Assembly: GCF_011516645.4 (NCBI RefSeq)
Contig: NZ_CP088285.1
Location: forward strand, 6,280,501 to 6,344,500
DNA length: 64,000 nucleotides
Direction of reading: 5' to 3'
From: Bradyrhizobium septentrionale
Lineage (GTDB): Bacteria; Pseudomonadota; Alphaproteobacteria; Rhizobiales; Xanthobacteraceae
Each line of letters starts with the position of its first letter. The stretch's first letter is position 1. The position numbers and the translations under genes were made by a program. Shown in pieces: positions 1-64,000 of this stretch. The notes beneath the pieces were generated by a model, which was not told where the DNA came from, made no database searches, and saw only the letters and a list, made by a program, of their open reading frames with translations.

Positions 1-1
1 G

Positions 2-1018
2 CAGGCGCAGTTCTTTACCGGGCGTTTCTATGCCACCGGCACCGGCGTTGCGCCCAGCATCCGCCAGGCCGCGAAGTGGTTCGAGCGTGCGGCCGAGAAC
101 GGCCACGCCACGGCGGCCCACAACATCGCGGTGTTCTATCTCAACGGCAACGGCGTGACGCGCGACGTCGCGGCCGCGATCAAGTGGTTCGAGCGCGCCT
201 CCGAGGGCGGCATCAGCGCCGCGGGTGTGCAACTCGGCCGGCTCTACTCGGCGGGCAACGGGGTGCCGCGCGACCAGGCGCGGGCAGCCGAATGGCTTAG
301 CAAGGCGGCCGACGGCGGCGACGCCGATGCGAAGACGGCCTATGCCGTGTTTCTGATCCAGGATGACCCATCCGAAGCGCGTCTTGCGCAGGCACGCACG
401 CTGCTGACCGACGCCGCTGAGGTCGGTCACTCCGCCGCGGCATTCCAGCTGGGCGGGCTTCACATGGGCAGATCAGGTGGTCCCGTCGATCTGCCGGCGG
501 CGGCCCAATGGTTCAAGCGTGCGGCAAGTGCCGGCCATGTCGAGGCTCAGCACAGCCTGGCGCTGCTGTATTCCGATCCCAAGAGCAGCCTCAAGGATCC
601 GCAGGCCGCCACAAGCTGGATCGTCAAGGCCGCCGAAGGCGGCAACGCCGCAGCGCAGTTCAAGCTTGCGGTGATGTATTGCACCGGGCAGGGCGTCGAG
701 CAGGATCTTGCCCAGGGCGTCACGTGGTACGAGGCGGCGGCGCGCCAGGGCCACACGACGGCGCAATACAACCTTGCCGCGATGCTCGGGCGCGGACAGG
801 GCCGCGAGGCCGATCCGGCGAAGGCGGCCGAATGGTTCAAGGCAGCTGCGGAGCAGGGCATGGTGGAAGCCCAGCTCGCGCTTGGCGATGCGCTGCGCGC
901 CGGCAGCGGCGTCGCGCAGGACCGCGATTCCGCGCTGCGCTGGTATCGGCAAGCGGCACAGCAGAACAACGAAGGGGCGCTGCGCCGCCTGCAGGCGATG
1001 GGCGAGAGCGTCGGCTGA
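2..1018 (+). CDS. Sel1-like repeat protein, 3' part (5' end outside window)
   Basis: The frame is open from the first bases, so the start lies upstream; about 338 residues are visible. The protein is built almost entirely of Sel1-type TPR-like helical pairs of about 36 residues, with recurring AAKWFERAAENGHA, AAEWLSKAADGG and AAEWFKAAAEQG cores and G-x-GV-x-x-D turns; I count eight to nine repeats. Such solenoids mediate protein-protein contacts. In alphaproteobacteria they occur in ExoR-type regulators of exopolysaccharide and in the C-terminus of PodJ-like polar organisers. Which applies cannot be told without the N-terminus. The neighbouring polysaccharide genes make a surface-related role plausible. 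Confidence 0.85.
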   Translation, partial: QAQFFTGRFYATGTGVAPSIRQAAKWFERAAENGHATAAHNIAVFYLNGNGVTRDVAAAIKWFERASEGGISAAGVQLGRLYSAGNGVPRDQARAAEWLSKAADGGDADAKTAYAVFLIQDDPSEARLAQARTLLTDAAEVGHSAAAFQLGGLHMGRSGGPVDLPAAAQWFKRAASAGHVEAQHSLALLYSDPKSSLKDPQAATSWIVKAAEGGNAAAQFKLAVMYCTGQGVEQDLAQGVTWYEAAARQGHTTAQYNLAAMLGRGQGREADPAKAAEWFKAAAEQGMVEAQLALGDALRAGSGVAQDRDSALRWYRQAAQQNNEGALRRLQAMGESVG

Positions 1019-1348
1019 TGTTGTTGCGCGAGTGCTTCTCGTCGCGCGCAGCTAAAGCAGAGACGGTCGGCGGCTTTGTTGTTGGGCGCGAAGGCACGGA
1101 AGCGGGCACGTCTGGATGACAATCTGGGCAAGACGAACGATGACTTTCATATCGACGACAGAGAGATTGCGTTAATGTTGCGGTCGCGGAGTAAACCTTC
1201 CATGTATCATTGGTTGTGTGAAGATGACCGATAGCACCGGGAGGTCATCGATCTTGGGTGCGCTTGAACAACAACGTGATCTCGGAATCGAACTTTTGGT
1301 TCACCGGGAAAGAACTGGGACCAACGTTAAACGTTGGCAGGAGATTGA
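1019..1348. other. Intergenic region upstream of the polysaccharide genes
   Basis: This 330-base stretch has no convincing gene. Its first 120 bases follow the Sel1 gene and show no clear terminator with a T-run. The second half is more AT-rich and probably carries the promoter of the gene starting at 1349. The only strong structure is the 17-base palindrome at 1321-1337, described separately. Confidence 0.5.
1321..1337. promoter_or_regulatory. Perfect palindrome abutting the ribosome binding site
   Basis: CCAACGTTAAACGTTGG is a perfect dyad with 8-base arms around one central base. It ends two bases before the AGGAG at 1339-1343 that serves the next gene. That position suits an operator that would block initiation, or an mRNA hairpin that would occlude the Shine-Dalgarno sequence. 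No T-run follows, so it is not a typical terminator. The binding protein is unknown. Confidence 0.4.
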
Positions 1349-3562
1349 GTGGCAATGAACAAGATTGTTGAACGGAGCGTCAGGGACACAAGGGACATGC
1401 AGCCCGTTGCCAGTCCGGTTCAGCAGGACGATCATTCGCAGAGCGTGTTCCTGGATCCGGATGTAAGCGATCTTCAATCCGGACCAAGATTGCGCGGCGC
1501 GATCCTCGAGTATTCGGGGCGCGCGATTTCCGGCTGGATCGTGGATGCTCAGTCGCCTGCTGCGCCCGTTTCGATCGCGCTTTTTGTCGCCTCACACTGT
1601 GTCGAAGAGGGACGAACAGGCCGACCGGCGCCGGCCAGCATAGGTAAGCAGAGCGCGATCGGGCGTCCCGGATTTCGGATCAATCTATCGACGCGGGGCG
1701 TGCGCCGTCGCTTGGCACGCGCGCTGAGGAACGCGCTTGTCGAACCCAAGCATGCACAGATCTATCTCCGTGTCAGTCTGAACGACGGTGAGTACTACGA
1801 GATACCCCTGTTCGAAAACTTCGCGCCGAGCGAGGTCGTGGTTGCTCTCGGCTTCTCGACCGAAGACTACGACGATCTCCTGTTTCCGAACAACGACGGC
1901 AGGGTCGTTACCGGACTTGCGGAGGGCACCAGCAAGGAGGTGCGCTACATCTGCTTTTACTTGCCGCAATTCCATTCATTTGAAGAAAATGACAGGTGGT
2001 GGGGGCCGGGGTTCACCGAGTGGACCAACGTCGCACGCATGCGCGCGCAATTCCCCACGCACGAATCGCCATGGTTGCCGGCTGATCTCGGCTTCTATGA
2101 CGTCCGGCTGCCGGAGACGCGTCGTCAGCAGGGCGACCTTGCGCGCAAATACGGCATCGACGGGTTCTGCTATTATGTCTACTGGTTTCAGGGTCGGAGG
2201 CTGTTGGAAAAGCCGCTCCAGCTCATGCTTGAGGACGGCGAGCCGAACCTGCCGTTCTGCATCTGCTGGGCAAACGAGAACTGGTCCCGCCGGTGGGACG
2301 GTTCGGACGCCGAGCTTCTGCTGGGGCAAAATCACTCGCTGGACGATGATGTTCGCTTTATCGACGACATGGCCGATCTGCTGCTCGATGAGCGCTACAT
2401 AACCGTCGATGGTCGAAAGATCATCGTCATCTACCGGCCGTCATTGTTGCCGGACAAGCAGCACTTGTTCGAGATCTGGCGCAAGCGAGCCAGAGAGCTC
2501 GGAATCGGCGAGCTTCTGATCTGCAACGCGATGACGTTCGGAGAGTTCGACCCGCGAGACGTCAATTGTGATGCCGCCATCGAATTTCCGCCGCACACGG
2601 TTTCGACGAGGGAAGTGCCGCCGACCGACGTCGATGCACCGGCGACCTTCGCCGGCAAGGTGTACGACTATGTCGACGCCATGCGGTCGTCTCTCGGCAA
2701 GAGCTACGATTTCCCGTTTTTTCCTGCCGTGATGCCGCGCTGGGACAATACACCGCGCAAGGGCGCGCGCGGTCACGTCTTTACCAGGTCAAGTCCGGAG
2801 GCGTTCGAGGTCTGGCTTCGCGACGCGACCCTGCGGGCCAAGGGCAACAGCTTTACCGAGTCATTGGTCTTCATCAATTCCTGGAACGAGTGGGCGGAGG
2901 GTGCTCATCTCGAGCCGGACTCGCGCTATGGACGTGCGTTTCTGGATGTCGTGAGGCGGGTCGCTTCGGCGGAGCCTATTTCGGTCCAGATTCGAAATAC
3001 TCCGGACCTTCTGGATTGCCTGAGCAGGCAGGAGCTCGAATGGGCGGTGAAGGAATCATCCGCGCATGTCGAGGTGCTGGCAAACCTGCATCGATCGGGT
3101 CTCGGTCAGTCGGGGGTGCAGCGCGTCAGAAGCGGCGTCCCGGTCGAGGCAGAAGGCGCGTCCGATGGTCCGGTGGGCTCGTTGCTGGTCATTGAAAACA
3201 TCAATTCCCAAACGAGTGAGCGGGTGATCGCCGATCCGCGATACGAGATCGTGGTGCGCGGATGGATCTGCGCGGGCACGGCTTTCGAAGCAAGCCGGCA
3301 AAGAACGGGATTCCTGGTCCTGTCGTCGCTTGCCGCGGAGAATGCAGCGAACAGCGGGTACTGTCTGATCGTTGACTGGCACGAGCGCGTCGACGTGAAG
3401 GAATACATGAAGGCCGAAAGCAAGGACTCTTATTTCGGTTTTCAGGTGTCCTTCTCGATTCGGGATCTGGCGGATGGCGAGTATCAACTCGCCGTCCTGG
3501 AGGTCGGCGACGGAGTCAGCCTCCTCGTGAGGTCGCGTCACTCGATCATCGTGAGACGTTGA
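1349..3562 (+). CDS. WbsX-type (GH99-like) glycan biosynthesis protein
   Basis: The protein has 737 residues. The central WbsX/GH99-like domain (about residues 195-545) is recognised by FYLPQFHSFEEND-RWWGPGFTEWTNV near its start, GFCYYVYWF, and a closing SWNEWAEGAHLEPD near residue 510. WbsX proteins are common in O-antigen and capsule clusters and are treated as glycosyltransferase-like, although the reaction is not settled. An N-terminal domain (about 40-190) and a C-terminal domain (about 590-737) flank it and may be beta-rich carbohydrate-binding modules. No signal peptide is seen, so it is probably cytoplasmic. GTG at 1349 lies 5 bases after AGGAG; ATG at 1355 is an alternative. The next gene starts 8 bases after the stop. 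Confidence 0.85.
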   Translation: MAMNKIVERSVRDTRDMQPVASPVQQDDHSQSVFLDPDVSDLQSGPRLRGAILEYSGRAISGWIVDAQSPAAPVSIALFVASHCVEEGRTGRPAPASIGKQSAIGRPGFRINLSTRGVRRRLARALRNALVEPKHAQIYLRVSLNDGEYYEIPLFENFAPSEVVVALGFSTEDYDDLLFPNNDGRVVTGLAEGTSKEVRYICFYLPQFHSFEENDRWWGPGFTEWTNVARMRAQFPTHESPWLPADLGFYDVRLPETRRQQGDLARKYGIDGFCYYVYWFQGRRLLEKPLQLMLEDGEPNLPFCICWANENWSRRWDGSDAELLLGQNHSLDDDVRFIDDMADLLLDERYITVDGRKIIVIYRPSLLPDKQHLFEIWRKRARELGIGELLICNAMTFGEFDPRDVNCDAAIEFPPHTVSTREVPPTDVDAPATFAGKVYDYVDAMRSSLGKSYDFPFFPAVMPRWDNTPRKGARGHVFTRSSPEAFEVWLRDATLRAKGNSFTESLVFINSWNEWAEGAHLEPDSRYGRAFLDVVRRVASAEPISVQIRNTPDLLDCLSRQELEWAVKESSAHVEVLANLHRSGLGQSGVQRVRSGVPVEAEGASDGPVGSLLVIENINSQTSERVIADPRYEIVVRGWICAGTAFEASRQRTGFLVLSSLAAENAANSGYCLIVDWHERVDVKEYMKAESKDSYFGFQVSFSIRDLADGEYQLAVLEVGDGVSLLVRSRHSIIVRR

Positions 3563-3570
3563 GGCCGGCT

Positions 3571-4494
3571 ATGCTCGCAAGTGTCGTCATCGCCTGCTAC
3601 AAGCACGAACAGTACCTCGAGGAATGCCTCGAGACTGTCTATCAACAGACCTTTGCCGACCTCGAACTTGTCATCGTGGACGACAATTCGCCCGACAAGA
3701 GCTTTGAGGTCGCGCAGAAGGTCATCAAGAAGAAGTCGTTCGGGAAGCGCTTTGTTTCCTGCAAGCTGCTCAAGAACCCGCAAAATCTGGGCGCCCACTA
3801 CACCTGGAACAGAGCATTGTCGCTGACCGGCGGCGACCTGAGTTTCCTTTTGAACTCAGACGACGCCTTTTCCAAGGATCGGGTTCGACAGTTCGCCGAC
3901 AAGTGTGGCAAGGAGCGGCTGTTTTTCGGCTTCTCGGCGGTCGAGCCGATCGATGAATATGGCAAGTCGATCGCCAACTATCAGTTTCCGACGCGTTTGC
4001 GTTATGCAATCGACCGCGCTCAGATTTCCAGCACGCCATTGTCATGGACGTTCCTGGATTCGCAGATTGCGGCCTCAACCGGAAACTTTGTCTTCAGCCG
4101 TGAGCTGCTGCGGCAGGTCGGCTGGCTCGCCGATCTCAAATACTGCCATGACTGGGATTTCGCCCTGCGCGCCGTGACGAAAGTCGAGCCGACCTACCTT
4201 GAGACCGACCGCTATCTGTATCGGCTTCATTCAACCAACAGTTTCCGTAGTCTGAGCAAGGTGGCGGAGAGCGAGACCAAGGCCTGCATGGAGTCGTATT
4301 GTCTGAATGCGATCACGTCGAGGCCTCAGAACAAGACCTGCCTCAGTCCGTCGAATTTCGGCGATTCATTCTATGACTTCGTGAAGCTGCATCCCAATTT
4401 CAATTATTGGGTTAAGCAGATCTACGCGCCCTATCATGTGGAGCATCGGACTGTGGAGTCGAACGATCGGACCAGGCCGCTTCGCTGGCGCTGA
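3571..4494 (+). CDS. Glycosyltransferase family 2
   Basis: This is a 307-residue GT-A fold transferase. The N-terminus SVVIACYKHEQYLEECLETV followed by LELVIVDDNSPD is the nucleotide-sugar-binding start of GT2 enzymes, and LLNSDDAF supplies a DxD-like metal-binding element near residue 95. A CHDWDFALR segment near residue 193 matches the acceptor and base region. It probably adds one sugar to a lipid-linked glycan on the inner face of the membrane. A TTG at 3559 overlaps the upstream stop, but the ATG at 3571 begins exactly at the domain and is preferred. It is cotranscribed with the WbsX-type gene. Donor and acceptor cannot be read from sequence. Confidence 0.85.
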   Translation: MLASVVIACYKHEQYLEECLETVYQQTFADLELVIVDDNSPDKSFEVAQKVIKKKSFGKRFVSCKLLKNPQNLGAHYTWNRALSLTGGDLSFLLNSDDAFSKDRVRQFADKCGKERLFFGFSAVEPIDEYGKSIANYQFPTRLRYAIDRAQISSTPLSWTFLDSQIAASTGNFVFSRELLRQVGWLADLKYCHDWDFALRAVTKVEPTYLETDRYLYRLHSTNSFRSLSKVAESETKACMESYCLNAITSRPQNKTCLSPSNFGDSFYDFVKLHPNFNYWVKQIYAPYHVEHRTVESNDRTRPLRWR

Positions 4495-4519
4495 TCGAGG
4501 CGCGTAAGGCCGGCTCTGT

Positions 4520-4542
4520 CCGTTCCGATCGAATCGGAACGG
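4520..4542. repeat. Dispersed hairpin repeat, possible terminator
   Basis: Ten-base perfect arms (CCGTTCCGAT / ATCGGAACGG) enclose a 3-base loop, between convergent genes. There is no T-run. A nearly identical 26-base core recurs at the far end of the window (63956-63981), so this is a dispersed repeat that may double as a weak bidirectional terminator. Confidence 0.6.
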
Positions 4543-4607
4543 AGCGGGGCTTCAGGTTCGGCGCACCTGCTTCACGGATGCCGGCACGCGGTTCGCGCGA
4601 AGGCGAT

Positions 4608-5804
4608 CTAACACAGGTTCTTGGACGACGACTGCGCAGTCGCTTTCAGCACTTCGCGTAGCGCTTCAAGGCGATCGGTTTGGCAAGGCATGGTGGGGAC
4701 CAGCCAGCCACCCTCGTCATTTTCGTTCCAGGCATAGATCAGCACTGCGGGCGCCCGGCGATCGGGTGCGCGGCTGTTCACCCAGCTGATCGATTGCGCC
4801 AGATGGCCGGCCAATTCCTTCTTGGTGGGAGCTGTATAGAAATTGGTGATCCCGTCGCCGGGACGCTGCTTTGTCTCCCAGGGCACGGGGTGTTCGATGC
4901 GAGGGCGCCTGTCCCATCCCGTCATCACCGTGGGCACAACGGGGAGTTGGCTGGCCGCCAGATCATTCCAACCTTTTTCGGCATATTTCGCGAGATCGGC
5001 AAAGCTTCCCCGGCCGTTGCCGGTTGTCAGCGCATACGACCCGACGGCGTCGGCGCCCACATTGGCGGCCTCCTGGCTCAGGAATTTCATGTCTCCTGCC
5101 AGCACGATGTAGGGATCCGCGAGACCAGCTTCGTTCGCGTCGGATTTGAACTTGCTCAACTGGCTCCGGAGGCCTTCCACACCTCCCCAGCTCCGCTGCA
5201 CATCCGCACCCTTGATAAAGCCCAGGAAGTAGAGCGGCCGATCATTCTCCACCCGCAGATAATTCTTGTCCGCCATCAGGCCGATGTGCTCGTGGGGGAG
5301 CGAGGACAGCTTGGCCTGCGATCCCCACCGGCCGAGCTCGGTGAACATGCAGTATCGGAGATTGGCGGCCTTGGGACGGGCCCTGAACTCGTACAGGGCT
5401 TTCGACATCGGATGGTTGGCCCCGTAGGCGGCAAATGCCCAGTAATCCAGTCCGGCAAAGATGGCCTGGTCGATCTCCTTGTCCATCTCGGTCTGGATCG
5501 AGGTCGGAAAATCAAGCGTGTTGGGCGTGCGATTCACCTGCGTCCCGAAGAAGGGAGTCCGCCAACGATATCTTTCAGGGGCGAGTGATTGCTTGACGGC
5601 CTCGGTCGGCTGCGATCCGGGTGAATACCAGGCGTCCCATCGAATTGCGCCCACGAGAGGCCTGTGAGGGAGCGGCGCCGCGGCAGAATGGCCGGAACCC
5701 AAGACGCTGAGCGCGCCGGGCAGGAAGCTTGCGGATAACGATGCTAAAAACATCCTTCGCGTGAGCGCGAACGGCTTCCGAGCTGCTTCGTTCCTATTGT
5801 CCAT
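4608..5804 (-). CDS. Tat-exported protein with WbsX/GH99-like C-terminal motif
   Basis: The protein has 398 residues. It begins with a twin-arginine signal: TRRMFLA, then a hydrophobic stretch and an alanine-rich cleavage region near SGHSAAA, so a folded periplasmic enzyme is expected. The mature part contains YAWNENDEGGWLVPT near its C-terminus, which parallels the SWNEWAEGAHLEPD of WbsX proteins, together with GLDYWAFAAYG and MTGWDRRPRIEH, typical of a barrel-type glycoside hydrolase. I infer a GH99/GH71-like glycan-active enzyme that modifies or trims surface polysaccharide; the substrate is unknown. The ATG at 5804 lies 7 bases after GGAG and places the signal at the N-terminus. It is convergent with the GT2 gene. 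Confidence 0.65.
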   Translation of the reverse strand: MDNRNEAARKPFALTRRMFLASLSASFLPGALSVLGSGHSAAAPLPHRPLVGAIRWDAWYSPGSQPTEAVKQSLAPERYRWRTPFFGTQVNRTPNTLDFPTSIQTEMDKEIDQAIFAGLDYWAFAAYGANHPMSKALYEFRARPKAANLRYCMFTELGRWGSQAKLSSLPHEHIGLMADKNYLRVENDRPLYFLGFIKGADVQRSWGGVEGLRSQLSKFKSDANEAGLADPYIVLAGDMKFLSQEAANVGADAVGSYALTTGNGRGSFADLAKYAEKGWNDLAASQLPVVPTVMTGWDRRPRIEHPVPWETKQRPGDGITNFYTAPTKKELAGHLAQSISWVNSRAPDRRAPAVLIYAWNENDEGGWLVPTMPCQTDRLEALREVLKATAQSSSKNLC

Positions 5805-6025
5805 TGGCGATCTCCGATCGTTCCCGTCCCGTGACACGATTTTCGTGCAAACGACACCAAGCCTCTCCGCTCTATTGTATTGATTTCCCTCGAAATAACC
5901 TTACAACAGTTAAGTGTGAGCACTTCGTGTTATAGCCTTAATCTCGCAAAATAAGTGCGCTAGTAAGGAATTCGTGGTGCGAGCCAATGTTAATTGCTTG
6001 TTGATCTCGTGAGGAGCGGCGCAGG

Positions 6026-7276
6026 TTGGACATGGAAATTCCAGCATTGTCTAGTTTCAGCTCAGGCGTGAATCTCGATACGCTTCCAGCAAGTGAGATC
6101 GAGACAAGGCTTAGAGAATTCTTTTCCGGGCGGATCGCAAATCCGAATCCCGACGAACTGATCCAATCGGTCAAGCAGTTGGAGCAGCAGTTCGGTGATT
6201 ACAAGGAATTCCAGTTTGCAAAGGCGGCGGCGCTTGTGCAGGCATGTGATTTCGCCGGAGCGCGCGGCATCCTTCTCGACCTCGTCAAGCAGCTGCCATC
6301 CGACTCGCGGGTGTTGCATCGCCTCGCGATCGCGGATCTCAACATGGGAACCGCCTCCGAAGCGCAGGACGTCTATCTTTCCGCGCTCGCTGCGGCCCCG
6401 AAAAGTGAAAATCTGCGGCGAGAGTTTGCCGGCCTCCTACGCGTGATGGAGGCGAGGAAGCTCTATGCCGGGATCGATCGGAAGAAGCACGGCCTGGCAG
6501 TGGTGTGCGCCATCAAGAATGAGGGCGACGATCTGCTGGAATGGTTGCACTTCCACAAACTGGTAGGGGTCGATCACTTCTACCTCTACGACAACGGCAG
6601 CACCGACAATACGCGTGCCGTCATCGAGGCCTTCCCGTGGCCCGAAATGATCACGTATCATTTCGTGGCGGGGGAATTCGGTCAGATGCGCGCTTTCTCG
6701 CATGCGATCGACAGCTATCGCAATTGTTCGGAATGGTGCGCCTTCATTGATGCCGATGAGTACCTGTTTCCGACCGAGGCCGGCAACATCAAGGACGTCC
6801 TGGCGGAGGTCGGACCGGCGCCGGCCGTGGCGGTGCAGTGGTTGAATTTCGGATCGAACGGTCACGACGCGAGGCCGGCCGGCTTGTGCATCGAGTCCTT
6901 CACGCGCCGGGCCCCGGACGACTTCCCGGATCATTTCATCATGAAGTCGATCCTGAGGCCCGACACCATCGTGGCCTACCTGCATCCCCATCAATCCCTG
7001 ATTTTGGGGTGCTACGTCCAGGAAGACGGTACGCCGGTTTTCCCGATCGGCGGGCGCATTACCGCTCCCAAGCGGAACAAGCTCGTGATCAACCACTACT
7101 ACACGAAGTCACGGCAGCAATTGCTGAAGAAGCGCGAGCGCGGCAGGCCGCTGGCCGATGGCGATCCTGAAAAGATCCGCGCGATGGAGTTCTTCACCTT
7201 GCGCGATCGCAATGACGTTGAAGACGCGACGATTCAACGATTTCTTCCTGAGCTGAAGAAACTGATCCCGGGCTGA
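6026..7276 (+). CDS. TPR-linked glycosyltransferase (GT2/GT92-like)
   Basis: The protein has 416 residues. The first 140 or so residues are helical and TPR-like (ALVQACDFAGARGILLDLVKQ, then LPSDSRVLHRLAIADLN). From about residue 154 a glycosyltransferase of the Glyco_tranf_2_4/GT92 type follows: AVVCAIKNEGDDLLEWLHFH, FYLYDNGSTDNT, and the metal-binding FIDADEYLFP. Such enzymes are found in surface polysaccharide clusters; the TPR part may bind a partner. The TTG at 6026 lies 9 bases after GAGGAG, while the ATG at 6032 is 15 bases away, so the TTG is somewhat favoured. It is divergent from the Tat-exported gene, with a 221-base AT-rich spacer that probably holds both promoters. Confidence 0.75.
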   Translation: MDMEIPALSSFSSGVNLDTLPASEIETRLREFFSGRIANPNPDELIQSVKQLEQQFGDYKEFQFAKAAALVQACDFAGARGILLDLVKQLPSDSRVLHRLAIADLNMGTASEAQDVYLSALAAAPKSENLRREFAGLLRVMEARKLYAGIDRKKHGLAVVCAIKNEGDDLLEWLHFHKLVGVDHFYLYDNGSTDNTRAVIEAFPWPEMITYHFVAGEFGQMRAFSHAIDSYRNCSEWCAFIDADEYLFPTEAGNIKDVLAEVGPAPAVAVQWLNFGSNGHDARPAGLCIESFTRRAPDDFPDHFIMKSILRPDTIVAYLHPHQSLILGCYVQEDGTPVFPIGGRITAPKRNKLVINHYYTKSRQQLLKKRERGRPLADGDPEKIRAMEFFTLRDRNDVEDATIQRFLPELKKLIPG

Positions 7277-7621
7277 ATCTGGGGAACAGCGATGTTCCTC
7301 GCTGGGGGAGGGCTATCGCCCAGGCCCTCCTTCGGCGACCGTGCAAGCGCCTGGCCTCGTGGCTCGAGACGCGCCGCAAGCGGCGCTCCTCGCCATGAGG
7401 GTCTACAGTTCTGCCACAAAAACAACGCCTCATCTCCGCGCAAAGGTTTTGCCTTTGTCACTGGAGGTGCCTGCCATGGGCGCGTCGCGAAGGATGGCCG
7501 CAAAGACGCGGCGCACCGGATTTTCCAAATACGTTAGCCCCGCTCGCCTGGTAGAGGGCGGCAGGCGAGGGCCCCGATAAATCGTGGGGTGCTTGAAGCG
7601 ATCCCTGATCGCGGCGGTCGG
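7277..7621. other. Intergenic region with repeat remnant
   Basis: This 345-base stretch lies between convergent genes. I see no supportable gene. It contains an imperfect hairpin just after the upstream stop (GAACAGCGATGTTC, 7284-7297), which may contribute to termination, and the dispersed-repeat fragment at 7354-7401. Confidence 0.5.
7354..7401. repeat. Divergent copy of a dispersed palindromic repeat
   Basis: The segment contains CTCGAGACGCGCCGCAAGCG followed by GCTCCTCGCCATGAGGG. It resembles the second half of the longer repeat found at 47036-47139 and 62588-62692 (CTTCGAGACG...CTCCTCAGGG). It has diverged and lost the partner arm. Confidence 0.5.
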
Positions 7622-8188
7622 CTACAGAGGCTCCAGCCGGTATTTCTGCAGCAGCTGTTGCGCGGCGTCGACGTCGATCCTTGGCGGCCGCTGGAAGATC
7701 GACATGTTGTTGGCACGCGCGATTTCCCGCGCGACCGTCCGCACCGGATGGTAGTGGGGGCGGTTCTCGAAGTCGTGAATTGCGATGAAGGCGCCCGGTG
7801 CGGCGTGAAGCACGCACTGCACGAAACAGGCCACGCGAAACCGGCCATCGATGAAATACAGGTCGGCAGTCTTGCTTTCCGGACGCTCCCAGACGAGTTC
7901 GTGATAGTCAGGCCAGGAGCTCTCTCGCTCCCGGTCCGCCGGATGACCCCATTCGCGCAGCTTGCCGATATCGACGTGCAGCAGCAGCGGTTTGGTGCTT
8001 GCGCCGCTTGTGGCGTCGCCGACGTTCGAGAGCCATTCCTCGGAGGAATCAATGGAGATGACCCACTCCTTCCTGGTTTGGCAGGCCAGCCAGGTGCTTC
8101 CTCCCGAACCAAATTCCAGATAGCGCGTCGAGAGATCCACGAAACTCTTGAACAGTGTCAGTTCCTGACCGTCCATTGCGACATTCAT
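7622..8188 (-). CDS. Putative methyltransferase-fold protein, unknown function
   Basis: The protein has 188 residues. RYLEFGSGGSTWLAC near the N-terminus resembles motif I (the SAM-binding E/D-x-G-x-G loop) of class I methyltransferases, ISIDSSEEWL the following acidic strand, and ADLYFIDGRFRVAC a motif IV-like strand. A later GAFIAIHDFENR fits the core fold. The substrate is not evident; in this setting methylation of a sugar is possible but unproven. The ATG at 8188 lies after AGGA with 6-base spacing and is preferred over an upstream in-frame start at 8263. It is on the same strand as rfbBA, but 219 bases upstream of its start is the rfbB stop, so independent expression is likely. Confidence 0.55.
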   Translation of the reverse strand: MNVAMDGQELTLFKSFVDLSTRYLEFGSGGSTWLACQTRKEWVISIDSSEEWLSNVGDATSGASTKPLLLHVDIGKLREWGHPADRERESSWPDYHELVWERPESKTADLYFIDGRFRVACFVQCVLHAAPGAFIAIHDFENRPHYHPVRTVAREIARANNMSIFQRPPRIDVDAAQQLLQKYRLEPL

Positions 8189-8407
8189 GGCGAATCCTGT
8201 CGTTTCTTGATTGCTCTGGTGGGTAGCGCCCACCATTGGCGGAAGGCGGATGTGGCTCGTCAAACGGCGATGAGATCAGGTTGAATCGTCATCGCGCTTC
8301 CCGGCTTCCTGCTTGGACAACGTTCCTCCGCAAGACCGCCTCTGGCATTTCGAGCAAGCGCCTGATGTTCACATCCTTGAACCCGGGCGCTCGCAAGAGA
8401 TCGGCTA

Positions 8408-9475
8408 TTACTGGTTCAGCCCGACGCGCTCGACCTTGTAGCCGCGCTCCAGGATCGCGCGCCACCATGGCTGCTCGTCGACATACCAGCGCACGGTCTT
8501 GGCGATGCCGGTCTCGAAATTCTCCTCGGCGCGCCAGCCGAGCTCGGTTTCGAGCTTGGTGGCGTCGATGGCGTAGCGGCGGTCATGGCCGGGCCGGTCT
8601 TTGACGAAATTGATCAGCTGACGCCGCGGGCCTGCCGCAGCCGGCACGACTTCGTCGAGCAGGTCGCAGATGCTCTCGACCACGTGCAGATTGGTGCGCT
8701 CGTTGCGGCCGCCGACATTGTAGGTCTCGCCAACCTCGCCGCGCTCGAGCACCAGCGTCAAAGCCTTGGCGTGGTCCTCGACAAACAACCAGTCGCGGAT
8801 GTTCTGACCGTCGCCATAGACCGGCAGCGGCTCGCCGGCGAGCCCCTTGATGATCATGTGCGGGATCAGCTTCTCCGGGAAGTGATAGGGGCCGTAATTG
8901 TTGGAGCAGTTGGTCACCAGGGTCGGCAGGTCGTAGGTCTCGCGCCAGGCGCGCACCAGATGATCTGATGATGCCTTGCTGGCGGAATAGGGCGAGTTCG
9001 GCGCATAGGCTGTGGTTTCGGTGAACAGGCCTTCGTCGCCGAGCGAACCGAACACCTCGTCGGTCGAGATATGCAGGAAGCGGAACTGGTCACGCTTCTC
9101 CGGCGAGAGCGTACGCCAATGGCGCAGCGTCTCCTGCAGGATCGTGAAGGTGCCGACGATGTTGGTCTGGATAAACTCCCCGGGGCCGTCGATCGAGCGG
9201 TCGACATGGCTTTCCGCGGCAAGGTTCATCACCGCGTCGGGCTGATATTTTTCGAACAGCCGGCGCAGGTTCTGCGCCTCGCAGATACAGGCCTTTTCGA
9301 ACGTATAGTTCAGGCTCTCGGTTGAGCCGGGCAGCGATGCCAGGTTTGCCGCATAGGTCAGCTTGTCGATGTTGACGACGCGGGCGTGGGTGTCTCGCAG
9401 CAGGTGACGGACCACGGCGGAGCCGATGAAACCCGCTCCGCCGGTGACGAAAATCGTCGATCCCTTAAACCGCAT
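8408..9475 (-). CDS. rfbB: dTDP-glucose 4,6-dehydratase
   Basis: RmlB catalyses the second step of dTDP-L-rhamnose synthesis, converting dTDP-D-glucose to dTDP-4-keto-6-deoxyglucose with bound NAD. The 355 residues are the usual family length. The Rossmann motif TGGAGFIG lies at residues 11-18, the catalytic TDE at 138-140, and the YSASK tyrosine-lysine pair at 163-167. [14 protein letters not shown] and [13 protein letters not shown] are RmlB signatures. The start overlaps the end of rfbA by 11 bases, so the two are translationally coupled in the order rfbA-rfbB. Product goes to rfbC and rfbD, encoded divergently. Confidence 0.97.
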
Positions 9476-10376
9476 GTTTCAATACCTCGGCAGTGCGGGG
9501 TTGGCCCTGGAAGGAGCGATAGACCGACAAGAGATACTCGCCGTAGCTGCTCTTGGCGGTCTTCTGTGCCACCTTCGCGAAGGCTTCGAGCGAGATGTAG
9601 CCCTGGCGCAGCGCGATTTCCTCGGGGCAAGCGATGCGCAAGCCCTGGCGCTGCTCCAGGATCTGGACGAAGTGGCTGGCCTCGACCAGCGAGGAATGGG
9701 TGCCGGTGTCGAGCCAGGCAAAGCCGCGGCCGAGCACCTCGACATAGAGGTCGCCGCGCTCGAGATAAGCCTTGTTGACGTCGGTGATCTCGATCTCGCC
9801 GCGCGGCGACGGCTTGATGCCGGCCGCGATGTCGACCACGTCATTGTCGTAGAAGTAGAGGCCGGTGACGGCGACGTTGGACTTCGGCCGCTTCGGCTTC
9901 TCCTCGATCGACAGCGCCCGGTTGGTGCTGTCCAGTTCCACCACGCCATACTGCTCCGGCGCGTTCACGACGTAGCCGAACACGGTGGCGCCCTTCTTGC
10001 GGACCGAGGCGGCCGACAGCATGCTCGGCAGGCCGTGGCCGTAGAAAATGTTATCGCCTAACACAAGAGCCACGGAGTCATCGCCGATGAAGTCGCGCCC
10101 GACGATGAAGGCGTCGGCGAGACCCCGCGGGGTCTCCTGCGTGGCATAGGAGAACCTGATGCCGATCTCGTGGCCGTCGCCGAGCAGGCGCTGGAACAGC
10201 GGCTTGTCTTGCGGCGTCGAAATGATCAAAATGTCGCGAATTCCGCCCAGCATCAGCGTCGACAGCGGATAGTAGATCATCGGCTTGTCGAACACCGGCA
10301 GCAGCTGTTTGGAAACGACGGTAGTCACGGGGTAGAGGCGCGAGCCGGTTCCACCGGCGAGGATAATGCCCTTCAT
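9465..10376 (-). CDS. rfbA: Glucose-1-phosphate thymidylyltransferase
   Basis: RmlA makes dTDP-glucose from glucose-1-phosphate and dTTP, the committed step to dTDP-L-rhamnose. The protein has 303 residues; the nucleotidyl-transfer loop [11 protein letters not shown] starts at residue 8, and [29 protein letters not shown] and the [12 protein letters not shown] region are family hallmarks. It is the first gene of the leftward rfbA-rfbB pair; rfbC runs the other way from a 109-base shared promoter region. End-product inhibition by dTDP-rhamnose is known for the family. Confidence 0.97.
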
Positions 10377-10403
10377 GGTCCCTCACAGTTTGACTATCAG
10401 AAC

Positions 10404-10437
10404 ATAACATATAGCGTGCACCGCACAAGTTTGTTAT
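10404..10437. promoter_or_regulatory. Imperfect dyad in the rfbA/rfbC divergent promoter
   Basis: ATAACA at 10404 and TGTTAT at 10432 bound an imperfect inverted repeat centred between the two divergent rhamnose operons. The left half contains ATAACATATAG. A closely similar ATAACGTATAG lies upstream of ugd at 13467-13477. This may be a shared operator or promoter element; the assignment is tentative. Confidence 0.3.
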
Positions 10438-10485
10438 GAGAGCGAATTAACATTTCGGGCCTGCGCAGATCGGAACCCTTGTTAA

Positions 10486-11040
10486 ATGAACGTCATCAAG
10501 ACCGAACTTCCTGAAGTCCTGATCGTCGAGCCGAAGCTGTTCGGCGACCAGCGCGGCTTCTTCCTCGAGACCTACCAGGTCCCCCGCTATGTCGAGCACG
10601 GCATCACGCGGCCCTTCGTGCAGGACAACATGTCCCGCTCGGCCTATGGCGTGCTGCGCGGGCTGCACCTGCAAAACCCCGTCACCCAGGGCAAGCTCGT
10701 CTCCGTGCTGCGCGGCAAGGTGCTGGACGTTGCCGTCGACGTGCGCCTCGGCAGCCCGAATTTCGGCAAGCATGTCGCGGTCGAATTGAGCGAGGAGAAC
10801 CGCCGGCAATTGTGGGTGCCGCGCGGCTTTGCCCACGGCTTCGTGGTGCTCTCGGAAACCGCCGACTTCTTCTACAAATGCGACGATTTCTACAGCCCCA
10901 AGGACGAGCTCTCGATCCGGTGGAACGATCCCGCGATCGGGATCAAATGGGGCGTCGACAAGCCGCAGCTGTCGGCCAAGGATGCCGACGCGCCGCTGTT
11001 GGCCGACGCCAGCAATCTCCCGACCTATGGACAAATCTGA
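10486..11040 (+). CDS. rfbC: dTDP-4-dehydrorhamnose 3,5-epimerase
   Basis: RmlC epimerises dTDP-4-keto-6-deoxyglucose at C3 and C5. The 184 residues form a cupin. RGLHLQNP carries the catalytic histidine (H61), K70 follows in QGKLV, and WVPRGFAHGFVVLSE with FFYKCDDFYSP gives the substrate-stacking aromatics and the family tyrosine. The stop (TGA, 11038-11040) overlaps the rfbD start (ATG, 11040-11042), so the two are translationally coupled. Confidence 0.96.
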   Translation: MNVIKTELPEVLIVEPKLFGDQRGFFLETYQVPRYVEHGITRPFVQDNMSRSAYGVLRGLHLQNPVTQGKLVSVLRGKVLDVAVDVRLGSPNFGKHVAVELSEENRRQLWVPRGFAHGFVVLSETADFFYKCDDFYSPKDELSIRWNDPAIGIKWGVDKPQLSAKDADAPLLADASNLPTYGQI

Positions 11041-11951
11041 TGCGGATCTTGCTGACGGGAACACGCGGCCAGGTTGGCAGTGCGCTCAAGCCACTGCTGG
11101 AAGGCCACGGCACGATCATCGCGCCGCCGACCGCGGAGTTCGATCTGTCGAAGCCGGAAAAGCTGGCGGGCCAGCTTGAAAGCCTGAAGCCCGATCTCAT
11201 CATCAATCCGGCGGCCTATACCGCGGTCGACCGCGCTGAGGACGAGCGCGAGCTGGCGTTCATGGTCAACGCGAAGGGACCCGAAGCGATCGCCAAATGG
11301 GCTGCGGCGAACCGAGTGCCGCTGGTGCATTTCTCCACGGACTACGTCTTCAATGGTTCGGGCGACATGCCGTGGCGCGAGGACAGTCCGACCGAGCCGC
11401 TGTCGGTCTACGGCGCGAGCAAGCTTGCCGGCGACGTCGCGATCCAGGCGGCGGGCGGCGCGCATCTGATTGCGCGCACCTCATGGGTCTATGCGGCAAC
11501 GGGCACCAATTTCCTGCGGACCATCGCGCGGCTCGCCGGCGAGCGTAAGGAGCTGCGGATCGTGGCCGATCAGATCGGTGCGCCGACGACCGCACGCGCG
11601 ATCGCCGGCGCGGTTGCCGGCATCGTGCTGCCGAACATCACCACGTTGCACGATCAGCTCGTGCGCCGGGGCGGTGTCGTCAATCTTGTTTGCGCCGGCG
11701 AAACCAGCTGGCACGGTTTTGCGCGTGCGATCGTTGACGGACTGAGATCGCGCGGCGTCACGCTGGCTGTCGAGAACGTCGTTCCGATCGCCACCGCCGA
11801 TTTCCCGACCAAGGCGGTGCGCCCGGGCAATTCGCGGCTGGATCTGTCGCGGCTGAAGGCGCAGTTCGGGGTGACGATGCCGACCTGGCAGGAAGCGCTC
11901 GCACCTGAATTGGATGCATTTGTCCAGCTCGGCGCGCCGGCCCACGCCTAG
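11040..11951 (+). CDS. rfbD: dTDP-4-dehydrorhamnose reductase
   Basis: RmlD reduces dTDP-4-dehydro-L-rhamnose to dTDP-L-rhamnose. The 303 residues begin MRILLTGTRGQVGSAL, the Rossmann NAD(P) site; DYVFNGSG and the YGASK catalytic tyrosine-lysine pair follow, and PTTARAIAG is typical of the C-terminal substrate domain. The start overlapping the rfbC stop is preferred over upstream in-frame starts because it begins at the Rossmann strand. Together with rfbA and rfbB it completes the pathway. Confidence 0.96.
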   Translation: MRILLTGTRGQVGSALKPLLEGHGTIIAPPTAEFDLSKPEKLAGQLESLKPDLIINPAAYTAVDRAEDERELAFMVNAKGPEAIAKWAAANRVPLVHFSTDYVFNGSGDMPWREDSPTEPLSVYGASKLAGDVAIQAAGGAHLIARTSWVYAATGTNFLRTIARLAGERKELRIVADQIGAPTTARAIAGAVAGIVLPNITTLHDQLVRRGGVVNLVCAGETSWHGFARAIVDGLRSRGVTLAVENVVPIATADFPTKAVRPGNSRLDLSRLKAQFGVTMPTWQEALAPELDAFVQLGAPAHA

Positions 11952-12008
11952 CACGCTTTCGCGCGACGTGGACGCCGGTTCGCGCGAATAAAGCGCATCA
12001 AACAAAAA

Positions 12009-12039
12009 GCCTCGGTTCTGAGTCCGTCAGAACCGAGGC
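12009..12039 (-). terminator. Rho-independent terminator of ugd
   Basis: A perfect 13-bp stem (GCCTCGGTTCTGA / TCAGAACCGAGGC) with a 5-base loop is followed, on the - strand, by TTTTTGTT. The strand bias of the T-run assigns it to ugd, whose stop lies 47 bases upstream. The hairpin could also slow transcription from rfbD on the + strand. Confidence 0.9.
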
Positions 12040-12085
12040 TGCATGATTGAGTCGACGCGCGGTGATTGCCGTCGGGCCCGGCCGC

Positions 12086-13393
12086 TCAGCGCGGCCGGCC
12101 GATGCTGTCGTAGGTGAAGCCGTGCGCGGCCATCTCGTCCGGACGGTAGATGTTGCGCAGGTCGACGACGACCGGATGCTTCATCTCCTGCTTGATGCGG
12201 TTGAGATCGAGGGCGCGGAACTGGCGCCACTCGGTCACGATCACCAGCGCATCGGCCTGGCGCGCGCATTCATAGGCGTCCTTGCAGTACTCGATTTCGG
12301 GCAATTCCTTGCGCGCCTGCTCCATGCCGACGGGATCGTAGGCCTTCACCTTGGCGCCGAAGTCGATCAGGCCGTTGATCAGCGGGATCGAGGGCGCCTC
12401 GCGCATGTCGTCGGTATCGGGCTTGAAGGTCAGGCCAAGCACGCCGATCATCTTGCCGCGCAGCTCGCCGCCGATCACGTTGGCCACCTTCCGTGCCATC
12501 GCGCGCTTGCGGTTGTCGTTCGCAGTCAGCGTGGCCTCGACGATTTTCAGCTGCACGTCGTGGTCGAGCGCCGTCTTGAACAGCGCGCGGGTGTCCTTCG
12601 GGAAGCAGGAGCCACCATAGCCCGCGCCGGCGTGCAGGAACTTGGTTCCGATCCGGTTGTCGAGCCCGATGCCGCGCGCGACCTCCTGCACGTTCGCTCC
12701 GACCCTTTCGGAGAGATCGGCAATCTCGTTGATGAAGGTGATCTTGGTGGCAAGGAAGGCATTTGCAGCATATTTGATCAATTCTGCCGTGCGCCGTGCG
12801 GTATAGAGGATCGGCGCCTGGTTCAGGTAGAGCGGACGATAGACATCGCCCATCACCTTCTTGGCGCGCTCGTCCTCGGTGCCGACGACGATCCGGTCGG
12901 GATGGCGGAAATCCTGGATCGCGGCGCCTTCGCGCAGGAATTCGGGGTTCGAAGCCACGGCGAAATCAGCGCTGGGATTGGTCTCGCGGATCAGGCGTTC
13001 GACCTCGTCGCCGGTGCCCACGGGCACGGTCGACTTCGTCACTACCACCGTGAATTTCTTGAGCGCCGCGCCGATCTCGCGGGCGGCCGCATAGACGTAG
13101 CTCAAATCCGCATGGCCATCGCCACGCCGCGACGGAGTTCCGACCGCGATGAACACGGCATCGGCTTCTCCGACGGCTCCCGCGAGCTCGGTCGTGAAGG
13201 TCAGCCGTCCGGCGCCGGTGTTGGTCTTGACGAGCTGATCGAGGTCAGTTTCGTAAATCGGGATCTTGCCGCGCTTCAGGGCTTCGATCTTATCGGCGTC
13301 CTTGTCGACACAAACGACCTGATGGCCGAAGTCGGCAAAACACGCTCCAGACACGAGACCTACATATCCCGTTCCAACCATTGCAATCTTCAT
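12086..13393 (-). CDS. ugd: UDP-glucose 6-dehydrogenase
   Basis: The enzyme oxidises UDP-glucose to UDP-glucuronate in two NAD-dependent steps, supplying acidic sugars for exopolysaccharide. The 435 residues are standard. MKIAMVGTGYVGLVSG is the N-terminal NAD site; the catalytic cysteine is C263 in GGSCFPKDTRAL; VTKSTVPVGT, EFLREG and GLTFKPDTDDMREAPS are family signatures. It stands alone between its terminator and a 227-base divergent promoter region shared with the GT2 gene at 13621. Confidence 0.97.
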   Translation of the reverse strand: MKIAMVGTGYVGLVSGACFADFGHQVVCVDKDADKIEALKRGKIPIYETDLDQLVKTNTGAGRLTFTTELAGAVGEADAVFIAVGTPSRRGDGHADLSYVYAAAREIGAALKKFTVVVTKSTVPVGTGDEVERLIRETNPSADFAVASNPEFLREGAAIQDFRHPDRIVVGTEDERAKKVMGDVYRPLYLNQAPILYTARRTAELIKYAANAFLATKITFINEIADLSERVGANVQEVARGIGLDNRIGTKFLHAGAGYGGSCFPKDTRALFKTALDHDVQLKIVEATLTANDNRKRAMARKVANVIGGELRGKMIGVLGLTFKPDTDDMREAPSIPLINGLIDFGAKVKAYDPVGMEQARKELPEIEYCKDAYECARQADALVIVTEWRQFRALDLNRIKQEMKHPVVVDLRNIYRPDEMAAHGFTYDSIGRPR

Positions 13394-13620
13394 GAATCCG
13401 CTCGTCGATCAGTGTGGAGAGGAGGAGTTAGCACTAGCACAATTGGCACCGATAACGCCAAGTTTTATAACGTATAGTTTGTGTTGAAGGTCGGCGGCTT
13501 TTTGTGCAAACGGTGATTGCCTGAGTGCAGTTGAGTGCTCGCTAATCACCCAAGGCGCGCCATGGACGTCATTCTCAGTTTGCAATCGATTGACAACCGA
13601 GCCGCCGTTTGAGGGTTGAC

Positions 13621-15954
13621 ATGAGGACGAAGACGATCAGCAAGCACGAGCCCTCAGGAACTGAATACGCGTCGTTGCAAACGCAGTTCTCCAGATATGA
13701 TCGCACCACGTTTTCTGGGTTTGTTTATGACCGCGCCGATCTCGGCCGACGCTACACCGTCGAACTGCTCGTCGACGGCGAGCCATACATGTCATCATTG
13801 TGTGACGAGTTTGTAACAGAGCTTGCCGACGCCGGGATCGGCGATGGCCGATTTGGCTTTACCTTCCACGTGCAGGATCAGGTCGGCTCGAACGCCACGA
13901 TCGTTGAAGCCAGGCTGGCAAATATCGGAAGTCCCGTCGGTACGCCGATTCGTTGCGATGTCGCCGCACCGGAGGCACAGTGGCACCGGATCGGCGATAT
14001 CAAATGGGCCGGAGGTTTGCGCTTCGAAGGCTGGCTTGCTCAAGACGTCGACGAAGACATCGAAATCCTGATCGCGCAACGGCCGGTGATGACCGTGAGG
14101 CCGATCGGGTGGACCAACGTCGCGCAGGGAGGCGAGTTCGGGGTCGGCCGCCGGATTGATTTTCATCTGCCCGAGCATTTTGCGGATGGTCGCGTGCGTG
14201 GACTGTCGGCGCGGACAATGTCGGGACGGAGCCTCGTCTCCGAGCCGATTGCATTTGTCGCGTTCGATCGCGGATTGGAGCAAACCCTCGCCGATCTCGG
14301 GCGCTGGGACAGCGAGCGGTTGCGCGGACAGCTGTTCGACCAGCTGCTGCCGGCCTCGGTGCCGTTCCACACCTATCAAGGCTGGAAAGCGCGCTTCTGG
14401 CCGGCAAGTCAGTCCGACGTGTCGTCCGAGGCCGCGGTCGTCCTGATCGGCGACGTCAGGGTGGACGAAAGCATCGAGAGCCTCGAAGCCCAGCGGCACG
14501 CGACCTGGACGGCGGCGAGCCTGCCAGCACAGGGATTCAGCCAGTTCGATCCGAGAGCTGCGCGCGAATTTGTCGACGGCGATGCGGCCAACAGCGATTT
14601 CTTCGTGTTCTGCCTGAGCGGGACCATCCTCGCGGAAGACGCCCTGCAGCGCTTCGCCGATGTGTTTGCATCTGAAGTCGACTGCGATCTTGCCTACGGC
14701 GATGTCGAGGTCCAGGGCGGTGCCGTCTGGCCGCTGGCGTTTTCGGCCTTCGACCTCGAACGTGCGCTCGAGCAAGCCTATGGCGCGTATTGTTTCGCGG
14801 TGCGCCGGGAACGTGCGTTGGAAGCGCTGCGATCGGCGACGTCGCTCTACGACATCTTCCTGTCCTGCGTGGAGCCTGATCGAACGTTTCATCTGCCGGG
14901 ATCGGTTGCGGCGTTGCCGCGGATCGATGCGTCGGCTGCGATCGCCGAACTGATCGCCGCAAGCGAAGCGTATTTCGTCAGAGCCGGCATCGACGCGAAT
15001 GTCGAGCCGCGAAAGGCTGGCCTCCTTCCGGCCGTCCGGGTCAGGCGCGCGGTCGATTGGAACGAGCGCACCACCATCATTATTCCGAACAGGAATCGCG
15101 CAGAGCTTCTCAAGCGGTGCATCGAGACGGTGACGCCGGCGGTACATGAGACCAATGCCCGGATTCTTGTCGTCGATAACGGCTCGACCGAGCCTGAAAC
15201 GCTGGACTATCTGGAGAGCCTGTCGGCGGAGGAGATCGACGTCATTTCGGTCGAAGGGCCCTTCAACTTCGCAGCGATCAACAACGCCGCCGTCGATTGC
15301 GTCGACACGGAGAATATCTGCTTTCTCAACAACGACGTTCAGGCGCTCGACGACGGTTGGCTGGCGGAGCTGTTGTGGCGGCTGGCTGCTCCCGATGTCG
15401 GAGCTGTCGGCGCGAAGCTGCTCTGGCCAAACAGCGTCGTGCAGCATGGCGGAGTGGTGCTGGGCACCAACTTCTTTGCCGCGCACGCCTTCAATGACCG
15501 GATGGATGGCGATCCCGGCTACGGCGATCTTCTCCAGGTGGCGCACGAATGCTCGGCGGTGACCGCGGCGTGCCTCTTGATGCGCAAGCGCGACTTCGTC
15601 GCCGTCGGCGGCATGGACGCGATCCGCTTTCCGATCAATTTCAACGATATCGATTTGTGCCTGAAGCTGCGCCACCTCGGAAAGCGGATCGTATTCACGC
15701 CGGACGCGAAACTCGTTCACCTGGAGTCGGCGAGCCGGGGCCGCGATTCCGCGCCGGATCGCAAGGCCCGCTTCAATCGCGAGCTGGCGATGCTGCGCGC
15801 GAAATGGGGAGCGGTGCTGCTCGACGATCCCTATTACAGCCCGCTGCTGGGGCTGGATTCAGCGCCGTTCTCCGCACTCGCATGGCCGCCCCGCTCATGG
15901 AAGGCGCGTGCCAATTTGCCGCCTGTTCCGACCGTCCCCCCGATCGGGATGTAG
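13621..15954 (+). CDS. Large GT2 glycosyltransferase with N-terminal extension
   Basis: The protein has 777 residues. A C-terminal GT2 domain starts near residue 480 (TTIIIPNRNRAELLKRCIETV, then ILVVDNGSTEPE), with the metal-binding FLNNDVQ and the rhamnosyltransferase-like tail MRKRDFVAVGGMD and NFNDIDLCLKLRHLGKR. About 470 residues precede it; the first part includes a beta-rich stretch that may be a glycan-binding module. Both ends appear cytoplasmic. ATG at 13621 lies 5 bases after GAGGG and is preferred to the TTG at 13609. The last 60 bases overlap, tail to tail, with the next gene on the other strand. Donor unknown; the adjacent rhamnose genes suggest a deoxysugar. Confidence 0.8.
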   Translation: MRTKTISKHEPSGTEYASLQTQFSRYDRTTFSGFVYDRADLGRRYTVELLVDGEPYMSSLCDEFVTELADAGIGDGRFGFTFHVQDQVGSNATIVEARLANIGSPVGTPIRCDVAAPEAQWHRIGDIKWAGGLRFEGWLAQDVDEDIEILIAQRPVMTVRPIGWTNVAQGGEFGVGRRIDFHLPEHFADGRVRGLSARTMSGRSLVSEPIAFVAFDRGLEQTLADLGRWDSERLRGQLFDQLLPASVPFHTYQGWKARFWPASQSDVSSEAAVVLIGDVRVDESIESLEAQRHATWTAASLPAQGFSQFDPRAAREFVDGDAANSDFFVFCLSGTILAEDALQRFADVFASEVDCDLAYGDVEVQGGAVWPLAFSAFDLERALEQAYGAYCFAVRRERALEALRSATSLYDIFLSCVEPDRTFHLPGSVAALPRIDASAAIAELIAASEAYFVRAGIDANVEPRKAGLLPAVRVRRAVDWNERTTIIIPNRNRAELLKRCIETVTPAVHETNARILVVDNGSTEPETLDYLESLSAEEIDVISVEGPFNFAAINNAAVDCVDTENICFLNNDVQALDDGWLAELLWRLAAPDVGAVGAKLLWPNSVVQHGGVVLGTNFFAAHAFNDRMDGDPGYGDLLQVAHECSAVTAACLLMRKRDFVAVGGMDAIRFPINFNDIDLCLKLRHLGKRIVFTPDAKLVHLESASRGRDSAPDRKARFNRELAMLRAKWGAVLLDDPYYSPLLGLDSAPFSALAWPPRSWKARANLPPVPTVPPIGM

Positions 15955-18447
15955 CGCGACACCCTCGACCAGCCAGTCGCATACGGCGGCGATCGTCTCG
16001 TCGGCATCAAAGCTAGGCCGCAGCTTCAGGTCGGTTGTTCGGCCGCGCCCTGGTGCCGGAATCCACGCTGTTGCGGCGGCCGGCAGCCCGGTTGCCAGGA
16101 GCGCGTCCACCAGTGGATGTCCAAACGCCGGCGCGCCGATGTCGAGAACCAGTTTCGTGATGCCGTGACCCGCGATCAGTGTGGCAACGTCGGCCGCGGC
16201 GATCTCGCCGGTGACCATGACATTGGTCCGCTGCATCAGCTTGAGATCGTCAAGGGTGGTGCCCAGCACGATGATCTCGATCCCGTCGTCGGCGTCGGCC
16301 ATTTGGTCGCTCAACGCGCGGATGAAGCGAAATTCCGCAGCGCTGGCGTGGAGCGCAAGCAGGCCGAGGCGCGTCGGGCCGCTCGCGGCGTGAGGCCGCG
16401 TTGGCGACGCAGACGGTTCGCTGAACCTGACCACTCGCAGGCCGAGCACCGCGTCAGAAAAGTCGGCGCCGCTCTGGCCGATCGCAGTCACGCGTCGCGC
16501 CCCGGCGATCAGGCCCGACCAGTCGGGATCAACGCCAGCTCCAATCGCCGGGCGCGTTGCAAGCGCGGTGTCGGTGATCAGGAGATCGTAGACGAAGCGC
16601 TGCGTGAGCTGTTCCAGGCATGCGCCGGGGACGCGGTTCGGCTCTGCGATCGTAAGCGAGCGGATGTCGAGACCGGTGAGAAACTTCAGAAAGGCCTCGC
16701 CGCCCTGATGCGTCGCGACGTCGAACGCGATCGACTGCGGTGTTCCGCCGTCGGGGTCGAACGCTGCAGCCAGCTGGCGTTGTCCCTCGGAGCGAAAATG
16801 CACGATCAGGCTGCGCTCGCCCTCCGCCGCGAGCTGTCGGCATCGCCTGATGGCGATCGCCCGGCCGGCGGCGGAGCCGCACAGGATGATGTGCGGGCCG
16901 TCTGTGCGCGCTTCGTTCGCGAGCAGCTTGAGCTCAAGCGCCGCGCGGCAATCGCGCAGCGGATCGGCAAGCAGGAACGCCGCGCACTCGGTCGCGTAGC
17001 GCCGGTAGCGGTGCTCGAGAACGCGAAGGTTACGCATCACCAGCGAGCGCTTCTCGCCAAGAAACGAGCGCGAGCCCTCATGTCCGACGAACACCGAGGG
17101 GATGCATACGTTTCGGAATCCGGCCTCTGCGGCGCGCAGGCAGAAGTCGACGTCTTCGAGATAGCCGCGATAGAAGTCGTCGGAGAGTTCACGCACGGCC
17201 TCGAGGCATTCGCGGGTGATGTAGAGGCAAAAACCGATGCCGTTGGGGATGTCGATGGCCAGCCCGGAATTCGCCGCGCCGGCAAATTCATCCAGCAATT
17301 CCAGTTCGGCGAGCGAGGGCAGGGGGTTCGACCGGTTTGCGACCGGAAAGCTGGTGTATTCGCCATTGTTCGATAGCGGCGTCGCGGTACCTATCCCCGG
17401 CATCGAACGCACGGCGCTGCGCAGGCGCTGCAGCGCGTGTTTCGGCACGATCGCATCCGAATTCAGCAGCACGACATCGCCGGTCGTCGTCTCGGCAAGG
17501 GCCCGGTTGACGGCTCCGACGAACCCAAGATTGTGCGCATTGGTCAGGAGCCGTATGCGGGAGTCCGCAGCCAGCTCGCCGAGCAAATGCTTGATGTCGG
17601 GTTCAGGCGATGCGTCGTCCACGACGACGATGGTCGAATCCGGCGTGCACGCTATCGCGGTCAACGCGCTCTCGATGCAGGCGCGCGTTGCGGTCAGATC
17701 CCGATACACCGGGATGATGATGGTGAGCGGCGGTGTTTCGCCGTGTCCGCTGCGAGCCGGCCTATGCGGCGCGATCCGGCGATCCGGGGCGCGGTTGGCC
17801 GGGAGTTGGACACTTGCGATGACCCGGTCCGCTTGCGTGATCTCGAGCAGCTGCGAGGTCGCGGACGCTGGCCGCATCAGGCGGAAGCTCGCGGCGTGTC
17901 GCCCATGGAGCGCGAATCTGTGGCGGGAATCGGCGGGAAGCGTGACGGTGCTCGATTGGCCCGCCTGCGCCAGCGAAAGATGCGGGGCGTCCGCTCCTCG
18001 CCATGTCACCCATCCCTTCACCTCCTCATCGAGGAAGTCGACGCGGGCGCAGCTGTCCTGACCGGCCTGTTCGATGAGCAGGAGGGCGCCCCTGACCGAA
18101 TCCGGATCGTCGTCGCGCCGCGCGACGCTTCGTGCAGCGTCGATCTGCCCGGCGCCGTCGCCCCATGCCATCATGCGCCGCGCGGCGACCAGATCGTCCG
18201 GCTCGAGCTCGAGCGCCCGCGCCACGCTGGCGACAGCCGCATCCAGGAGATCGAGATGAAACAGCGCTTCCGCGCCCAGCAAATGGGCGCGGGCGTCCGC
18301 ATGGGGCAGGATCCGGCAGCGGCGATCGGTGAGCGCGAACGCCAGGCGGAAGTCACGTGCCTCGAGCGCCCTGACGGCGGCCCGCTCGAGATCGATGTGA
18401 TGGAGCGTTCTGGACGTGAAGGCGATCCTGCGCGCGTCGGCGGTCAA
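15895..18447 (-). CDS. Large multidomain GT2 glycosyltransferase
   Basis: The protein has 850 residues. The N-terminal 100 or so residues are helical and TPR-like. The GT2 domain (about 245-500) begins PLTIIIPVYRDLTATRACIES, with STIVVVDDASPEPD, the metal site LLNSDAIV, and YLEDVDFCLRAAEAGFRN in the acceptor region. A C-terminal part (about 530-850) has alternating strands and helices that could be a second Rossmann-like domain; I do not recognise it. The TTG start at 18447 follows GAGGG with 6-base spacing; no nearby ATG exists. It lies 24 bases downstream of the unknown gene at 18472, suggesting an operon. Confidence 0.75.
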   Translation of the reverse strand: MTADARRIAFTSRTLHHIDLERAAVRALEARDFRLAFALTDRRCRILPHADARAHLLGAEALFHLDLLDAAVASVARALELEPDDLVAARRMMAWGDGAGQIDAARSVARRDDDPDSVRGALLLIEQAGQDSCARVDFLDEEVKGWVTWRGADAPHLSLAQAGQSSTVTLPADSRHRFALHGRHAASFRLMRPASATSQLLEITQADRVIASVQLPANRAPDRRIAPHRPARSGHGETPPLTIIIPVYRDLTATRACIESALTAIACTPDSTIVVVDDASPEPDIKHLLGELAADSRIRLLTNAHNLGFVGAVNRALAETTTGDVVLLNSDAIVPKHALQRLRSAVRSMPGIGTATPLSNNGEYTSFPVANRSNPLPSLAELELLDEFAGAANSGLAIDIPNGIGFCLYITRECLEAVRELSDDFYRGYLEDVDFCLRAAEAGFRNVCIPSVFVGHEGSRSFLGEKRSLVMRNLRVLEHRYRRYATECAAFLLADPLRDCRAALELKLLANEARTDGPHIILCGSAAGRAIAIRRCRQLAAEGERSLIVHFRSEGQRQLAAAFDPDGGTPQSIAFDVATHQGGEAFLKFLTGLDIRSLTIAEPNRVPGACLEQLTQRFVYDLLITDTALATRPAIGAGVDPDWSGLIAGARRVTAIGQSGADFSDAVLGLRVVRFSEPSASPTRPHAASGPTRLGLLALHASAAEFRFIRALSDQMADADDGIEIIVLGTTLDDLKLMQRTNVMVTGEIAAADVATLIAGHGITKLVLDIGAPAFGHPLVDALLATGLPAAATAWIPAPGRGRTTDLKLRPSFDADETIAAVCDWLVEGVALHPDRGDGRNRRQIGTRLP

Positions 18448-18471
18448 ATCTCGCCCTCATGCGCCCGCATG

Positions 18472-19404
18472 TCAGCCGGCCGTCTTTGCGGCGCTCTGCC
18501 GGCTCCGGAACACCCGCACCCGTCCCTCCAGGCGCGGTATTTGATTGACGGGCTCAACGCGCCTCGGCTGCTGGGGCGCAAGCGGCGCTGCCTGCACGCG
18601 GCGCTCTTCGAGGTTGAGCTTGAGGCCCACCAGCGGTTCCCGGCCTGAAGGGCCCGACACCACAATCCGGTTCCCGGACACCCGCAGGGCCGGAGCCCCC
18701 AGGAAGATGGTCTCGGCCGAAATGGCGTAGCGATCGACGCCGGGGCCGGTGGCTTCGAGCGAGAATCCGGTGATGGCCAACGCGCGTCCCCGGGTTCCGG
18801 CAAAGGTTCCAATGGGAACGAACTGATTGTCGCCCCGCTGCGGCCTGGCGAATTTGACCGCATATTGCAGGTTGAGATCGTGCGGCATGTTCGGCCATTC
18901 GAGGCCAATTCCCTCGATCCGGGCCGGAGCCGACGGTCCGGCAATCCAGGCGTTGGCACCGACCGTCACGTCGCCCAAACCCGCAACATGCGCGAGCAGC
19001 TTGAGGTCGTCCAGCTCGCCGGCGCCGGCCTCAGGCTCGTAGGTGTCGACCGGCTGGCTGACCGGCTGCGCGACCGGCTGTCCAGCCGGCTGCCCAACCG
19101 GCTGTCCTTGGGTCAGCGGCTCGATCTTGATATTGGCGGCGGTCGACCCGCCGGCGCGTCCTGCCGTGACCTCGACGATCAGGCGGCTCGGCCGGGCGAC
19201 CGACACGACCAGCGCGGTCTCGGGCGCGAACAGGGTTCCATTGACCACGTCCGGCCCGGTAATGATATTACAATTGTTAAGACTGGCGCGATCTGCATAG
19301 ACGCGCACCACCGGAGGGGACGTCTTATCATCTGCGCCATTGTACCGGACCAGGAACAGACCTCGTGCCAGGTCAACGGTTTTCTGCTGGATCTGTTCGT
19401 TCAT
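18472..19404 (-). CDS. Unknown protein with QPxG-type proline repeat linker
   Basis: The protein has 310 residues and I do not recognise it. The N-terminal part (1-95) is beta-rich. A linker around residues 100-119 repeats Q-P-[VA]-x four to five times. The C-terminal part (130-290) is again beta-rich and ends with a basic tail. There is no signal peptide or membrane segment. Two globular beta domains joined by a proline/glutamine linker would suit a scaffold or glycan-binding protein. It heads a two-gene operon with the large GT2 enzyme, so a role in the same glycan pathway is likely. No clear Shine-Dalgarno precedes the ATG at 19404. Confidence 0.6.
   Translation of the reverse strand: MNEQIQQKTVDLARGLFLVRYNGADDKTSPPVVRVYADRASLNNCNIITGPDVVNGTLFAPETALVVSVARPSRLIVEVTAGRAGGSTAANIKIEPLTQGQPVGQPAGQPVAQPVSQPVDTYEPEAGAGELDDLKLLAHVAGLGDVTVGANAWIAGPSAPARIEGIGLEWPNMPHDLNLQYAVKFARPQRGDNQFVPIGTFAGTRGRALAITGFSLEATGPGVDRYAISAETIFLGAPALRVSGNRIVVSGPSGREPLVGLKLNLEERRVQAAPLAPQQPRRVEPVNQIPRLEGRVRVFRSRQSAAKTAG
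19048..19107. repeat. Five tandem 12-base units inside a coding sequence
   Basis: Units of the form GACCGGCTGNCN recur five times at a strict 12-base period. They encode the Q-P-V-x linker of the gene on the - strand. Unit gain or loss would stay in frame and change linker length by four residues. Confidence 0.8.
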
Positions 19405-19515
19405 CGTCGTCTGTGAACCTAACCGAATGTGTCGATATATCTCTCACACAGTGTGCCTCAAAAATTGATGTGATAGAAGGGGTCTTAATGTTAATCCGGT
19501 AAGATAGTTTCACCC

Positions 19516-20808
19516 GTGCAGATCGATGACACACGCCCGGTCATGGTGCCGACCCTGACCTCAATGGAAGATCGCGCGGCCGGGGGGCGCGCTCGCCCGC
19601 CGATGAACGTCCTCTTCGTCCACAATAACTTTCCAGCCCAGTATCGCCACATTGCGCGTGCGCTTGCGGATCAGCCCGGCAACAGGGTCGTTGCGGTCGG
19701 TTCGTCGACCGCAGTCACTTCGCCCGACATCCGGCTGATCAAATACTCGACCACCAAGGCGGACGCCGCCGCGGTGCATCCCTTTGCCCGCCGTTTCGAT
19801 ACCGAAGCGCGGCGCGCGGAAGAGGTTCTGTATGCGCTGTCATCGCTGTCGGGGCAGGGCTTCGTCCCGGACCTGATCTTCGCGCATCCCGGATGGGGCG
19901 AGACGTTGCCGCTGCGCACGATGTTTCCGAGGGCGAGGATCATCCTGTATTGCGAATTCTACTACGGCGCCGAAGGCAGGGACGTCGGCTTCGATCCGGA
20001 ATTTCCCATGACCGGCCTTGATGGCAATGTCGCGCTCCACCTGAAGAATGCGACCACGCTGCTGGCGCTCACCGAATGCGACGTGGGCGTCTCACCGACG
20101 CCATGGCAGCGGTCGACCTTTCCGGCCGAGTTTCGCAGCAAGATCGAGGTCATCCACGAGGGCGTGGACACCGACGAGGTGAAGCCCAATCCTGTCGCGC
20201 GGCATCAGCTTCCGAACGGTGCGACACTTTCGGCAGACGACGAAGTGATCACCTACGTCTCGCGCAATCTGGAGCCGGTGCGCGGATTCCACGTCTTCAT
20301 GCGATCGCTGCCGAGGATCATGGCCGCGCGGCCGAATGCGCAGGTCGTGATCGTCGGCGGCAGTGGCACGTCCTATGGCGCGCATCCGCCCAAGGGCGCG
20401 AGCTGGAAGTCGATGTTCCTGGACGAGATCAGGTCGGACATCGACCTGCGCCGCGTGCATTTCCTCGGCCGGGTTCCCCGGGAGCAGTATCTCGAGCTGC
20501 TGCAGATTTCCTCGGTGCACGTCTATCTGACCTATCCTTTCGTGCTGTCATGGTCGCTGCTGGAGGCCATGAGCGCGGGATGCGCGGTGGTGGCGTCCGA
20601 CACCGCCCCGCTGCGCGACATCATCTCGGATGGCAACGGTCTCCTCGCGCCGTTTTTTGATATTGATGCGCTGTCGGATCAGGTAATCTCGGTGCTGTCA
20701 CGGCCCAGGGCCTTCAAGAAGATGCGGATGAAGGCGAGGAGCTTTGTGAGAGACAATTACGACTCAAAGCGCGTCTGCTTGCCCCGGATGCTGACGCTCG
20801 TTGGATGA
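19516..20808 (+). CDS. Glycosyltransferase family 4 (GT-B)
   Basis: The protein has 430 residues. The N-terminal half begins MNVLFVHNNFPAQYRHIARAL at residue 30, the typical start of the Glyco_trans_4_3 group, and includes FAHPGWGETL. The C-terminal half has the donor-binding features of GT4 enzymes: VIHEGVDTD, YVSRNLEPVRGFHVFMRSLP, FLGRVPREQYLELL, and the SWSLLEAMSAGCAVVASDTAP segment carrying the E-x7-E-type site. It probably elongates the glycan on the cytoplasmic side. GTG at 19516 is given, but ATG at 19564 or 19603 is possible; none has a strong ribosome binding site. The upstream gene is divergent. Confidence 0.85.
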   Translation: MQIDDTRPVMVPTLTSMEDRAAGGRARPPMNVLFVHNNFPAQYRHIARALADQPGNRVVAVGSSTAVTSPDIRLIKYSTTKADAAAVHPFARRFDTEARRAEEVLYALSSLSGQGFVPDLIFAHPGWGETLPLRTMFPRARIILYCEFYYGAEGRDVGFDPEFPMTGLDGNVALHLKNATTLLALTECDVGVSPTPWQRSTFPAEFRSKIEVIHEGVDTDEVKPNPVARHQLPNGATLSADDEVITYVSRNLEPVRGFHVFMRSLPRIMAARPNAQVVIVGGSGTSYGAHPPKGASWKSMFLDEIRSDIDLRRVHFLGRVPREQYLELLQISSVHVYLTYPFVLSWSLLEAMSAGCAVVASDTAPLRDIISDGNGLLAPFFDIDALSDQVISVLSRPRAFKKMRMKARSFVRDNYDSKRVCLPRMLTLVG

Positions 20809-20853
20809 CGGCGTCCTCCCGCGCACCAATGGGAAGAACGCCAGGAGTTTGCG

Positions 20854-21516
20854 ATGCCGCTTGTGATCTCAGTTGCCCAGCGCAAGGGCGGGGTCGGAAA
20901 GACGACCCTCGCGGTCCTGCTCGCCGCAGAACTGGATCGGCGTACGCGCGCGGTGGGACTCGTCGACGCCGACTCCCAGGCGTCGGCGTGTCACTGGGCC
21001 GAGCCCGGCAATCTGTCGTTTCCGGTCTACCAGCTCGATCCTGAAACCCGGCCGGTCGCCGAATGGGCCACGCTGATGCGCCAGGTTCCGCATCAGATCA
21101 TCGTCGTTGACTCCGCACCCAACGATCGGGCGCTGGGTGCCGTGCTCGCAGTCGCCAATATCGTGCTGATGCCATGTACGCCCTCCGGCCTCGACATCGA
21201 GGCGACCGCAAGGACGCTCGACATCGTGCGGGAGGTGCGCGCATCGCGGCGGACGGCGCTCCGCGCCATGATCGTGCCGAACCGCGTCGACCACCGCACC
21301 CTCGAAGGCCAGCAATTCATCGAGGAGCTCGATACGTTCGAGGAAGCGATCGGGCCGACGATCGGAAGCCGCTCGGCCTATGTTCGCGCCTTCGCGCTGG
21401 GGCAATCGGTTGCCGATTTCGCCGGCGGTACGCCAGCGGATATCGAGATCAAGACGCTTGCCGATCTCGTCATGAGCTGGAGCGGGATCGCGCCGCGACA
21501 ACGGGTGACCATTTAA
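20854..21516 (+). CDS. ParA-family ATPase (orphan)
   Basis: The protein has 220 residues. The deviant Walker A KGGVGKTT spans residues 11-18, VDADSQASACHW is the A' motif, and IIVVDSAPN the Walker B strand. These are features of small ParA/MinD-like ATPases that form nucleotide-dependent dimers on DNA or membrane. No ParB-like partner or parS-like site is seen nearby. The ATG lies 6 bases after AGGAG and 45 bases after the GT4 stop, so the two genes are probably cotranscribed. I infer positioning or membrane recruitment of a glycan assembly complex rather than plasmid partition. Confidence 0.8.
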   Translation: MPLVISVAQRKGGVGKTTLAVLLAAELDRRTRAVGLVDADSQASACHWAEPGNLSFPVYQLDPETRPVAEWATLMRQVPHQIIVVDSAPNDRALGAVLAVANIVLMPCTPSGLDIEATARTLDIVREVRASRRTALRAMIVPNRVDHRTLEGQQFIEELDTFEEAIGPTIGSRSAYVRAFALGQSVADFAGGTPADIEIKTLADLVMSWSGIAPRQRVTI

Positions 21517-21849
21517 CAAAGCGCGCCGGCCGCTTCACGAGTGGCTAACCATGCCGGCGTGGGAACAAAAAAATTCTGCAGCGCAGTCGGCGCCTTCATC
21601 CAGCGGCCGCCTTGGCAGAAACCGCGGAATGAGGCCGCAAAAGCCCATAATGTTAGGATTTGTTGACGGTCGCAGATCGGTGCGCGCGCCATATCGGTAA
21701 GCCGAAATGCCCGCCATCGGAAGGAACCCTTGCTTGGTTAACGCATTGCTCGTGCAGAGCTGAGCATTTGAGGCAAATGCCGCCGCGCGCTTGAGGCTAG
21801 GCTCAAGACATTTCCCGTACATGCTTCCCGTCACGGTGGGGAGTGAAGA
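21517..21849. other. Intergenic region before the cysteine peptidase gene
   Basis: This 333-base stretch carries no convincing gene. An A-tract of seven (21567-21573) and moderately AT-rich DNA around 21640-21670 could include a promoter. A short TGAGGCTAGGCTCA dyad lies at 21792-21805. Nothing else is recognised. Confidence 0.45.
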
Positions 21850-22479
21850 ATGTACAACGTCAAGAGAGTGGTGGCCCTGGTTCTGGCGATCGTTGCGCTC
21901 GGGACAAGCGCACGGGACACGCAGGCCGGCATGATCGGCTTTCCGCTGCCGCTGCGCGGCGTGATCGAGAAGATCCGCTTCAGCGAGCCGACGCTGGCGC
22001 CGATGGCCTACACGATGTTCTGCATGCGCTATTCCGATGAATGCAAGCAAAAGCCGCACGCCCGCATGGTGTTCCGCGGAGGTGCGATGCGCTTGACCAA
22101 GCAGCGCATTGCCGACCTGATCGAGGTCAATGCTTCGGTCAATCGCCAGATCACTCCGCAGCGCAATGAACGCGGCCTTGCCGGCGAGGAATGGCTGATC
22201 AATCCGGCGCGCGGCGATTGCAACGACTACGCCGTCAGCAAGCGTCATGAGCTCTTGGCGCGCGGCTGGCCGATGCGCAATCTGCTGCTGAGCGAGGTGG
22301 TGACCTCCTGGGGCGAGCATCATCTGGTGCTGGTGGTCCGCGCCAACGGCGGCGATATCGTGCTCGACAATCTGAACGCGCAGATCCGCAACTGGTCGCA
22401 GGCGCATTATCGCTGGGTCAGGATGCAGACCCCGGCGAACCCCGATCACTGGGCCGCCGTCGCGCAGCTCGGCGCCTGA
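21850..22479 (+). CDS. Bacterial transglutaminase-like cysteine peptidase (BTLCP)
   Basis: The protein has 209 residues with an N-terminal signal peptide (KRVVALVLAIVALGTSA, cleavage near residue 26). The papain-like triad of the BTLCP family is visible: C124 in RGDCNDYA, a histidine at 157/158 in WGEHHLVLVV, and D173 in VLDNLN. Family members include the LapG periplasmic proteases that cleave surface adhesins, but many rhizobial homologues have no known substrate, and no LapD-like partner is in view. GGGGAG lies 6 bases before the start. A strong hairpin follows the stop. Confidence 0.85.
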   Translation: MYNVKRVVALVLAIVALGTSARDTQAGMIGFPLPLRGVIEKIRFSEPTLAPMAYTMFCMRYSDECKQKPHARMVFRGGAMRLTKQRIADLIEVNASVNRQITPQRNERGLAGEEWLINPARGDCNDYAVSKRHELLARGWPMRNLLLSEVVTSWGEHHLVLVVRANGGDIVLDNLNAQIRNWSQAHYRWVRMQTPANPDHWAAVAQLGA

Positions 22480-22505
22480 GCTTTTCAAGGCTGCCCATCG
22501 ATCGA

Positions 22506-22541
22506 AAAGTGGCGCGGCGAGACATTTCGCCGCGCCACTTT
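22506..22541 (+). terminator. Strong hairpin terminator after the BTLCP gene
   Basis: A perfect 15-bp stem (AAAGTGGCGCGGCGA with its exact complement) encloses a 6-base loop, starting 27 bases after the stop codon. It ends in TTT then CAT, so the T-run is short. The A-tract on the other side would also make it work from the - strand. Confidence 0.8.
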
Positions 22542-22643
22542 CATATGAGGGACGCCCCGATTGCTGGACGGCTGCCGCCACGTTGTCGGGAACGATTGGC
22601 GGCGTGACGGGTTGATGTCGATCCAACCCGTCGAGGCATCGAC

Positions 22644-22904
22644 ATGAAGCTGGCCAGTCTTGTCACAGCTGCGGCGCTGGTCGCAGCCTTCAGTGCTCCG
22701 GTGCTTGCGCAGGGCACCGGGCAGACCACGCAGGGCGCAGCAACCCGCTATTCGATCGATGGACCGGGCGGCGGCGTTCCGACATCGCGCCCGCAGGCGA
22801 CCCAGCCGGTGCCGCCGGCAACACCGGTTTATCCTAATGGGAGGCCGTCGCGACACGCGCCGCCGGCCGGGCAACGAACCAACGTCCCGCTCGGGTCGCG
22901 TTAA
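22644..22904 (+). CDS. Small secreted proline-rich protein, unknown
   Basis: The protein has 86 residues. The signal peptide MKLASLVTAAALVAAFSAPVL ends at an ALA-Q type cleavage site near residue 23. The mature part of about 63 residues is low in complexity, rich in proline, threonine, glycine and arginine, with no cysteine, and is probably disordered in the periplasm. GAGG lies 7 bases before the ATG. Function unknown; short proteins like this are frequent in the genus and poorly conserved. Confidence 0.6.
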   Translation: MKLASLVTAAALVAAFSAPVLAQGTGQTTQGAATRYSIDGPGGGVPTSRPQATQPVPPATPVYPNGRPSRHAPPAGQRTNVPLGSR

Positions 22905-23043
22905 CCGCCACGTCGGCGGCAAATCGGCTCGGTCTTAACGCTAATCCCATCGTCGTTTTGCCGCGTCAGACGGAATGTCGTACCCATGCAGTCGCTGCGT
23001 CTGTCGGGATGCAGGATTGGTCCGCGCAGGGACGACATTTTCA

Positions 23044-24039
<996 letters not shown>

Positions 24040-24057
24040 ACCCGCGGCCGCGAGACT

Positions 24058-25044
24058 TCAATCCAGGGTGATATAGTGCTGCTCCGCCAGCCGGGCGAGG
24101 AACGGCATGTCGACGAAGCTGGCCACCAGGAAGACGGCGACCAGCGCCAGCACGATCAGCATCAGGCCGCGCTCGCCATAGAGCTTCTCGGGCTTCTGCG
24201 CCGATGATCCCGGCGATGTCGACATCGAAAAATAGGTGGTGAACAGCATCACCACCAACGGCATCGCCAGGATGTATTCGATGCGGTACTTCACCAGGAA
24301 CACCGAGAGGAAGAACACCGAGAACAGCGAGTAGCTGAGGCAGGAGGCGGTCAGCGACACCTCGCTATAGTCTGCAAAGCTCGCGCGGTAACGCGCCAAT
24401 AGCTCCCTGCCGTGGGACGCGGCGATCTCGCGGTATTCGGACAACCGCTTGGCGGCCATCAGGAATGCGCCGCCGAACCAGTAGCACAGGATCACCGAGC
24501 CCGGCGGCAGCGACGTCGGGTCAATCATGGCCCAGCCGATCAACAGCCGCAGCGGATTGTTGACGGACTCCGAGATGACGTCGAAATAGGCCTTGTCCTT
24601 GCTGCGCAGCGGCGGGACATTGTAGACGATGCCCTGCAGGGCGAAGATGCCGGTTGCCAACAGCATCAGCCGGCTGCACGCAGCTGCGCAGACCAGGCCA
24701 AGCGCGACCAGCAGCAGCCATTCGATGCCGATGATCTTGCCGTCCATCGCGCTCTGCACCGCGGAGCGCTGCGACTTGGTCGGGTGATGCCGGTCGAAGT
24801 CGCGGTCGAACCATTCGTTGATGACGTAGTTGGCCGACGCGATGCAGACCGCGGCCACAAGCCCAAGGACGATCGAGGCGGCAACATGATCGCCCCGTAC
24901 GCCGCGCAGCAGGCAGGCGAGGATGATTCCGGGAACGATGAAGATGTGCTTGGTGCTGTGATCGAGCCGCAGGATGGCAAAATACTGCCGGATGCCCGCG
25001 GCCGGCGGCTTGCCGGCTTCGACCTTGCTGTCCATCAGCGCCAT
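24058..25044 (-). CDS. UbiA-family polyprenyl-phosphate transferase
   Basis: The protein has 328 residues and about eight to nine membrane helices. The first Asp-rich motif NEWFDRDFDRHHPTKSQR resembles the NDxxDxxxDxxHPTK of decaprenyl-phosphate phosphoribosyltransferases (Rv3806c type) and of NoeC, which is needed for arabinosylated Nod factors in Azorhizobium. The second site includes YNVPPLRSKDKAYFDVISES. I infer transfer of phosphoribose to a polyprenyl phosphate as a pentose donor precursor, rather than quinone synthesis. The ATG at 25044 is preferred; an in-frame ATG at 25104 overlaps the end of the upstream membrane-protein gene. The two genes form an operon. Confidence 0.75.
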   Translation of the reverse strand: MALMDSKVEAGKPPAAGIRQYFAILRLDHSTKHIFIVPGIILACLLRGVRGDHVAASIVLGLVAAVCIASANYVINEWFDRDFDRHHPTKSQRSAVQSAMDGKIIGIEWLLLVALGLVCAAACSRLMLLATGIFALQGIVYNVPPLRSKDKAYFDVISESVNNPLRLLIGWAMIDPTSLPPGSVILCYWFGGAFLMAAKRLSEYREIAASHGRELLARYRASFADYSEVSLTASCLSYSLFSVFFLSVFLVKYRIEYILAMPLVVMLFTTYFSMSTSPGSSAQKPEKLYGERGLMLIVLALVAVFLVASFVDMPFLARLAEQHYITLD

Positions 25045-25084
25045 CGCGCGGTCCGTTCCTGTTGTCCTCGATCTCGGCGATCGC

Positions 25085-26716
25085 CTAATTGAGGAGGTAG
25101 ACATCGAAGCTTTCGTCGGTCCTGGCGGGGCCGAAGCGGCGGATCATCGTGGTCGCTGCGCGGAAATCGCGGATCTGCGCGGCCGAGGCGCGGAATGTCC
25201 GCCAGTCCTTGCCCTCGTCGTAGATCCGGTCTGGCGTGATCTCGTCGAGCCGATAGGCCAGCAGGATGATGACGGGCGCGCCGATGGTGTTGCGGAGCTC
25301 GTGCGCCAGGCGCAGGGTCTCGCCGAGATCGCTGTCCATCCTGCCCTTGCGCGAAAAGATCACGACGCTGCCGAACTTGTGGTCGCGGGCGAGATAGAGC
25401 CGGTTCTTGACGTAGTAGGGCAGCGCCTCGACCAGGTATTCCGGCTCGCTGAGGATGACCGCGTTGGCGAGATCGGCGCGCGAGGCGATCAGGCGGCCGA
25501 GATCGGCGCTGCGGCTCGCGACGACACCGGTCGCCGCGTTGCGCAGGTCGTTGATGCCGGCGGCGCTCTGGATCGCGAGCACCAGCAGCAGCGACACGCG
25601 TCCGATCGCCGGCAAGAGCCGGTCGTACCAAGTTCGAGAGATCGATGCCGCGGTGACCTGGCGCCAGCTGATCCAATAGAGCGTGATCAGGAAGCACAGC
25701 CAGACGGCGGCGTGGCGGTGGGCGCCGTTGGCGGCGACGGCGAAGAACAGCGACGTCAGCAGAAGTGCGGCGATGGTGGCGAGAAAGGCCGGCCGCCGCG
25801 GCAGCAGGGCGAGCGTTGCGGCGAACAGCAGGACTGATCCCACGATCCCCGGCAACAGATTGGCAAACAGCGCTCCCAGTGACGTCGCGCCGGGGTTCAC
25901 CAGGGACAGCATTGCAGCCGTTAGCGGTGATGCGTGCGACCAGTCCCGGGCCGCCGCATCATTATAGGTCGGCAGCATCGTCGCCGCGCAGATGGCGACG
26001 CCGATCGTTGCGATGATGGCATTGATCGCGAAATTGGTCAGTTGCGGCGACCAACGCCAGCCATGAGCCTCGAGTAGGTCGAACAGCCAGAACAGCAGGA
26101 ATGCGCCGGCCATGATCGCGCCGACGACATTGGTGTTGGCGAGCAGCAACAAGAGTGCGCCGAGCAGGACGCCGCGGTCGCGGTGGGCCGGATAGCAGGC
26201 CGCGATCGCAAACAGGAACAGGGCCAAGATGCCGTAATTCCGCGCCATCACGACATATTCAAATAGTAGCGCATGGCTGGTGATCAGGAGCAGGACCAGC
26301 GGCCGCGGGAACGGCGACCGGAAGATCAGCAGCGCGACCGTGACGAGCCCGGCCACGAAGGCGACACCAGGCAGCACCTCGCCGCGGCCGAACACGGCAT
26401 GTGCGCCGCGCAGCAGCAGGTACCAAAGGGCAGGGTGACCTTCGCCGTGCAGCCCTCTCAGCATGGCGATCGGATCGTCGCCGTTCAGCGCGATGGTGAG
26501 CGCCCGGACTTCGTCGCGCCACATCACGTGACGGGCGATCTGGAAGCCCACCAGCGCCATCCATCCCGCAAGCAGCAGGATGTCGCGCCAGGATCGGCGG
26601 TCCCGCTTCGGCGCGAACAACCAGTCGTCCAGGATTTGCAGGGGACGGATCAATGAACCCCGTTGCGGTTCGGTACGATAGGGTTGGAGCACGGCGTCAT
26701 CTGCAAGCTGGGTCAT
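25085..26716 (-). CDS. Polytopic membrane protein, GT-C-like glycosyltransferase
   Basis: The protein has about 543 residues with some 11-12 hydrophobic segments between residues 40 and 390, then a soluble C-terminal domain of about 150 residues. An acidic pair in the first outer loop (HVMWRDEVRAL, residues about 62-72) followed by HPALWYLLLR is the arrangement seen in GT-C enzymes of the GT39/ArnT type, which use polyprenyl-linked sugars outside the membrane. It sits directly upstream of the UbiA-type gene, which could make its donor. The start is uncertain: ATG 26716 is given, ATG 26749 is possible, and neither has a clear Shine-Dalgarno. Confidence 0.65.
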   Translation of the reverse strand: MTQLADDAVLQPYRTEPQRGSLIRPLQILDDWLFAPKRDRRSWRDILLLAGWMALVGFQIARHVMWRDEVRALTIALNGDDPIAMLRGLHGEGHPALWYLLLRGAHAVFGRGEVLPGVAFVAGLVTVALLIFRSPFPRPLVLLLITSHALLFEYVVMARNYGILALFLFAIAACYPAHRDRGVLLGALLLLLANTNVVGAIMAGAFLLFWLFDLLEAHGWRWSPQLTNFAINAIIATIGVAICAATMLPTYNDAAARDWSHASPLTAAMLSLVNPGATSLGALFANLLPGIVGSVLLFAATLALLPRRPAFLATIAALLLTSLFFAVAANGAHRHAAVWLCFLITLYWISWRQVTAASISRTWYDRLLPAIGRVSLLLVLAIQSAAGINDLRNAATGVVASRSADLGRLIASRADLANAVILSEPEYLVEALPYYVKNRLYLARDHKFGSVVIFSRKGRMDSDLGETLRLAHELRNTIGAPVIILLAYRLDEITPDRIYDEGKDWRTFRASAAQIRDFRAATTMIRRFGPARTDESFDVYLLN

Positions 26717-26779
26717 TTGTGTTAGCGATAAAAGCCACCTAGAATACATTAACGTTATGATCAAACCAGACTAACATTT

Positions 26780-27934
26780 ATGACGTCGACGCCGGCCCAG
26801 AGGACGGTCAGGGACATCAGCCCTGCGCACCCCGAGGTGGAGTTCGCGCTGGTTCTGGCGCGAACCATCGACTCCGTAAGGTCAGATCCGCAGCAGCTGC
26901 GCAGCGCGGTCTACGAGCTCGCGCGGCAGAAGCTGCAGCAGCTCGCCCATGAGGATCCGAACGAAAAGCAGCGGCTGCTGCAGGCGCTGGAAGCGGCGAT
27001 CGAAGGCGTCGAAGCGCACACCCGGAACCATCCGGTCGAGAAATTCGCTGTGCCGCCGGCACGGGCGCTGCCGGCATTTCTGGAGGCGGCGGGCGCTGCG
27101 CGGAGGATCGAGGGGCCTTCCTCGATTGATGCCGAGGACGCATTCATCCCGACGCTCGATCGCGCCGAGCCGGTCGAGCTGTTGCGCCGTCCGAAATGGT
27201 CGTCGTCGGCGCCGCTGCGTTATGTGGCCATGCTGGGCTTCTTTGGACTGATCGCGGCCGTTGTCCTGCTGCAGCAACGCGGTGTGTCCTTGGCGGCAGC
27301 GCGCGCGATGATCGCCGGCACGCTCGCACCGGCGCCGGCCGAAACCCAAAAGCCGGCCGTCATCGCGGCCGTGCCTGCACCGGCCGCCGCCGCGCCGCCG
27401 GCGCCGAAACGGCCGCTGCCGACCGCTTACGGCGTCTACGCCGAGAGCGGCGGCAGGCTGTACGAGCTGCAGATGATCCAGGGGCGCGCGCCGGATCCGC
27501 GGATAGCGATTTCGGCTGCGATCACGAGGCCAAGCGAGACCGCATTGCCTGACGGCCATCTCCGCTTCATCGTGTTCCGACGCGAAGGCAGTAGCGGCGC
27601 CTCCGACCCGATCGATGTGCGCCTGATCGCGCGCGTGACCCAGCAGACCACGTTCGACGCGACCGGAAAGCCGGTGGTCTCGCAGGGCGACGACACCTGG
27701 GTGATCCGCAACATCTCGATCCCGTTCCGCGCAGCGCCGCTGAGCGAGGATCCGCAGATGTTCGAGGTCCAGCCGCGCGACGACGCGCCGCTGTCGCCGG
27801 GACGCTATGCGCTGATCCTGAAGGCGCAGGCCTACGATTTCACCGTTGAGGGCGCGGTGACCGACAAGCGGCATTGCCTGCAGCGGCTGGCGGCCGCAAA
27901 CGGCGTGTTCTATTCGGAATGTGAGAAACCGTGA
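26780..27934 (+). CDS. Single-pass membrane protein, unknown
   Basis: The protein has 384 residues. The cytoplasmic N-terminus (1-145) is helical and charged; one membrane segment lies near residues 151-167 (YVAMLGFFGLIAAVVLL); an Ala/Pro-rich stalk (183-212) leads to a beta-rich periplasmic domain (213-375) with a late cysteine pair, C366 and C381. I do not recognise the family. Single-pass architecture with a periplasmic sandwich would suit an envelope scaffold. The stop overlaps the next start by 4 bases (GTGA), so both are translated together. It is divergent from the GT-C-like gene. Confidence 0.65.
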   Translation: MTSTPAQRTVRDISPAHPEVEFALVLARTIDSVRSDPQQLRSAVYELARQKLQQLAHEDPNEKQRLLQALEAAIEGVEAHTRNHPVEKFAVPPARALPAFLEAAGAARRIEGPSSIDAEDAFIPTLDRAEPVELLRRPKWSSSAPLRYVAMLGFFGLIAAVVLLQQRGVSLAAARAMIAGTLAPAPAETQKPAVIAAVPAPAAAAPPAPKRPLPTAYGVYAESGGRLYELQMIQGRAPDPRIAISAAITRPSETALPDGHLRFIVFRREGSSGASDPIDVRLIARVTQQTTFDATGKPVVSQGDDTWVIRNISIPFRAAPLSEDPQMFEVQPRDDAPLSPGRYALILKAQAYDFTVEGAVTDKRHCLQRLAAANGVFYSECEKP

Positions 27935-28164
27935 GCGGCGCTTGGCTCCGGTTCGGTGCCGTGCTGGCGCTGTTGGTGGCGTCGACTGCCGCCGTCGCCG
28001 CACCCGATGCCGAGACGGCGAAACGGTGCTTGCGCGCGGCCTATATGGTCTACCCGTACAAGCGGCCGGGTGCCGGGCCGATGAATGGCGACCGGCTGCA
28101 CTTCTTTCAGCAATGCGTGGCGCAGGGCGGCAGCAAGTCGGCGGAAGTCCCCAAAACCGATTGA
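27931..28164 (+). CDS. Small secreted two-cysteine protein, unknown
   Basis: The protein has 77 residues. The signal peptide runs LRFGAVLALLVASTAAVAA with cleavage near residue 24. The mature part of about 53 residues has two cysteines (C33, C62) that could form a disulfide, and a tyrosine-rich AAYMVYPYKRPG segment. The GTG start overlaps the stop of the preceding membrane protein gene, so the pair is translationally coupled. This suggests the two products act together in the periplasm. Function unknown. Confidence 0.6.
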   Translation: MSGAWLRFGAVLALLVASTAAVAAPDAETAKRCLRAAYMVYPYKRPGAGPMNGDRLHFFQQCVAQGGSKSAEVPKTD

Positions 28165-28222
28165 GCCGGAATGATGCCCCGCGCGGCCGCAAGCGTGACG
28201 AAGGGAGCAGCGCGCCGGCGGC

Positions 28223-28612
28223 TCAGCTCGCGGATTGTTCCGCGCGCGATCTCAACCGGCCGAACTGGCTGCGCAGCACGAGCAGCACCAGGCGACCCGC
28301 GCCGATGCCGGCGAGACCTCCCGCCACCTTGACGACCGCATCAAGCAGCCGGCCGTGGCGATCCGGCGTCAGCAATTGCATCGCCTCGAGCGTGAAGGCG
28401 CTGAAGACGACAAAGAGCACGATCAGCGCGGTGCGCCGCGGATAACCCAGCACGAAGGCCAGTGCCATCACCGCAAACGCCGCGAAACGCTCGGCCTGCG
28501 GATGGGCAAACGAGGGCCGGTCCTGGATTGAGGACAGTGTGACGAATGCGATGAAGGCCAGCGCAAGCCAGCCGACAACCACTGCGAACGTCCTGATTTT
28601 TGAAACAAGCAA
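28223..28612 (-). CDS. VanZ-like membrane protein
   Basis: The protein has 129 residues and about four membrane helices. TLSSIQDRPSF, ERFAAFAVMALAFVLGYPRR, and FSAFTLEAMQLLTPDRHGRLLDAVVKVAGGL with the closing GAGRLV follow the pattern of the VanZ family, whose rhizobial members are uncharacterised. The TTG at 28612 lies just after GGAAAAG and begins at the first hydrophobic segment; the frame continues upstream but encodes an arginine-rich stretch that is unlikely to be translated. Confidence 0.65.
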   Translation of the reverse strand: MLVSKIRTFAVVVGWLALAFIAFVTLSSIQDRPSFAHPQAERFAAFAVMALAFVLGYPRRTALIVLFVVFSAFTLEAMQLLTPDRHGRLLDAVVKVAGGLAGIGAGRLVLLVLRSQFGRLRSRAEQSAS

Positions 28613-28990
28613 TGATCTTTTCCGATCCCTGTGCCCCCGCCGCACCGTCGCTGGATTAGCCCATCGCCGGTGCCAGCGACATGGAAATGGCCGCCGAAGG
28701 TTAACTGCCCGCTGTCTGTGCAAATGGTCACAGCGCTGACGGCAGTGGTTCCGCGACCAAGGGATGGCCGGCGAAACGTTCAAGGCAAAGGTGTTATAAT
28801 ACTTCTATTTGAAACCCGAACGCGCTCCGTCCGCATCTGATTGATGGAACCCGCGAGGCTTGCGCGCGTCTTGGGGATGGTGCACCTGACGAAATATTTA
28901 GGTTCGTCTGGCTGTTCCATTCATAGGCCGTTCACGGCGGGAAGCCTCATTTGATGCCGGATATCGCAATGCTCACTCTCGGAGGCCAAT
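28613..28990. other. Divergent promoter region of vanZ-like and response regulator genes
   Basis: This 378-base stretch has no convincing gene. A hairpin with 8-base arms (GTCGCTGG / CCAGCGAC) lies near 28647-28681. A consensus-like TATAAT occurs at 28795-28800 without an obvious -35 box. GGAGG at 28981-28985 is the ribosome binding site of the response regulator. Confidence 0.45.
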
Positions 28991-29653
28991 GTGCGTCTGC
29001 TCGTCGTTGAGGATGACCCGGATCTGAACCGCCAGCTCACCACCGCGCTGACGGATGCCGGCTATGTGGTCGATCGCGCTTTCGACGGCGAGGAGGGGCA
29101 TTTCCTCGGCGACAGCGAGCCCTACGACGCGGTTGTGCTGGATATCGGCCTGCCGAAGATGGACGGTATCTCGGTGCTTGAGGCCTGGCGGCGGAACAAG
29201 CGGGTGATGCCGGTGCTGATTCTCACCGCACGCGACCGCTGGAGCGATAAGGTTCAGGGCTTCGACGCCGGCGCCGACGATTATGTCGCCAAGCCCTTCC
29301 ATCTCGAGGAGGTGCTGGCGCGGATCCGCGCCCTGCTGCGCCGGGCGACCGGGCATGCCCAGGTCGAGCTGGTGTGCGGACCGGTGGCGCTCAATACCCG
29401 CACCAAGCGCGTCACCGTCAACGGCAACCCGATCAAGCTGACCTCGCACGAGTACAATCTGCTCGACTATTTGATGCACCACACCGGGCGGGTGGTCTCG
29501 CGCACCGAGCTGGTCGAGCATCTCTACGACCAGGACTTCGACCGAGACTCCAACACCATCGAGGTGTTCGTCGGCCGCATCCGCAAGAAGCTGGAAGTCG
29601 ATATCATCCAGACCGTTCGGGGCTTGGGCTACATGCTGTCGCCGCCGACTTAA
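28991..29653 (+). CDS. OmpR/PhoP-family response regulator (FeuP-like)
   Basis: The protein has 220 residues. The receiver domain has the acidic pocket EDDPD, phosphoacceptor D51 in VVLDIGLPKMDG, and K101 in AKPF. The C-terminal winged helix (about 125-218) contains the recognition features YDQDFDRDSNTIEVFVGRIRKKL. It resembles PhoP and the rhizobial FeuP, which acts with FeuQ in envelope homeostasis; proximity to the ccm operon would fit, but orthology is inferred. GTG at 28991 lies 5 bases after GGAGG; an ATG two bases earlier is out of frame. Its partner kinase follows after a repeat-filled gap. Confidence 0.9.
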   Translation: MRLLVVEDDPDLNRQLTTALTDAGYVVDRAFDGEEGHFLGDSEPYDAVVLDIGLPKMDGISVLEAWRRNKRVMPVLILTARDRWSDKVQGFDAGADDYVAKPFHLEEVLARIRALLRRATGHAQVELVCGPVALNTRTKRVTVNGNPIKLTSHEYNLLDYLMHHTGRVVSRTELVEHLYDQDFDRDSNTIEVFVGRIRKKLEVDIIQTVRGLGYMLSPPT

Positions 29654-29828
29654 AGCATGATCCGGAAAAGTGTGAAGCGGTTTCCCGAAAAGATCATGCT
29701 CTTAAAGCGTTTTCGAGCGAAGCCTGTCCCGCACTTGATGCGGGATGGATACCGGTTCGCTCCACGTGAAGAAAACGCGACCAAACAAAAGGATAAGAGC
29801 ATATCCTGTTCAATCGGATCATGCTCTT
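29654..29828. repeat. Cluster of dispersed palindromic repeats
   Basis: A 47-base palindromic unit (AGCATGATCCGGAAAAGTG to GAAAAGATCATGCT, 29654-29700) is followed by a hairpin bounded by GCGTTTTC and GAAAACGC (about 29707-29778) and an AAGAGCAT/ATGCTCTT hairpin (29795-29828). The first unit resembles the one at 36853-36897. They separate the regulator and kinase genes of one two-component pair. Confidence 0.75.
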
Positions 29829-29931
29829 AGAGCGCTTGATCGGTGTACGCAGGCATTGGCATGATCCGCGCCAGGAGGACTGGATTCGCAATGTCTGTTG
29901 GCGCTGACACGATGTTCGGGCCCGTGCCCTG

Positions 29932-31308
29932 ATGGGCGGCAGCTCGCTTGCCACCCGCCTGTTCGTCTCGGCGACCGCCTGGGTGGTGGTGATCCTGGCG
30001 ATCACCGGCGTCATCCTGTCGTCGGTCTATCGCGACGCGACCGAGCGCGCCTTCGACCGGCGGCTCAATCTCTATCTGCGCACCCTGATCGCCGAGGTGG
30101 CGACGCCGGACGAGCCGGCGGACCGCCAGTTCCAGTCGCTCGGCGAGCCGCTGTTCGACCTGCCGCTGTCGGGGTGGTACTGGCAGATCACCCGCACCGA
30201 TACCGAGAAGGGCGAGACCCGCGCCTCGCGCTCGCTGTGGGACAAGAAGCTGCCGAAGCTCGAGGAGCACGGCGCCGAGCTGACCGCCGCCGGCGTCCGC
30301 CTCGGCTATGTCGACGGACCCGAAGGCCAGAGCCTGCGGGTGGTGGAGCGTCCGGTCGATCTCGGCGCCGACGGCAAGTTCCTGGTCAGCGTCGCCGGCG
30401 ACGCCACCGAGATCTTCGATGAGACGCGCAGCTTCGACTATTATCTGTTCGGCACCTTTGCCGCCCTCGGCATCGTGCTGCTGCTGACCACGATCTTCCA
30501 GGTGCGCTATGGCCTCGCGCCGCTCAAGCGCATTTCGGACGCGATCGCCGATATCCGCTCCGGCCGCGCCGAGCGGCTGGAAGGCCGGTTTCCGGTCGAG
30601 ATCGCGCCGCTGGCGCGCGAGACCAATGCGCTGATCGACGCCAACCGGGAGATCGTCGAGCGCTCGCGCACCCATGTCGGCAACCTCGCGCATGCGATCA
30701 AGACGCCATTGTCGGTGATCGTGAACGAGGCGGCCGCGCATGCCGCCGATCCCTTCGCAAGCAAGGTGCTGGAGCAGGCCGACGTGATGCGGGACCAGGT
30801 CGCGCACCACCTCGAGCGTGCGCGGATCGCCGCCCGGGCCACCATCGTCAGCACCATCACCGATGTCGCTCCCGCGATCGAGGCGCTGCGCCGGACCATG
30901 GAGAAGATCCATCGCGACCGCGATCTTGCCATCGAGGCGAAGGCCGATCCGGCGGCACGGTTTCGCGGCGAGCGGCAGGACCTCGAGGAGATGGTCGGCA
31001 ATCTCGTCGACAACGCCTGCAAATGGGCGGCCTCGCAGGTGTTCATCGAGGTGAGTGTGGTCCCGCCGGAGGCGCAGGGTGCCGGGCCAAAGCTGCGCAT
31101 CGTGGTCGATGACGACGGACGCGGCCTGTCCGAGGACGAGCGCGCTCAGGTGGCGCGGCGCGGCCAGCGGCTCGATGAATCAAAGCCCGGCTCGGGGCTT
31201 GGCCTGTCGATCGTGACCGATCTCGCCGGCCTCTATGGCGGCAATCTCACCCTGAATAACGCGCCGATCGGCGGCTTGCGGGCCGAGCTCGTGCTGCCGG
31301 CGGTATAG
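29932..31308 (+). CDS. Membrane sensor histidine kinase (PhoQ/FeuQ-like)
   Basis: The protein has 458 residues. Membrane segments at about 13-32 and 171-190 bracket a 135-residue periplasmic sensor; a HAMP-like linker follows (VRYGLAPLKRISDAIADIRSG). The phosphoacceptor is H254 in GNLAHAIKTPLS; the ATPase domain has NLVDNACKWA, DDGRGLSEDE and GSGLGLSIV. It should autophosphorylate and pass phosphate to the regulator encoded upstream. The 278-base gap between regulator and kinase is larger than usual because of inserted repeats, so the kinase may need its own promoter. Confidence 0.9.
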   Translation: MGGSSLATRLFVSATAWVVVILAITGVILSSVYRDATERAFDRRLNLYLRTLIAEVATPDEPADRQFQSLGEPLFDLPLSGWYWQITRTDTEKGETRASRSLWDKKLPKLEEHGAELTAAGVRLGYVDGPEGQSLRVVERPVDLGADGKFLVSVAGDATEIFDETRSFDYYLFGTFAALGIVLLLTTIFQVRYGLAPLKRISDAIADIRSGRAERLEGRFPVEIAPLARETNALIDANREIVERSRTHVGNLAHAIKTPLSVIVNEAAAHAADPFASKVLEQADVMRDQVAHHLERARIAARATIVSTITDVAPAIEALRRTMEKIHRDRDLAIEAKADPAARFRGERQDLEEMVGNLVDNACKWAASQVFIEVSVVPPEAQGAGPKLRIVVDDDGRGLSEDERAQVARRGQRLDESKPGSGLGLSIVTDLAGLYGGNLTLNNAPIGGLRAELVLPAV

Positions 31309-31353
31309 AGGCATGATGAGATTGGGTTGAACGGCGGCCGCAAAGGCGGTGCG

Positions 31354-31401
31354 CTCCCTCTCCCGCTTGCGGGGGAGGGCTGGGGTGGGGGCTCTCTCCG
31401 C
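31354..31401. repeat. Left half of a hairpin repeat split by the IS element
   Basis: CTCCCTCTCCCGCTTGCGG followed by GGGAGGGCTGGGGTGGGGG and CTCTCTCC matches, as reverse complement, the segment at 32735-32796. Together they form one dispersed palindromic repeat interrupted by the insertion sequence. Confidence 0.8.
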
Positions 31402-32732
31402 TGTTCAACCGGCATGATTCCCGACATTTTGGACCGGCATGATCCCCGACAGTTTGGGTTAAGCGGTCTGTTCGCCCGGTTCGCGCAGCCCCTCACGAGG
31501 CGGAGCGAACCGGGTGAACAGGCCGCGGCGGTCGATGAGACCGACGTCGAGGTCGCAGAAGCGGACGACGTGGTCACCGGTATCGAGTTCGGCGATGCCG
31601 ACAAGTTCGTTCACCAGCGCCTGACCGATAAAGACGAACTTGCCTTTCCATTTAATCTCCCCATTGCCGCGAACACGGCGGGCCTGGTGATCGGCGTCAT
31701 ACCAGGGGTCTTGCTCGCGATCCGGCATGGTGCGTTGAGATGCTCGATAGGCGTCCTCCGGCGGCCGTTGGCCCAGCGCTTCGTGAGGACGTTCCTTATT
31801 GTAATGCTCTCGGAAGGCGTCAAAGCGGGCCTGTTGCTCGGACGCATTATCTGCCGGTGGGCTCGATGTTTGCGCCTTCAAGGTGCGATGCATGCGCTCA
31901 TGGCGACCGTTCTCCTGCGGCGAGGCCGGACGGATGAAGTGCGGCGTAATGCCGAGCTTCAGCCACCAGACCGACAATGTGGTGAGACCGCCGGCGCCGC
32001 GCGAGCCGAACGGCGAACCATTGTCGCAGCGGATTGCCCGCGGCAGGCCATGCTCGCGGAAAGCCCTCTCGAAGCGGGGGCGGACGCCCTCGGTCGTCGG
32101 TGCGACGATCTGCAGTTCGATCAGGAAGCGACTGTGGCTGTCAGCCACCGTCAACGGATCAATCCGGCACTGGTCGCGGGTGCGGAACCAACCCTTGAAG
32201 TCCACGCTCCACTCGTCGTTCGGCTCCTGCACCGGCGTGCAGGGACGCCGCTGGTCGAGCGGACGGCGGCGGCGCTTCACCGGCGAGATCAGCCCCGCGC
32301 GCTTGAGAATGCTCCCAATCGTCGACGCCGCCGGCCAATCGATCTCCGGCGCCTGGCGGTCAAGCAGGGCGAGCAGCTTGCGCGGTCCCAGATAGGGAAA
32401 GCGCTGCCGAGCCGCGATCACCTTCTCTGCAATCGCCGCATCGGTCGTTTGTCGGCATTGCTGCGGCGCGTGCGAACGGTCCCTGAACCACTCCGGATCG
32501 CCGCTCTGCTTCCGCTGGCGCCATGCGTAAAACGTGTCGCGGCAGATACCGTGACGGCGGCACAACTCCGACACGCTCCAGTTCCCGCTCTCGTACTCCA
32601 TAAGCATCCGGATACGCTCTTCCATCCGACTGGTCTCTCTGAACGGCATCGTCGGGCCCTCCCGCCGATGCTTCTAGAAACCTGTCGGCAATCATGCCGG
32701 TCTAAACTGTCGGGTATCTATCCGGTCTGTAC
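31402..32732 (-). mobile_element. IS481-family insertion sequence
   Basis: The element is about 1.33 kb with one transposase gene. Imperfect terminal inverted repeats of about 50 bases lie at 31402-31451 and 32682-32732. Each end holds two tandem copies of an ACCGG-(N6)-CCCGACA motif, presumably transposase binding sites. The left end starts with TGT, as expected for IS481 elements; the right tip is degenerate. No certain target duplication is visible. It landed in the loop of a dispersed hairpin repeat. Confidence 0.8.
31459..32649 (-). CDS. IS481-family transposase
   Basis: The protein has 396 residues in a single uninterrupted frame. The N-terminal helix-turn-helix (about 14-50) includes SVSELCRRHGICRDTFYAW. 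The integrase catalytic domain has the DDE residues in WSVDFKGWF, RCDNGSPF and SPQENGRHERMH, followed by YNKERPHEALGQRPP, the usual IS481 signature. A C-terminal domain of about 100 residues follows. GGGAGGG lies 7 bases before the ATG. All catalytic residues are present, so the element may still be active. It does not interrupt a gene but separates feuQ-like from the next operon. Confidence 0.9.
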   Translation of the reverse strand: MPFRETSRMEERIRMLMEYESGNWSVSELCRRHGICRDTFYAWRQRKQSGDPEWFRDRSHAPQQCRQTTDAAIAEKVIAARQRFPYLGPRKLLALLDRQAPEIDWPAASTIGSILKRAGLISPVKRRRRPLDQRRPCTPVQEPNDEWSVDFKGWFRTRDQCRIDPLTVADSHSRFLIELQIVAPTTEGVRPRFERAFREHGLPRAIRCDNGSPFGSRGAGGLTTLSVWWLKLGITPHFIRPASPQENGRHERMHRTLKAQTSSPPADNASEQQARFDAFREHYNKERPHEALGQRPPEDAYRASQRTMPDREQDPWYDADHQARRVRGNGEIKWKGKFVFIGQALVNELVGIAELDTGDHVVRFCDLDVGLIDRRGLFTRFAPPREGLREPGEQTA

Positions 32733-32734
32733 CC

Positions 32735-32796
32735 GAGGAGAGAGCCCCCACCCGCCGCGCGCTGGGCGCGTCGGCCTCCCCCGCAAGCGGGAGAGG
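32735..32796. repeat. Right half of the split hairpin repeat
   Basis: GAGGAGAGAGCCCCCACCC and CCTCCCCCGCAAGCGGGAG are the complement of the segment left of the IS. About 185 bases of GC-rich sequence without a gene follow before the next start. Confidence 0.8.
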
Positions 32797-32982
32797 CGAG
32801 GCGAACTCGCGGACAATCTTCGCAGACATCATATGCGATTTGCCCTGCGGACGCGGCGCAGGCCTTTTGGGCGGCGCTGCCGTCATTATTCCTAAACGGC
32901 TTCTTAACGCGCCCACCTCTATCATCGCGGGCGGACGGGCTGCGGCGGTTTCGCCGGGCACCAAGCTTTCACGACCGGGCGC

Positions 32983-34380
32983 ATGAGCCAGAAATCGACC
33001 GAGCGTCTGAGGGATTATCTCGCACAGCTTCCGCCGCAATCGCAGGCGCTGCTGATGCGCGAGCTGGAGCGCGCCGTCGAACGCGGTGACGACGTCACTG
33101 TTGCCAATCTGGTCCTGGAGCAGCTGCGCAAGATCGTGCGCGGGGCCGAGGAAGACGAGCAGATCGAGCCGCGCAGCGACGACCCGGCGCGGCTCCTGTT
33201 CCGGCCGCTCGAACCGTTCCTCGCCGAGACCAATTTCCCGACGCGACCGGGCCAGCTCCGGCGTGCCTCGCTGCTGCCGATCTGGCAGTGGCTGGCTCGT
33301 GAGGGCGCGCCCGAGGCGGCCCGCGAATTCGAGGCGGCGCTGGCCGCAGCCACGGAGAGCGGTCCGATGGAGATCTCCGCGCGCAGGTTCCAGCTGGCTG
33401 CCGCGGAAGCCATTCTGAAGATCGCAGCGCCGGCTCAGGGCGACGACCGCCAGCGCGCGCTGTCGCGCGTCGGTCCGCCCAGCGTCGTCGAGGATTTGCT
33501 GCCGATCGGCCTGGTGCTGCAGGCCCGCGAGGCGCTGGAAACCCTGGGAAGCCGGCTGCCGAGCCAGATCCGCGTGTTCGCCGATTCCCAGATCGCCTCG
33601 GCCACGGAGGCGCTCAAATTGCCGTCGCTGCAGACGCCGCAACTGTTGCCCTTCGCATTGTCGCTGATTGTACAGCGGCTCGCCGCGCCATGGCAGATCA
33701 TCCGCCTCGCCATCAAGATGGCGGCCTCCGACGATGAGTTGCGGGTCGCGGCCACGCCCTACGGCATCGCCGTCACCATCGCGCTGCATGACCTGTCATT
33801 CGTCGCGGCTTGTCTGCGCACCGACATCAAGCGCGGGCATTTCGATTATGTCGGCGAGCAGCTCAAGACCCTGCATGACGGCGTCCGCGGCCTGCGCACC
33901 GAGCTCGATCTGCGCAACGATTCGACCTGGGGCCGCCAGCTCACCTCGGTCCGTGCCGATACCTCCAACGCGCTGCAATCGGAGATCGACAGCGTGCCGG
34001 GCCGGGTCCGCCGCATCCTGCGCCAGCGCGCCGACAAGGATATCGCGGCAGGCGCCAAGATCGACATGTCCGAGGTCGAGGACGCCGCCGCCCTGATCGA
34101 TTTCGTCGCGGTCTGCCGCACCTATGCCAGCGAGCTCGCCATCAACGAGGTGACGCTGCGGACCTTCTCCGACCTGCAACATTATGTCGAGCAATCGACC
34201 GAGGGGCTGGTGCAGTCGCTGCGCGGCGGCGACGCCCGGGTCCGTGCCTTCCGGCAGCAGCAGGTCAAGGCCGCGATCCGCTTCTGCGAGGTGCTGTTCG
34301 GCCACGACTACGCCTCCCTGATGAACCGGGCGGCCGAAAACGCCGTCACCGGCGAGCGGAAGTCGTCCCGCGCGGGGTAG
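32983..34380 (+). CDS. Conserved hypothetical alpha-helical protein
   Basis: The protein has 465 residues and is almost entirely helical, with no signal peptide and no convincing membrane helix. The N-terminus (RLRDYLAQLPPQSQALLMRELERA) and the segment after residue 300 (LKTLHDGVRGLRTELDLRN) are amphipathic and could form coiled coils. I do not recognise a catalytic motif. Its place between the two-component kinase and ccmI is probably ancestral, since composition and codon use match the flanks. Likely cytoplasmic; function unknown. Confidence 0.65.
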   Translation: MSQKSTERLRDYLAQLPPQSQALLMRELERAVERGDDVTVANLVLEQLRKIVRGAEEDEQIEPRSDDPARLLFRPLEPFLAETNFPTRPGQLRRASLLPIWQWLAREGAPEAAREFEAALAAATESGPMEISARRFQLAAAEAILKIAAPAQGDDRQRALSRVGPPSVVEDLLPIGLVLQAREALETLGSRLPSQIRVFADSQIASATEALKLPSLQTPQLLPFALSLIVQRLAAPWQIIRLAIKMAASDDELRVAATPYGIAVTIALHDLSFVAACLRTDIKRGHFDYVGEQLKTLHDGVRGLRTELDLRNDSTWGRQLTSVRADTSNALQSEIDSVPGRVRRILRQRADKDIAAGAKIDMSEVEDAAALIDFVAVCRTYASELAINEVTLRTFSDLQHYVEQSTEGLVQSLRGGDARVRAFRQQQVKAAIRFCEVLFGHDYASLMNRAAENAVTGERKSSRAG

Positions 34381-34418
34381 CGCGACCGCGCAATTCGCGG
34401 GCATTTTCGACGGCAAGA

Positions 34419-34473
34419 ATTACGGTAACAATGCACTAAATCGCCAACGAGCTAAGTGCACTGTCACCGTAAT
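34419..34473. repeat. Left hairpin of the candidate mobile unit
   Basis: Nineteen-base arms (34419-34437 and 34455-34473) pair with two mismatches around a 17-base loop. The right arm, read on the - strand, is ATTACGGTGACAGTGCACT, matching the right-hand repeat. Confidence 0.8.
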
Positions 34474-34492
34474 CCCCATGAGACTTAACTGA

Positions 34493-35290
34493 ATGGACGA
34501 GCACCCCATTTTTGATGTCTTGGCAAACTGGCCAGGCCGAGTGTCGACGCAGCTTGCGTTTGAAGCGCGCGGCTTCTTGATGCCGGCTGCGTGGCAGAAC
34601 AGGATGATCGAGTTCTGCGGAGCGAGCCAAGCGGACTTGCTCAATCGCTATTGGGATGAGGTAGCGATGGAGACGATGCGAGCCGTTGGAAAGGTGAATT
34701 CGGACAACAGGACATTTCTCATTGAGCAGCGATATCGCTCGGCCTTTTTGGATGAGCTGTTCGCCCGCAAAGATTTTCCTCACCCGGATGTTCCGAATGG
34801 ACCTCTTGTCAGATGCCTGCTCGAGCATTTCAGGAAGTACTGGCATGATCTGGAATTTAGAGAGAACGAATTAATCGCCATTAGGAGTTGGAGAAAGCGC
34901 GAAAGCGAGCGTTTAGAGATCCAGACGACAGGATGGACGGGAAAAAAGAGGGGGGTCATTCCTTTCGTCGACCATTTCTGCACCGCGCTCGCATTCAAGC
35001 GTCGCCGGAACCGTTGGCAAAAGAAGTTGGATTGTGGTCTTACCTTCGAGGTTGGACTGGATTTCGGGGGTGATCCCAAACGTGTAGGGGACCCGTTGGT
35101 ATTCTGGATGTCCCACGAGAGCGATCCAGATTGTGCTTTTGAAATGAGAGGTAACAGTCCGTTTGATCGGCTTGTTTATGGGAGTCGATTATACTCGGGG
35201 GGCATGGATGCCAGCGACCATGTTCTTGGAATCCGAGCTTACATTGAACTGTTTGATGTTGTTGCTGCGTCATTTGAGACGATCCGATAA
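34493..35290 (+). CDS. Orphan protein of unknown function in a repeat-flanked unit
   Basis: The protein has 265 residues and I do not recognise it. It is soluble, with many aromatic and charged residues. A basic stretch at residues 135-170 (RSWRKRESERLE, GKKRGV, FKRRRNRWQKK) could bind nucleic acid. HFCTALAFKRRR and LTFEVGLDFGG look like core strand and helix elements. Codon use is less GC-biased than in the genes on either side, pointing to acquisition. No Shine-Dalgarno is obvious. It is not a Y1 (REP-associated) transposase, since no HUH motif is present. Position between inverted hairpins suggests cargo. Confidence 0.6.
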   Translation: MDEHPIFDVLANWPGRVSTQLAFEARGFLMPAAWQNRMIEFCGASQADLLNRYWDEVAMETMRAVGKVNSDNRTFLIEQRYRSAFLDELFARKDFPHPDVPNGPLVRCLLEHFRKYWHDLEFRENELIAIRSWRKRESERLEIQTTGWTGKKRGVIPFVDHFCTALAFKRRRNRWQKKLDCGLTFEVGLDFGGDPKRVGDPLVFWMSHESDPDCAFEMRGNSPFDRLVYGSRLYSGGMDASDHVLGIRAYIELFDVVAASFETIR

Positions 35291-35323
35291 CAAGCAAGCG
35301 TAGCTTGGGGGATTACGGTGACA

Positions 35324-35392
35324 GTGCATTTAATTGCAAAGTCGCGCCCTGAGCGTGCCGGACAATCTTATAGGTCAAGCAATTAAATGCAC
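35324..35392. repeat. Right hairpin of the candidate mobile unit
   Basis: Perfect 14-base arms GTGCATTTAATTGC (35324-35337) and GCAATTAAATGCAC (35379-35392) enclose a 41-base loop. The left arm extends outward into ATTACGGTGACA, while the right arm has lost the matching bases. Confidence 0.8.
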
Positions 35393-35420
35393 CGTCGTTC
35401 GCAAGCATTTTCGACGTCAA

Positions 35421-35744
35421 ACCGACGAGCCCACGGCGGGACGACGAGTGTTTGCACAATTTCGGAATAATGGAAGTGTGGCGCTGAGTTGCCCGACATG
35501 TCAAGTCGTCATTTGGGTGCCGGCGGCCGCCGGCACCTTTGCATGGGGTTGTTTTCGATATTTTGGTCGCGCGCGCCTTCGCCCCGGAGACGCCGTTGCA
35601 ATACCGCCGGAACGGCACCGGAAACCGCCTGATTTCGACTTTCCGCCGATCCAGCAATTGTCAATTGCCGGGCTTGGCGCCGGTAGTGTAAAGCGATTCT
35701 AAGGCGGCTTGCCGGAAGCCGCCGTTCCATCCGGGAACCGCTTG
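35421..35744. other. Gene-free region before ccmI
   Basis: This 324-base stretch follows the candidate mobile unit. A frame open to 35702 exists, but it starts inside the right hairpin and has no domain or ribosome binding site. The segment around 35470-35560 looks like degraded dispersed sequence. A GGCGGCTTGCCGGAAGCCGCC hairpin at about 35703-35723 lies just upstream of ccmI. Confidence 0.5.
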
Positions 35745-36851
35745 ATGACGCTGTGGTTTGTGTTCGCGCTGATGACGGTCGCGGCGATCTTTGCCGTGCT
35801 TTGGCCGCTCAGCCGGCGCGGGCGGACGGATACCGGCGGCAGCGAGGTCGTGGTCTACCGGGACCAACTCGCCGAAATCGACCGCGACATGGCCGCCGGC
35901 ATCATCGGCGCCGCCGAGGCCGATGCCGCGCGGATCGAGATCAGCCGCCGGCTGCTGGCCGCCGCCGACCAGAGCGGACGTGAAACCCCGGTGCAGGGCA
36001 GTCTCACGCTGCGGCGCGCCGCCGCGATCGTGGCCCTGGTCGGTTTGCCGGTCATTGCCTCCAGCTTCTATCTCGCGCTCGGCTCGCCGCGGCTTGGCGA
36101 CTTCCCGCTCGCCGAACGCAGCCGGGTCGCCGACGCCAACCAGCCGCTCGCCAATCTGGTGGCGCAGGTCGAGGCCCATCTGGAGAAGAACCCGACCGAC
36201 GGCCGCGGCTGGACGGTGCTGGCGCCGGTGCTGTCGCGCCTCGGCCGCTACGATGACGCCGTCCGCGCCTATCGCAATGCCATTACCTACGCCGGCGACA
36301 GCGCCGATCGCCGCGCCGATCTCGGCGAGGCAATGATCGGGACCGCCGGCGGCGTCGTCACCGCGGAAGCCAAGGCGGAGTTCGAGCGCGCGATCGCGCT
36401 GAATGGCGACGATGCCAAGGCCAACTACTTCCTCGGTCTCGCCGCCGAGCAGGACGGCCGCAAGGCTGATGCCGCGGCGCTCTGGCAGAAGATGCTGGCG
36501 AAGGCGCCGTCTGACGCGCCGTGGCGGCCGCTGGTGCAGGCCGCGCTGGTGCGCGTCGGCGGCGTCAGCGCACCCGCACTGCCCGACGGTGCGATGGCCG
36601 CGGCCAAGGATATGAGCGAGGCCGATCGCGGCACCATGATCCAGGGTATGGTCGATCGGCTGGCGACGCGGCTCAAGACGAATGGCGACGATGTCGAGGG
36701 CTGGCTGCGGCTGGTCCGCGCCTATCTCGTGATGGGGGAGCGCGACAAGGCGATGAGCGCGCTCGCGGATGCCCGTCAGGCGGTGGCCAATGATGCCGAT
36801 CGGTTGCGTCAGCTCAATGAGGGGCTGAAGAATCTCGGGCTGGATGGATAG
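35745..36851 (+). CDS. ccmI: Cytochrome c maturation protein CcmI (CycH)
   Basis: CcmI holds apocytochrome c for haem ligation by CcmF/CcmH. The protein has 368 residues: an N-terminal membrane helix ([21 protein letters not shown]), the conserved [36 protein letters not shown] cytoplasmic leucine-zipper-like loop, a second helix near residue 100 ([21 protein letters not shown]), then periplasmic TPR repeats ([26 protein letters not shown] and others). The ATG at 35745 begins the first helix; upstream frame is not conserved in character. First gene of ccmI-ccmE-ccmF-ccmH, named cycHJKL in rhizobia. Confidence 0.93.
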
Positions 36852-36852
36852 A

Positions 36853-36897
36853 GCATGACGCCGAAAAGTGCACAGCGGTTTTCGGAGAACGTCATGC
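36853..36897. repeat. Dispersed palindromic repeat inside the ccm operon
   Basis: GCATGACGCCGAAAAGTG to TTTTCGGAGAACGTCATGC forms a 45-base imperfect palindrome between ccmI and ccmE. It resembles the unit at 29654-29700. It ends just before the AAGGA that serves ccmE, so in mRNA it may affect stability or ccmE translation. Confidence 0.75.
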
Positions 36898-36910
36898 GCA
36901 AGGATGGGCC

Positions 36911-37408
36911 ATGACCAGGAAGCAACGGCGTTTGACATTGATCGGCTGCGCGCTCGTCGTGCTCGCGATCGCCGCAGGCCTGGTGCTGAACGCGCTGCGC
37001 GATTCCATCGTGTTCTTTTCGACGCCGTCGATGGTCGCCGAGAAGCATCTCGGGCCGGGCAAGCGTTTCCGCCTCGGCGGCCTGGTGGAGCAGGGCTCGC
37101 TCAAGCGCGGCGACAATCTCGCCGTGACCTTCACCGTTGCCGATGGCGGCGCGACGCTGCCGGTGGCCTATAAGGGCATCCTGCCGGATTTGTTCCGCGA
37201 AGGGCAGGGCGTGGTCGCGGAAGGCGCGCTCGATGCGGACGGCGTGTTCCGCGCCGACACCGTGCTTGCCAAGCATGACGAGACCTACATGCCGAAGGAC
37301 GTCGCCGACGCGCTGAAGAAGCAGGGCCACTGGAAGGACGATTACGGGGCCAAGCCGAACAGCATGCCGAGCGCCTCCGCGGCGCCGAACCAGGGAGCCA
37401 TGCGGTGA
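36911..37408 (+). CDS. ccmE: Haem chaperone CcmE (CycJ)
   Basis: CcmE carries haem covalently in the periplasm and hands it to CcmF. The protein has 165 residues: short basic cytoplasmic tail, membrane anchor at about 9-28, then an OB-fold. The haem-binding histidine is H122 in AKHDETYMP, with Y126 as axial ligand. [12 protein letters not shown] and [21 protein letters not shown] are family signatures. A gap of 59 bases after ccmI holds a palindromic repeat. The last codons overlap the ccmF start by 4 bases. Confidence 0.96.
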
Positions 37409-39390
37409 TCGCCGAAAGCGGACATTACGCCCTCGTGCTCGCGCTGGGGCTGGCGCTGATCCAGTCCATCGTGCCGATCGTCGGCGCACGCTGGCGCGAT
37501 GCGGCGTTGATGAACGTCGCGCGCTCGACCGCGCTCGCCCAGTTGCTGTTCGTCGCGGCGTCGTTCGCAGCGCTGGTGACGCTGCACGTCACCTCGGATT
37601 TCTCGGTCGCCAATGTCTACGAGAATTCGCATTCGCTGAAGCCGTTGCTCTACAAGATCACCGGTGTGTGGGGAAACCATGAAGGATCGATGCTGCTGTG
37701 GGTGTCGATCCTGGCGCTGTTCGGCGGTCTCGTCGCAGCCTTCGGCAACAATCTGCCGCTGTCGCTGCGGGCGCATGTGCTGGCGGTGCAGGCCTGGGTC
37801 GCCAGCGCCTTCTATCTGTTCATCCTGATCACCTCGAACCCGTTCCTGCGCATCGCCAATCCGCCGCTCGAGGGGCGCGACCTCAATCCCGTGCTGCAGG
37901 ACATCGGCCTCGCGGTGCATCCGCCGATGCTCTATCTCGGCTATGTCGGCTTCTCGATCTCGTTTTCGTTCGCGGTGGCGGCGCTGCTGGAGGGGCGGAT
38001 CGACGCCGCCTGGGCGCGCTGGGTGCGGCCGTGGACGCTGATGGCGTGGATCTTCCTGACCCTCGGCATCGCGATGGGCTCCTACTGGGCCTATTACGAA
38101 CTCGGCTGGGGCGGCTGGTGGTTCTGGGATCCGGTCGAGAACGCCTCGCTGATGCCGTGGCTGGCCGGCACTGCGCTGTTGCATTCGGCGCTGGTGATGG
38201 AGAAGCGCAACGCGCTCAAGGTCTGGACCGTGCTGCTGTCGATCCTGACCTTCTCGCTGTCGCTGCTCGGCACCTTCCTGGTGCGCTCCGGCGTGCTGAC
38301 CTCGGTTCACGCCTTCGCCACCGATCCGACGCGCGGCGTGTTCATCCTGCTGATCCTGTTCGTCTTCATCGGCGGCAGCCTGTCGCTGTACGCCTGGCGC
38401 GCGCCGGCGCTGAAGCAGGGCGGGCTGTTCGCGCCGATCTCGCGCGAAGGTGCGCTGGTGCTCAACAATCTGCTGCTCACCACCGCCTGCGCGACCGTGT
38501 TCATCGGGACGCTGTATCCGCTGGCGCTTGAAGTGCTGACCGGCGAGAAGATCTCGGTCGGCGCGCCGTTCTTCAACTTTACCTTCGCGCCGCTGTTCGT
38601 GCCGCTGCTGCTCGCGGTGCCGTTCGGGCCGCTGCTGGCCTGGAAGCGCGGCGACCTGCTCGGCGCGGCGCAGCGGCTGATGGTCGCTGGGATCGCCGCG
38701 CTGGTTGCGATCGCGCTGGTCTGGGCGTGGACCTATGGCGGTGCGACGCTGGCGCCGCTCGCGATCGGGCTTGCCATGTTCGTCATAATGGGCGCGCTGT
38801 GCGATCTCGCCGAACGCGTCGCGCTGTTCCGGATTCCGCTGTCGCTCTCGCTGCGCCGTGCGCGGGGCCTGCCGCGTGCGACCTGGGGGACGGCCTTCGC
38901 GCATGCCGGCCTTGGTGTCGCGCTGATCGGGATCGTCTGCGAGACCACCTGGAACAGCGAATATATCGGTTCGATGAAGCCGGACGACGTCGCCCGCGTC
39001 GCCGGCTACGAATTGCGGCTCGACGGCGTGAACGCACGGCAGGGGCCGAACTTCCGCGAGATGGTCGCGCAATTCACCGTGACGCGTGACGGCGACAAGG
39101 TCAGCGTGATGACCCCGTCGAAGCGCAACTTCACGACCCGCGGCGCCTCGACCACGGAGGCCGCGCTGCTGACCCGCGGCGCCAGCCAGCTCTACATCTC
39201 GCTCGGCGATACCTCGGCCGACGGCGCCATCGCGGTGCGGATCTATCACAAGCCGCTGGTGCTGATGATCTGGTGGGGACCGGTGCTGATGGCCTTTGGC
39301 GGCATGCTGTCGCTGTCCGACCGCCGCTTGCGGGTCGGTGCGCCGAAACCGGCCACCAAGGCGGCGCGCGCATTGCAGGCGGCCGAATGA
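37405..39390 (+). CDS. ccmF: Haem lyase subunit CcmF (CycK)
   Basis: CcmF is the large membrane subunit of the cytochrome c haem lyase; it takes haem from CcmE and attaches it to the apoprotein. The protein has 661 residues and about 14-15 membrane helices, the usual size. The tryptophan-rich WWD signature is [19 protein letters not shown] near residue 235. Histidines in HEGSMLLWV and [12 protein letters not shown] are the haem b and WWD-haem ligand regions. GTG at 37405 overlaps the ccmE stop; the ccmH start overlaps its own stop, so three genes are translationally coupled. Confidence 0.97.
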
Positions 39391-39896
39391 TGCGGCCGCG
39401 CAACCTTGCAGCCGCCGTGCTTGCGGCGACCCTGATGCTCGGCGCGATGCCCGCCCGGGCCGTGCTGCCCGACGAGATCATGGCGGATCCGGCCAAGGAG
39501 GCGAGGGCGCGCGAGCTCTCCAGGGAACTGCGTTGCATGGTCTGCCAGAACCAGTCGATCGACGATTCGGAGGCGCCGCTGGCGCGCGACCTCCGCCTCC
39601 TGGTGCGCGAACGCATCGCGGCCGGCGACAGCGACCGCCAGGTGATCGATTTCCTGGTCGCCCGTTACGGCGAATTCGTGCTGCTGAAGCCGCGCCTCAA
39701 CGAGCATACGCTACTGCTGTGGCTGACCCCACCGCTGGCGCTGCTGCTGGGCGGTTTTGCGCTCTGGCGGCTCGGCCGGCGCAAAGCAAATCCGGCCGCC
39801 GGCGAGGGCGATTCCACCCCCGGATTGACCTCCGACGAGCAGGCCCGCCTGGAACGGCTCTTGGCGGCTGAATCCGGGCCGGACAGACCGGTTTAG
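39387..39896 (+). CDS. ccmH: Cytochrome c maturation protein CcmH (CycL)
   Basis: CcmH keeps the CXXCH cysteines of apocytochrome c reduced for haem ligation. The protein has 169 residues: signal or anchor at the N-terminus (LAAAVLAATLMLGAMPARA), then LRCMVCQNQSIDDSEAPLA with the redox cysteines C50 and C53, and a C-terminal membrane helix (LLLWLTPPLALLLGGFALW). The ATGA overlap at 39387-39390 with ccmF sets the start; a second ATG follows directly at 39390. It ends the operon. Confidence 0.96.
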   Translation: MMRPRNLAAAVLAATLMLGAMPARAVLPDEIMADPAKEARARELSRELRCMVCQNQSIDDSEAPLARDLRLLVRERIAAGDSDRQVIDFLVARYGEFVLLKPRLNEHTLLLWLTPPLALLLGGFALWRLGRRKANPAAGEGDSTPGLTSDEQARLERLLAAESGPDRPV

Positions 39897-40068
39897 TTCC
39901 CCGTTTTAAGCCCTTTATTTGCCTGCGCTATTCTGCCGCAGCAGCGGCCCGCTCAATTACAAAAGTTTAATTCCGCAGCCAGCGCGCCGTAAGGCTGATG
40001 ACCCCATGTTCAGACACATCAGGTGCTTGCCCCCGCACCAATGATTCTGGCCCTGGAGATTTCAGCCA

Positions 40069-41658
40069 ATGACCGAACGTCCCGACCTCTCGACCCTCCC
40101 GTCCTACAAGGCGCCGAAGCGCTCGCTGTTTTCTGCCCGCAAACTCGCGCTGATGGCGTCGGTCGTGGCCGGCCTCGGTGCCGCCACCTATGGCCTCAGC
40201 CCGTCGCACAATCCGGCCGACTTGTTCACGACGCCTGCGCACGCCCAGGTCAACAACGAGGTCCGCAAGGTCCAGCAGCCGGTCGGGTTTGCCGACATCG
40301 TCGAGCGCGTCAAGCCGTCGGTGATCTCGGTCAAGGTCAACATCAACGAGAAGGTCGCCAAGGACGACAGCAGCAACAATGACGACTCGCCGTTCCAGCC
40401 GGGTTCGCCGATGGAGCGCTTCTTCCGCCGCTTCGGCGGTCCGGATGGCTTGCCTCCGGGCCTGCGCGGTGGACCGCGCGGCGGCGGCCGGGCCGTGACC
40501 GGCCAGGGCTCCGGCTTCTTCATCTCGGCTGACGGCTTTGCCGTGACCAACAATCACGTCGTCGACGGCGCCGACAAGGTCGAAGTCACCACCGACGACG
40601 GCAAGACCTATTCCGCCAAGGTGATCGGCACCGATCCGCGCACCGACCTCGCGCTGATCAAGGTCGAGGGCGGCTCGAACTTCCAGTTTGCCAAGCTTTC
40701 CGACACCAAGCCGCGCATCGGCGATTGGGTGCTGGCGGTCGGCAATCCCTTCGGTCTCGGCGGCACCGTGACCGCGGGCATCGTCTCCGCCTCCGGCCGC
40801 GACATCGGCAATGGCCCGTATGACGATTTCATCCAGATCGATGCGCCCGTGAACAAGGGCAATTCGGGTGGCCCGGCGTTCGACGTGTCCGGTGAGGTGA
40901 TGGGCGTCAACACGGCGATCTACTCGCCGTCCGGCGGCAGCGTCGGCATCGCGTTCTCGATCCCGGCCGCGACCGTGAAGAGCGTCGTCGCCCAGCTGAA
41001 GGACAAGGGCTCGGTCAGCCGTGGCTGGATCGGCGTCCAGATCCAGCCGGTGACCTCCGACATCGCCGACAGCCTCGGCATGAAGAAGGCCGAAGGCGCG
41101 CTGGTTGCCGAACCGCAGGCCAACGGCCCCGCGGCCAAGGCCGGCATCGAGTCCGGTGACGTCATCACCGCCGTGAATGGCGAGCCGGTGAAGGATGCGC
41201 GCGAACTCGCCCGCACCATCGGCGGTCTCGCGCCAGGCAATGCCGTGAAGCTGAACGTGCTGCACAAGGGCCAGGACAAGACCATCAACCTCACGCTCGG
41301 CCAGTTGCCGAACACCCTGGAAGCCAAGGCTGACACCGACAACAGCGACAAGGGCAACTCGTCCCGCGGCACCGACGTGCCGAAATTGGGCCTCACCGTG
41401 GCGCCTGCCAACAGCGTGGCCGGTGCCGGCAAGGAAGGCGTGGTCGTGACCGAAGTCGATCCCAAGAGTGCCGCCGCCGAGCGGGGCTTCAAGGAAGGCG
41501 ACGTGATCCTCGAGGTCGCCGGCAAGTCGGTCGGCACCGCCGGCGAGGTGCGTGATGCGATCACCGCGGCGCGCAGTGACAGCAAGAACAGCGTTCTCAT
41601 GCGCGTGAAGAGCGGCGGTTCGTCGCGCTTTGTGGCAGTGCCGCTGGCCAAGGGATAA
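40069..41658 (+). CDS. degP: Periplasmic serine endoprotease DegP/HtrA
   Basis: A Do-family protease and chaperone for misfolded envelope proteins. The protein has 529 residues: an extended signal with hydrophobic core (ALMASVVAGLGAATYGL) and a PAHAQ cleavage site near residue 60, a trypsin-like domain with the triad H163 (NNHVVDG), D193 (RTDLALIK) and S266 (GNSGGPAF), then two PDZ domains (about 300-400 and 435-525). The Q-linker is glycine/arginine-rich near residues 125-145. GGAG lies 10 bases before the ATG. A two-component pair downstream suggests envelope-stress control, as is usual for this gene order. Confidence 0.95.
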   Translation: MTERPDLSTLPSYKAPKRSLFSARKLALMASVVAGLGAATYGLSPSHNPADLFTTPAHAQVNNEVRKVQQPVGFADIVERVKPSVISVKVNINEKVAKDDSSNNDDSPFQPGSPMERFFRRFGGPDGLPPGLRGGPRGGGRAVTGQGSGFFISADGFAVTNNHVVDGADKVEVTTDDGKTYSAKVIGTDPRTDLALIKVEGGSNFQFAKLSDTKPRIGDWVLAVGNPFGLGGTVTAGIVSASGRDIGNGPYDDFIQIDAPVNKGNSGGPAFDVSGEVMGVNTAIYSPSGGSVGIAFSIPAATVKSVVAQLKDKGSVSRGWIGVQIQPVTSDIADSLGMKKAEGALVAEPQANGPAAKAGIESGDVITAVNGEPVKDARELARTIGGLAPGNAVKLNVLHKGQDKTINLTLGQLPNTLEAKADTDNSDKGNSSRGTDVPKLGLTVAPANSVAGAGKEGVVVTEVDPKSAAAERGFKEGDVILEVAGKSVGTAGEVRDAITAARSDSKNSVLMRVKSGGSSRFVAVPLAKG

Positions 41659-41903
41659 CTATCTATGAGTTGGAAAGTGTCGCCGGCATCAGTCGCCCCC
41701 GCCGACGGCGCTTTCCGGGGGGCGGGCCCCTTGCTCGCTCCCTATGTTGCCTTTCGATGGAATATGCCCCCCTCCGTCGGAAGGTCTCAGGGCGGTGAGG
41801 TCCCCCAGCTTCACCGCCCACTTTTCTCTAACAATTCGAGATTATGCGCGGTCGTCTTGCATGTGCAGGCCGGCCGCGCCATGCTGACAGAGGGCCAATT
41901 CCC

Positions 41904-42605
41904 GTGACTGCAACCGCTCCGCAAATGCGCATCCTGATCATCGAAGACGACCGCGAGTCAGCCGACTATCTGGTCAAGGCATTCCGCGAAGTCGGCTATA
42001 TCGCCGATCTCGCCGCCGACGGCGAGGAAGGGCTGTCGATGGCCGACACCGGTGATTACGACGTGCTGGTTGTGGACCGCATGCTGCCGAAGCGGGACGG
42101 CCTCTCGCTGATCGGCATTCTGCGCGACAAGGGTAACCGGACCCCGGTCCTGATCCTCTCGGCGCTCGGCCAGGTCGATGACCGCATCAAGGGCCTGCGC
42201 GCCGGCGGCGACGACTATCTGCCAAAGCCCTATTCCTTCGCCGAGCTGCTGGCGCGCGTCGAGGTGCTGTCGCGGCGCAATGTCGGGCCGGCCGAGGAGA
42301 CCACCTATAAGGTCGGCGATCTCGAGCTCGATCGGCTGTCGCATCGCGTCGCCCGCGGCAAGGATGAGCTGACCTTGCAGCCGCGCGAATTCCGCCTGCT
42401 CGAATATCTGATGAAGCACGCAGGGCAGGTGGTGACGCGCACGATGCTGCTTGAGAACGTCTGGGATTATCATTTCGATCCGCAGACCAACGTCATCGAC
42501 GTGCACATTTCGCGGCTGCGCTCCAAGATCGACAAGGGCTTTGAGCGGCCGCTGCTGCACACGATCCGCGGCGCGGGGTATATGATCCGTGACGGCATCA
42601 GGTAG
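41904..42605 (+). CDS. OmpR-family response regulator
   Basis: The protein has 233 residues. The receiver carries EDDRES, phosphoacceptor D58 in VLVVDRMLPKRDG, and the lysine in LPKPYSF; the winged-helix domain includes LTLQPREFRLLEYLMKHAG and DPQTNVIDVHISRLRSKID. GTG at 41904 has GAGGG nine bases upstream; ATG at 41925 lacks a ribosome binding site. The kinase gene starts 3 bases after the stop, so they are cotranscribed. The order degP-regulator-kinase-glnE is conserved in rhizobia as far as I know. The gap before it (245 bases after degP) likely holds the promoter. Confidence 0.92.
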   Translation: MTATAPQMRILIIEDDRESADYLVKAFREVGYIADLAADGEEGLSMADTGDYDVLVVDRMLPKRDGLSLIGILRDKGNRTPVLILSALGQVDDRIKGLRAGGDDYLPKPYSFAELLARVEVLSRRNVGPAEETTYKVGDLELDRLSHRVARGKDELTLQPREFRLLEYLMKHAGQVVTRTMLLENVWDYHFDPQTNVIDVHISRLRSKIDKGFERPLLHTIRGAGYMIRDGIR

Positions 42606-42608
42606 ATC

Positions 42609-44063
42609 GTGACCGCCTTCGGCAAACTGATCCGGACCACGGCGTTTCGGCTGACGCTGGTCTATTTGTTCCTGTTCGCGCTGTTTGCCGCCTCGCTGCT
42701 GGCGTATTTCGCCTGGAACACGCGGCGGCTGATCACCGAGCAGATCACGACGACCGTCAACGTCGAGATCGGCGAGATCACTGCCATCTATAACCGTCGC
42801 GGCCTGCACGGCCTGCTGACCACCATGGGCAACCGCGCGCTGCGGCCGGGCGCCAATCTCTATCTCTTGACGGCGCCGAACGGGCAGGCGCTGGCCGGCA
42901 ATGTCGGCTCGCTGGCGCCGGGCGTAATGAGCCTCCAGGGCTGGAGCGAGACCGCCTATCGCCGGTTCGACGACCAGGACAACACCGATCACCGCGCGCT
43001 GGTGCGGGTCACCGAGATGGACAACGGCTTTCGCCTCCTGGTCGGGCGCGACCTCGAGGAGCGGCGGCGGATGTTCGGCATCGTCGCCAAGGCCGCGCAA
43101 TGGTCGATCCTCGTCGTTGTCGTGCTCGGTATCGGCGGCGGCATCTTCGTCGCCCGCCGCGTGCTGCGCCGGATCGACGCCATGACCGGCACCACCAAAC
43201 GCATCATGGCGGGCGATCTGTCCGGCCGGCTGCCGGTCGGCCGCAGCGGCGACGAGCTCGACCGCCTCGCGGAAAATCTCAACGCCATGCTCGAGCGCAT
43301 CGAGGCGCTGATGACGGGGCTGAAGGAGGTCTCCGACAACATCGCCCACGACCTCAAGACGCCGCTGACACGGCTGCGCAACCGCGCCGAGGAGGCGCTG
43401 GCGCGGTCGGGGAGCGAGGCCGACTATCGCGCGGCGCTGGAACGGACCATCGAGGAGTCCGACGGGCTGATCCGTACCTTCAACGCCCTGTTGATGATCG
43501 CGCGTGCCGAGTCCGGCCAGGCGCGCGGCAACATGGACGATTTCGACGGCGCCGACGTCGCCAACGGCATCCACGAATTGTACGAGCCGCTGGCCGAGGA
43601 CGACGGCATGACGCTGCAGGTCAAGACCATGCCGGCGCCAATTCACGGCAACCGCGAATTGATCAGCCAGGCGGTGGCCAATCTGGTCGAGAACGCCATC
43701 AAATATGGCAAGCCGGACGCGGGTGTTGAGCCGCTGAAGGCGGATGCGCGGGAGATCCTGATCGAGGCGCGGCGCGCGGGCGATCAGGTCCTGCTCAGCG
43801 TCACCGACCACGGTCCGGGCATCCCCGAGGGCGACCGCAAGCATGCGGTGGAGCGCTTCGTCCGGCTTGAGGCGAGCCGCACCCTGCCTGGTTCCGGGCT
43901 CGGCCTCAGCCTGGCCTCGGCGGTTGCCACGCTCCACGGCGGCGAGCTGCGGCTCGGTGACGCCCATCCGGGGCTGGTGGCGACCCTGGTGCTGCCGGCG
44001 CGGGCGGGCGGCAGTGACAGGCTTGCGGCTCAAACGCAGGATGTGCCACAGAAGGCGGCATGA
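42609..44063 (+). CDS. Membrane sensor histidine kinase
   Basis: The protein has 484 residues. Membrane segments at about 15-35 and 163-182 flank a periplasmic sensor of about 125 residues; a HAMP domain follows (LRRIDAMTGTTKRIMAGDLSGRLPV). H247 in VSDNIAHDLKTPLTRLRNR is the phosphoacceptor; NLVENAIKYG, DHGPGIPEGDR and GSGLGLSLA form the ATP site. The GTG start lies 3 bases after the regulator stop; its end overlaps glnE by 4 bases (ATGA). Expected to phosphorylate the adjacent regulator; signal unknown. Confidence 0.92.
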   Translation: MTAFGKLIRTTAFRLTLVYLFLFALFAASLLAYFAWNTRRLITEQITTTVNVEIGEITAIYNRRGLHGLLTTMGNRALRPGANLYLLTAPNGQALAGNVGSLAPGVMSLQGWSETAYRRFDDQDNTDHRALVRVTEMDNGFRLLVGRDLEERRRMFGIVAKAAQWSILVVVVLGIGGGIFVARRVLRRIDAMTGTTKRIMAGDLSGRLPVGRSGDELDRLAENLNAMLERIEALMTGLKEVSDNIAHDLKTPLTRLRNRAEEALARSGSEADYRAALERTIEESDGLIRTFNALLMIARAESGQARGNMDDFDGADVANGIHELYEPLAEDDGMTLQVKTMPAPIHGNRELISQAVANLVENAIKYGKPDAGVEPLKADAREILIEARRAGDQVLLSVTDHGPGIPEGDRKHAVERFVRLEASRTLPGSGLGLSLASAVATLHGGELRLGDAHPGLVATLVLPARAGGSDRLAAQTQDVPQKAA

Positions 44064-47026
44064 ATGCCGCCGCGCCGGGAAACGCGGATCGACATCGTCT
44101 GGCCGCGCGGTTCGCGGCCGGACCACATGTCGCCGTTTCCGTATCCGCCGATCAGCGTCTGACCGACTGGTTCGCCGAGCTCGAGCCGGCGCAATCGGCC
44201 GCGCTCGCGGCGCTGCTGGAGCATCCGTTCGCGCGGGACATCCTGCGCGGCATCGCCGAGTTCTCGCCATATCTGTTCGAGCTCGCGCGCACTGACGCCG
44301 CGCGGCTGATCCGGATCCTGTCATGCAACCCGGAGTCGCATCTTGCCGACCTGATCGAGACCAATTCGCGCGAGGTGCTCGCCGCCGGCAGCGAGGCCGA
44401 CGTGATGCATCTGCTTCGCCGTATGAAGGCGGAGGCCGCGCTGATGATCGCGCTGTGCGACATCGGCGGCGTCTGGCCGGTGATGCGGGTGACCGCGGCG
44501 CTGACCGACATCGCGGTGACTTCAGTGCAGTCGGCGCTGCGATATTTGTTCCGGCAGGAAATCGCCCGCGGCCGGATGACCGCCGTCGATCCCGAGCATC
44601 CTGAAGTAGGTTCAGGCCTGATCGTGCTCGCGATGGGCAAGATGGGCGCGGGCGAACTGAATTATTCCAGCGATATCGACCTGATCGTGTTCTTCGATCG
44701 CGCGGCCGCCACCTCGCTTGCCGAGGATATCGAGCCGCAGCCGTTCTATGTGCGCGTCACCCAGGCGATGGCGCGGATGCTGCAGCAGCGCTCGGGCGAG
44801 GGCTACGTCTTCCGGGTCGATCTCCGGCTGCGCCCGGACCCGGCTTCGACCCAGGTCGCGATCTCGACCGACGCAGCGCTGCATTATTACGAGCGCGAGG
44901 GACGCACCTGGGAGCGCGCCGCGATGATCAAGGCGCGGCCCTGCGCCGGCGACCCCAAGGCCGGCGATGCGTTGATCGCCGAGCTGGCGCCCTTCGTCTG
45001 GCGCAAGCATCTGGATTTTGCCGCGCTGACCGACGTCCACGACATGAAGCGGCAGATGCAGACCTATCGCGGCCAGAGCGAGATCTCGGTCGAGGGCCAC
45101 AACGTCAAGGTCGGCCGCGGCGGCATCCGCGAGATCGAGTTCTTCGCCCAGACTCAGCAGCTGATCGCCGGCGGCCGCCATCCGGATCTGCGGGTGCGGC
45201 CGACTCTGGAGGCGCTCAATGTGCTCGCCGACAGCAACTGGATCACCTTCGAGGCGCGCGACGAGCTGACGACGGCCTACGAATTCCTGCGCCGGGTCGA
45301 GCACCGGCTGCAGATGATCGCCGACGAGCAGACCCACTCGCTGCCCGAGGAGCCGGAAGCCGTCGAGCGCTTCGCGCATTTCTTCGGTTACGAGAATCGC
45401 GAGGCTTTTGCCAAGGACCTGCTCGGCCAGCTCAAGATCGTGCAGAACCACTACGGCAAGCTGTTCGAGGGTGACGATCCGACCGGCACAGCGAAGCTGC
45501 CGGATATCGACTACGGTGCTGGCCCCGAAGACGCCCGCCTGATCGAACATCTGGCCCATCTCGGGTTCAAGAAGCCCATCGCGGTCGCCGGCACCGTGCA
45601 GCAGTGGATCGCCGGCGACTATCGCGCGTTGCGCGTGGAGGCGACGCGCGCGGCGTTCCTCGAGTTCATTCCGGACCTGATCAACGGTCTCGCCGATGCC
45701 GAGGAGCCGGACGATGCCGTGGCGGCGTTCGACCGCTTCCTCGGCGCGCTGCAGCGGGGCGGGCGGCTGATCTCGCTGCTCAGCCAGAACCGCGACTTCG
45801 TTGCGCTGGTGGCGCTGATCCTTGGTGCTGCGCCGCGGCTCGGCGACATGCTGGCGCGGCAGCCGCAGATCATGGACGGCCTGGTCGATCCGCGCTTCTT
45901 CGGCGCGATGCCGGACAAGAAGGAGTTGTCGGAGCGGCTTGCCGCCACGCTGCAGGATGCGTCGTCCTACGAGGATTTCCTCGACCGCCTCCGCCTGTTC
46001 GGCCAGGAGAGCCTGTTCCTGATCGGCACGCGGATCCTGTCAGGCACGGTGTCTGCGCAGCACGCCAGCACGGCTTTCGCCGACGTCGCCGAGGGCATCG
46101 TGCACACCGTGCACGGCCTCGTCACCGACCAGTTCGCCGCGCAATATGGCCGGATCAAGCGGCAGGAAACCGCGATCATCGCGATGGGCCGGCTCGGCAG
46201 CCGCGAGATGACGGCGTCCTCCGACCTCGACTTGATCCTGCTCTACGATTTCGACAGCGAGGCGCCGGATTCCGACGGCGAGCGCTCGCTGCACGGCGCG
46301 CAGTATTTTGCCCGCTTCACCCAGCGCCTGATCAGCGCCTTCACGACCCGCACCAATTACGGCGTGCTCTACGAGGTCGACATGCGGCTGCGCCCGTCCG
46401 GCCGCGCCGGCCCGGTCGCCTCGCGGATCGATGCCTTCGCCGACTACCAGGAGCGCGAGGCCTGGACCTGGGAGCACATGGCGCTGACGCGCGCACGCGT
46501 GATCTCGTCGTCGCCTGCATTCCGCGAGCAGATCGAGGCGATCATTCGCCGCGTGCTGACCCGGCCGCGCGATGCGGCATCGACTGCGGCCGACGTCGCC
46601 GACATGCGGCGGGCGATCGCGCTGGAGAAGGGCGAGGACGATGTCTGGGATCTCAAGCTCGCCGCCGGCGGGCTCGTCGACATCGATTTCATCGCGCAAT
46701 ATCTCCAGCTCGCGCATGCCTCGGTGAAGCCGGAAATCCTCAGCGTCTCGACGCTGCAGGTGCTCGAGCATGCCGCCAGGCTCGGCCTGCTCGGCCAGTC
46801 CGAGGCCGAGATATTGCGCTCGGCGGCGCGGCTCTATCACGATCTGACGCAGATCCTGCGACTTTGCGTCACCGGCAAGTTCAATCCGGAGACCGCGGGC
46901 GAGGACCTGCGGCGCGTGATGGCGCGGGCCGGCGACGCGCCGGATTTCTCCGCGCTGGAAGCGCGCCTGCGCGAGACCCAAAGCGAGGTGCGCCGCGTCT
47001 TCAACGCGATGGTGGGTGGCGGCTAA
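44060..47026 (+). CDS. glnE: Glutamine synthetase adenylyltransferase/adenylyl-removing enzyme
   Basis: GlnE reversibly adenylylates glutamine synthetase in response to PII and glutamine. The 988 residues are the usual length. Two nucleotidyltransferase domains are visible: the N-terminal deadenylylase site MGAGELNYSSDIDLIVFFD near residue 195-213, and the C-terminal adenylylase site LGSREMTASSDLDLILLYDFD near residue 712-732. GRGGIREIEFFAQ and GGLVDIDFIAQYLQ are the family repeats. Translational coupling to the kinase gene links nitrogen-enzyme control to the operon expressing the two-component pair. A dispersed repeat follows 10 bases after the stop. Confidence 0.97.
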   Translation: MNAAAPGNADRHRLAARFAAGPHVAVSVSADQRLTDWFAELEPAQSAALAALLEHPFARDILRGIAEFSPYLFELARTDAARLIRILSCNPESHLADLIETNSREVLAAGSEADVMHLLRRMKAEAALMIALCDIGGVWPVMRVTAALTDIAVTSVQSALRYLFRQEIARGRMTAVDPEHPEVGSGLIVLAMGKMGAGELNYSSDIDLIVFFDRAAATSLAEDIEPQPFYVRVTQAMARMLQQRSGEGYVFRVDLRLRPDPASTQVAISTDAALHYYEREGRTWERAAMIKARPCAGDPKAGDALIAELAPFVWRKHLDFAALTDVHDMKRQMQTYRGQSEISVEGHNVKVGRGGIREIEFFAQTQQLIAGGRHPDLRVRPTLEALNVLADSNWITFEARDELTTAYEFLRRVEHRLQMIADEQTHSLPEEPEAVERFAHFFGYENREAFAKDLLGQLKIVQNHYGKLFEGDDPTGTAKLPDIDYGAGPEDARLIEHLAHLGFKKPIAVAGTVQQWIAGDYRALRVEATRAAFLEFIPDLINGLADAEEPDDAVAAFDRFLGALQRGGRLISLLSQNRDFVALVALILGAAPRLGDMLARQPQIMDGLVDPRFFGAMPDKKELSERLAATLQDASSYEDFLDRLRLFGQESLFLIGTRILSGTVSAQHASTAFADVAEGIVHTVHGLVTDQFAAQYGRIKRQETAIIAMGRLGSREMTASSDLDLILLYDFDSEAPDSDGERSLHGAQYFARFTQRLISAFTTRTNYGVLYEVDMRLRPSGRAGPVASRIDAFADYQEREAWTWEHMALTRARVISSSPAFREQIEAIIRRVLTRPRDAASTAADVADMRRAIALEKGEDDVWDLKLAAGGLVDIDFIAQYLQLAHASVKPEILSVSTLQVLEHAARLGLLGQSEAEILRSAARLYHDLTQILRLCVTGKFNPETAGEDLRRVMARAGDAPDFSALEARLRETQSEVRRVFNAMVGGG

Positions 47027-47035
47027 CTCTCGACC

Positions 47036-47139
47036 CGTCATCCTGAGGAGCCGCGTAGCGGCGTCTCGAAGGATGCACGGCCACAGTCGGGCCGTCGACC
47101 CTTCGAGACGGCCGCGTTGCGGCCTCCTCAGGGTGACGG
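47036..47139. repeat. 104-base dispersed palindromic repeat, copy 1
   Basis: CGTCATCCTGAGGAGCCGC at one end and GGCCTCCTCAGGGTGACG at the other pair as inverted arms; inner arms GCGTCTCGAAGGATG and CCCTTCGAGACGGC also pair. The element lies between the convergent glnE and fdsD stops and could act as a bidirectional terminator. A second near-identical copy is at 62588-62692. Confidence 0.9.
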
Positions 47140-47167
47140 TGAGGGAGCTAAGCCGCTTCCAATACCG

Positions 47168-47389
47168 CTACGCCTGCTGCTTCAGCTTCTGCAGCGCGTC
47201 GAGCACGTCAGGCTCGAGGCCGGCGCCGCCGGCGTCGAGATGGGCGAAGATCTGCTTGCGCATCCGCGGGTCCCAGAACTTCCAGATGTGCTCGGAGATG
47301 CCCTGTACGGCGCGGTCGTGGCCCTGGCTGTGGAAGAACTTCCCGATCTGGTTCGCCATGTAGATCAGTTTTTCAGGCGACGACGACAT
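47168..47389 (-). CDS. fdsD: Formate dehydrogenase delta subunit FdsD
   Basis: The protein has 73 residues and begins MSSSPEKLIYMANQIGKFFHSQG, the conserved N-terminus of the small FdsD proteins needed for assembly of NAD-dependent, molybdenum-containing formate dehydrogenases; WKFWDPRMRKQIFAHLDAGG follows. The ATG at 47389 lies 7 bases after GGAG and overlaps the fdhD stop by 17 bases, so it is translated with fdhD. A longer upstream frame has no conserved content. Last gene of the formate dehydrogenase operon. Confidence 0.9.
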   Translation of the reverse strand: MSSSPEKLIYMANQIGKFFHSQGHDRAVQGISEHIWKFWDPRMRKQIFAHLDAGGAGLEPDVLDALQKLKQQA

Positions 47390-48209
47390 AAGCGGACTCC
47401 TTGCCGGCCACCGCGCCAGTGACGCGTTCCGGATGCGTAAAGATTTCAAATCCATCCGCACGCGCGATCGCGGCGAGCGTGATGCCGGCGGCGTCCGCCA
47501 TCCGCACCGCAAGCGCGGTCGGGGCCGATACCGCTGCGATCAGCGGCGCACCGATTGCAGCGGTCTTCTGCACCATTTCGACCGAGACACGGCTGGTCAG
47601 CAGCACCATGCCATCGCCGGCGACGACCTTGTCGCGGGCCAGCGCACCTGCGAGCTTGTCGAGCGCATTGTGACGGCCGACATCCTCGCGCAGCCCGACG
47701 ATGCCGCGCGCCGCGGTCCAGAACGCGGCGGCGTGTACGGCGCGGGTCTGGTGATTGATCTCCTGCAGCGGCGCGACCGCCGCCACCGCGGTCATGATCT
47801 CGCGCGGCGAGAAGACACGGCCTGCGGGGACGACTGCCGCCGGCCGAACGGCCTCGGCGATGGAATCGATGCCGCAGAGGCCACAGCCGGTTGGGCCCGC
47901 GATATTTCTGCGGCGCTGGGCGATCTGCGCGGCCTTGTCAGGCCTGAGCCACATCCGGAGCTCGATGCCCTCATCGAGCTCGACGATGTCGAGCGTCTCG
48001 ATCTCGTCGGCCGATTGCACGATGCCTTCGCTGAGGCTGAAGCCGACAGCGAAGTCGCCGAGGTCCTCGGGCGAGCCCATCATCACGGCGTAGGTGCCGC
48101 CATTATAGGTCAGCGCGAGCGGCGTCTCCTCCGGGATCAGGCGCGCGCCGTCGCTGAAGACGCCGTTGCGCCAGACCTTCCGGTTCGCCTGGTAGACGGG
48201 CTCGCGCAT
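47373..48209 (-). CDS. fdhD: Formate dehydrogenase sulfurtransferase FdhD
   Basis: FdhD transfers sulfur from a cysteine desulfurase to the molybdenum/bis-MGD cofactor of formate dehydrogenase, an essential activation step. The protein has 278 residues. The two working cysteines are C109 and C112 in TGCGLCGIDSI; FAVGFSLSEGI, GLREDVGRHNALDKLAG and TSRVSVEMVQKTA are family motifs. The start lies 2 bases from the fdsA stop (48212), indicating tight operon packing. Confidence 0.95.
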   Translation of the reverse strand: MREPVYQANRKVWRNGVFSDGARLIPEETPLALTYNGGTYAVMMGSPEDLGDFAVGFSLSEGIVQSADEIETLDIVELDEGIELRMWLRPDKAAQIAQRRRNIAGPTGCGLCGIDSIAEAVRPAAVVPAGRVFSPREIMTAVAAVAPLQEINHQTRAVHAAAFWTAARGIVGLREDVGRHNALDKLAGALARDKVVAGDGMVLLTSRVSVEMVQKTAAIGAPLIAAVSAPTALAVRMADAAGITLAAIARADGFEIFTHPERVTGAVAGKESAYVVVA

Positions 48210-48211
48210 CG

Positions 48212-51088
48212 CTACTCCGCGGCTTCCACCACCGGCGCGATGCGGCGGGAGTGGCGTGCCTGTTCGTCATAGGCCTTCTGCCAGTCGGACGGACCGTTCG
48301 ACGGCGAGATCTGCACGGCAGTGACCTTGTACTCCGGACAGTTGGTTGCCCAGTCGGAGAAGTCGGTCGTGATGACGTTGGCCTGGGTGTCCGGGTGGTG
48401 GAACGTGGTGTAGACCACGCCCGGCGCCACGCGGTCGGTGATCTCGGCGCGCAGCGTCGTTTCGCCGGCGCGGCTCGCCAGCCGCACCCAGTCGCCGTCG
48501 CGCACGCCGCGCAGCTCGGCATCGTGCGGATGGATCTCGAGGCGGTCCTCGGCGTGCCAGACCACGTTCTCGGTGCGCCGGGTCTGCGCGCCGACATTGT
48601 ACTGGCTGAGGATGCGGCCGGTGGTCAGCAGCAGCGGGTAGCGGGGGCCGGTGCGTTCGTCGGTCGCGACATATTCGGTGACGATGAACTTGCCCTTGCC
48701 GCGCACGAAGCCGCCGATATGCATGATCGGCGTGCCCTCAGGCGCCTTCTCGTTGCAGGGCCACTGCACCGAGCCGAGCTCGTCGAGCTTGGCGTAGGAG
48801 ACGCCGGTGAAGGTCGGCGTCAGCGCCGCGATCTCGTCCATGATCTCCGACGGATGGTTGTAGTGCATCTCGAAACCCATCGCCTTGGCGAGCAGGATCG
48901 TCACTTCCCAGTCGGCATAGCCGTTGCGCGGCGTCACCACCTTGCGGACCCGCTGGATGCGGCGCTCGGCATTGGTGAAGGTACCGTCCTTTTCCAGGAA
49001 GGTTGAGCCGGGCAGGAAGACGTGGGCGTAGTTCGCGGTCTCGTTCAGGAACAGATCATGGACGATCACGCATTCCATCGCCGACAGCGCCGCCACCACA
49101 TGCTTGGTGTTCGGATCCGATTGCAGGATGTCCTCCCCCTGCACATAGAGGCCCATGAAGCTGCCTTCGATCGCCGCGTCGAACATGTTGGGGATGCGCA
49201 GGCCCGGCTCCTTGTTGAGCTTGACGTTCCACATCGCCTCGAACTGCTCGCGCACGGCATCGCCCGAGATGTGGCGATAGCCCGGCAGCTCGTGCGGGAA
49301 CGAGCCCATGTCGCAGGAGCCCTGCACGTTATTCTGGCCGCGCAGCGGGTTCACGCCGACGCCGGGCCGGCCGATATTGCCGGTGACCATCGCGAGGTTG
49401 GCGATCGCGATCACCGTGGTCGAGCCCTGGCTGTGCTCGGTGACGCCGAGCCCGTAATAGATTGCGCCGTTGCCGCCGGTGGCGTAGATCCGCGCCGCCT
49501 CGCGCAGATCCTTGGGATCGACGCCGGTCATGATCGCGGTCGCTTCGGGGCTGTATTTCTCCTGGGCAACGAAGGCCGCCCATTCCTCGAACTCGCTCCA
49601 GTCGCAGCGCTCGCGCACGAAGCTCTCGTTGACGAGCCCTTCGGTGACGATGACGTGGGCGAGCGCCGTGACCACCGCGACGTTGGTGCCGGGCATCAGC
49701 GGCAGATGCAGCGCCTTCACGTGCGGCGATTCCACCATCTCGGTGCGGCGCGGATCGAGCACGATCAGCTTGGCGCCCTGGCGCAGCCGCTTCTTCAGCC
49801 GCGAGGCGAACACCGGGTGGGCGGAGGCCGGGTTGGCGCCGATGATCATCACGACGTCGGTGTCCTCCACCGAGTCGAAATCCTGCGTGCCGGCCGAGGT
49901 GCCGAAGGTTTGCGACAGGCCGTAGCCGGTCGGCGAATGGCAGACGCGGGCGCAGGTGTCGACATTGTTGTTGCCGAAGCCGCCGCGGATCAGCTTCTGC
50001 ACCAGATAGGTCTCTTCATTGGTGCAGCGTGACGAGGTGATGCCGCCGACCGAGTCGCGGCCGTATTTCTGCTGGATGCCCTTGAACTTCGCGGCGGCGA
50101 AGTTGAACGCCTCGTCCCACGACACTTCCTGCCAGGGATCCTCGATCCGTTCGCGGATCATCGGCTTCAGGATGCGCTCCTTATGGGTGGTGTAGCCCCA
50201 GGCGAAGCGGCCCTTGACGCAGGAATGGCCACGGTTGGCCTTGCCGTCCTTCCACGGCACCATGCGCACCACTTCCTCGCCGCGCATCTCGGCCTTGAAA
50301 GCGCAGCCGACGCCGCAATAGGCGCAGGTGGTGACCACCGAGTGTTCGGGCTGGCCGATCTCGATCACCGACTTCTCGGTCAGCGTCGCGGTCGGGCAGG
50401 CCTGCACGCAGGCGCCGCAGGACACGCATTCGGAGCCGAGGAAGCTCTCGCTCATGCCGGGCGAGACGCGGCTGTCGAAGCCGCGGCCGGAGATCGTCAG
50501 CGCGAAGGTGCCCTGCACCTCTTCGCAGGCGCGGACGCAGCGCGAGCAGACGATGCACTTGGAGGGATCGTAGGTGAAGTACGGATTGGATTCGTCCTTC
50601 GGCATCCAGTTGTCGTTTTCGCAGCCGTGCGACTTGGCGAAGACGTGGTTCTCACCCTCATAGCCGTAGCGCACGTCGCGCAGGCCGACCGCGCCCGCCA
50701 TGTCCTGCAATTCGCAGTCGCCGTTCGCGGCGCAGGTCAGGCAGTCCAGCGGATGGTCGGAGATGTAGAGCTCCATCACGCCCTTGCGCAGCTTCTTCAG
50801 CCGCTCGGTCTGGGTGTGCACGACGAGGCCGTTCATCGCGGGCGTGGTGCAGGAGGCCGGCGTGCCGGCGCGTCCTTCGATCTCGATCAGGCAGAGCCGG
50901 CAGGAGCCGAACGCGTCCACCATGTCGGTCGCGCAGAGCTTTGGAATCTGGGTGCCGGCTTCCATCGCCGCGCGCATGATCGAGGTGCCCTCAGGCACCG
51001 TGACCTGATTGCCGTCGATGGTCAGCGTGACCATCGTCTCGGATTTGGATTTTGGCGTACCGAAATCGGTTTCCTGGATCAGCGACAT
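48212..51088 (-). CDS. fdsA: NAD-dependent formate dehydrogenase alpha subunit
   Basis: Catalytic subunit oxidising formate to CO2. The protein has 958 residues: an N-terminal [2Fe-2S] ferredoxin-like and NuoG-type His-Cys [4Fe-4S] region (cysteines 52, 63, 66, 80; HPLDCLTCAANGDC), two ferredoxin [4Fe-4S] sets (CIVCSRCVRAC, CVSCGACVQAC), a further [4Fe-4S] site CAYCGVGC at 255-261, and the bis-MGD domain. The Mo ligand is C383 in ARVCHSPTG, so the enzyme uses cysteine rather than selenocysteine. AAGGAG lies 6 bases before the ATG. Lies 13 bases after fdsB. Confidence 0.96.
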   Translation of the reverse strand: MSLIQETDFGTPKSKSETMVTLTIDGNQVTVPEGTSIMRAAMEAGTQIPKLCATDMVDAFGSCRLCLIEIEGRAGTPASCTTPAMNGLVVHTQTERLKKLRKGVMELYISDHPLDCLTCAANGDCELQDMAGAVGLRDVRYGYEGENHVFAKSHGCENDNWMPKDESNPYFTYDPSKCIVCSRCVRACEEVQGTFALTISGRGFDSRVSPGMSESFLGSECVSCGACVQACPTATLTEKSVIEIGQPEHSVVTTCAYCGVGCAFKAEMRGEEVVRMVPWKDGKANRGHSCVKGRFAWGYTTHKERILKPMIRERIEDPWQEVSWDEAFNFAAAKFKGIQQKYGRDSVGGITSSRCTNEETYLVQKLIRGGFGNNNVDTCARVCHSPTGYGLSQTFGTSAGTQDFDSVEDTDVVMIIGANPASAHPVFASRLKKRLRQGAKLIVLDPRRTEMVESPHVKALHLPLMPGTNVAVVTALAHVIVTEGLVNESFVRERCDWSEFEEWAAFVAQEKYSPEATAIMTGVDPKDLREAARIYATGGNGAIYYGLGVTEHSQGSTTVIAIANLAMVTGNIGRPGVGVNPLRGQNNVQGSCDMGSFPHELPGYRHISGDAVREQFEAMWNVKLNKEPGLRIPNMFDAAIEGSFMGLYVQGEDILQSDPNTKHVVAALSAMECVIVHDLFLNETANYAHVFLPGSTFLEKDGTFTNAERRIQRVRKVVTPRNGYADWEVTILLAKAMGFEMHYNHPSEIMDEIAALTPTFTGVSYAKLDELGSVQWPCNEKAPEGTPIMHIGGFVRGKGKFIVTEYVATDERTGPRYPLLLTTGRILSQYNVGAQTRRTENVVWHAEDRLEIHPHDAELRGVRDGDWVRLASRAGETTLRAEITDRVAPGVVYTTFHHPDTQANVITTDFSDWATNCPEYKVTAVQISPSNGPSDWQKAYDEQARHSRRIAPVVEAAE

Positions 51089-51101
51089 CGTGATCTCCTT
51101 G

Positions 51102-52670
51102 CTATTCCGCGGCCTGCAGCCGGGCCGGTGCGGGACCTAAATCTCCGCCAAAATTTTCCCGGAAGTGTTTCAATGCGCTCAGCACGGGGTAGGGCGTGAA
51201 GCCGCCGAGTGCGCAGAGCGAGCCGAATTTCATGGTGTTGCAGAGGTCTTCGACCACCGCGAGGTTCTCTGCGACGCGGTCGCCGTTGATGATCTTGTTG
51301 ATGGTCTCGACGCCGCGCGTCGAGCCGATCCGGCACGGCGTGCACTTGCCGCAGGATTCGACCGCGCAAAATTCCATGGCGAAGCGCGCCTGCTTCGCCA
51401 TGTCGACACTGTCGTCGAACACCACGATGCCGCCATGGCCGATCAGGCCGTCGCGCGCCGCAAATGCCTCATAGTCGAACGGCGTGTCGAACAGCGCGCG
51501 GGGGAAGTAGGCGCCGAGCGGACCGCCGACCTGCACCGCGCGCACCTCGCGTCCGGTGAATGTGCCGCCGCCGATCTCGTCGACGAGCTCGCCGAGCGTG
51601 ACGCCGAACGCGGTCTCGAACAGCCCGCCATATCTGATGTTGCCGGCGAGCTGGATCGGCATCGTGCCGCGCGAGCGGCCCATGCCGAAATCGGCGTAAG
51701 CCTTGGCGCCGTTGTCGAGGATGAAGGGGATCGCCGCGAACGACAGCACGTTGTTGATCACGCTCGGGCGGCCGAACAGGCCCTTGTGCGCGGGCAGCGG
51801 CGGCTTCGCCCGCACGATGCCGCGGCGGCCCTCGAGGCTTTCCAGGAGCGAGGTCTCCTCGCCACAGACATAGGCGCCTGCGCCGACCCGCACCTCGAGA
51901 TCGAACTCATGCGCCGAGCCGCCGATTCGCTTGCCGAGCAAGCCGGCGCGCCGGGCGGCTGCGATCGCCGCGTTCATCGCCGCGACCGCATGCGGATATT
52001 CCGAGCGGATGTAGATGTAGCCCTTGGTGGCGCCGACCGTTATGCCCGCGATCGTCATGCCCTCGATCACGACGAAGGGGTCGCCTTCCATGATCATGCG
52101 GTCGGCGAAGGTGCCGCTGTCGCCTTCGTCGGCGTTGCAGACGATGTATTTGCGGTCGGCGCTGGCCTGCGCCACCGTCTTCCATTTGATGCCGGTGGGG
52201 AAGCCGGCGCCGCCGCGGCCGCGCAAGCCTGAGGTGGTGACGTCGGCCAGGATCTGGTCGGAGGTCAGCGTCAGCGCCCGCTCCAGGCCCTTGTAGCCGC
52301 CATGGGCGCGGTAGTCGTCGACCGAGCGCGGATCGACCACGCCGCAGCGCACGAAGGTCAGGCGGGTCTGGCGCTTCAGCCAGGGGATCTCGTCTGTGAC
52401 ACCGAGCCGCAGGGCATGCTGGCCGTTGCCGGCCATCGCATCGAGCAGGGCAGGGACGTCAGACGTGGTCACGGGGCCGAACGCGACGCGGCCCTGGGCG
52501 GTCGCAAGCTCGACCATCGGCTCCAGCCAGCACAGCCCGCGCGAGCCGGTCCTGACGATCTCGACCGCGGCGCCACGCGCGGTGGCAGCCTGCTCGAAGG
52601 CGAGCGCGACATCGTCGGCGCCGACGGCGACGGCCGCTGCATCGCGGGGGATGTAGATCCGCATCGTCAT
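51102..52670 (-). CDS. fdsB: Formate dehydrogenase beta subunit (NADH/FMN subunit)
   Basis: FdsB carries FMN and a [4Fe-4S] cluster and passes electrons from FdsA to NAD+. The protein has 522 residues. An N-terminal thioredoxin-like [2Fe-2S]-type domain (about 1-120) is followed by a NuoF domain: GRGGAGFPTGIKW and NADEGDSGTFADR for FMN and NADH, YVCGEETSLLESLEGRRG, and ESCGKCTPCRIGS for the cluster. The start overlaps the fdsG stop by 4 bases (ATGA), so both are translationally coupled. Confidence 0.96.
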   Translation of the reverse strand: MTMRIYIPRDAAAVAVGADDVALAFEQAATARGAAVEIVRTGSRGLCWLEPMVELATAQGRVAFGPVTTSDVPALLDAMAGNGQHALRLGVTDEIPWLKRQTRLTFVRCGVVDPRSVDDYRAHGGYKGLERALTLTSDQILADVTTSGLRGRGGAGFPTGIKWKTVAQASADRKYIVCNADEGDSGTFADRMIMEGDPFVVIEGMTIAGITVGATKGYIYIRSEYPHAVAAMNAAIAAARRAGLLGKRIGGSAHEFDLEVRVGAGAYVCGEETSLLESLEGRRGIVRAKPPLPAHKGLFGRPSVINNVLSFAAIPFILDNGAKAYADFGMGRSRGTMPIQLAGNIRYGGLFETAFGVTLGELVDEIGGGTFTGREVRAVQVGGPLGAYFPRALFDTPFDYEAFAARDGLIGHGGIVVFDDSVDMAKQARFAMEFCAVESCGKCTPCRIGSTRGVETINKIINGDRVAENLAVVEDLCNTMKFGSLCALGGFTPYPVLSALKHFRENFGGDLGPAPARLQAAE

Positions 52671-53143
52671 CGCTGTGCCTCCGCGACCAGCGCGTCGATT
52701 CGTGCCTCATCGAGCCGGCCGACCACGCGGCCATCCAGCATCGCCGACGGCGCGGTGGCGCACAGCCCGAGGCAGTAGATCGGCTCCAGCGTCACGCGTT
52801 CATCGGCCGTGGTATGTCCCAGCGAAACGCCGAGCTTGGCCTCCGCACGCGCCGCCAACGCATCGCCGCCGGCAGCCTGGCAGGCCTCGGCGCGGCACAG
52901 CTTGAGGACGTGGCGTCCGGCCGGTTGCTTGCGGAAGTCGTGGTAGAAGGTGAACACGCCGTGCACCTCGGCGCGGGACAGGTTGAGCGCCTCGGCGACC
53001 ATCGGGATCGCCGGCTCCGGCACGTAGCCGAACGCCTCCTGCAGCGCATGCAGGATCACCAGCGTGGCGCCTTCAAGCCCGGCATGTTCGGCGATGATGT
53101 CAGCGCCGCGCGCCGCGTCCCAGGGTTCGTATCGCACCGTCAT
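52667..53143 (-). CDS. fdsG: Formate dehydrogenase gamma subunit (NuoE-like)
   Basis: A 158-residue [2Fe-2S] subunit of the thioredoxin-like NuoE type that completes the diaphorase unit. ARAEVHGVFTFYHDFR-type sequence, the first cysteine pair LCRAEACQAAGG and the second YCLGLCATAPSAMLDG are the cluster ligands. It is the first gene of the operon fdsG-fdsB-fdsA-fdhD-fdsD, all on the - strand with overlaps or gaps of 13 bases or fewer. The promoter lies in the 246-base region shared with the LysR-type gene. Confidence 0.95.
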   Translation of the reverse strand: MTVRYEPWDAARGADIIAEHAGLEGATLVILHALQEAFGYVPEPAIPMVAEALNLSRAEVHGVFTFYHDFRKQPAGRHVLKLCRAEACQAAGGDALAARAEAKLGVSLGHTTADERVTLEPIYCLGLCATAPSAMLDGRVVGRLDEARIDALVAEAQR

Positions 53144-53227
53144 TCGCGCATCTCACGATCCAGTTTTTTGCTTTGCACATCTGCATTGGAATCCTTCGAA
53201 ACATCAATAAAGCTGTCTCATGCGGCG

Positions 53228-53259
53228 ATTGCGAAACGCGATTAATAGCGTTGCGCAAT
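53228..53259. promoter_or_regulatory. Probable LysR-type operator between fdsG and its regulator
   Basis: ATTGCGAAACGC (53228-53239) and GCGTTGCGCAAT (53248-53259) form an inverted repeat with 11 of 12 positions paired around an 8-base AT-rich spacer. It lies 85 bases upstream of fdsG and 130 bases upstream of the divergent regulator gene, the usual place for a LysR-family recognition site. Confidence 0.65.
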
Positions 53260-53389
53260 CGGACCATTTAGGATCGCAATAATGGTCTGGAATCACGCAC
53301 TTCCGTCGCGTATTGGGATTGGGGATCGCGCCGCGGTCGTGGTACGTGTGACAGTGTTGGGACACCGTTTTTCCGATGGGGTTTGATCC

Positions 53390-54286
53390 TTGATCGACAA
53401 GCTGGAACTTCTGTTGGCGCTGGCCAAGGAGCGGCATTTTGGCCGGGCCGCGGAGGCCTGCGGCGTCACTCAGCCGACCATGTCGACCAGCCTCAAGCAG
53501 CTCGAGGAGATCCTCGGCGTGATGCTGGTGCAGCGCGGCTCCCGCTTCCAGGGCTTCACGCCGGAAGGGGAGCGGACGCTCGACTGGGCCCGGCGCATCG
53601 TCGGCGATACGCGGGCGATGAAGCAGGAGATCAACAGCCTCAAGGACAAGCTGTCGGGCGAGATCCGGATCGCGGCGATCCCGACCGTGCTCGGCATGGT
53701 GGCCGCGCTCACCACGCCGTTCCGGGCGCGTCATCCCGATGTGCGCTTCCGCATCCAGTCCTGCACGTCGGCCGACGTGCTCGGCCTCTTGGAAAATCTC
53801 GAGGTCGACGCCGGGCTGACCTATATCGAGAACGAGCCGATCGGCAAGGTCCGCACCATCCCGCTCTACAACGAGAGCTACCGGCTGCTGACGGCGCCCG
53901 ACGCGATGTTCGGCGACCGCAAACAGGTGACGTGGAAGGAAGTCGGCACCGTGCCGCTCTGCCTGCTGACGCCCGACATGCAGAACCGCCGCATCATCGA
54001 CCGTGCGCTGACCTCGGTCGGCGCGGAGGCGACGCCGACGCTGACCTCGAATTCGCTGCTGGTGCTGTACACCCATGTGAAGACCGGCCGCTGGGCCAGC
54101 GTGATGCCGGCCAAGCTCGCCGAGACGCTCGGTCTTGCCGATGCCGTGCGCAGCATTCCGATCGTCGATCCGGTCGTGGACTACAGCATCGGCATGGTGA
54201 TCCCGCAGCGCGATCCGATGACGCCGCTGATCGCGGCCCTGGTGCAGGTTGCGCGTGAGGTCGCGCCGACGCTGGAGCCGTCGTAG
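53390..54286 (+). CDS. LysR-family regulator of formate dehydrogenase
   Basis: The protein has 298 residues. The N-terminal winged helix-turn-helix is LLLALAKERHFGRAAEACGVTQPTMSTSLKQLEE, followed by the helical linker and a periplasmic-binding-protein-like effector domain (about 90-290) with VDAGLTYIENEP. It is divergent from fdsG, the standard arrangement for FdsR, which controls this operon in response to formate in other bacteria; the effector here is inferred. The TTG at 53390 starts just before the DNA-binding domain. Ends 48 bases from the convergent folB stop. Confidence 0.92.
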   Translation: MIDKLELLLALAKERHFGRAAEACGVTQPTMSTSLKQLEEILGVMLVQRGSRFQGFTPEGERTLDWARRIVGDTRAMKQEINSLKDKLSGEIRIAAIPTVLGMVAALTTPFRARHPDVRFRIQSCTSADVLGLLENLEVDAGLTYIENEPIGKVRTIPLYNESYRLLTAPDAMFGDRKQVTWKEVGTVPLCLLTPDMQNRRIIDRALTSVGAEATPTLTSNSLLVLYTHVKTGRWASVMPAKLAETLGLADAVRSIPIVDPVVDYSIGMVIPQRDPMTPLIAALVQVAREVAPTLEPS

Positions 54287-54334
54287 CGTCGCGCGGCCGT
54301 CGAACCTCGCTCCCGCAGGCCGGGAGGTCCGTCA

Positions 54335-54742
54335 TCAGGCGGTGACCATGCGCGTGTTGTCAGGTTCGATTTCCAGATCGACCCGGCCGAGGCTGATCTG
54401 GATGCCGACGCGCTCGATGGTGTGGGCAATTGGCGGGCTCGATTTCGCCACGGCGACCGTCGCGGTTTCCATCAGCGCGAAGCGCCGCAGCAGGCCGGCC
54501 GCGATGGTCTCGCCGAGCGCTTCAAGGGTCTGGAATTTGCGCGAGGACGCGATGCGCACGGCTTCGTCCACCACGGCGTCATATCTGACGGAGCAATCCA
54601 GATCATCGCTGCGATGGGTCCGTACCTCGCGCAGCGTTGCCGAAATATCGAACGTGAATCTCTGGCCGAGCGACCGTTCCTCCTCGAACAGGCCGTGATA
54701 GCCATATGTTGTGAGGCCGGTGATCGTGATCGACGTGCGCAT
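54335..54742 (-). CDS. folB: Dihydroneopterin aldolase
   Basis: FolB cleaves 7,8-dihydroneopterin to 6-hydroxymethyl-dihydropterin and glycolaldehyde in folate synthesis. The protein has 135 residues, slightly over the usual 120. TGLTTYGYHGLFEEERSLGQRF holds the pterin-binding start and glutamate, DCSVRYDAVVDEAV the central motif, FQTLEALGETIA the next helix, and AVAKSSPPI the catalytic lysine. AGGAG lies 6 bases before the ATG at 54742, which is preferred over the longer frame to 54835. Confidence 0.85.
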   Translation of the reverse strand: MRTSITITGLTTYGYHGLFEEERSLGQRFTFDISATLREVRTHRSDDLDCSVRYDAVVDEAVRIASSRKFQTLEALGETIAAGLLRRFALMETATVAVAKSSPPIAHTIERVGIQISLGRVDLEIEPDNTRMVTA

Positions 54743-54965
54743 GGGCAGCTCCTGCAGGAAGCGATTGATCGGGATGTCCCGATTGCCCAGGCGAACGGCA
54801 GGTTGCTCCGCGCTTCCCGATGGTGCTCCATCCAAGGTCGCCAGTCGCGCGAGAGGGTAGCTGAATAGCAGCTTTCGACCGCGCCAACAATCGCGATCCG
54901 CGAAGCTCCGTCATGCATTGGCGGCATCGTTTGCGCTGCAGCCGCCCACGCCGCCGGGATTTGCC

Positions 54966-57287
54966 TTACGCCGCCTCCGGCAGCTTGCTCTGCAGGGTGC
55001 GCGGATCGCGCGGCAGCGTGATGCGGACGACGGTGCCGACGCCGAGCCTGGAGCGCAGCCGCATCGAGCCGCCATGCAGATTGGTGAGCGAGCGCGCGAT
55101 CGCAAGCCCGAGGCCCGAGCCCTGGTAGCTCTTGGTGAGCTGGCTCTCGACCTGCTCGAACGGCTTGCCGAGCCGGCGCAGCGATTCCGGCGCGATGCCG
55201 ATGCCGCTGTCGGCGATCAGCAGCACGATCGAGTCGTCCAGCATCTGGCCGCGCACCAGCACGCGGCCGTGGTCCGGCGTGAACTTCACCGCGTTGGAGA
55301 GCAGGTTGACGATGATCTGCTTGACGGCGCGGCGGTCGGCGACAACCGAGATCGTACTTTCGATCTCCGATTCCAGCGACAATCCCTTGTGCTCGGCGCG
55401 ACCGGAGACCACCCGCAGGGATTCCGCGAGGATGCCGGAGAGGTCGAGCGGCTCCATGTCGAACTTCATGCGGCCGGCTTCGATCCTCGACATGTCGAGG
55501 ATGTCGTTGATGACCTCGAGCAGGTATTTCCCCGATGTCAGGATGTCGTGGCAGTATTCCTGGTACTTGTCCGAGCCGAGCGTGCCGAACAGTCCGCTGC
55601 CCATGATCTCGGAGAAGCCGATGATGGCGTTGAGCGGCGTGCGCAACTCGTGGCTCATATTGGCGAGGAATTTCGACTTCGCGGCGTTGGCGTCCTCGGC
55701 GCGGGTCTTTTCCTGCGAATATTTCTCGGCAAGGTCGGCGAGCTCGACCGCCTGCCGCTCCAGCTCGGATTGCGAGCGCTGCAGGTCGATCACGGTGGCG
55801 CGCAGGCGCAGATCGTTGTCGACCAGCTTCTGCTCGTGCGCCTTGATGCGGGTGATGTCGGTGCCGACCGAGACGTAGCCGCCGTCCTTGGTGCGGCGTT
55901 CGCTGATGTGCAGCCAGCTGCCGTCGTCGAGCTGCGCTTCGAAGGTGCGCGCGCCGGGCGCCGGCACGCCGCTCTCGTGCAGGCGGGTACGCACCTCGGG
56001 CATGCTGCCGACCTCGATCACGGTCTCGTAGGAGGTGCCGGGGCTGACGGCCGAGTCCGGCAACTTGTGCAGCCGCTGGAAGTGCGAGTTGCAGAGCACG
56101 AGGCGGTCCTCGGCGTCCCAGAGCACGAAGGCCTCCGGAATGGTCTCGATCGCGTCGCGCAGCCGGAGGTCGGCTTCGACCGACTTTTCCGCGAGGCTCT
56201 TCTGCTCGGTGACGTCGATGGCGATGCCGATCAGATGCAGGCCGCCGCCGGCCGCAGCGTAGCTGAGCTCGCAGCGCACGCGCAGCCAGATCCAGTGGCC
56301 GCCGACATGCCGCATGCGGAAGCTCTGGTCGATGTGATCGATCTTGCCGGCGATCAGCTGGTCGGCGATCTCGAACAGGTTGATGTCGTCGGAATTCACC
56401 AGCGTGTTGACCTCGCCGAAGGTGAGGAGGTCGTTGCGGCTGTCGAGCCCGAGCAGGGTGAACATCGACTGCGACCAGAAGATCCTGCCGCGCGACAGGT
56501 CCCAGTCCCACAATCCGCAGCGGCCGCGATTGAGCGCGGTGTCGATCCGGCCGCGCACGGCGTCGTTGATCAGATCGCCCTCGCGGGCGCGGGTCGATTG
56601 CCAGTGGAAGGCGAAGCCGAGGATCAGCACCACGAAGCTCGTGGTCGCCGACAACGTTATCGAGAGCGCTGCGTCCGATCCCCAGATCGGCTCGTTCATC
56701 TCCTGGATGACGACGACCTGGCCGGGCAGCGACTTGACAAGCTGCGAGATCGCCAGCGCGCCGGTGCCGCCCGGCAACGTCATGTCGTTCACCGTCCCCT
56801 GCTGGCCCGGCGCGATCATCAGCTGCGCGGTGGAGACGATGTCGAGGATGCGGTCGTTCTCGCCCGCGCTATCGATCGGCACCCGCGCCAGCACGCGGTG
56901 ATCGGCGCCGGTGATGATGACATGGCGGCCGTAAGCGATGCCCCAGGACGGAATCAGGTCCGGCAGCAGCTCCTGCATCCGCTCGATGTTGACGAGCCGC
57001 TCGCGACGGACCGAGGTCAGGCGATCGAGACGTTCGGCGAGGATGTCGGACAGCGCAGCGAGGTCGCGCTTCATCGCGCCGCGCTTCTGCCGGGTCTGGT
57101 CGATCACCTGGACAAAGGCGCCGAGGCAGATCGTGATGAGGAAGGCGATGATGAGAGTGGGCACAGCGCGGCGCAGTGCAGGCTCGGCCGTCAGGAGCCT
57201 GTGATAGGCCGGTTTTGCGATCGATTGCGCCAATCCCTTGATCGAATCGGATTGGACGCACGCATTCGCTGCATGCGCGCGCGCCAT
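54966..57287 (-). CDS. PAS-domain sensor histidine kinase
   Basis: The protein has 773 residues. Two membrane segments (about 43-62 and 208-229) enclose a periplasmic region of about 145 residues; two PAS domains follow (about 250-365 with LSRGRIFWSQSM, and 375-485), then a coiled coil (486-535), a HisKA domain with H546 in FLANMSHELRTPLNAIIGFSEIM, and the ATPase domain (NLLSNAVKFTP, DSGIGIAPE, GSGLGLAIA). This layout is like PleC/DivJ/PdhS cell-cycle kinases of alphaproteobacteria, but no regulator gene is adjacent and the group cannot be fixed from motifs alone. Transcribed as a single gene, 193 bases downstream of the CDF gene. Confidence 0.9.
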   Translation of the reverse strand: MARAHAANACVQSDSIKGLAQSIAKPAYHRLLTAEPALRRAVPTLIIAFLITICLGAFVQVIDQTRQKRGAMKRDLAALSDILAERLDRLTSVRRERLVNIERMQELLPDLIPSWGIAYGRHVIITGADHRVLARVPIDSAGENDRILDIVSTAQLMIAPGQQGTVNDMTLPGGTGALAISQLVKSLPGQVVVIQEMNEPIWGSDAALSITLSATTSFVVLILGFAFHWQSTRAREGDLINDAVRGRIDTALNRGRCGLWDWDLSRGRIFWSQSMFTLLGLDSRNDLLTFGEVNTLVNSDDINLFEIADQLIAGKIDHIDQSFRMRHVGGHWIWLRVRCELSYAAAGGGLHLIGIAIDVTEQKSLAEKSVEADLRLRDAIETIPEAFVLWDAEDRLVLCNSHFQRLHKLPDSAVSPGTSYETVIEVGSMPEVRTRLHESGVPAPGARTFEAQLDDGSWLHISERRTKDGGYVSVGTDITRIKAHEQKLVDNDLRLRATVIDLQRSQSELERQAVELADLAEKYSQEKTRAEDANAAKSKFLANMSHELRTPLNAIIGFSEIMGSGLFGTLGSDKYQEYCHDILTSGKYLLEVINDILDMSRIEAGRMKFDMEPLDLSGILAESLRVVSGRAEHKGLSLESEIESTISVVADRRAVKQIIVNLLSNAVKFTPDHGRVLVRGQMLDDSIVLLIADSGIGIAPESLRRLGKPFEQVESQLTKSYQGSGLGLAIARSLTNLHGGSMRLRSRLGVGTVVRITLPRDPRTLQSKLPEAA

Positions 57288-57480
57288 GCCTTAGACCCCC
57301 GCTCTAAGCTGATTTTTTACCCGGTTCGGATGCTCCCCACGAGGCATCCGAATCATGATGATTTGAATCCAGATTTCGCAGGCTGTCGAGAGTCAACGAT
57401 TCGTTAATGCGAAATAATTCTTGTCCAAATCAGAATCAGTGCGCGCAAAGTGAGTCCGAAACAGGAACGGCTCCGTAGAA

Positions 57481-58869
57481 TTACGCGCGCGTTGGTTCTG
57501 CGTGACTGATCACACGCTTCACGGTGGGGAACGCGCGGCGCAGTTTGCGTTCGATTGCGTCGACGCTTTCGTGCACCTTGATCACACTCATCGAGGGCGC
57601 GGCGCGGCAATGAAAATTGACGATCTCGCCGGCGTCGGTGTTGCGGACCCGCACATTGTGGATGTCATGGATCGCGCCACCGGAGGCAAAGCCGGTCAAC
57701 GCGGCCTTGATGGCTTCGACGCGGTCGGGTGCGGCGTCGGTTCCCCACGGCAGTTCCGGCTCGAGCGGCTCGATATGGGTGTCGACCTCGACGTCCTCGC
57801 CAAAATCCTCGCGGATCGCGCGCTCGAGCTCGTGGGCGATGTCGTGCGCGGCGACCAGCGCCATGTCGCTGTCGACCTCGAGGTCGATGCCGACGATCAG
57901 CCTGCCGCCGATACTGTGCACGGTGACATGGTGGATGGCGAGGCCGGAATTGCGCGCGATCACCATGATGCGCTCGCGCACGCTCTCGTTGTCGCGCGCC
58001 ACCGGCACTGCGGTGAAGGTGAGGTCGGCGTCGCCGAACGTCTTGGTCATCGCCTGCTGCGCCCTGCGCTTGATGTCCTCGACGCGGTCGATCGGATAGG
58101 TGCGCGGCACCTTGGCGATGGCGTCGATGAAATGGGTGGCGCCGACCATGCGGACCCGCAGGCGGTCGACGTCGACGACGCCAGGCACCGCCTTGATGGC
58201 GGTCGTCGCCTTTTCCAGCGCGCCTTCGGGCGCGCGGTCGAGCAGGGTCTCGACCGTCTCCCGCGCCATGCGCAGGCCCAACAGGGCGATCATCACGGCG
58301 ACCGCAATCGCGGCCGCGGCGTCGCCCCACCAGAAGCCGAAGCCTGCCAGCACCAGGCCGACAATGACGGCGGTCGAGCCCATCACGTCGGAGGCGAAAT
58401 GCAGCGCGTCGGCGGCCAGCGCCTGGCTCTTGGTGTCGCGCGCGGCGCGGTGCAGCGCGCGGGCGCGCCACAGATTGGCGCCGATATCGATGACCAGGAC
58501 GATGAAGGGAACGGCCGAGATCGACGGCGGCGGCGCGCCCTCGCGCAGATGGCTGTAGGCCTGGACCAGGATGCCGCCGGCCAGCACGTAGAGCAGGGCG
58601 ATGATGAAGAGCGCCGAGACGCTCTCGAACTTGCCGTGGCCGTAATGATGCTCGGCGTCGGCCGGCTGATCCGATACCCGCACCACCGCCCAGGTGATGA
58701 TGGTGGCGACCAGGTCGATCGTCGAATGCAGCGCCTCGGAGATCAGCGCCAGCGATCCGATGGCGATGCCGACGACGAATTTTGCAACGGCCATGGTGCC
58801 GCTGGCGAGGATCGAGATCGCGGCGACGGAGGTCTTGGTGGAGGGTGCGCTGGTGTTTGAAGAGCTCAT
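57481..58869 (-). CDS. Cation diffusion facilitator with long C-terminal region
   Basis: CDF proteins export divalent metals (Zn, Co, Fe, Mn) in exchange for protons. This one has 462 residues against the usual 300 or so. Six membrane helices fill residues 15-205; the metal-site residues are H48/D52 in SEALHSTIDL and H157/D161 in DALHFASDVMG. The extra length is cytoplasmic: a first ferredoxin-like dimerisation domain (about 215-290) and a second repeat of similar type (about 295-455), suggesting a duplicated regulatory domain. Metal specificity cannot be read off. Stands alone. Confidence 0.85.
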   Translation of the reverse strand: MSSSNTSAPSTKTSVAAISILASGTMAVAKFVVGIAIGSLALISEALHSTIDLVATIITWAVVRVSDQPADAEHHYGHGKFESVSALFIIALLYVLAGGILVQAYSHLREGAPPPSISAVPFIVLVIDIGANLWRARALHRAARDTKSQALAADALHFASDVMGSTAVIVGLVLAGFGFWWGDAAAAIAVAVMIALLGLRMARETVETLLDRAPEGALEKATTAIKAVPGVVDVDRLRVRMVGATHFIDAIAKVPRTYPIDRVEDIKRRAQQAMTKTFGDADLTFTAVPVARDNESVRERIMVIARNSGLAIHHVTVHSIGGRLIVGIDLEVDSDMALVAAHDIAHELERAIREDFGEDVEVDTHIEPLEPELPWGTDAAPDRVEAIKAALTGFASGGAIHDIHNVRVRNTDAGEIVNFHCRAAPSMSVIKVHESVDAIERKLRRAFPTVKRVISHAEPTRA

Positions 58870-59217
58870 GGGCGGCGGTGTAGCAGGCCGACTGTGAACA
58901 TCAAGTGTCGTCAGTCACGCGCAATCGCTACTCACTTGCAACAGCAAACTGGATCGCGGAGTTGTTGCGAACTATTCCGAATCCAGCAGGCCCGTTGCGC
59001 AGGTTCATTGGCGTCATTCGGACATCAATCCTCGTTCTCGCGGCGCGTTTCCCCCGCGCTCTGCAAGTGACCGCGCCGTGAGAGGATGGGTTTCGCTGCG
59101 CTCTACCCATCTTACGCGCTGGGGTCGAGTTTGGACCCGGTGCTTTGCGCTCGAATGCGATCACCACTCACGATCCACCACCGTCGAGATGATGGCCGCG
59201 CGAGGAGCAGTCCGAGT
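58870..59217. other. Intergenic region with dispersed repeat
   Basis: This 348-base stretch has no supportable gene; an 80-codon frame on the - strand runs through repeat sequence and lacks a ribosome binding site. The hairpin repeat at 59085-59111 is the main feature. Confidence 0.5.
59085..59111. repeat. Short dispersed hairpin repeat (GATGGGTTTCGC type), copy 1
   Basis: GATGGGTTTCGCTGCGCTC followed by TACCCATC folds into a stem-loop. The same unit occurs twice, in opposite orientations, at 61498-61576. Confidence 0.8.
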
Positions 59218-59718
59218 TCACTGGCGAGTCTTGTTTTCGCTATAGCTGTTTGATGCAGCGAGGCTGTGGCAATACCAGGAAGCTTCGACGCTGCGCCAGC
59301 CTAAGTTCAGGCCGGCCTCGAGGCATTGGTTGTAGTTCTTGAAGTTGGCCGGGTTTCTGCATGTCGTCGAGTAGGCGTATTGACCGGAAACGGAGCAGCC
59401 GACCCAGGGCCGGTCGCCCGACCTGAAGCTGGATGCGCAACCATCGATGCAACTCGTCGAGATCGTCGACGACCGAGCGGAGGGGGCACGGTGGACGGCT
59501 GCGCGTTTGCTCGGTCTATGTGGAGAAGTGACTTGCCTCGGCGCGTCGACCGTGATGTTGGGGAGCGATGTGGAGCGATCGCCCGCAGGCGTTGCGGCGT
59601 TTGAAGGTGCCACGCCGCCGGGGCCGCACAGAAGAATTGCAATCGATGTGGTCGCGGCGACCTTGTTGAAGACGGCTTTGTCCGAGACGATCTGGTTCAA
59701 GCGGAACGAGGCTCTCAT
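59218..59718 (-). CDS. Small secreted cysteine-rich protein, unknown
   Basis: The protein has 166 residues. The N-terminus is basic, then hydrophobic (KVAATTSIAILLCGPGGVA) with an APSNAA cleavage region near residue 42. The mature part has a variable linker containing NITVDAPRQV, then a C-terminal block of about 75 residues with six regularly spaced cysteines (CIDGC, GC, TC, QC, YC), fit for three disulfides. GGGAGG lies 9 bases before the ATG. Likely periplasmic or secreted; not recognised as a known family. It lies in a repeat-rich accessory stretch. Confidence 0.6.
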   Translation of the reverse strand: MRASFRLNQIVSDKAVFNKVAATTSIAILLCGPGGVAPSNAATPAGDRSTSLPNITVDAPRQVTSPHRPSKRAAVHRAPSARSSTISTSCIDGCASSFRSGDRPWVGCSVSGQYAYSTTCRNPANFKNYNQCLEAGLNLGWRSVEASWYCHSLAASNSYSENKTRQ

Positions 59719-59842
59719 GGCTGTTTACCTCCCAAATCGGATGGCGATGCCATCCGGGCGACGCTCCAAGTTAGCAGATGCCTGACGAAACGTCGCGTCA
59801 GGGCTTTGTTTTCAAACGTTTCTGTGCGGTGGCGGACAAGCT

Positions 59843-60045
59843 GCAGCGATGCCACGATCTTGCCGCGGTGATTGTCGGCTTCCATGTGGTCGAACGCCTT
59901 GCCGATGTCTGCGAGTTTGTAGACCTGGTCGATCACCAGCCGCAGCTTGCGCGCCGCATCCGTGGGCCAAATGTCCTCGCGTACCTTGTCGAAGATCTCG
60001 CGGATCTGCTCGATCGAGCGGGCGCGGAAGGTGACGCCGATATGC
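59843..60045 (-). pseudogene. Truncated duplicate of the quinone oxidoreductase gene
   Basis: The segment closely matches the 3' fifth of the intact gene at 61587-62555. Translated, it gives HIGVTFRARSIEQIREIF, IDQVYKLADIGKAFDHMEA and DNHRGKIVASL against the intact copy's YIGVTFRTRSIEEIREIF, IDQVYKFADIGKAFAHMEA and NNHLGKIVVTL. A TAG stop precedes the first matching codon and the native stop is lost. The nucleotide-binding domain is absent, so it cannot be functional. Confidence 0.85.
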
Positions 60046-60282
60046 TATTCACGCGTCGTCGAAGAGGTTCTGTTCAGGTCATGTTGCTGACGCAATCTCT
60101 GTCTTAGACGGGCGAGAATTAAAAACACTGTGTGGGACCGCGCCCGGTTCCCACAATGGTTCCGTCGCCGGAATTGGCACGAATCCGCAAAGAATTGGCA
60201 CGAGTTAACGCCTCCGCGTTCGCTTGACCCTGTTTTGCGGAATCGGGAACCGAACGATCGAAAAATCAGTCAAGGAGTTATG

Positions 60283-60774
60283 ATGCTGTTCGGCTCGAGC
60301 GCCGCAGTTTGCGGCGCCGTAGTTGCGCTTGCCATTTCTGGCACCGCTGCTCGAAGTGAAATCGGTGCGGTTCATTCAAGCGCCGTCGTCAGTGCCGCTT
60401 GTGGGGATGCGATCGTTGGCGCAGCATCCACGTACAATCCGTTCATGCCCGGCAAGGAGGAGGGCGGTCCGAGCACAGCCTCCGGCGAGCGTTATGATCG
60501 CTCGGTGTGGGCGGCTGCCATCAAGACAAGTTTGCGTCGGAAGTTTGGTGGGGTCCAATTTGGCGCGAGGCCGAAGTATGCCCTCGTTGAGGCTGCAGGC
60601 AAGAAGGTCATCGTCAAGATAAATGATGTGGGGCCACTAACGCCTGGCCGCATCATTGACCTCAATGAGCGGACGATGCGCTATTTCGATCCAAGCCTGC
60701 AGCTCGGAGTCATTAATGGCGTAAGGGTTAGCCCGCTCGCGGGGGACTATTGGATCCCCGGACCGGTCGGCTGA
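60283..60774 (+). CDS. RlpA-like secreted double-psi beta-barrel protein
   Basis: The protein has 163 residues. A signal peptide (FGSSAAVCGAVVALAISGTAA) is followed by an RlpA-like double-psi beta-barrel: GAASTYNPF, TASGERYDRSVWAAAI, and VIVKINDVGPLTPGRIIDLNERTMRYF, which matches the VRINDRGPF-x-x-GRIIDLS region of RlpA lytic transglycosylases that cut denuded glycan strands. There is no C-terminal SPOR domain, so septal targeting as in classical RlpA is unlikely. AAGGAG at 60272-60277 favours the second ATG at 60283 over 60280. Base composition is less GC-rich than in the neighbours. The next gene starts 43 bases on. Confidence 0.75.
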   Translation: MLFGSSAAVCGAVVALAISGTAARSEIGAVHSSAVVSAACGDAIVGAASTYNPFMPGKEEGGPSTASGERYDRSVWAAAIKTSLRRKFGGVQFGARPKYALVEAAGKKVIVKINDVGPLTPGRIIDLNERTMRYFDPSLQLGVINGVRVSPLAGDYWIPGPVG

Positions 60775-60817
60775 ACATCGTACGCGAAAGAGCTGGACTC
60801 AGGGAGAGTGCAGAACA

Positions 60818-61474
60818 ATGCTGACGCAAGTCTATGAAGTTGCGACACCGTCCGAAGCCGAGGCGATTTCCGCGATCGGTGTGGATCATGTCGGCGTGCT
60901 TGTCGGCGATGGTGCCTTCCCTCGCGAGCTTCCGGTTCACAAAGCAGCGGCTGTCATGAAAGCGATCCAGCCGCCGTCCGTGCTTTCAGCGCTGTTCCTC
61001 TCGTCGGATGTCGCTCTCATCGAACGGATGGTCAGGGAGCTTAATCCGCCGATCGTGCATCTTGGCGCTTCCATCGAATTGATCACGCCTGATCATGTCG
61101 TAGCGCTGCGAAAGTCTCTGCCAAAAATCAAATTCATGCGCAGCGTCCCTGTGACGGGGCCTTTGGCGGTAGACGTTGCGCGCGCATATGATGGAATTGT
61201 TGATTGGATACTGCTTGATAGTCATCGCATAGGTGATACCCAAATCGGTGCACAGGGCGTGACGCATGACTGGAGCATCAGTCGAACGATTGTCGAGACT
61301 GTTCGTACTCCGGTCATACTCGCTGGCGGCCTCGGACCAGACAATGTCAAAGAAGCCATCCGGTTGGTCCAACCTGCGGGTGTTGACTCAAAGACGAAGA
61401 CCGATCGCGAAAGCGTCCACTCAAAGGACCTGGCGAAGGTCAAAGCTTTCCATCGTGCCGCGAAGAGCGGTTAG
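60818..61474 (+). CDS. TrpF-like barrel protein lacking the catalytic cysteine
   Basis: The protein has 218 residues and resembles phosphoribosylanthranilate isomerase, which acts in tryptophan synthesis. The DWILLDS strand keeps the catalytic aspartate, HDWS and VILAGGLGPDNVKEAIRLVQPAGVD keep the phosphate-binding end of the barrel. The KICG motif with the catalytic cysteine is replaced by QVYE near the N-terminus, so normal isomerase activity is doubtful. GGGAGAG lies 9 bases before the ATG. It follows the RlpA-like gene on the same strand. Both have lower GC bias than the flanks, suggesting acquisition. Confidence 0.7.
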   Translation: MLTQVYEVATPSEAEAISAIGVDHVGVLVGDGAFPRELPVHKAAAVMKAIQPPSVLSALFLSSDVALIERMVRELNPPIVHLGASIELITPDHVVALRKSLPKIKFMRSVPVTGPLAVDVARAYDGIVDWILLDSHRIGDTQIGAQGVTHDWSISRTIVETVRTPVILAGGLGPDNVKEAIRLVQPAGVDSKTKTDRESVHSKDLAKVKAFHRAAKSG

Positions 61475-61497
61475 CACTCGCCGCGCCGTAGCACCGT

Positions 61498-61576
61498 AGG
61501 ATGGGTGGGGCGAAGCGAAACCCATCCTTTCACCGCGCGGCCCGGTCGATGGGTTTCGCTTCGCTCTACCCATCCC
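61498..61576. repeat. Paired inverted copies of the GATGGGT hairpin repeat
   Basis: Two units of the family seen at 59085 lie head to head between the convergent stops of the TrpF-like gene (61474) and the oxidoreductase gene (61587). Together they can form a large cruciform and could serve as a two-way terminator. Confidence 0.8.
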
Positions 61577-61586
61577 TGCGAAGCCG

Positions 61587-62555
61587 CTACAGCGTCACCA
61601 CGATCTTGCCGAGGTGGTTGTTCGCTTCCATGTGCGCGAACGCCTTGCCGATGTCGGCGAATTTGTAGACCTGGTCGATCGGCAGCTGCAGTTTTCGCGA
61701 CTCCACCGCGGGCCAGATGTCCTTGCGCACCTCGTCGAAGATCTCGCGGATCTCCTCGATCGAGCGGGTGCGGAAGGTGACGCCGATATACTGGATGCGG
61801 CGCGCCGCGTGCAGGTCGAAGTTGAAGTCGCCATGGGTGCCGCCGAGCCGGCCGACATTGACGATGCGCCCCTTGACCTTGGTCGCCTTGAGATTCTGGT
61901 TCGCGACGGGTCCCGAGATCTGATCGACGATCAGGTCGACGCCTTCGCCGGAGGTCGCCTGCAGCACCTGATCGACCCAGCCGGGATCCTTCGAGTCCAC
62001 CGCGAGATCGGCGCCGAATTCCGTCAGCCGGCCGCGGCGCATCGGATCGGTCGAGGACCCGACCACGAGCTTGGCACCCTTCAGTTTTGCAATTTGCATC
62101 GCCATCAGGCCGACGCCGGAGCTCGCGCCCTGGATCAGCACGGTCTGGCCCGCCTGCAGCGCGCCGTTGGTAATGACCGCGTTGTGCATGGTGGCGAGCG
62201 CCACGGGCAGGGTGGCGGCCTCGTCGAAATTCATGTTCGAGGGGCTGCGGAACAGCCTGCCGTGATCGGCGAGCGTGTACTCGGCGAACGCCGCGCCGCC
62301 GGAGCCCATGATCTTGTCGCCGACCTTGACGCCCTTGGCATCGGGGCCGAGCTCGGCGACCTCGCCGGCCCATTCCATGCCGAGCACGGTGCCGACGCCG
62401 CCGGCCGCGCCATGGACGTGGCCCTTGGTCATGCCGAGGTCGGCGCGATTCAGCCCGCAGGCGTGGACTTTCACCAGCACCTGGGTGCCCTTCGGCACGG
62501 GTTTTGCGACGTCTGATATCTCGGGGCCGTTGGCGCCGTACACATAGGCTTTCAT
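61587..62555 (-). CDS. Zinc-type alcohol dehydrogenase-like quinone oxidoreductase
   Basis: The protein has 322 residues of the medium-chain reductase superfamily, quinone oxidoreductase group. The GroES-like N-terminal domain contains VHACGLNRADLGMTKGH and GMEWAGEV; the Rossmann domain has ASSGVGLMAMQIAKLKGAKLV near residues 142-162. No structural-zinc cysteine cluster is present, in line with NADPH:quinone reductases. ATG at 62555 lies after AGGA; the frame runs 25 codons further upstream through a repeat. A truncated copy of its 3' end lies 1.5 kb away at 59843. Confidence 0.85.
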   Translation of the reverse strand: MKAYVYGANGPEISDVAKPVPKGTQVLVKVHACGLNRADLGMTKGHVHGAAGGVGTVLGMEWAGEVAELGPDAKGVKVGDKIMGSGGAAFAEYTLADHGRLFRSPSNMNFDEAATLPVALATMHNAVITNGALQAGQTVLIQGASSGVGLMAMQIAKLKGAKLVVGSSTDPMRRGRLTEFGADLAVDSKDPGWVDQVLQATSGEGVDLIVDQISGPVANQNLKATKVKGRIVNVGRLGGTHGDFNFDLHAARRIQYIGVTFRTRSIEEIREIFDEVRKDIWPAVESRKLQLPIDQVYKFADIGKAFAHMEANNHLGKIVVTL

Positions 62556-62587
62556 GGGATTGTTCCTGGCTTGCGTGAGATTAATTC

Positions 62588-62692
62588 CGTCATCCTGGGG
62601 AGCCGCGAAGCGGCGTCTCGAAGGATGCACGGCCCGGCCGGTGACCGTCGACCCTTCGAGACGGCCGCTGCGCGGCCTCCTCAGGGTGACGG
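62588..62692. repeat. 105-base dispersed palindromic repeat, copy 2
   Basis: Same family and orientation as 47036-47139, with a few substitutions and one extra base in the centre. It lies between the nitronate monooxygenase stop (62731) and the start of the quinone oxidoreductase gene, both on the - strand. Confidence 0.9.
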
Positions 62693-62730
62693 ATTACGCA
62701 AGCCGGGCCGCAACTCATTCTACTCGATGC

Positions 62731-63906
<1,176 letters not shown>

Positions 63907-63955
63907 TCAATTGCCCAGGCGCTGCTGATCGAACACGCAGCGCCTCGAGCTATTT

Positions 63956-63995
63956 CCGTTCCGATTGAATCGGAACCGAGCTCTCGATTTTTTTT
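63956..63995. repeat. Dispersed hairpin repeat at the window end, with T-run
   Basis: GTTCCGATT and AATCGGAAC pair around one base, followed by GAGCTCTCGA and eight T residues (63988-63995). The 26-base core matches that at 4520-4545 in 24 positions. The element is cut by the window end. On the + strand it looks like a terminator, but no + strand gene precedes it closely. Confidence 0.65.
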
Positions 63996-64000
63996 GACGC

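Follow-up and report, generated by a model that had tools for sequence, protein, structure and literature searches.

In mobile insertion cassettes (MICs), a gene other than a transposase lies between transposase ends, and integron arrays consist of single genes parted by imperfect hairpins. MICs of Bacillus cereus are named in PMC6542083. TIRYT/TIRtron elements consist of a RAYT-like Y1 transposase with long flanking terminal inverted repeats (TIRs), and the TIRs are also scattered as singles, dimers, and clusters, as stated in the text of Di Nocera et al. (2013; PMC3733652), which also names the Bradyrhizobium REP families GTAG-3, GTAG-14, CGTC-1, and CGTC-3. TnpAY1 subclass 2.1 is probably the same as TIRYT according to Quentin et al. 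(2018; PMC6006769), who found that its members lack neighbouring REP-like repeats. In the REPIN-RAYT system, inverted doublets form hairpins and a transposase acting in trans is the proposed mover (Bertels and Rainey, 2011; PMC3116915).

The locus compared here with these systems lies in a 64,000-nt stretch of the Bradyrhizobium septentrionale chromosome (the window, i.e., the whole stretch of DNA that was analysed), within a genome of 10.4 Mb. Its ingredients are known, while their arrangement is unusual: a gene cargo lies between TIR hairpins at a hot spot.

Gene, hairpins and repeats of the window locus

The features of the locus, by window position, were as follows:

32983..34380, + strand: conserved 465-aa gene, 5' of the hot spot, without a Pfam or NCBIfam match
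34394..34416, + strand: left outer direct repeat, 23 nt, at the position of the single copy of empty alleles L083 and L085
34419..34473, no strand: left hairpin, a TIR pair (34419-34435, + strand, two mismatches; 34457-34473, - strand, exact)
34493..35290, + strand: 265-codon orphan gene (the cargo); almost all named members of its family come from Bradyrhizobium
35308..35396, no strand: right hairpin unit, with an inward TIR (35312-35328, + strand, exact)
35320-35337 and 35379-35396: arms of the right hairpin, the outer arm truncated
35398..35420, + strand: right outer direct repeat, 23 nt; the single copy of nine other alleles lies here, 60-65 nt 5' of the dispersed repeat
35456..35580, + strand: ordinary member of a dispersed repeat, the landmark in the allele comparison
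35709..36851, + strand: gene 3' of the hot spot, the right anchor (ccmI is a name from the preliminary description only)

The preliminary description had reported two nested repeat systems around an unrecognised gene, and both systems were recovered. The inner repeats (34453-34477 and 35308-35332) are inverted, 25 nt long and identical at 24/25 positions; the outer repeats (34394-34416 and 35398-35420) are direct, 23 nt long and identical at 20/23 positions. The core of the inner repeat is ATTACGGTGACAGTGCA, which occurred at three window sites with up to three mismatches (34419 +, 34457 -, and 35312 +), where shuffles led to an expectation of 0.04. The best 23-mer identity between the left and right flanks was 20, a value reached by 0 of 200 first-order Markov resamplings (maximum 17). 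Each inner repeat lies within a hairpin, as had been described: single-stranded folding gave z = -6.4 for 34415-34478 (0 of 200 shuffles folded as well) and z = -2.5 for 35306-35402 (2 of 200). The left hairpin in its own right consists of a pair of TIRs, so that the gene has a hairpin on either side (hairpin - gene - hairpin). The enclosed DNA is also AT-richer, as had been said, with a GC content of 51% between the repeats versus 68% and 70% in the flanking genes.

The repeats are sparse, in agreement with the preliminary description, for which thousands of scattered copies would have been adverse. Genome-wide, the 23-mer (up to three mismatches) was found only as the two window copies, while the core had nine sites. 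The 93-nt right hairpin unit gave matches longer than 70 nt at the hot spot only, in 5/146 genomes. Of the dispersed repeat at 35456-35580, the 3' part had 34 matches in the genome (up to three mismatches). A minus-strand transposase gene with rve domains (PF13683 and PF00665) lies 5' of the conserved 465-aa gene, at 31459-32649.

The enclosed gene remained unrecognised: searches of Pfam, PADLOC, NCBIfam, and PHROGs gave no match for the 265-aa protein, and its confidently predicted structure (pLDDT 91.5) had no significant match among known folds. Profile searches likewise returned no Y1/HUH match, consistent with the transposase motif having been reported absent. The window locus is therefore not a TIRtron, having no RAYT-like Y1 gene between its TIRs, whereas the element at L010 4213-4966, elsewhere in the same genome, has one.

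The terminal inverted repeat and its Y1 transposase

A Y1/HUH transposase of the RAYT/TIRYT kind has the core ATTACGGTGACAGTGCA as its TIR. Seven of the nine core sites (up to two mismatches, whole genome) lay in three places: the window locus, position 4859304 with a single copy, and a cluster spanning 6783212-6784901. This cluster contained a Y1 transposase gene (PF01797) between two exact inverted cores, 468 kb from the window locus and the sole Y1_Tnp match found in the genome. Two window TIRs and both ends of this transposase element (L010 4213-4966) have the core without a mismatch, and the likeness of the hairpins to the element ends extends over 22-29 nt. The gene itself is frame-shifted, diverging from the frame of intact relatives after about residue 162.

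Transposase relatives (E <= 1e-40) were present in 25/146 genus genomes. The 32 matches listed formed 30 loci, of which 26 were examined, with four fragment hits left out. The core (up to three mismatches) was inverted on both sides of the transposase in 20/26 loci and present on at least one side in 24/26; the two loci without it were a fragment that contains a stop and a relative at 42%. TIR matches were found in 24/25 transposase carriers versus 57/121 non-carriers (Fisher 2.8e-6; apparently the same 146 genomes were drawn for both counts), a link that is partly by construction because the ends of the transposase itself count as matches. The element is approximately 735-760 bp long, homology between its copies ends at the TIRs, and the ATTAC ends of its TIRs face outward. 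Translations showed the motifs NHVH, WQ, and YV[AS]LNP. Three intact genes scored above the Y1_Tnp cut-off, while REP_Tyr_transpos matched with E 1.3e-21 and 77 bits, below its cut-off of 80. The exact core was found in 32/100 relatives spread over two genera and in 8/299 genomes of a phylum sample, namely five Bradyrhizobium and three from another genus of the order.

In keeping with a TIR family of the TIRYT kind, the repeat is identical to the transposase ends and the transposase has an HUH motif and a catalytic tyrosine. A RAYT-like Y1 transposase flanked by long TIRs, with further TIRs beyond the element, occurs here as in the text of PMC3733652. By our own comparison with the consensus printed in that text (GGGGWSAS), GGTGACAG of our TIR fits at 7/8 positions; this text consensus was all that was compared, and our TIR may equal one of the TIRs listed there. 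The GTAG-3, GTAG-14, CGTC-1, and CGTC-3 families enter the comparison by name only. Here a passenger gene lies between TIR dimers, whereas the text of PMC3733652 describes none. The same text already covers this kind of element, a TIR-associated Y1 transposase whose TIRs also form dimers and clusters.

On a motif comparison only, the transposase resembles TnpAY1 subclass 2.1 (NHVH, WQ, Y-V-[AS]-L-N-P, and a length near the approximately 225 residues of the table row in PMC6006769), but with a TIR on both sides in 20 of 26 loci. The short inverted doublets that form hairpins recall the REPIN-RAYT system of PMC3116915; the differences from that description are the small copy number here (9 sites at up to two mismatches) and the genes between doublets.

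Neighbours of the other TIR places in the genome were recorded. The transposase element has an Imm1 immunity gene (PF14430, E 1.1e-9) on one side and a DUF416 gene on the other (L010 3710-6050; G000:C2:6782709-6785049), with a third TIR beyond the element. The lone TIR (L009 4305; G000:C2:4859304) adjoins a duplicated pre-toxin-like stretch, and an ORF near it had a weak match to a CdiA-CT RNase A-like domain (PF18431, E 0.0058, below cut-off).

Filled and empty alleles of the hot spot

The gap between the two conserved Bradyrhizobium genes is a hot spot of exchangeable accessory genes, and the presence of cargo there is tied to TIR hairpins. The end of the upstream gene (33500-34393) was matched in 256/257 genus genomes, and the 30 best-matching loci out of these 256 genomes were fetched as alleles. 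The gap ranged from 117 bp to more than 5 kb across the 30 alleles, and filled gaps contained unrelated genes from allele to allele: the 265-aa gene (L081 and L082), a 231-aa gene (L084 and L101), a SUKH-like gene (L089; PF14567, E 1.5e-4, below its cut-off), and a DUF6471 gene (L094). The remaining cargo genes had no family above cut-off. The 231-aa cargo was found at the hot spot only, in 2/257 genomes, apart from one weak 25% match elsewhere. Relatives thus do not carry an ordinary conserved locus, which would have spoken against the preliminary description; the 265-aa gene is accessory and empty alleles exist. A tree was built from the upstream gene with 29 rows, all except L103. Neither L081 and L082 nor L084 and L101 came out as sisters, and the distribution of cargo departs from this tree, although 10 of its 26 inner branches are weak.

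Among the 22 closest alleles (L081-L101 and L103), a TIR-like 13-mer (up to two mismatches) was present in 12/14 filled alleles versus 1/8 empty or short alleles (Fisher 0.0015), while mononucleotide shuffles gave 0.7 filled loci with such a 13-mer. None of the eight more distant alleles, two of them filled, had the 13-mer; including them, the counts became 12/16 filled versus 1/14 empty or short alleles (Fisher 2.3e-4). Alleles and locus pairs in these statistics are not independent. The filled alleles without a TIR were L087 (cut by a contig end), L103, L104, and L107; the short allele with a TIR was L095.

The right TIR lay 143-158 nt 5' of the landmark repeat in eight alleles with six different contents. 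Left TIRs were found in ten alleles, all within 90 nt of the stop codon, and TIRs occupied both edges of the cargo in five alleles: L081, L082, L084, L098, and L101. The ATTAC end pointed toward the cargo in 8/8 right TIRs and 9/10 left TIRs (the exception was L086), which is the reverse of the facing in the transposase element; the left outer arm was also retained in L081 and L084. This reversal puts the cargo between two TIR doublets or their remains, and not inside one.

The 23-mer is a locus-specific flank. It occurred once (up to six edits), 60-65 nt 5' of the landmark repeat, in nine alleles (L083, L084, L089, and L096-L101), and once in L085, 89 nt from the landmark repeat. One match was found in L093, 220 nt from the landmark repeat, and two poor matches (six edits) lay elsewhere in the gap of L090. 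Only L081 and L082, which both carry the 265-aa gene, had two good copies, one per edge. The empty alleles L083, L085, and L097 had one copy each, so that empty sites retaining one direct repeat, anticipated in the preliminary description, do exist in relatives; in L083 and L085 the distance from copy to stop codon equals that of the left copy in the window. As the 23-mer is single in empty alleles and double with the 265-aa gene, the doubled copy marks insertion into an empty allele. The three differences between the copies and the truncated right arm indicate that the doubled 23-mer is not a fresh target duplication. Most likely, an allele bringing its own right flank entered an empty allele resembling L083 or L085.

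Origin of the hairpin-edged cargo

The reading that we consider probable is that of an exchangeable hot spot whose cargo is edged by miniature TIRYT-family hairpins and exchanged via the conserved flanks. On this reading, two conserved chromosomal genes of a Bradyrhizobium clade enclose a hot spot for exchangeable accessory genes, and the edge hairpins would belong to the element of a RAYT/TIRYT-type Y1 transposase, either as miniature, non-autonomous members or as its remnants. A transposase acting in trans would have set the hairpins at the edges of the exchangeable site, hairpins and cargo would be gained and lost jointly, and cargo would cross between species mainly by homologous recombination in the conserved flanking genes. 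The hot spot, the link between TIR and transposase, the link between cargo and TIR, and the empty alleles rest on computed results.

In total, 122 proteins matched the 265-aa protein at E <= 1e-3; many were metagenomic, and the source names shown were Bradyrhizobium. The family was present in 21/265 genus genomes. Fourteen of its 16 loci in named genomes were from Bradyrhizobium; one was from a bin labelled Armatimonadetes (its gene region has a match in a Bradyrhizobium bin), and the last, from Reyranella, is a distant relative (32%). Among the loci compared, the site was common to Bradyrhizobium sp. RD5-C2 only. At many other sites the gene has a leader and trailer of its own, which suggests that the family has its own unit boundaries. 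In L045, L046, L067-L073, and L079, the common leader ends GC[GA]GTGAGAT just before the start codon, and many of these loci also have a common trailer.

A TIR-like 13-mer was found within 350 nt of the 265-aa gene in 7/21 distinct loci (23 loci were entered, two of them duplicates); these seven include the hot spot and a locus where the match falls in the leader of the gene itself. At 13 sites other than the hot spot, non-coding DNA near the gene contained 0.75 versus 0.06 TIR-like matches per kb (two hits at two sites versus one hit; Fisher 0.047), and all DNA contained 0.56 versus 0.05 per kb (5 versus 8 hits; Fisher 4e-4).

Across 90 loci, transposase excluded, 68/588 homology breaks lay within 25 nt of a TIR versus 21.7 expected (a count reached by 0/1000 shifted controls); these loci had been picked for holding TIRs, and locus pairs are not independent. 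Non-collinear breaks accounted for 41/397 versus 14.8 expected, and collinear breaks, the type given by simple hairpin insertion, for 24/167 versus 6.2 expected. GC content was below that of the locus in 40 of the 52 stretches of 250-2500 nt that separate TIR clusters. On the IMG/VR contig L136, a SUKH gene (PF09346, E 6.7e-13) lay between TIR doublets of 100 and 99 nt. The same cassette had no doublet beside it in L119, which indicates that hairpins and genes can move separately, and the side on which the neighbouring cassette has its doublet differs between L119 and L142. Doublets thus insert by themselves, and they also sit at gene-order breaks.

Several TIR doublets spaced by one or a few genes gave L147, L148, and L183 the look of a cassette array. 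L183 (G038:C58, 5294 nt) contained seven TIRs, and its ends share approximately 95 nt in direct orientation; either this contig is a circle or a repeat bounds it in the assembly.

Independent events are a possible origin, although one on the unlikely side: the gene would have arrived by illegitimate or homologous recombination, with miniature TIR elements inserting on either side in a tolerant accessory spacer. The many sites of the 265-aa family, with a TIR-like 13-mer near a third of them only, agree with this, as do TIR dimers that adjoin other genes singly and the cassette neighbouring the SUKH gene, whose doublet lies on one side in L119 and on the other in L142. Against it stands the tie between TIRs and filled alleles in the closest set, and independent insertions would not give the right TIR its near-fixed distance from the landmark under six contents.

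The preliminary description had suggested a cargo gene moved by a transposase located elsewhere. The repeat does belong to a distant Y1/HUH transposase; trans-mobilisation of the gene, however, gained no support, and its direct co-transposition by the transposase seems unlikely. As a mobile insertion cassette, hairpin - gene - hairpin would be a non-autonomous transposon moved by TIRYT in trans and the 23-mers would be a target duplication. The single 23-mer of empty alleles, the five alleles with TIRs on both cargo edges, the SUKH gene of L136 between two dimers and, weakly, the excess of TIR-like sequence at the 13 sites would suit such a cassette. A plain mobile cassette is opposed by the reversed TIRs, the decayed or missing outer arms, and family members that are TIR-free at most other sites. 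In addition, the 23-mers differ at 3/23 positions, no two sites were found at which the 265-aa gene has intact TIRs, and the only Y1_Tnp gene found in the genome is frame-shifted. We know of no target duplications made by Y1 enzymes. This origin is accordingly rated as distinctly unlikely. The likeness to MICs is that transposase ends surround a non-transposase gene, but the ends are not intact and in parent orientation: the TIRs are reversed relative to the transposase element, and the outer ends are decayed, the right outer arm being truncated.

That the hairpins are terminators or insulators selected at the edges of acquired genes, with a secondary likeness to transposase ends, is highly improbable: stable single-strand folds near gene ends agree with it, while the 22-29 nt of likeness to the element ends and the patchy presence of hairpins among close relatives do not.

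The preferred reading, an exchangeable hot spot edged by miniature TIRYT-family hairpins, leaves cargo movement to recombination in the flanks. A broader proposal, in our view quite improbable, is that Y1 (RAYT/TIRYT) hairpins bound the cassette exchange of single orphan or immunity-type genes in Bradyrhizobium and related DNA. Acting in trans, the transposase would then swap genes among hairpin sites that stay fixed, so that a single-strand enzyme would be used in the manner of an integron; we hold this to be equally doubtful. By analogy, integrons also have hairpin-separated single genes, and neighbours are shuffled in some of the loci here; the hairpins here differ in being the TIRs of a Y1 transposase.

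Altogether, the results suggest that these hairpins mark a site of gene exchange in Bradyrhizobium. The hot spot offers a natural series of filled and empty alleles, and if TIR hairpins do edge sites of gene swapping, RAYT/TIRYT proteins would be tied to gene gain, beyond their own repeats.
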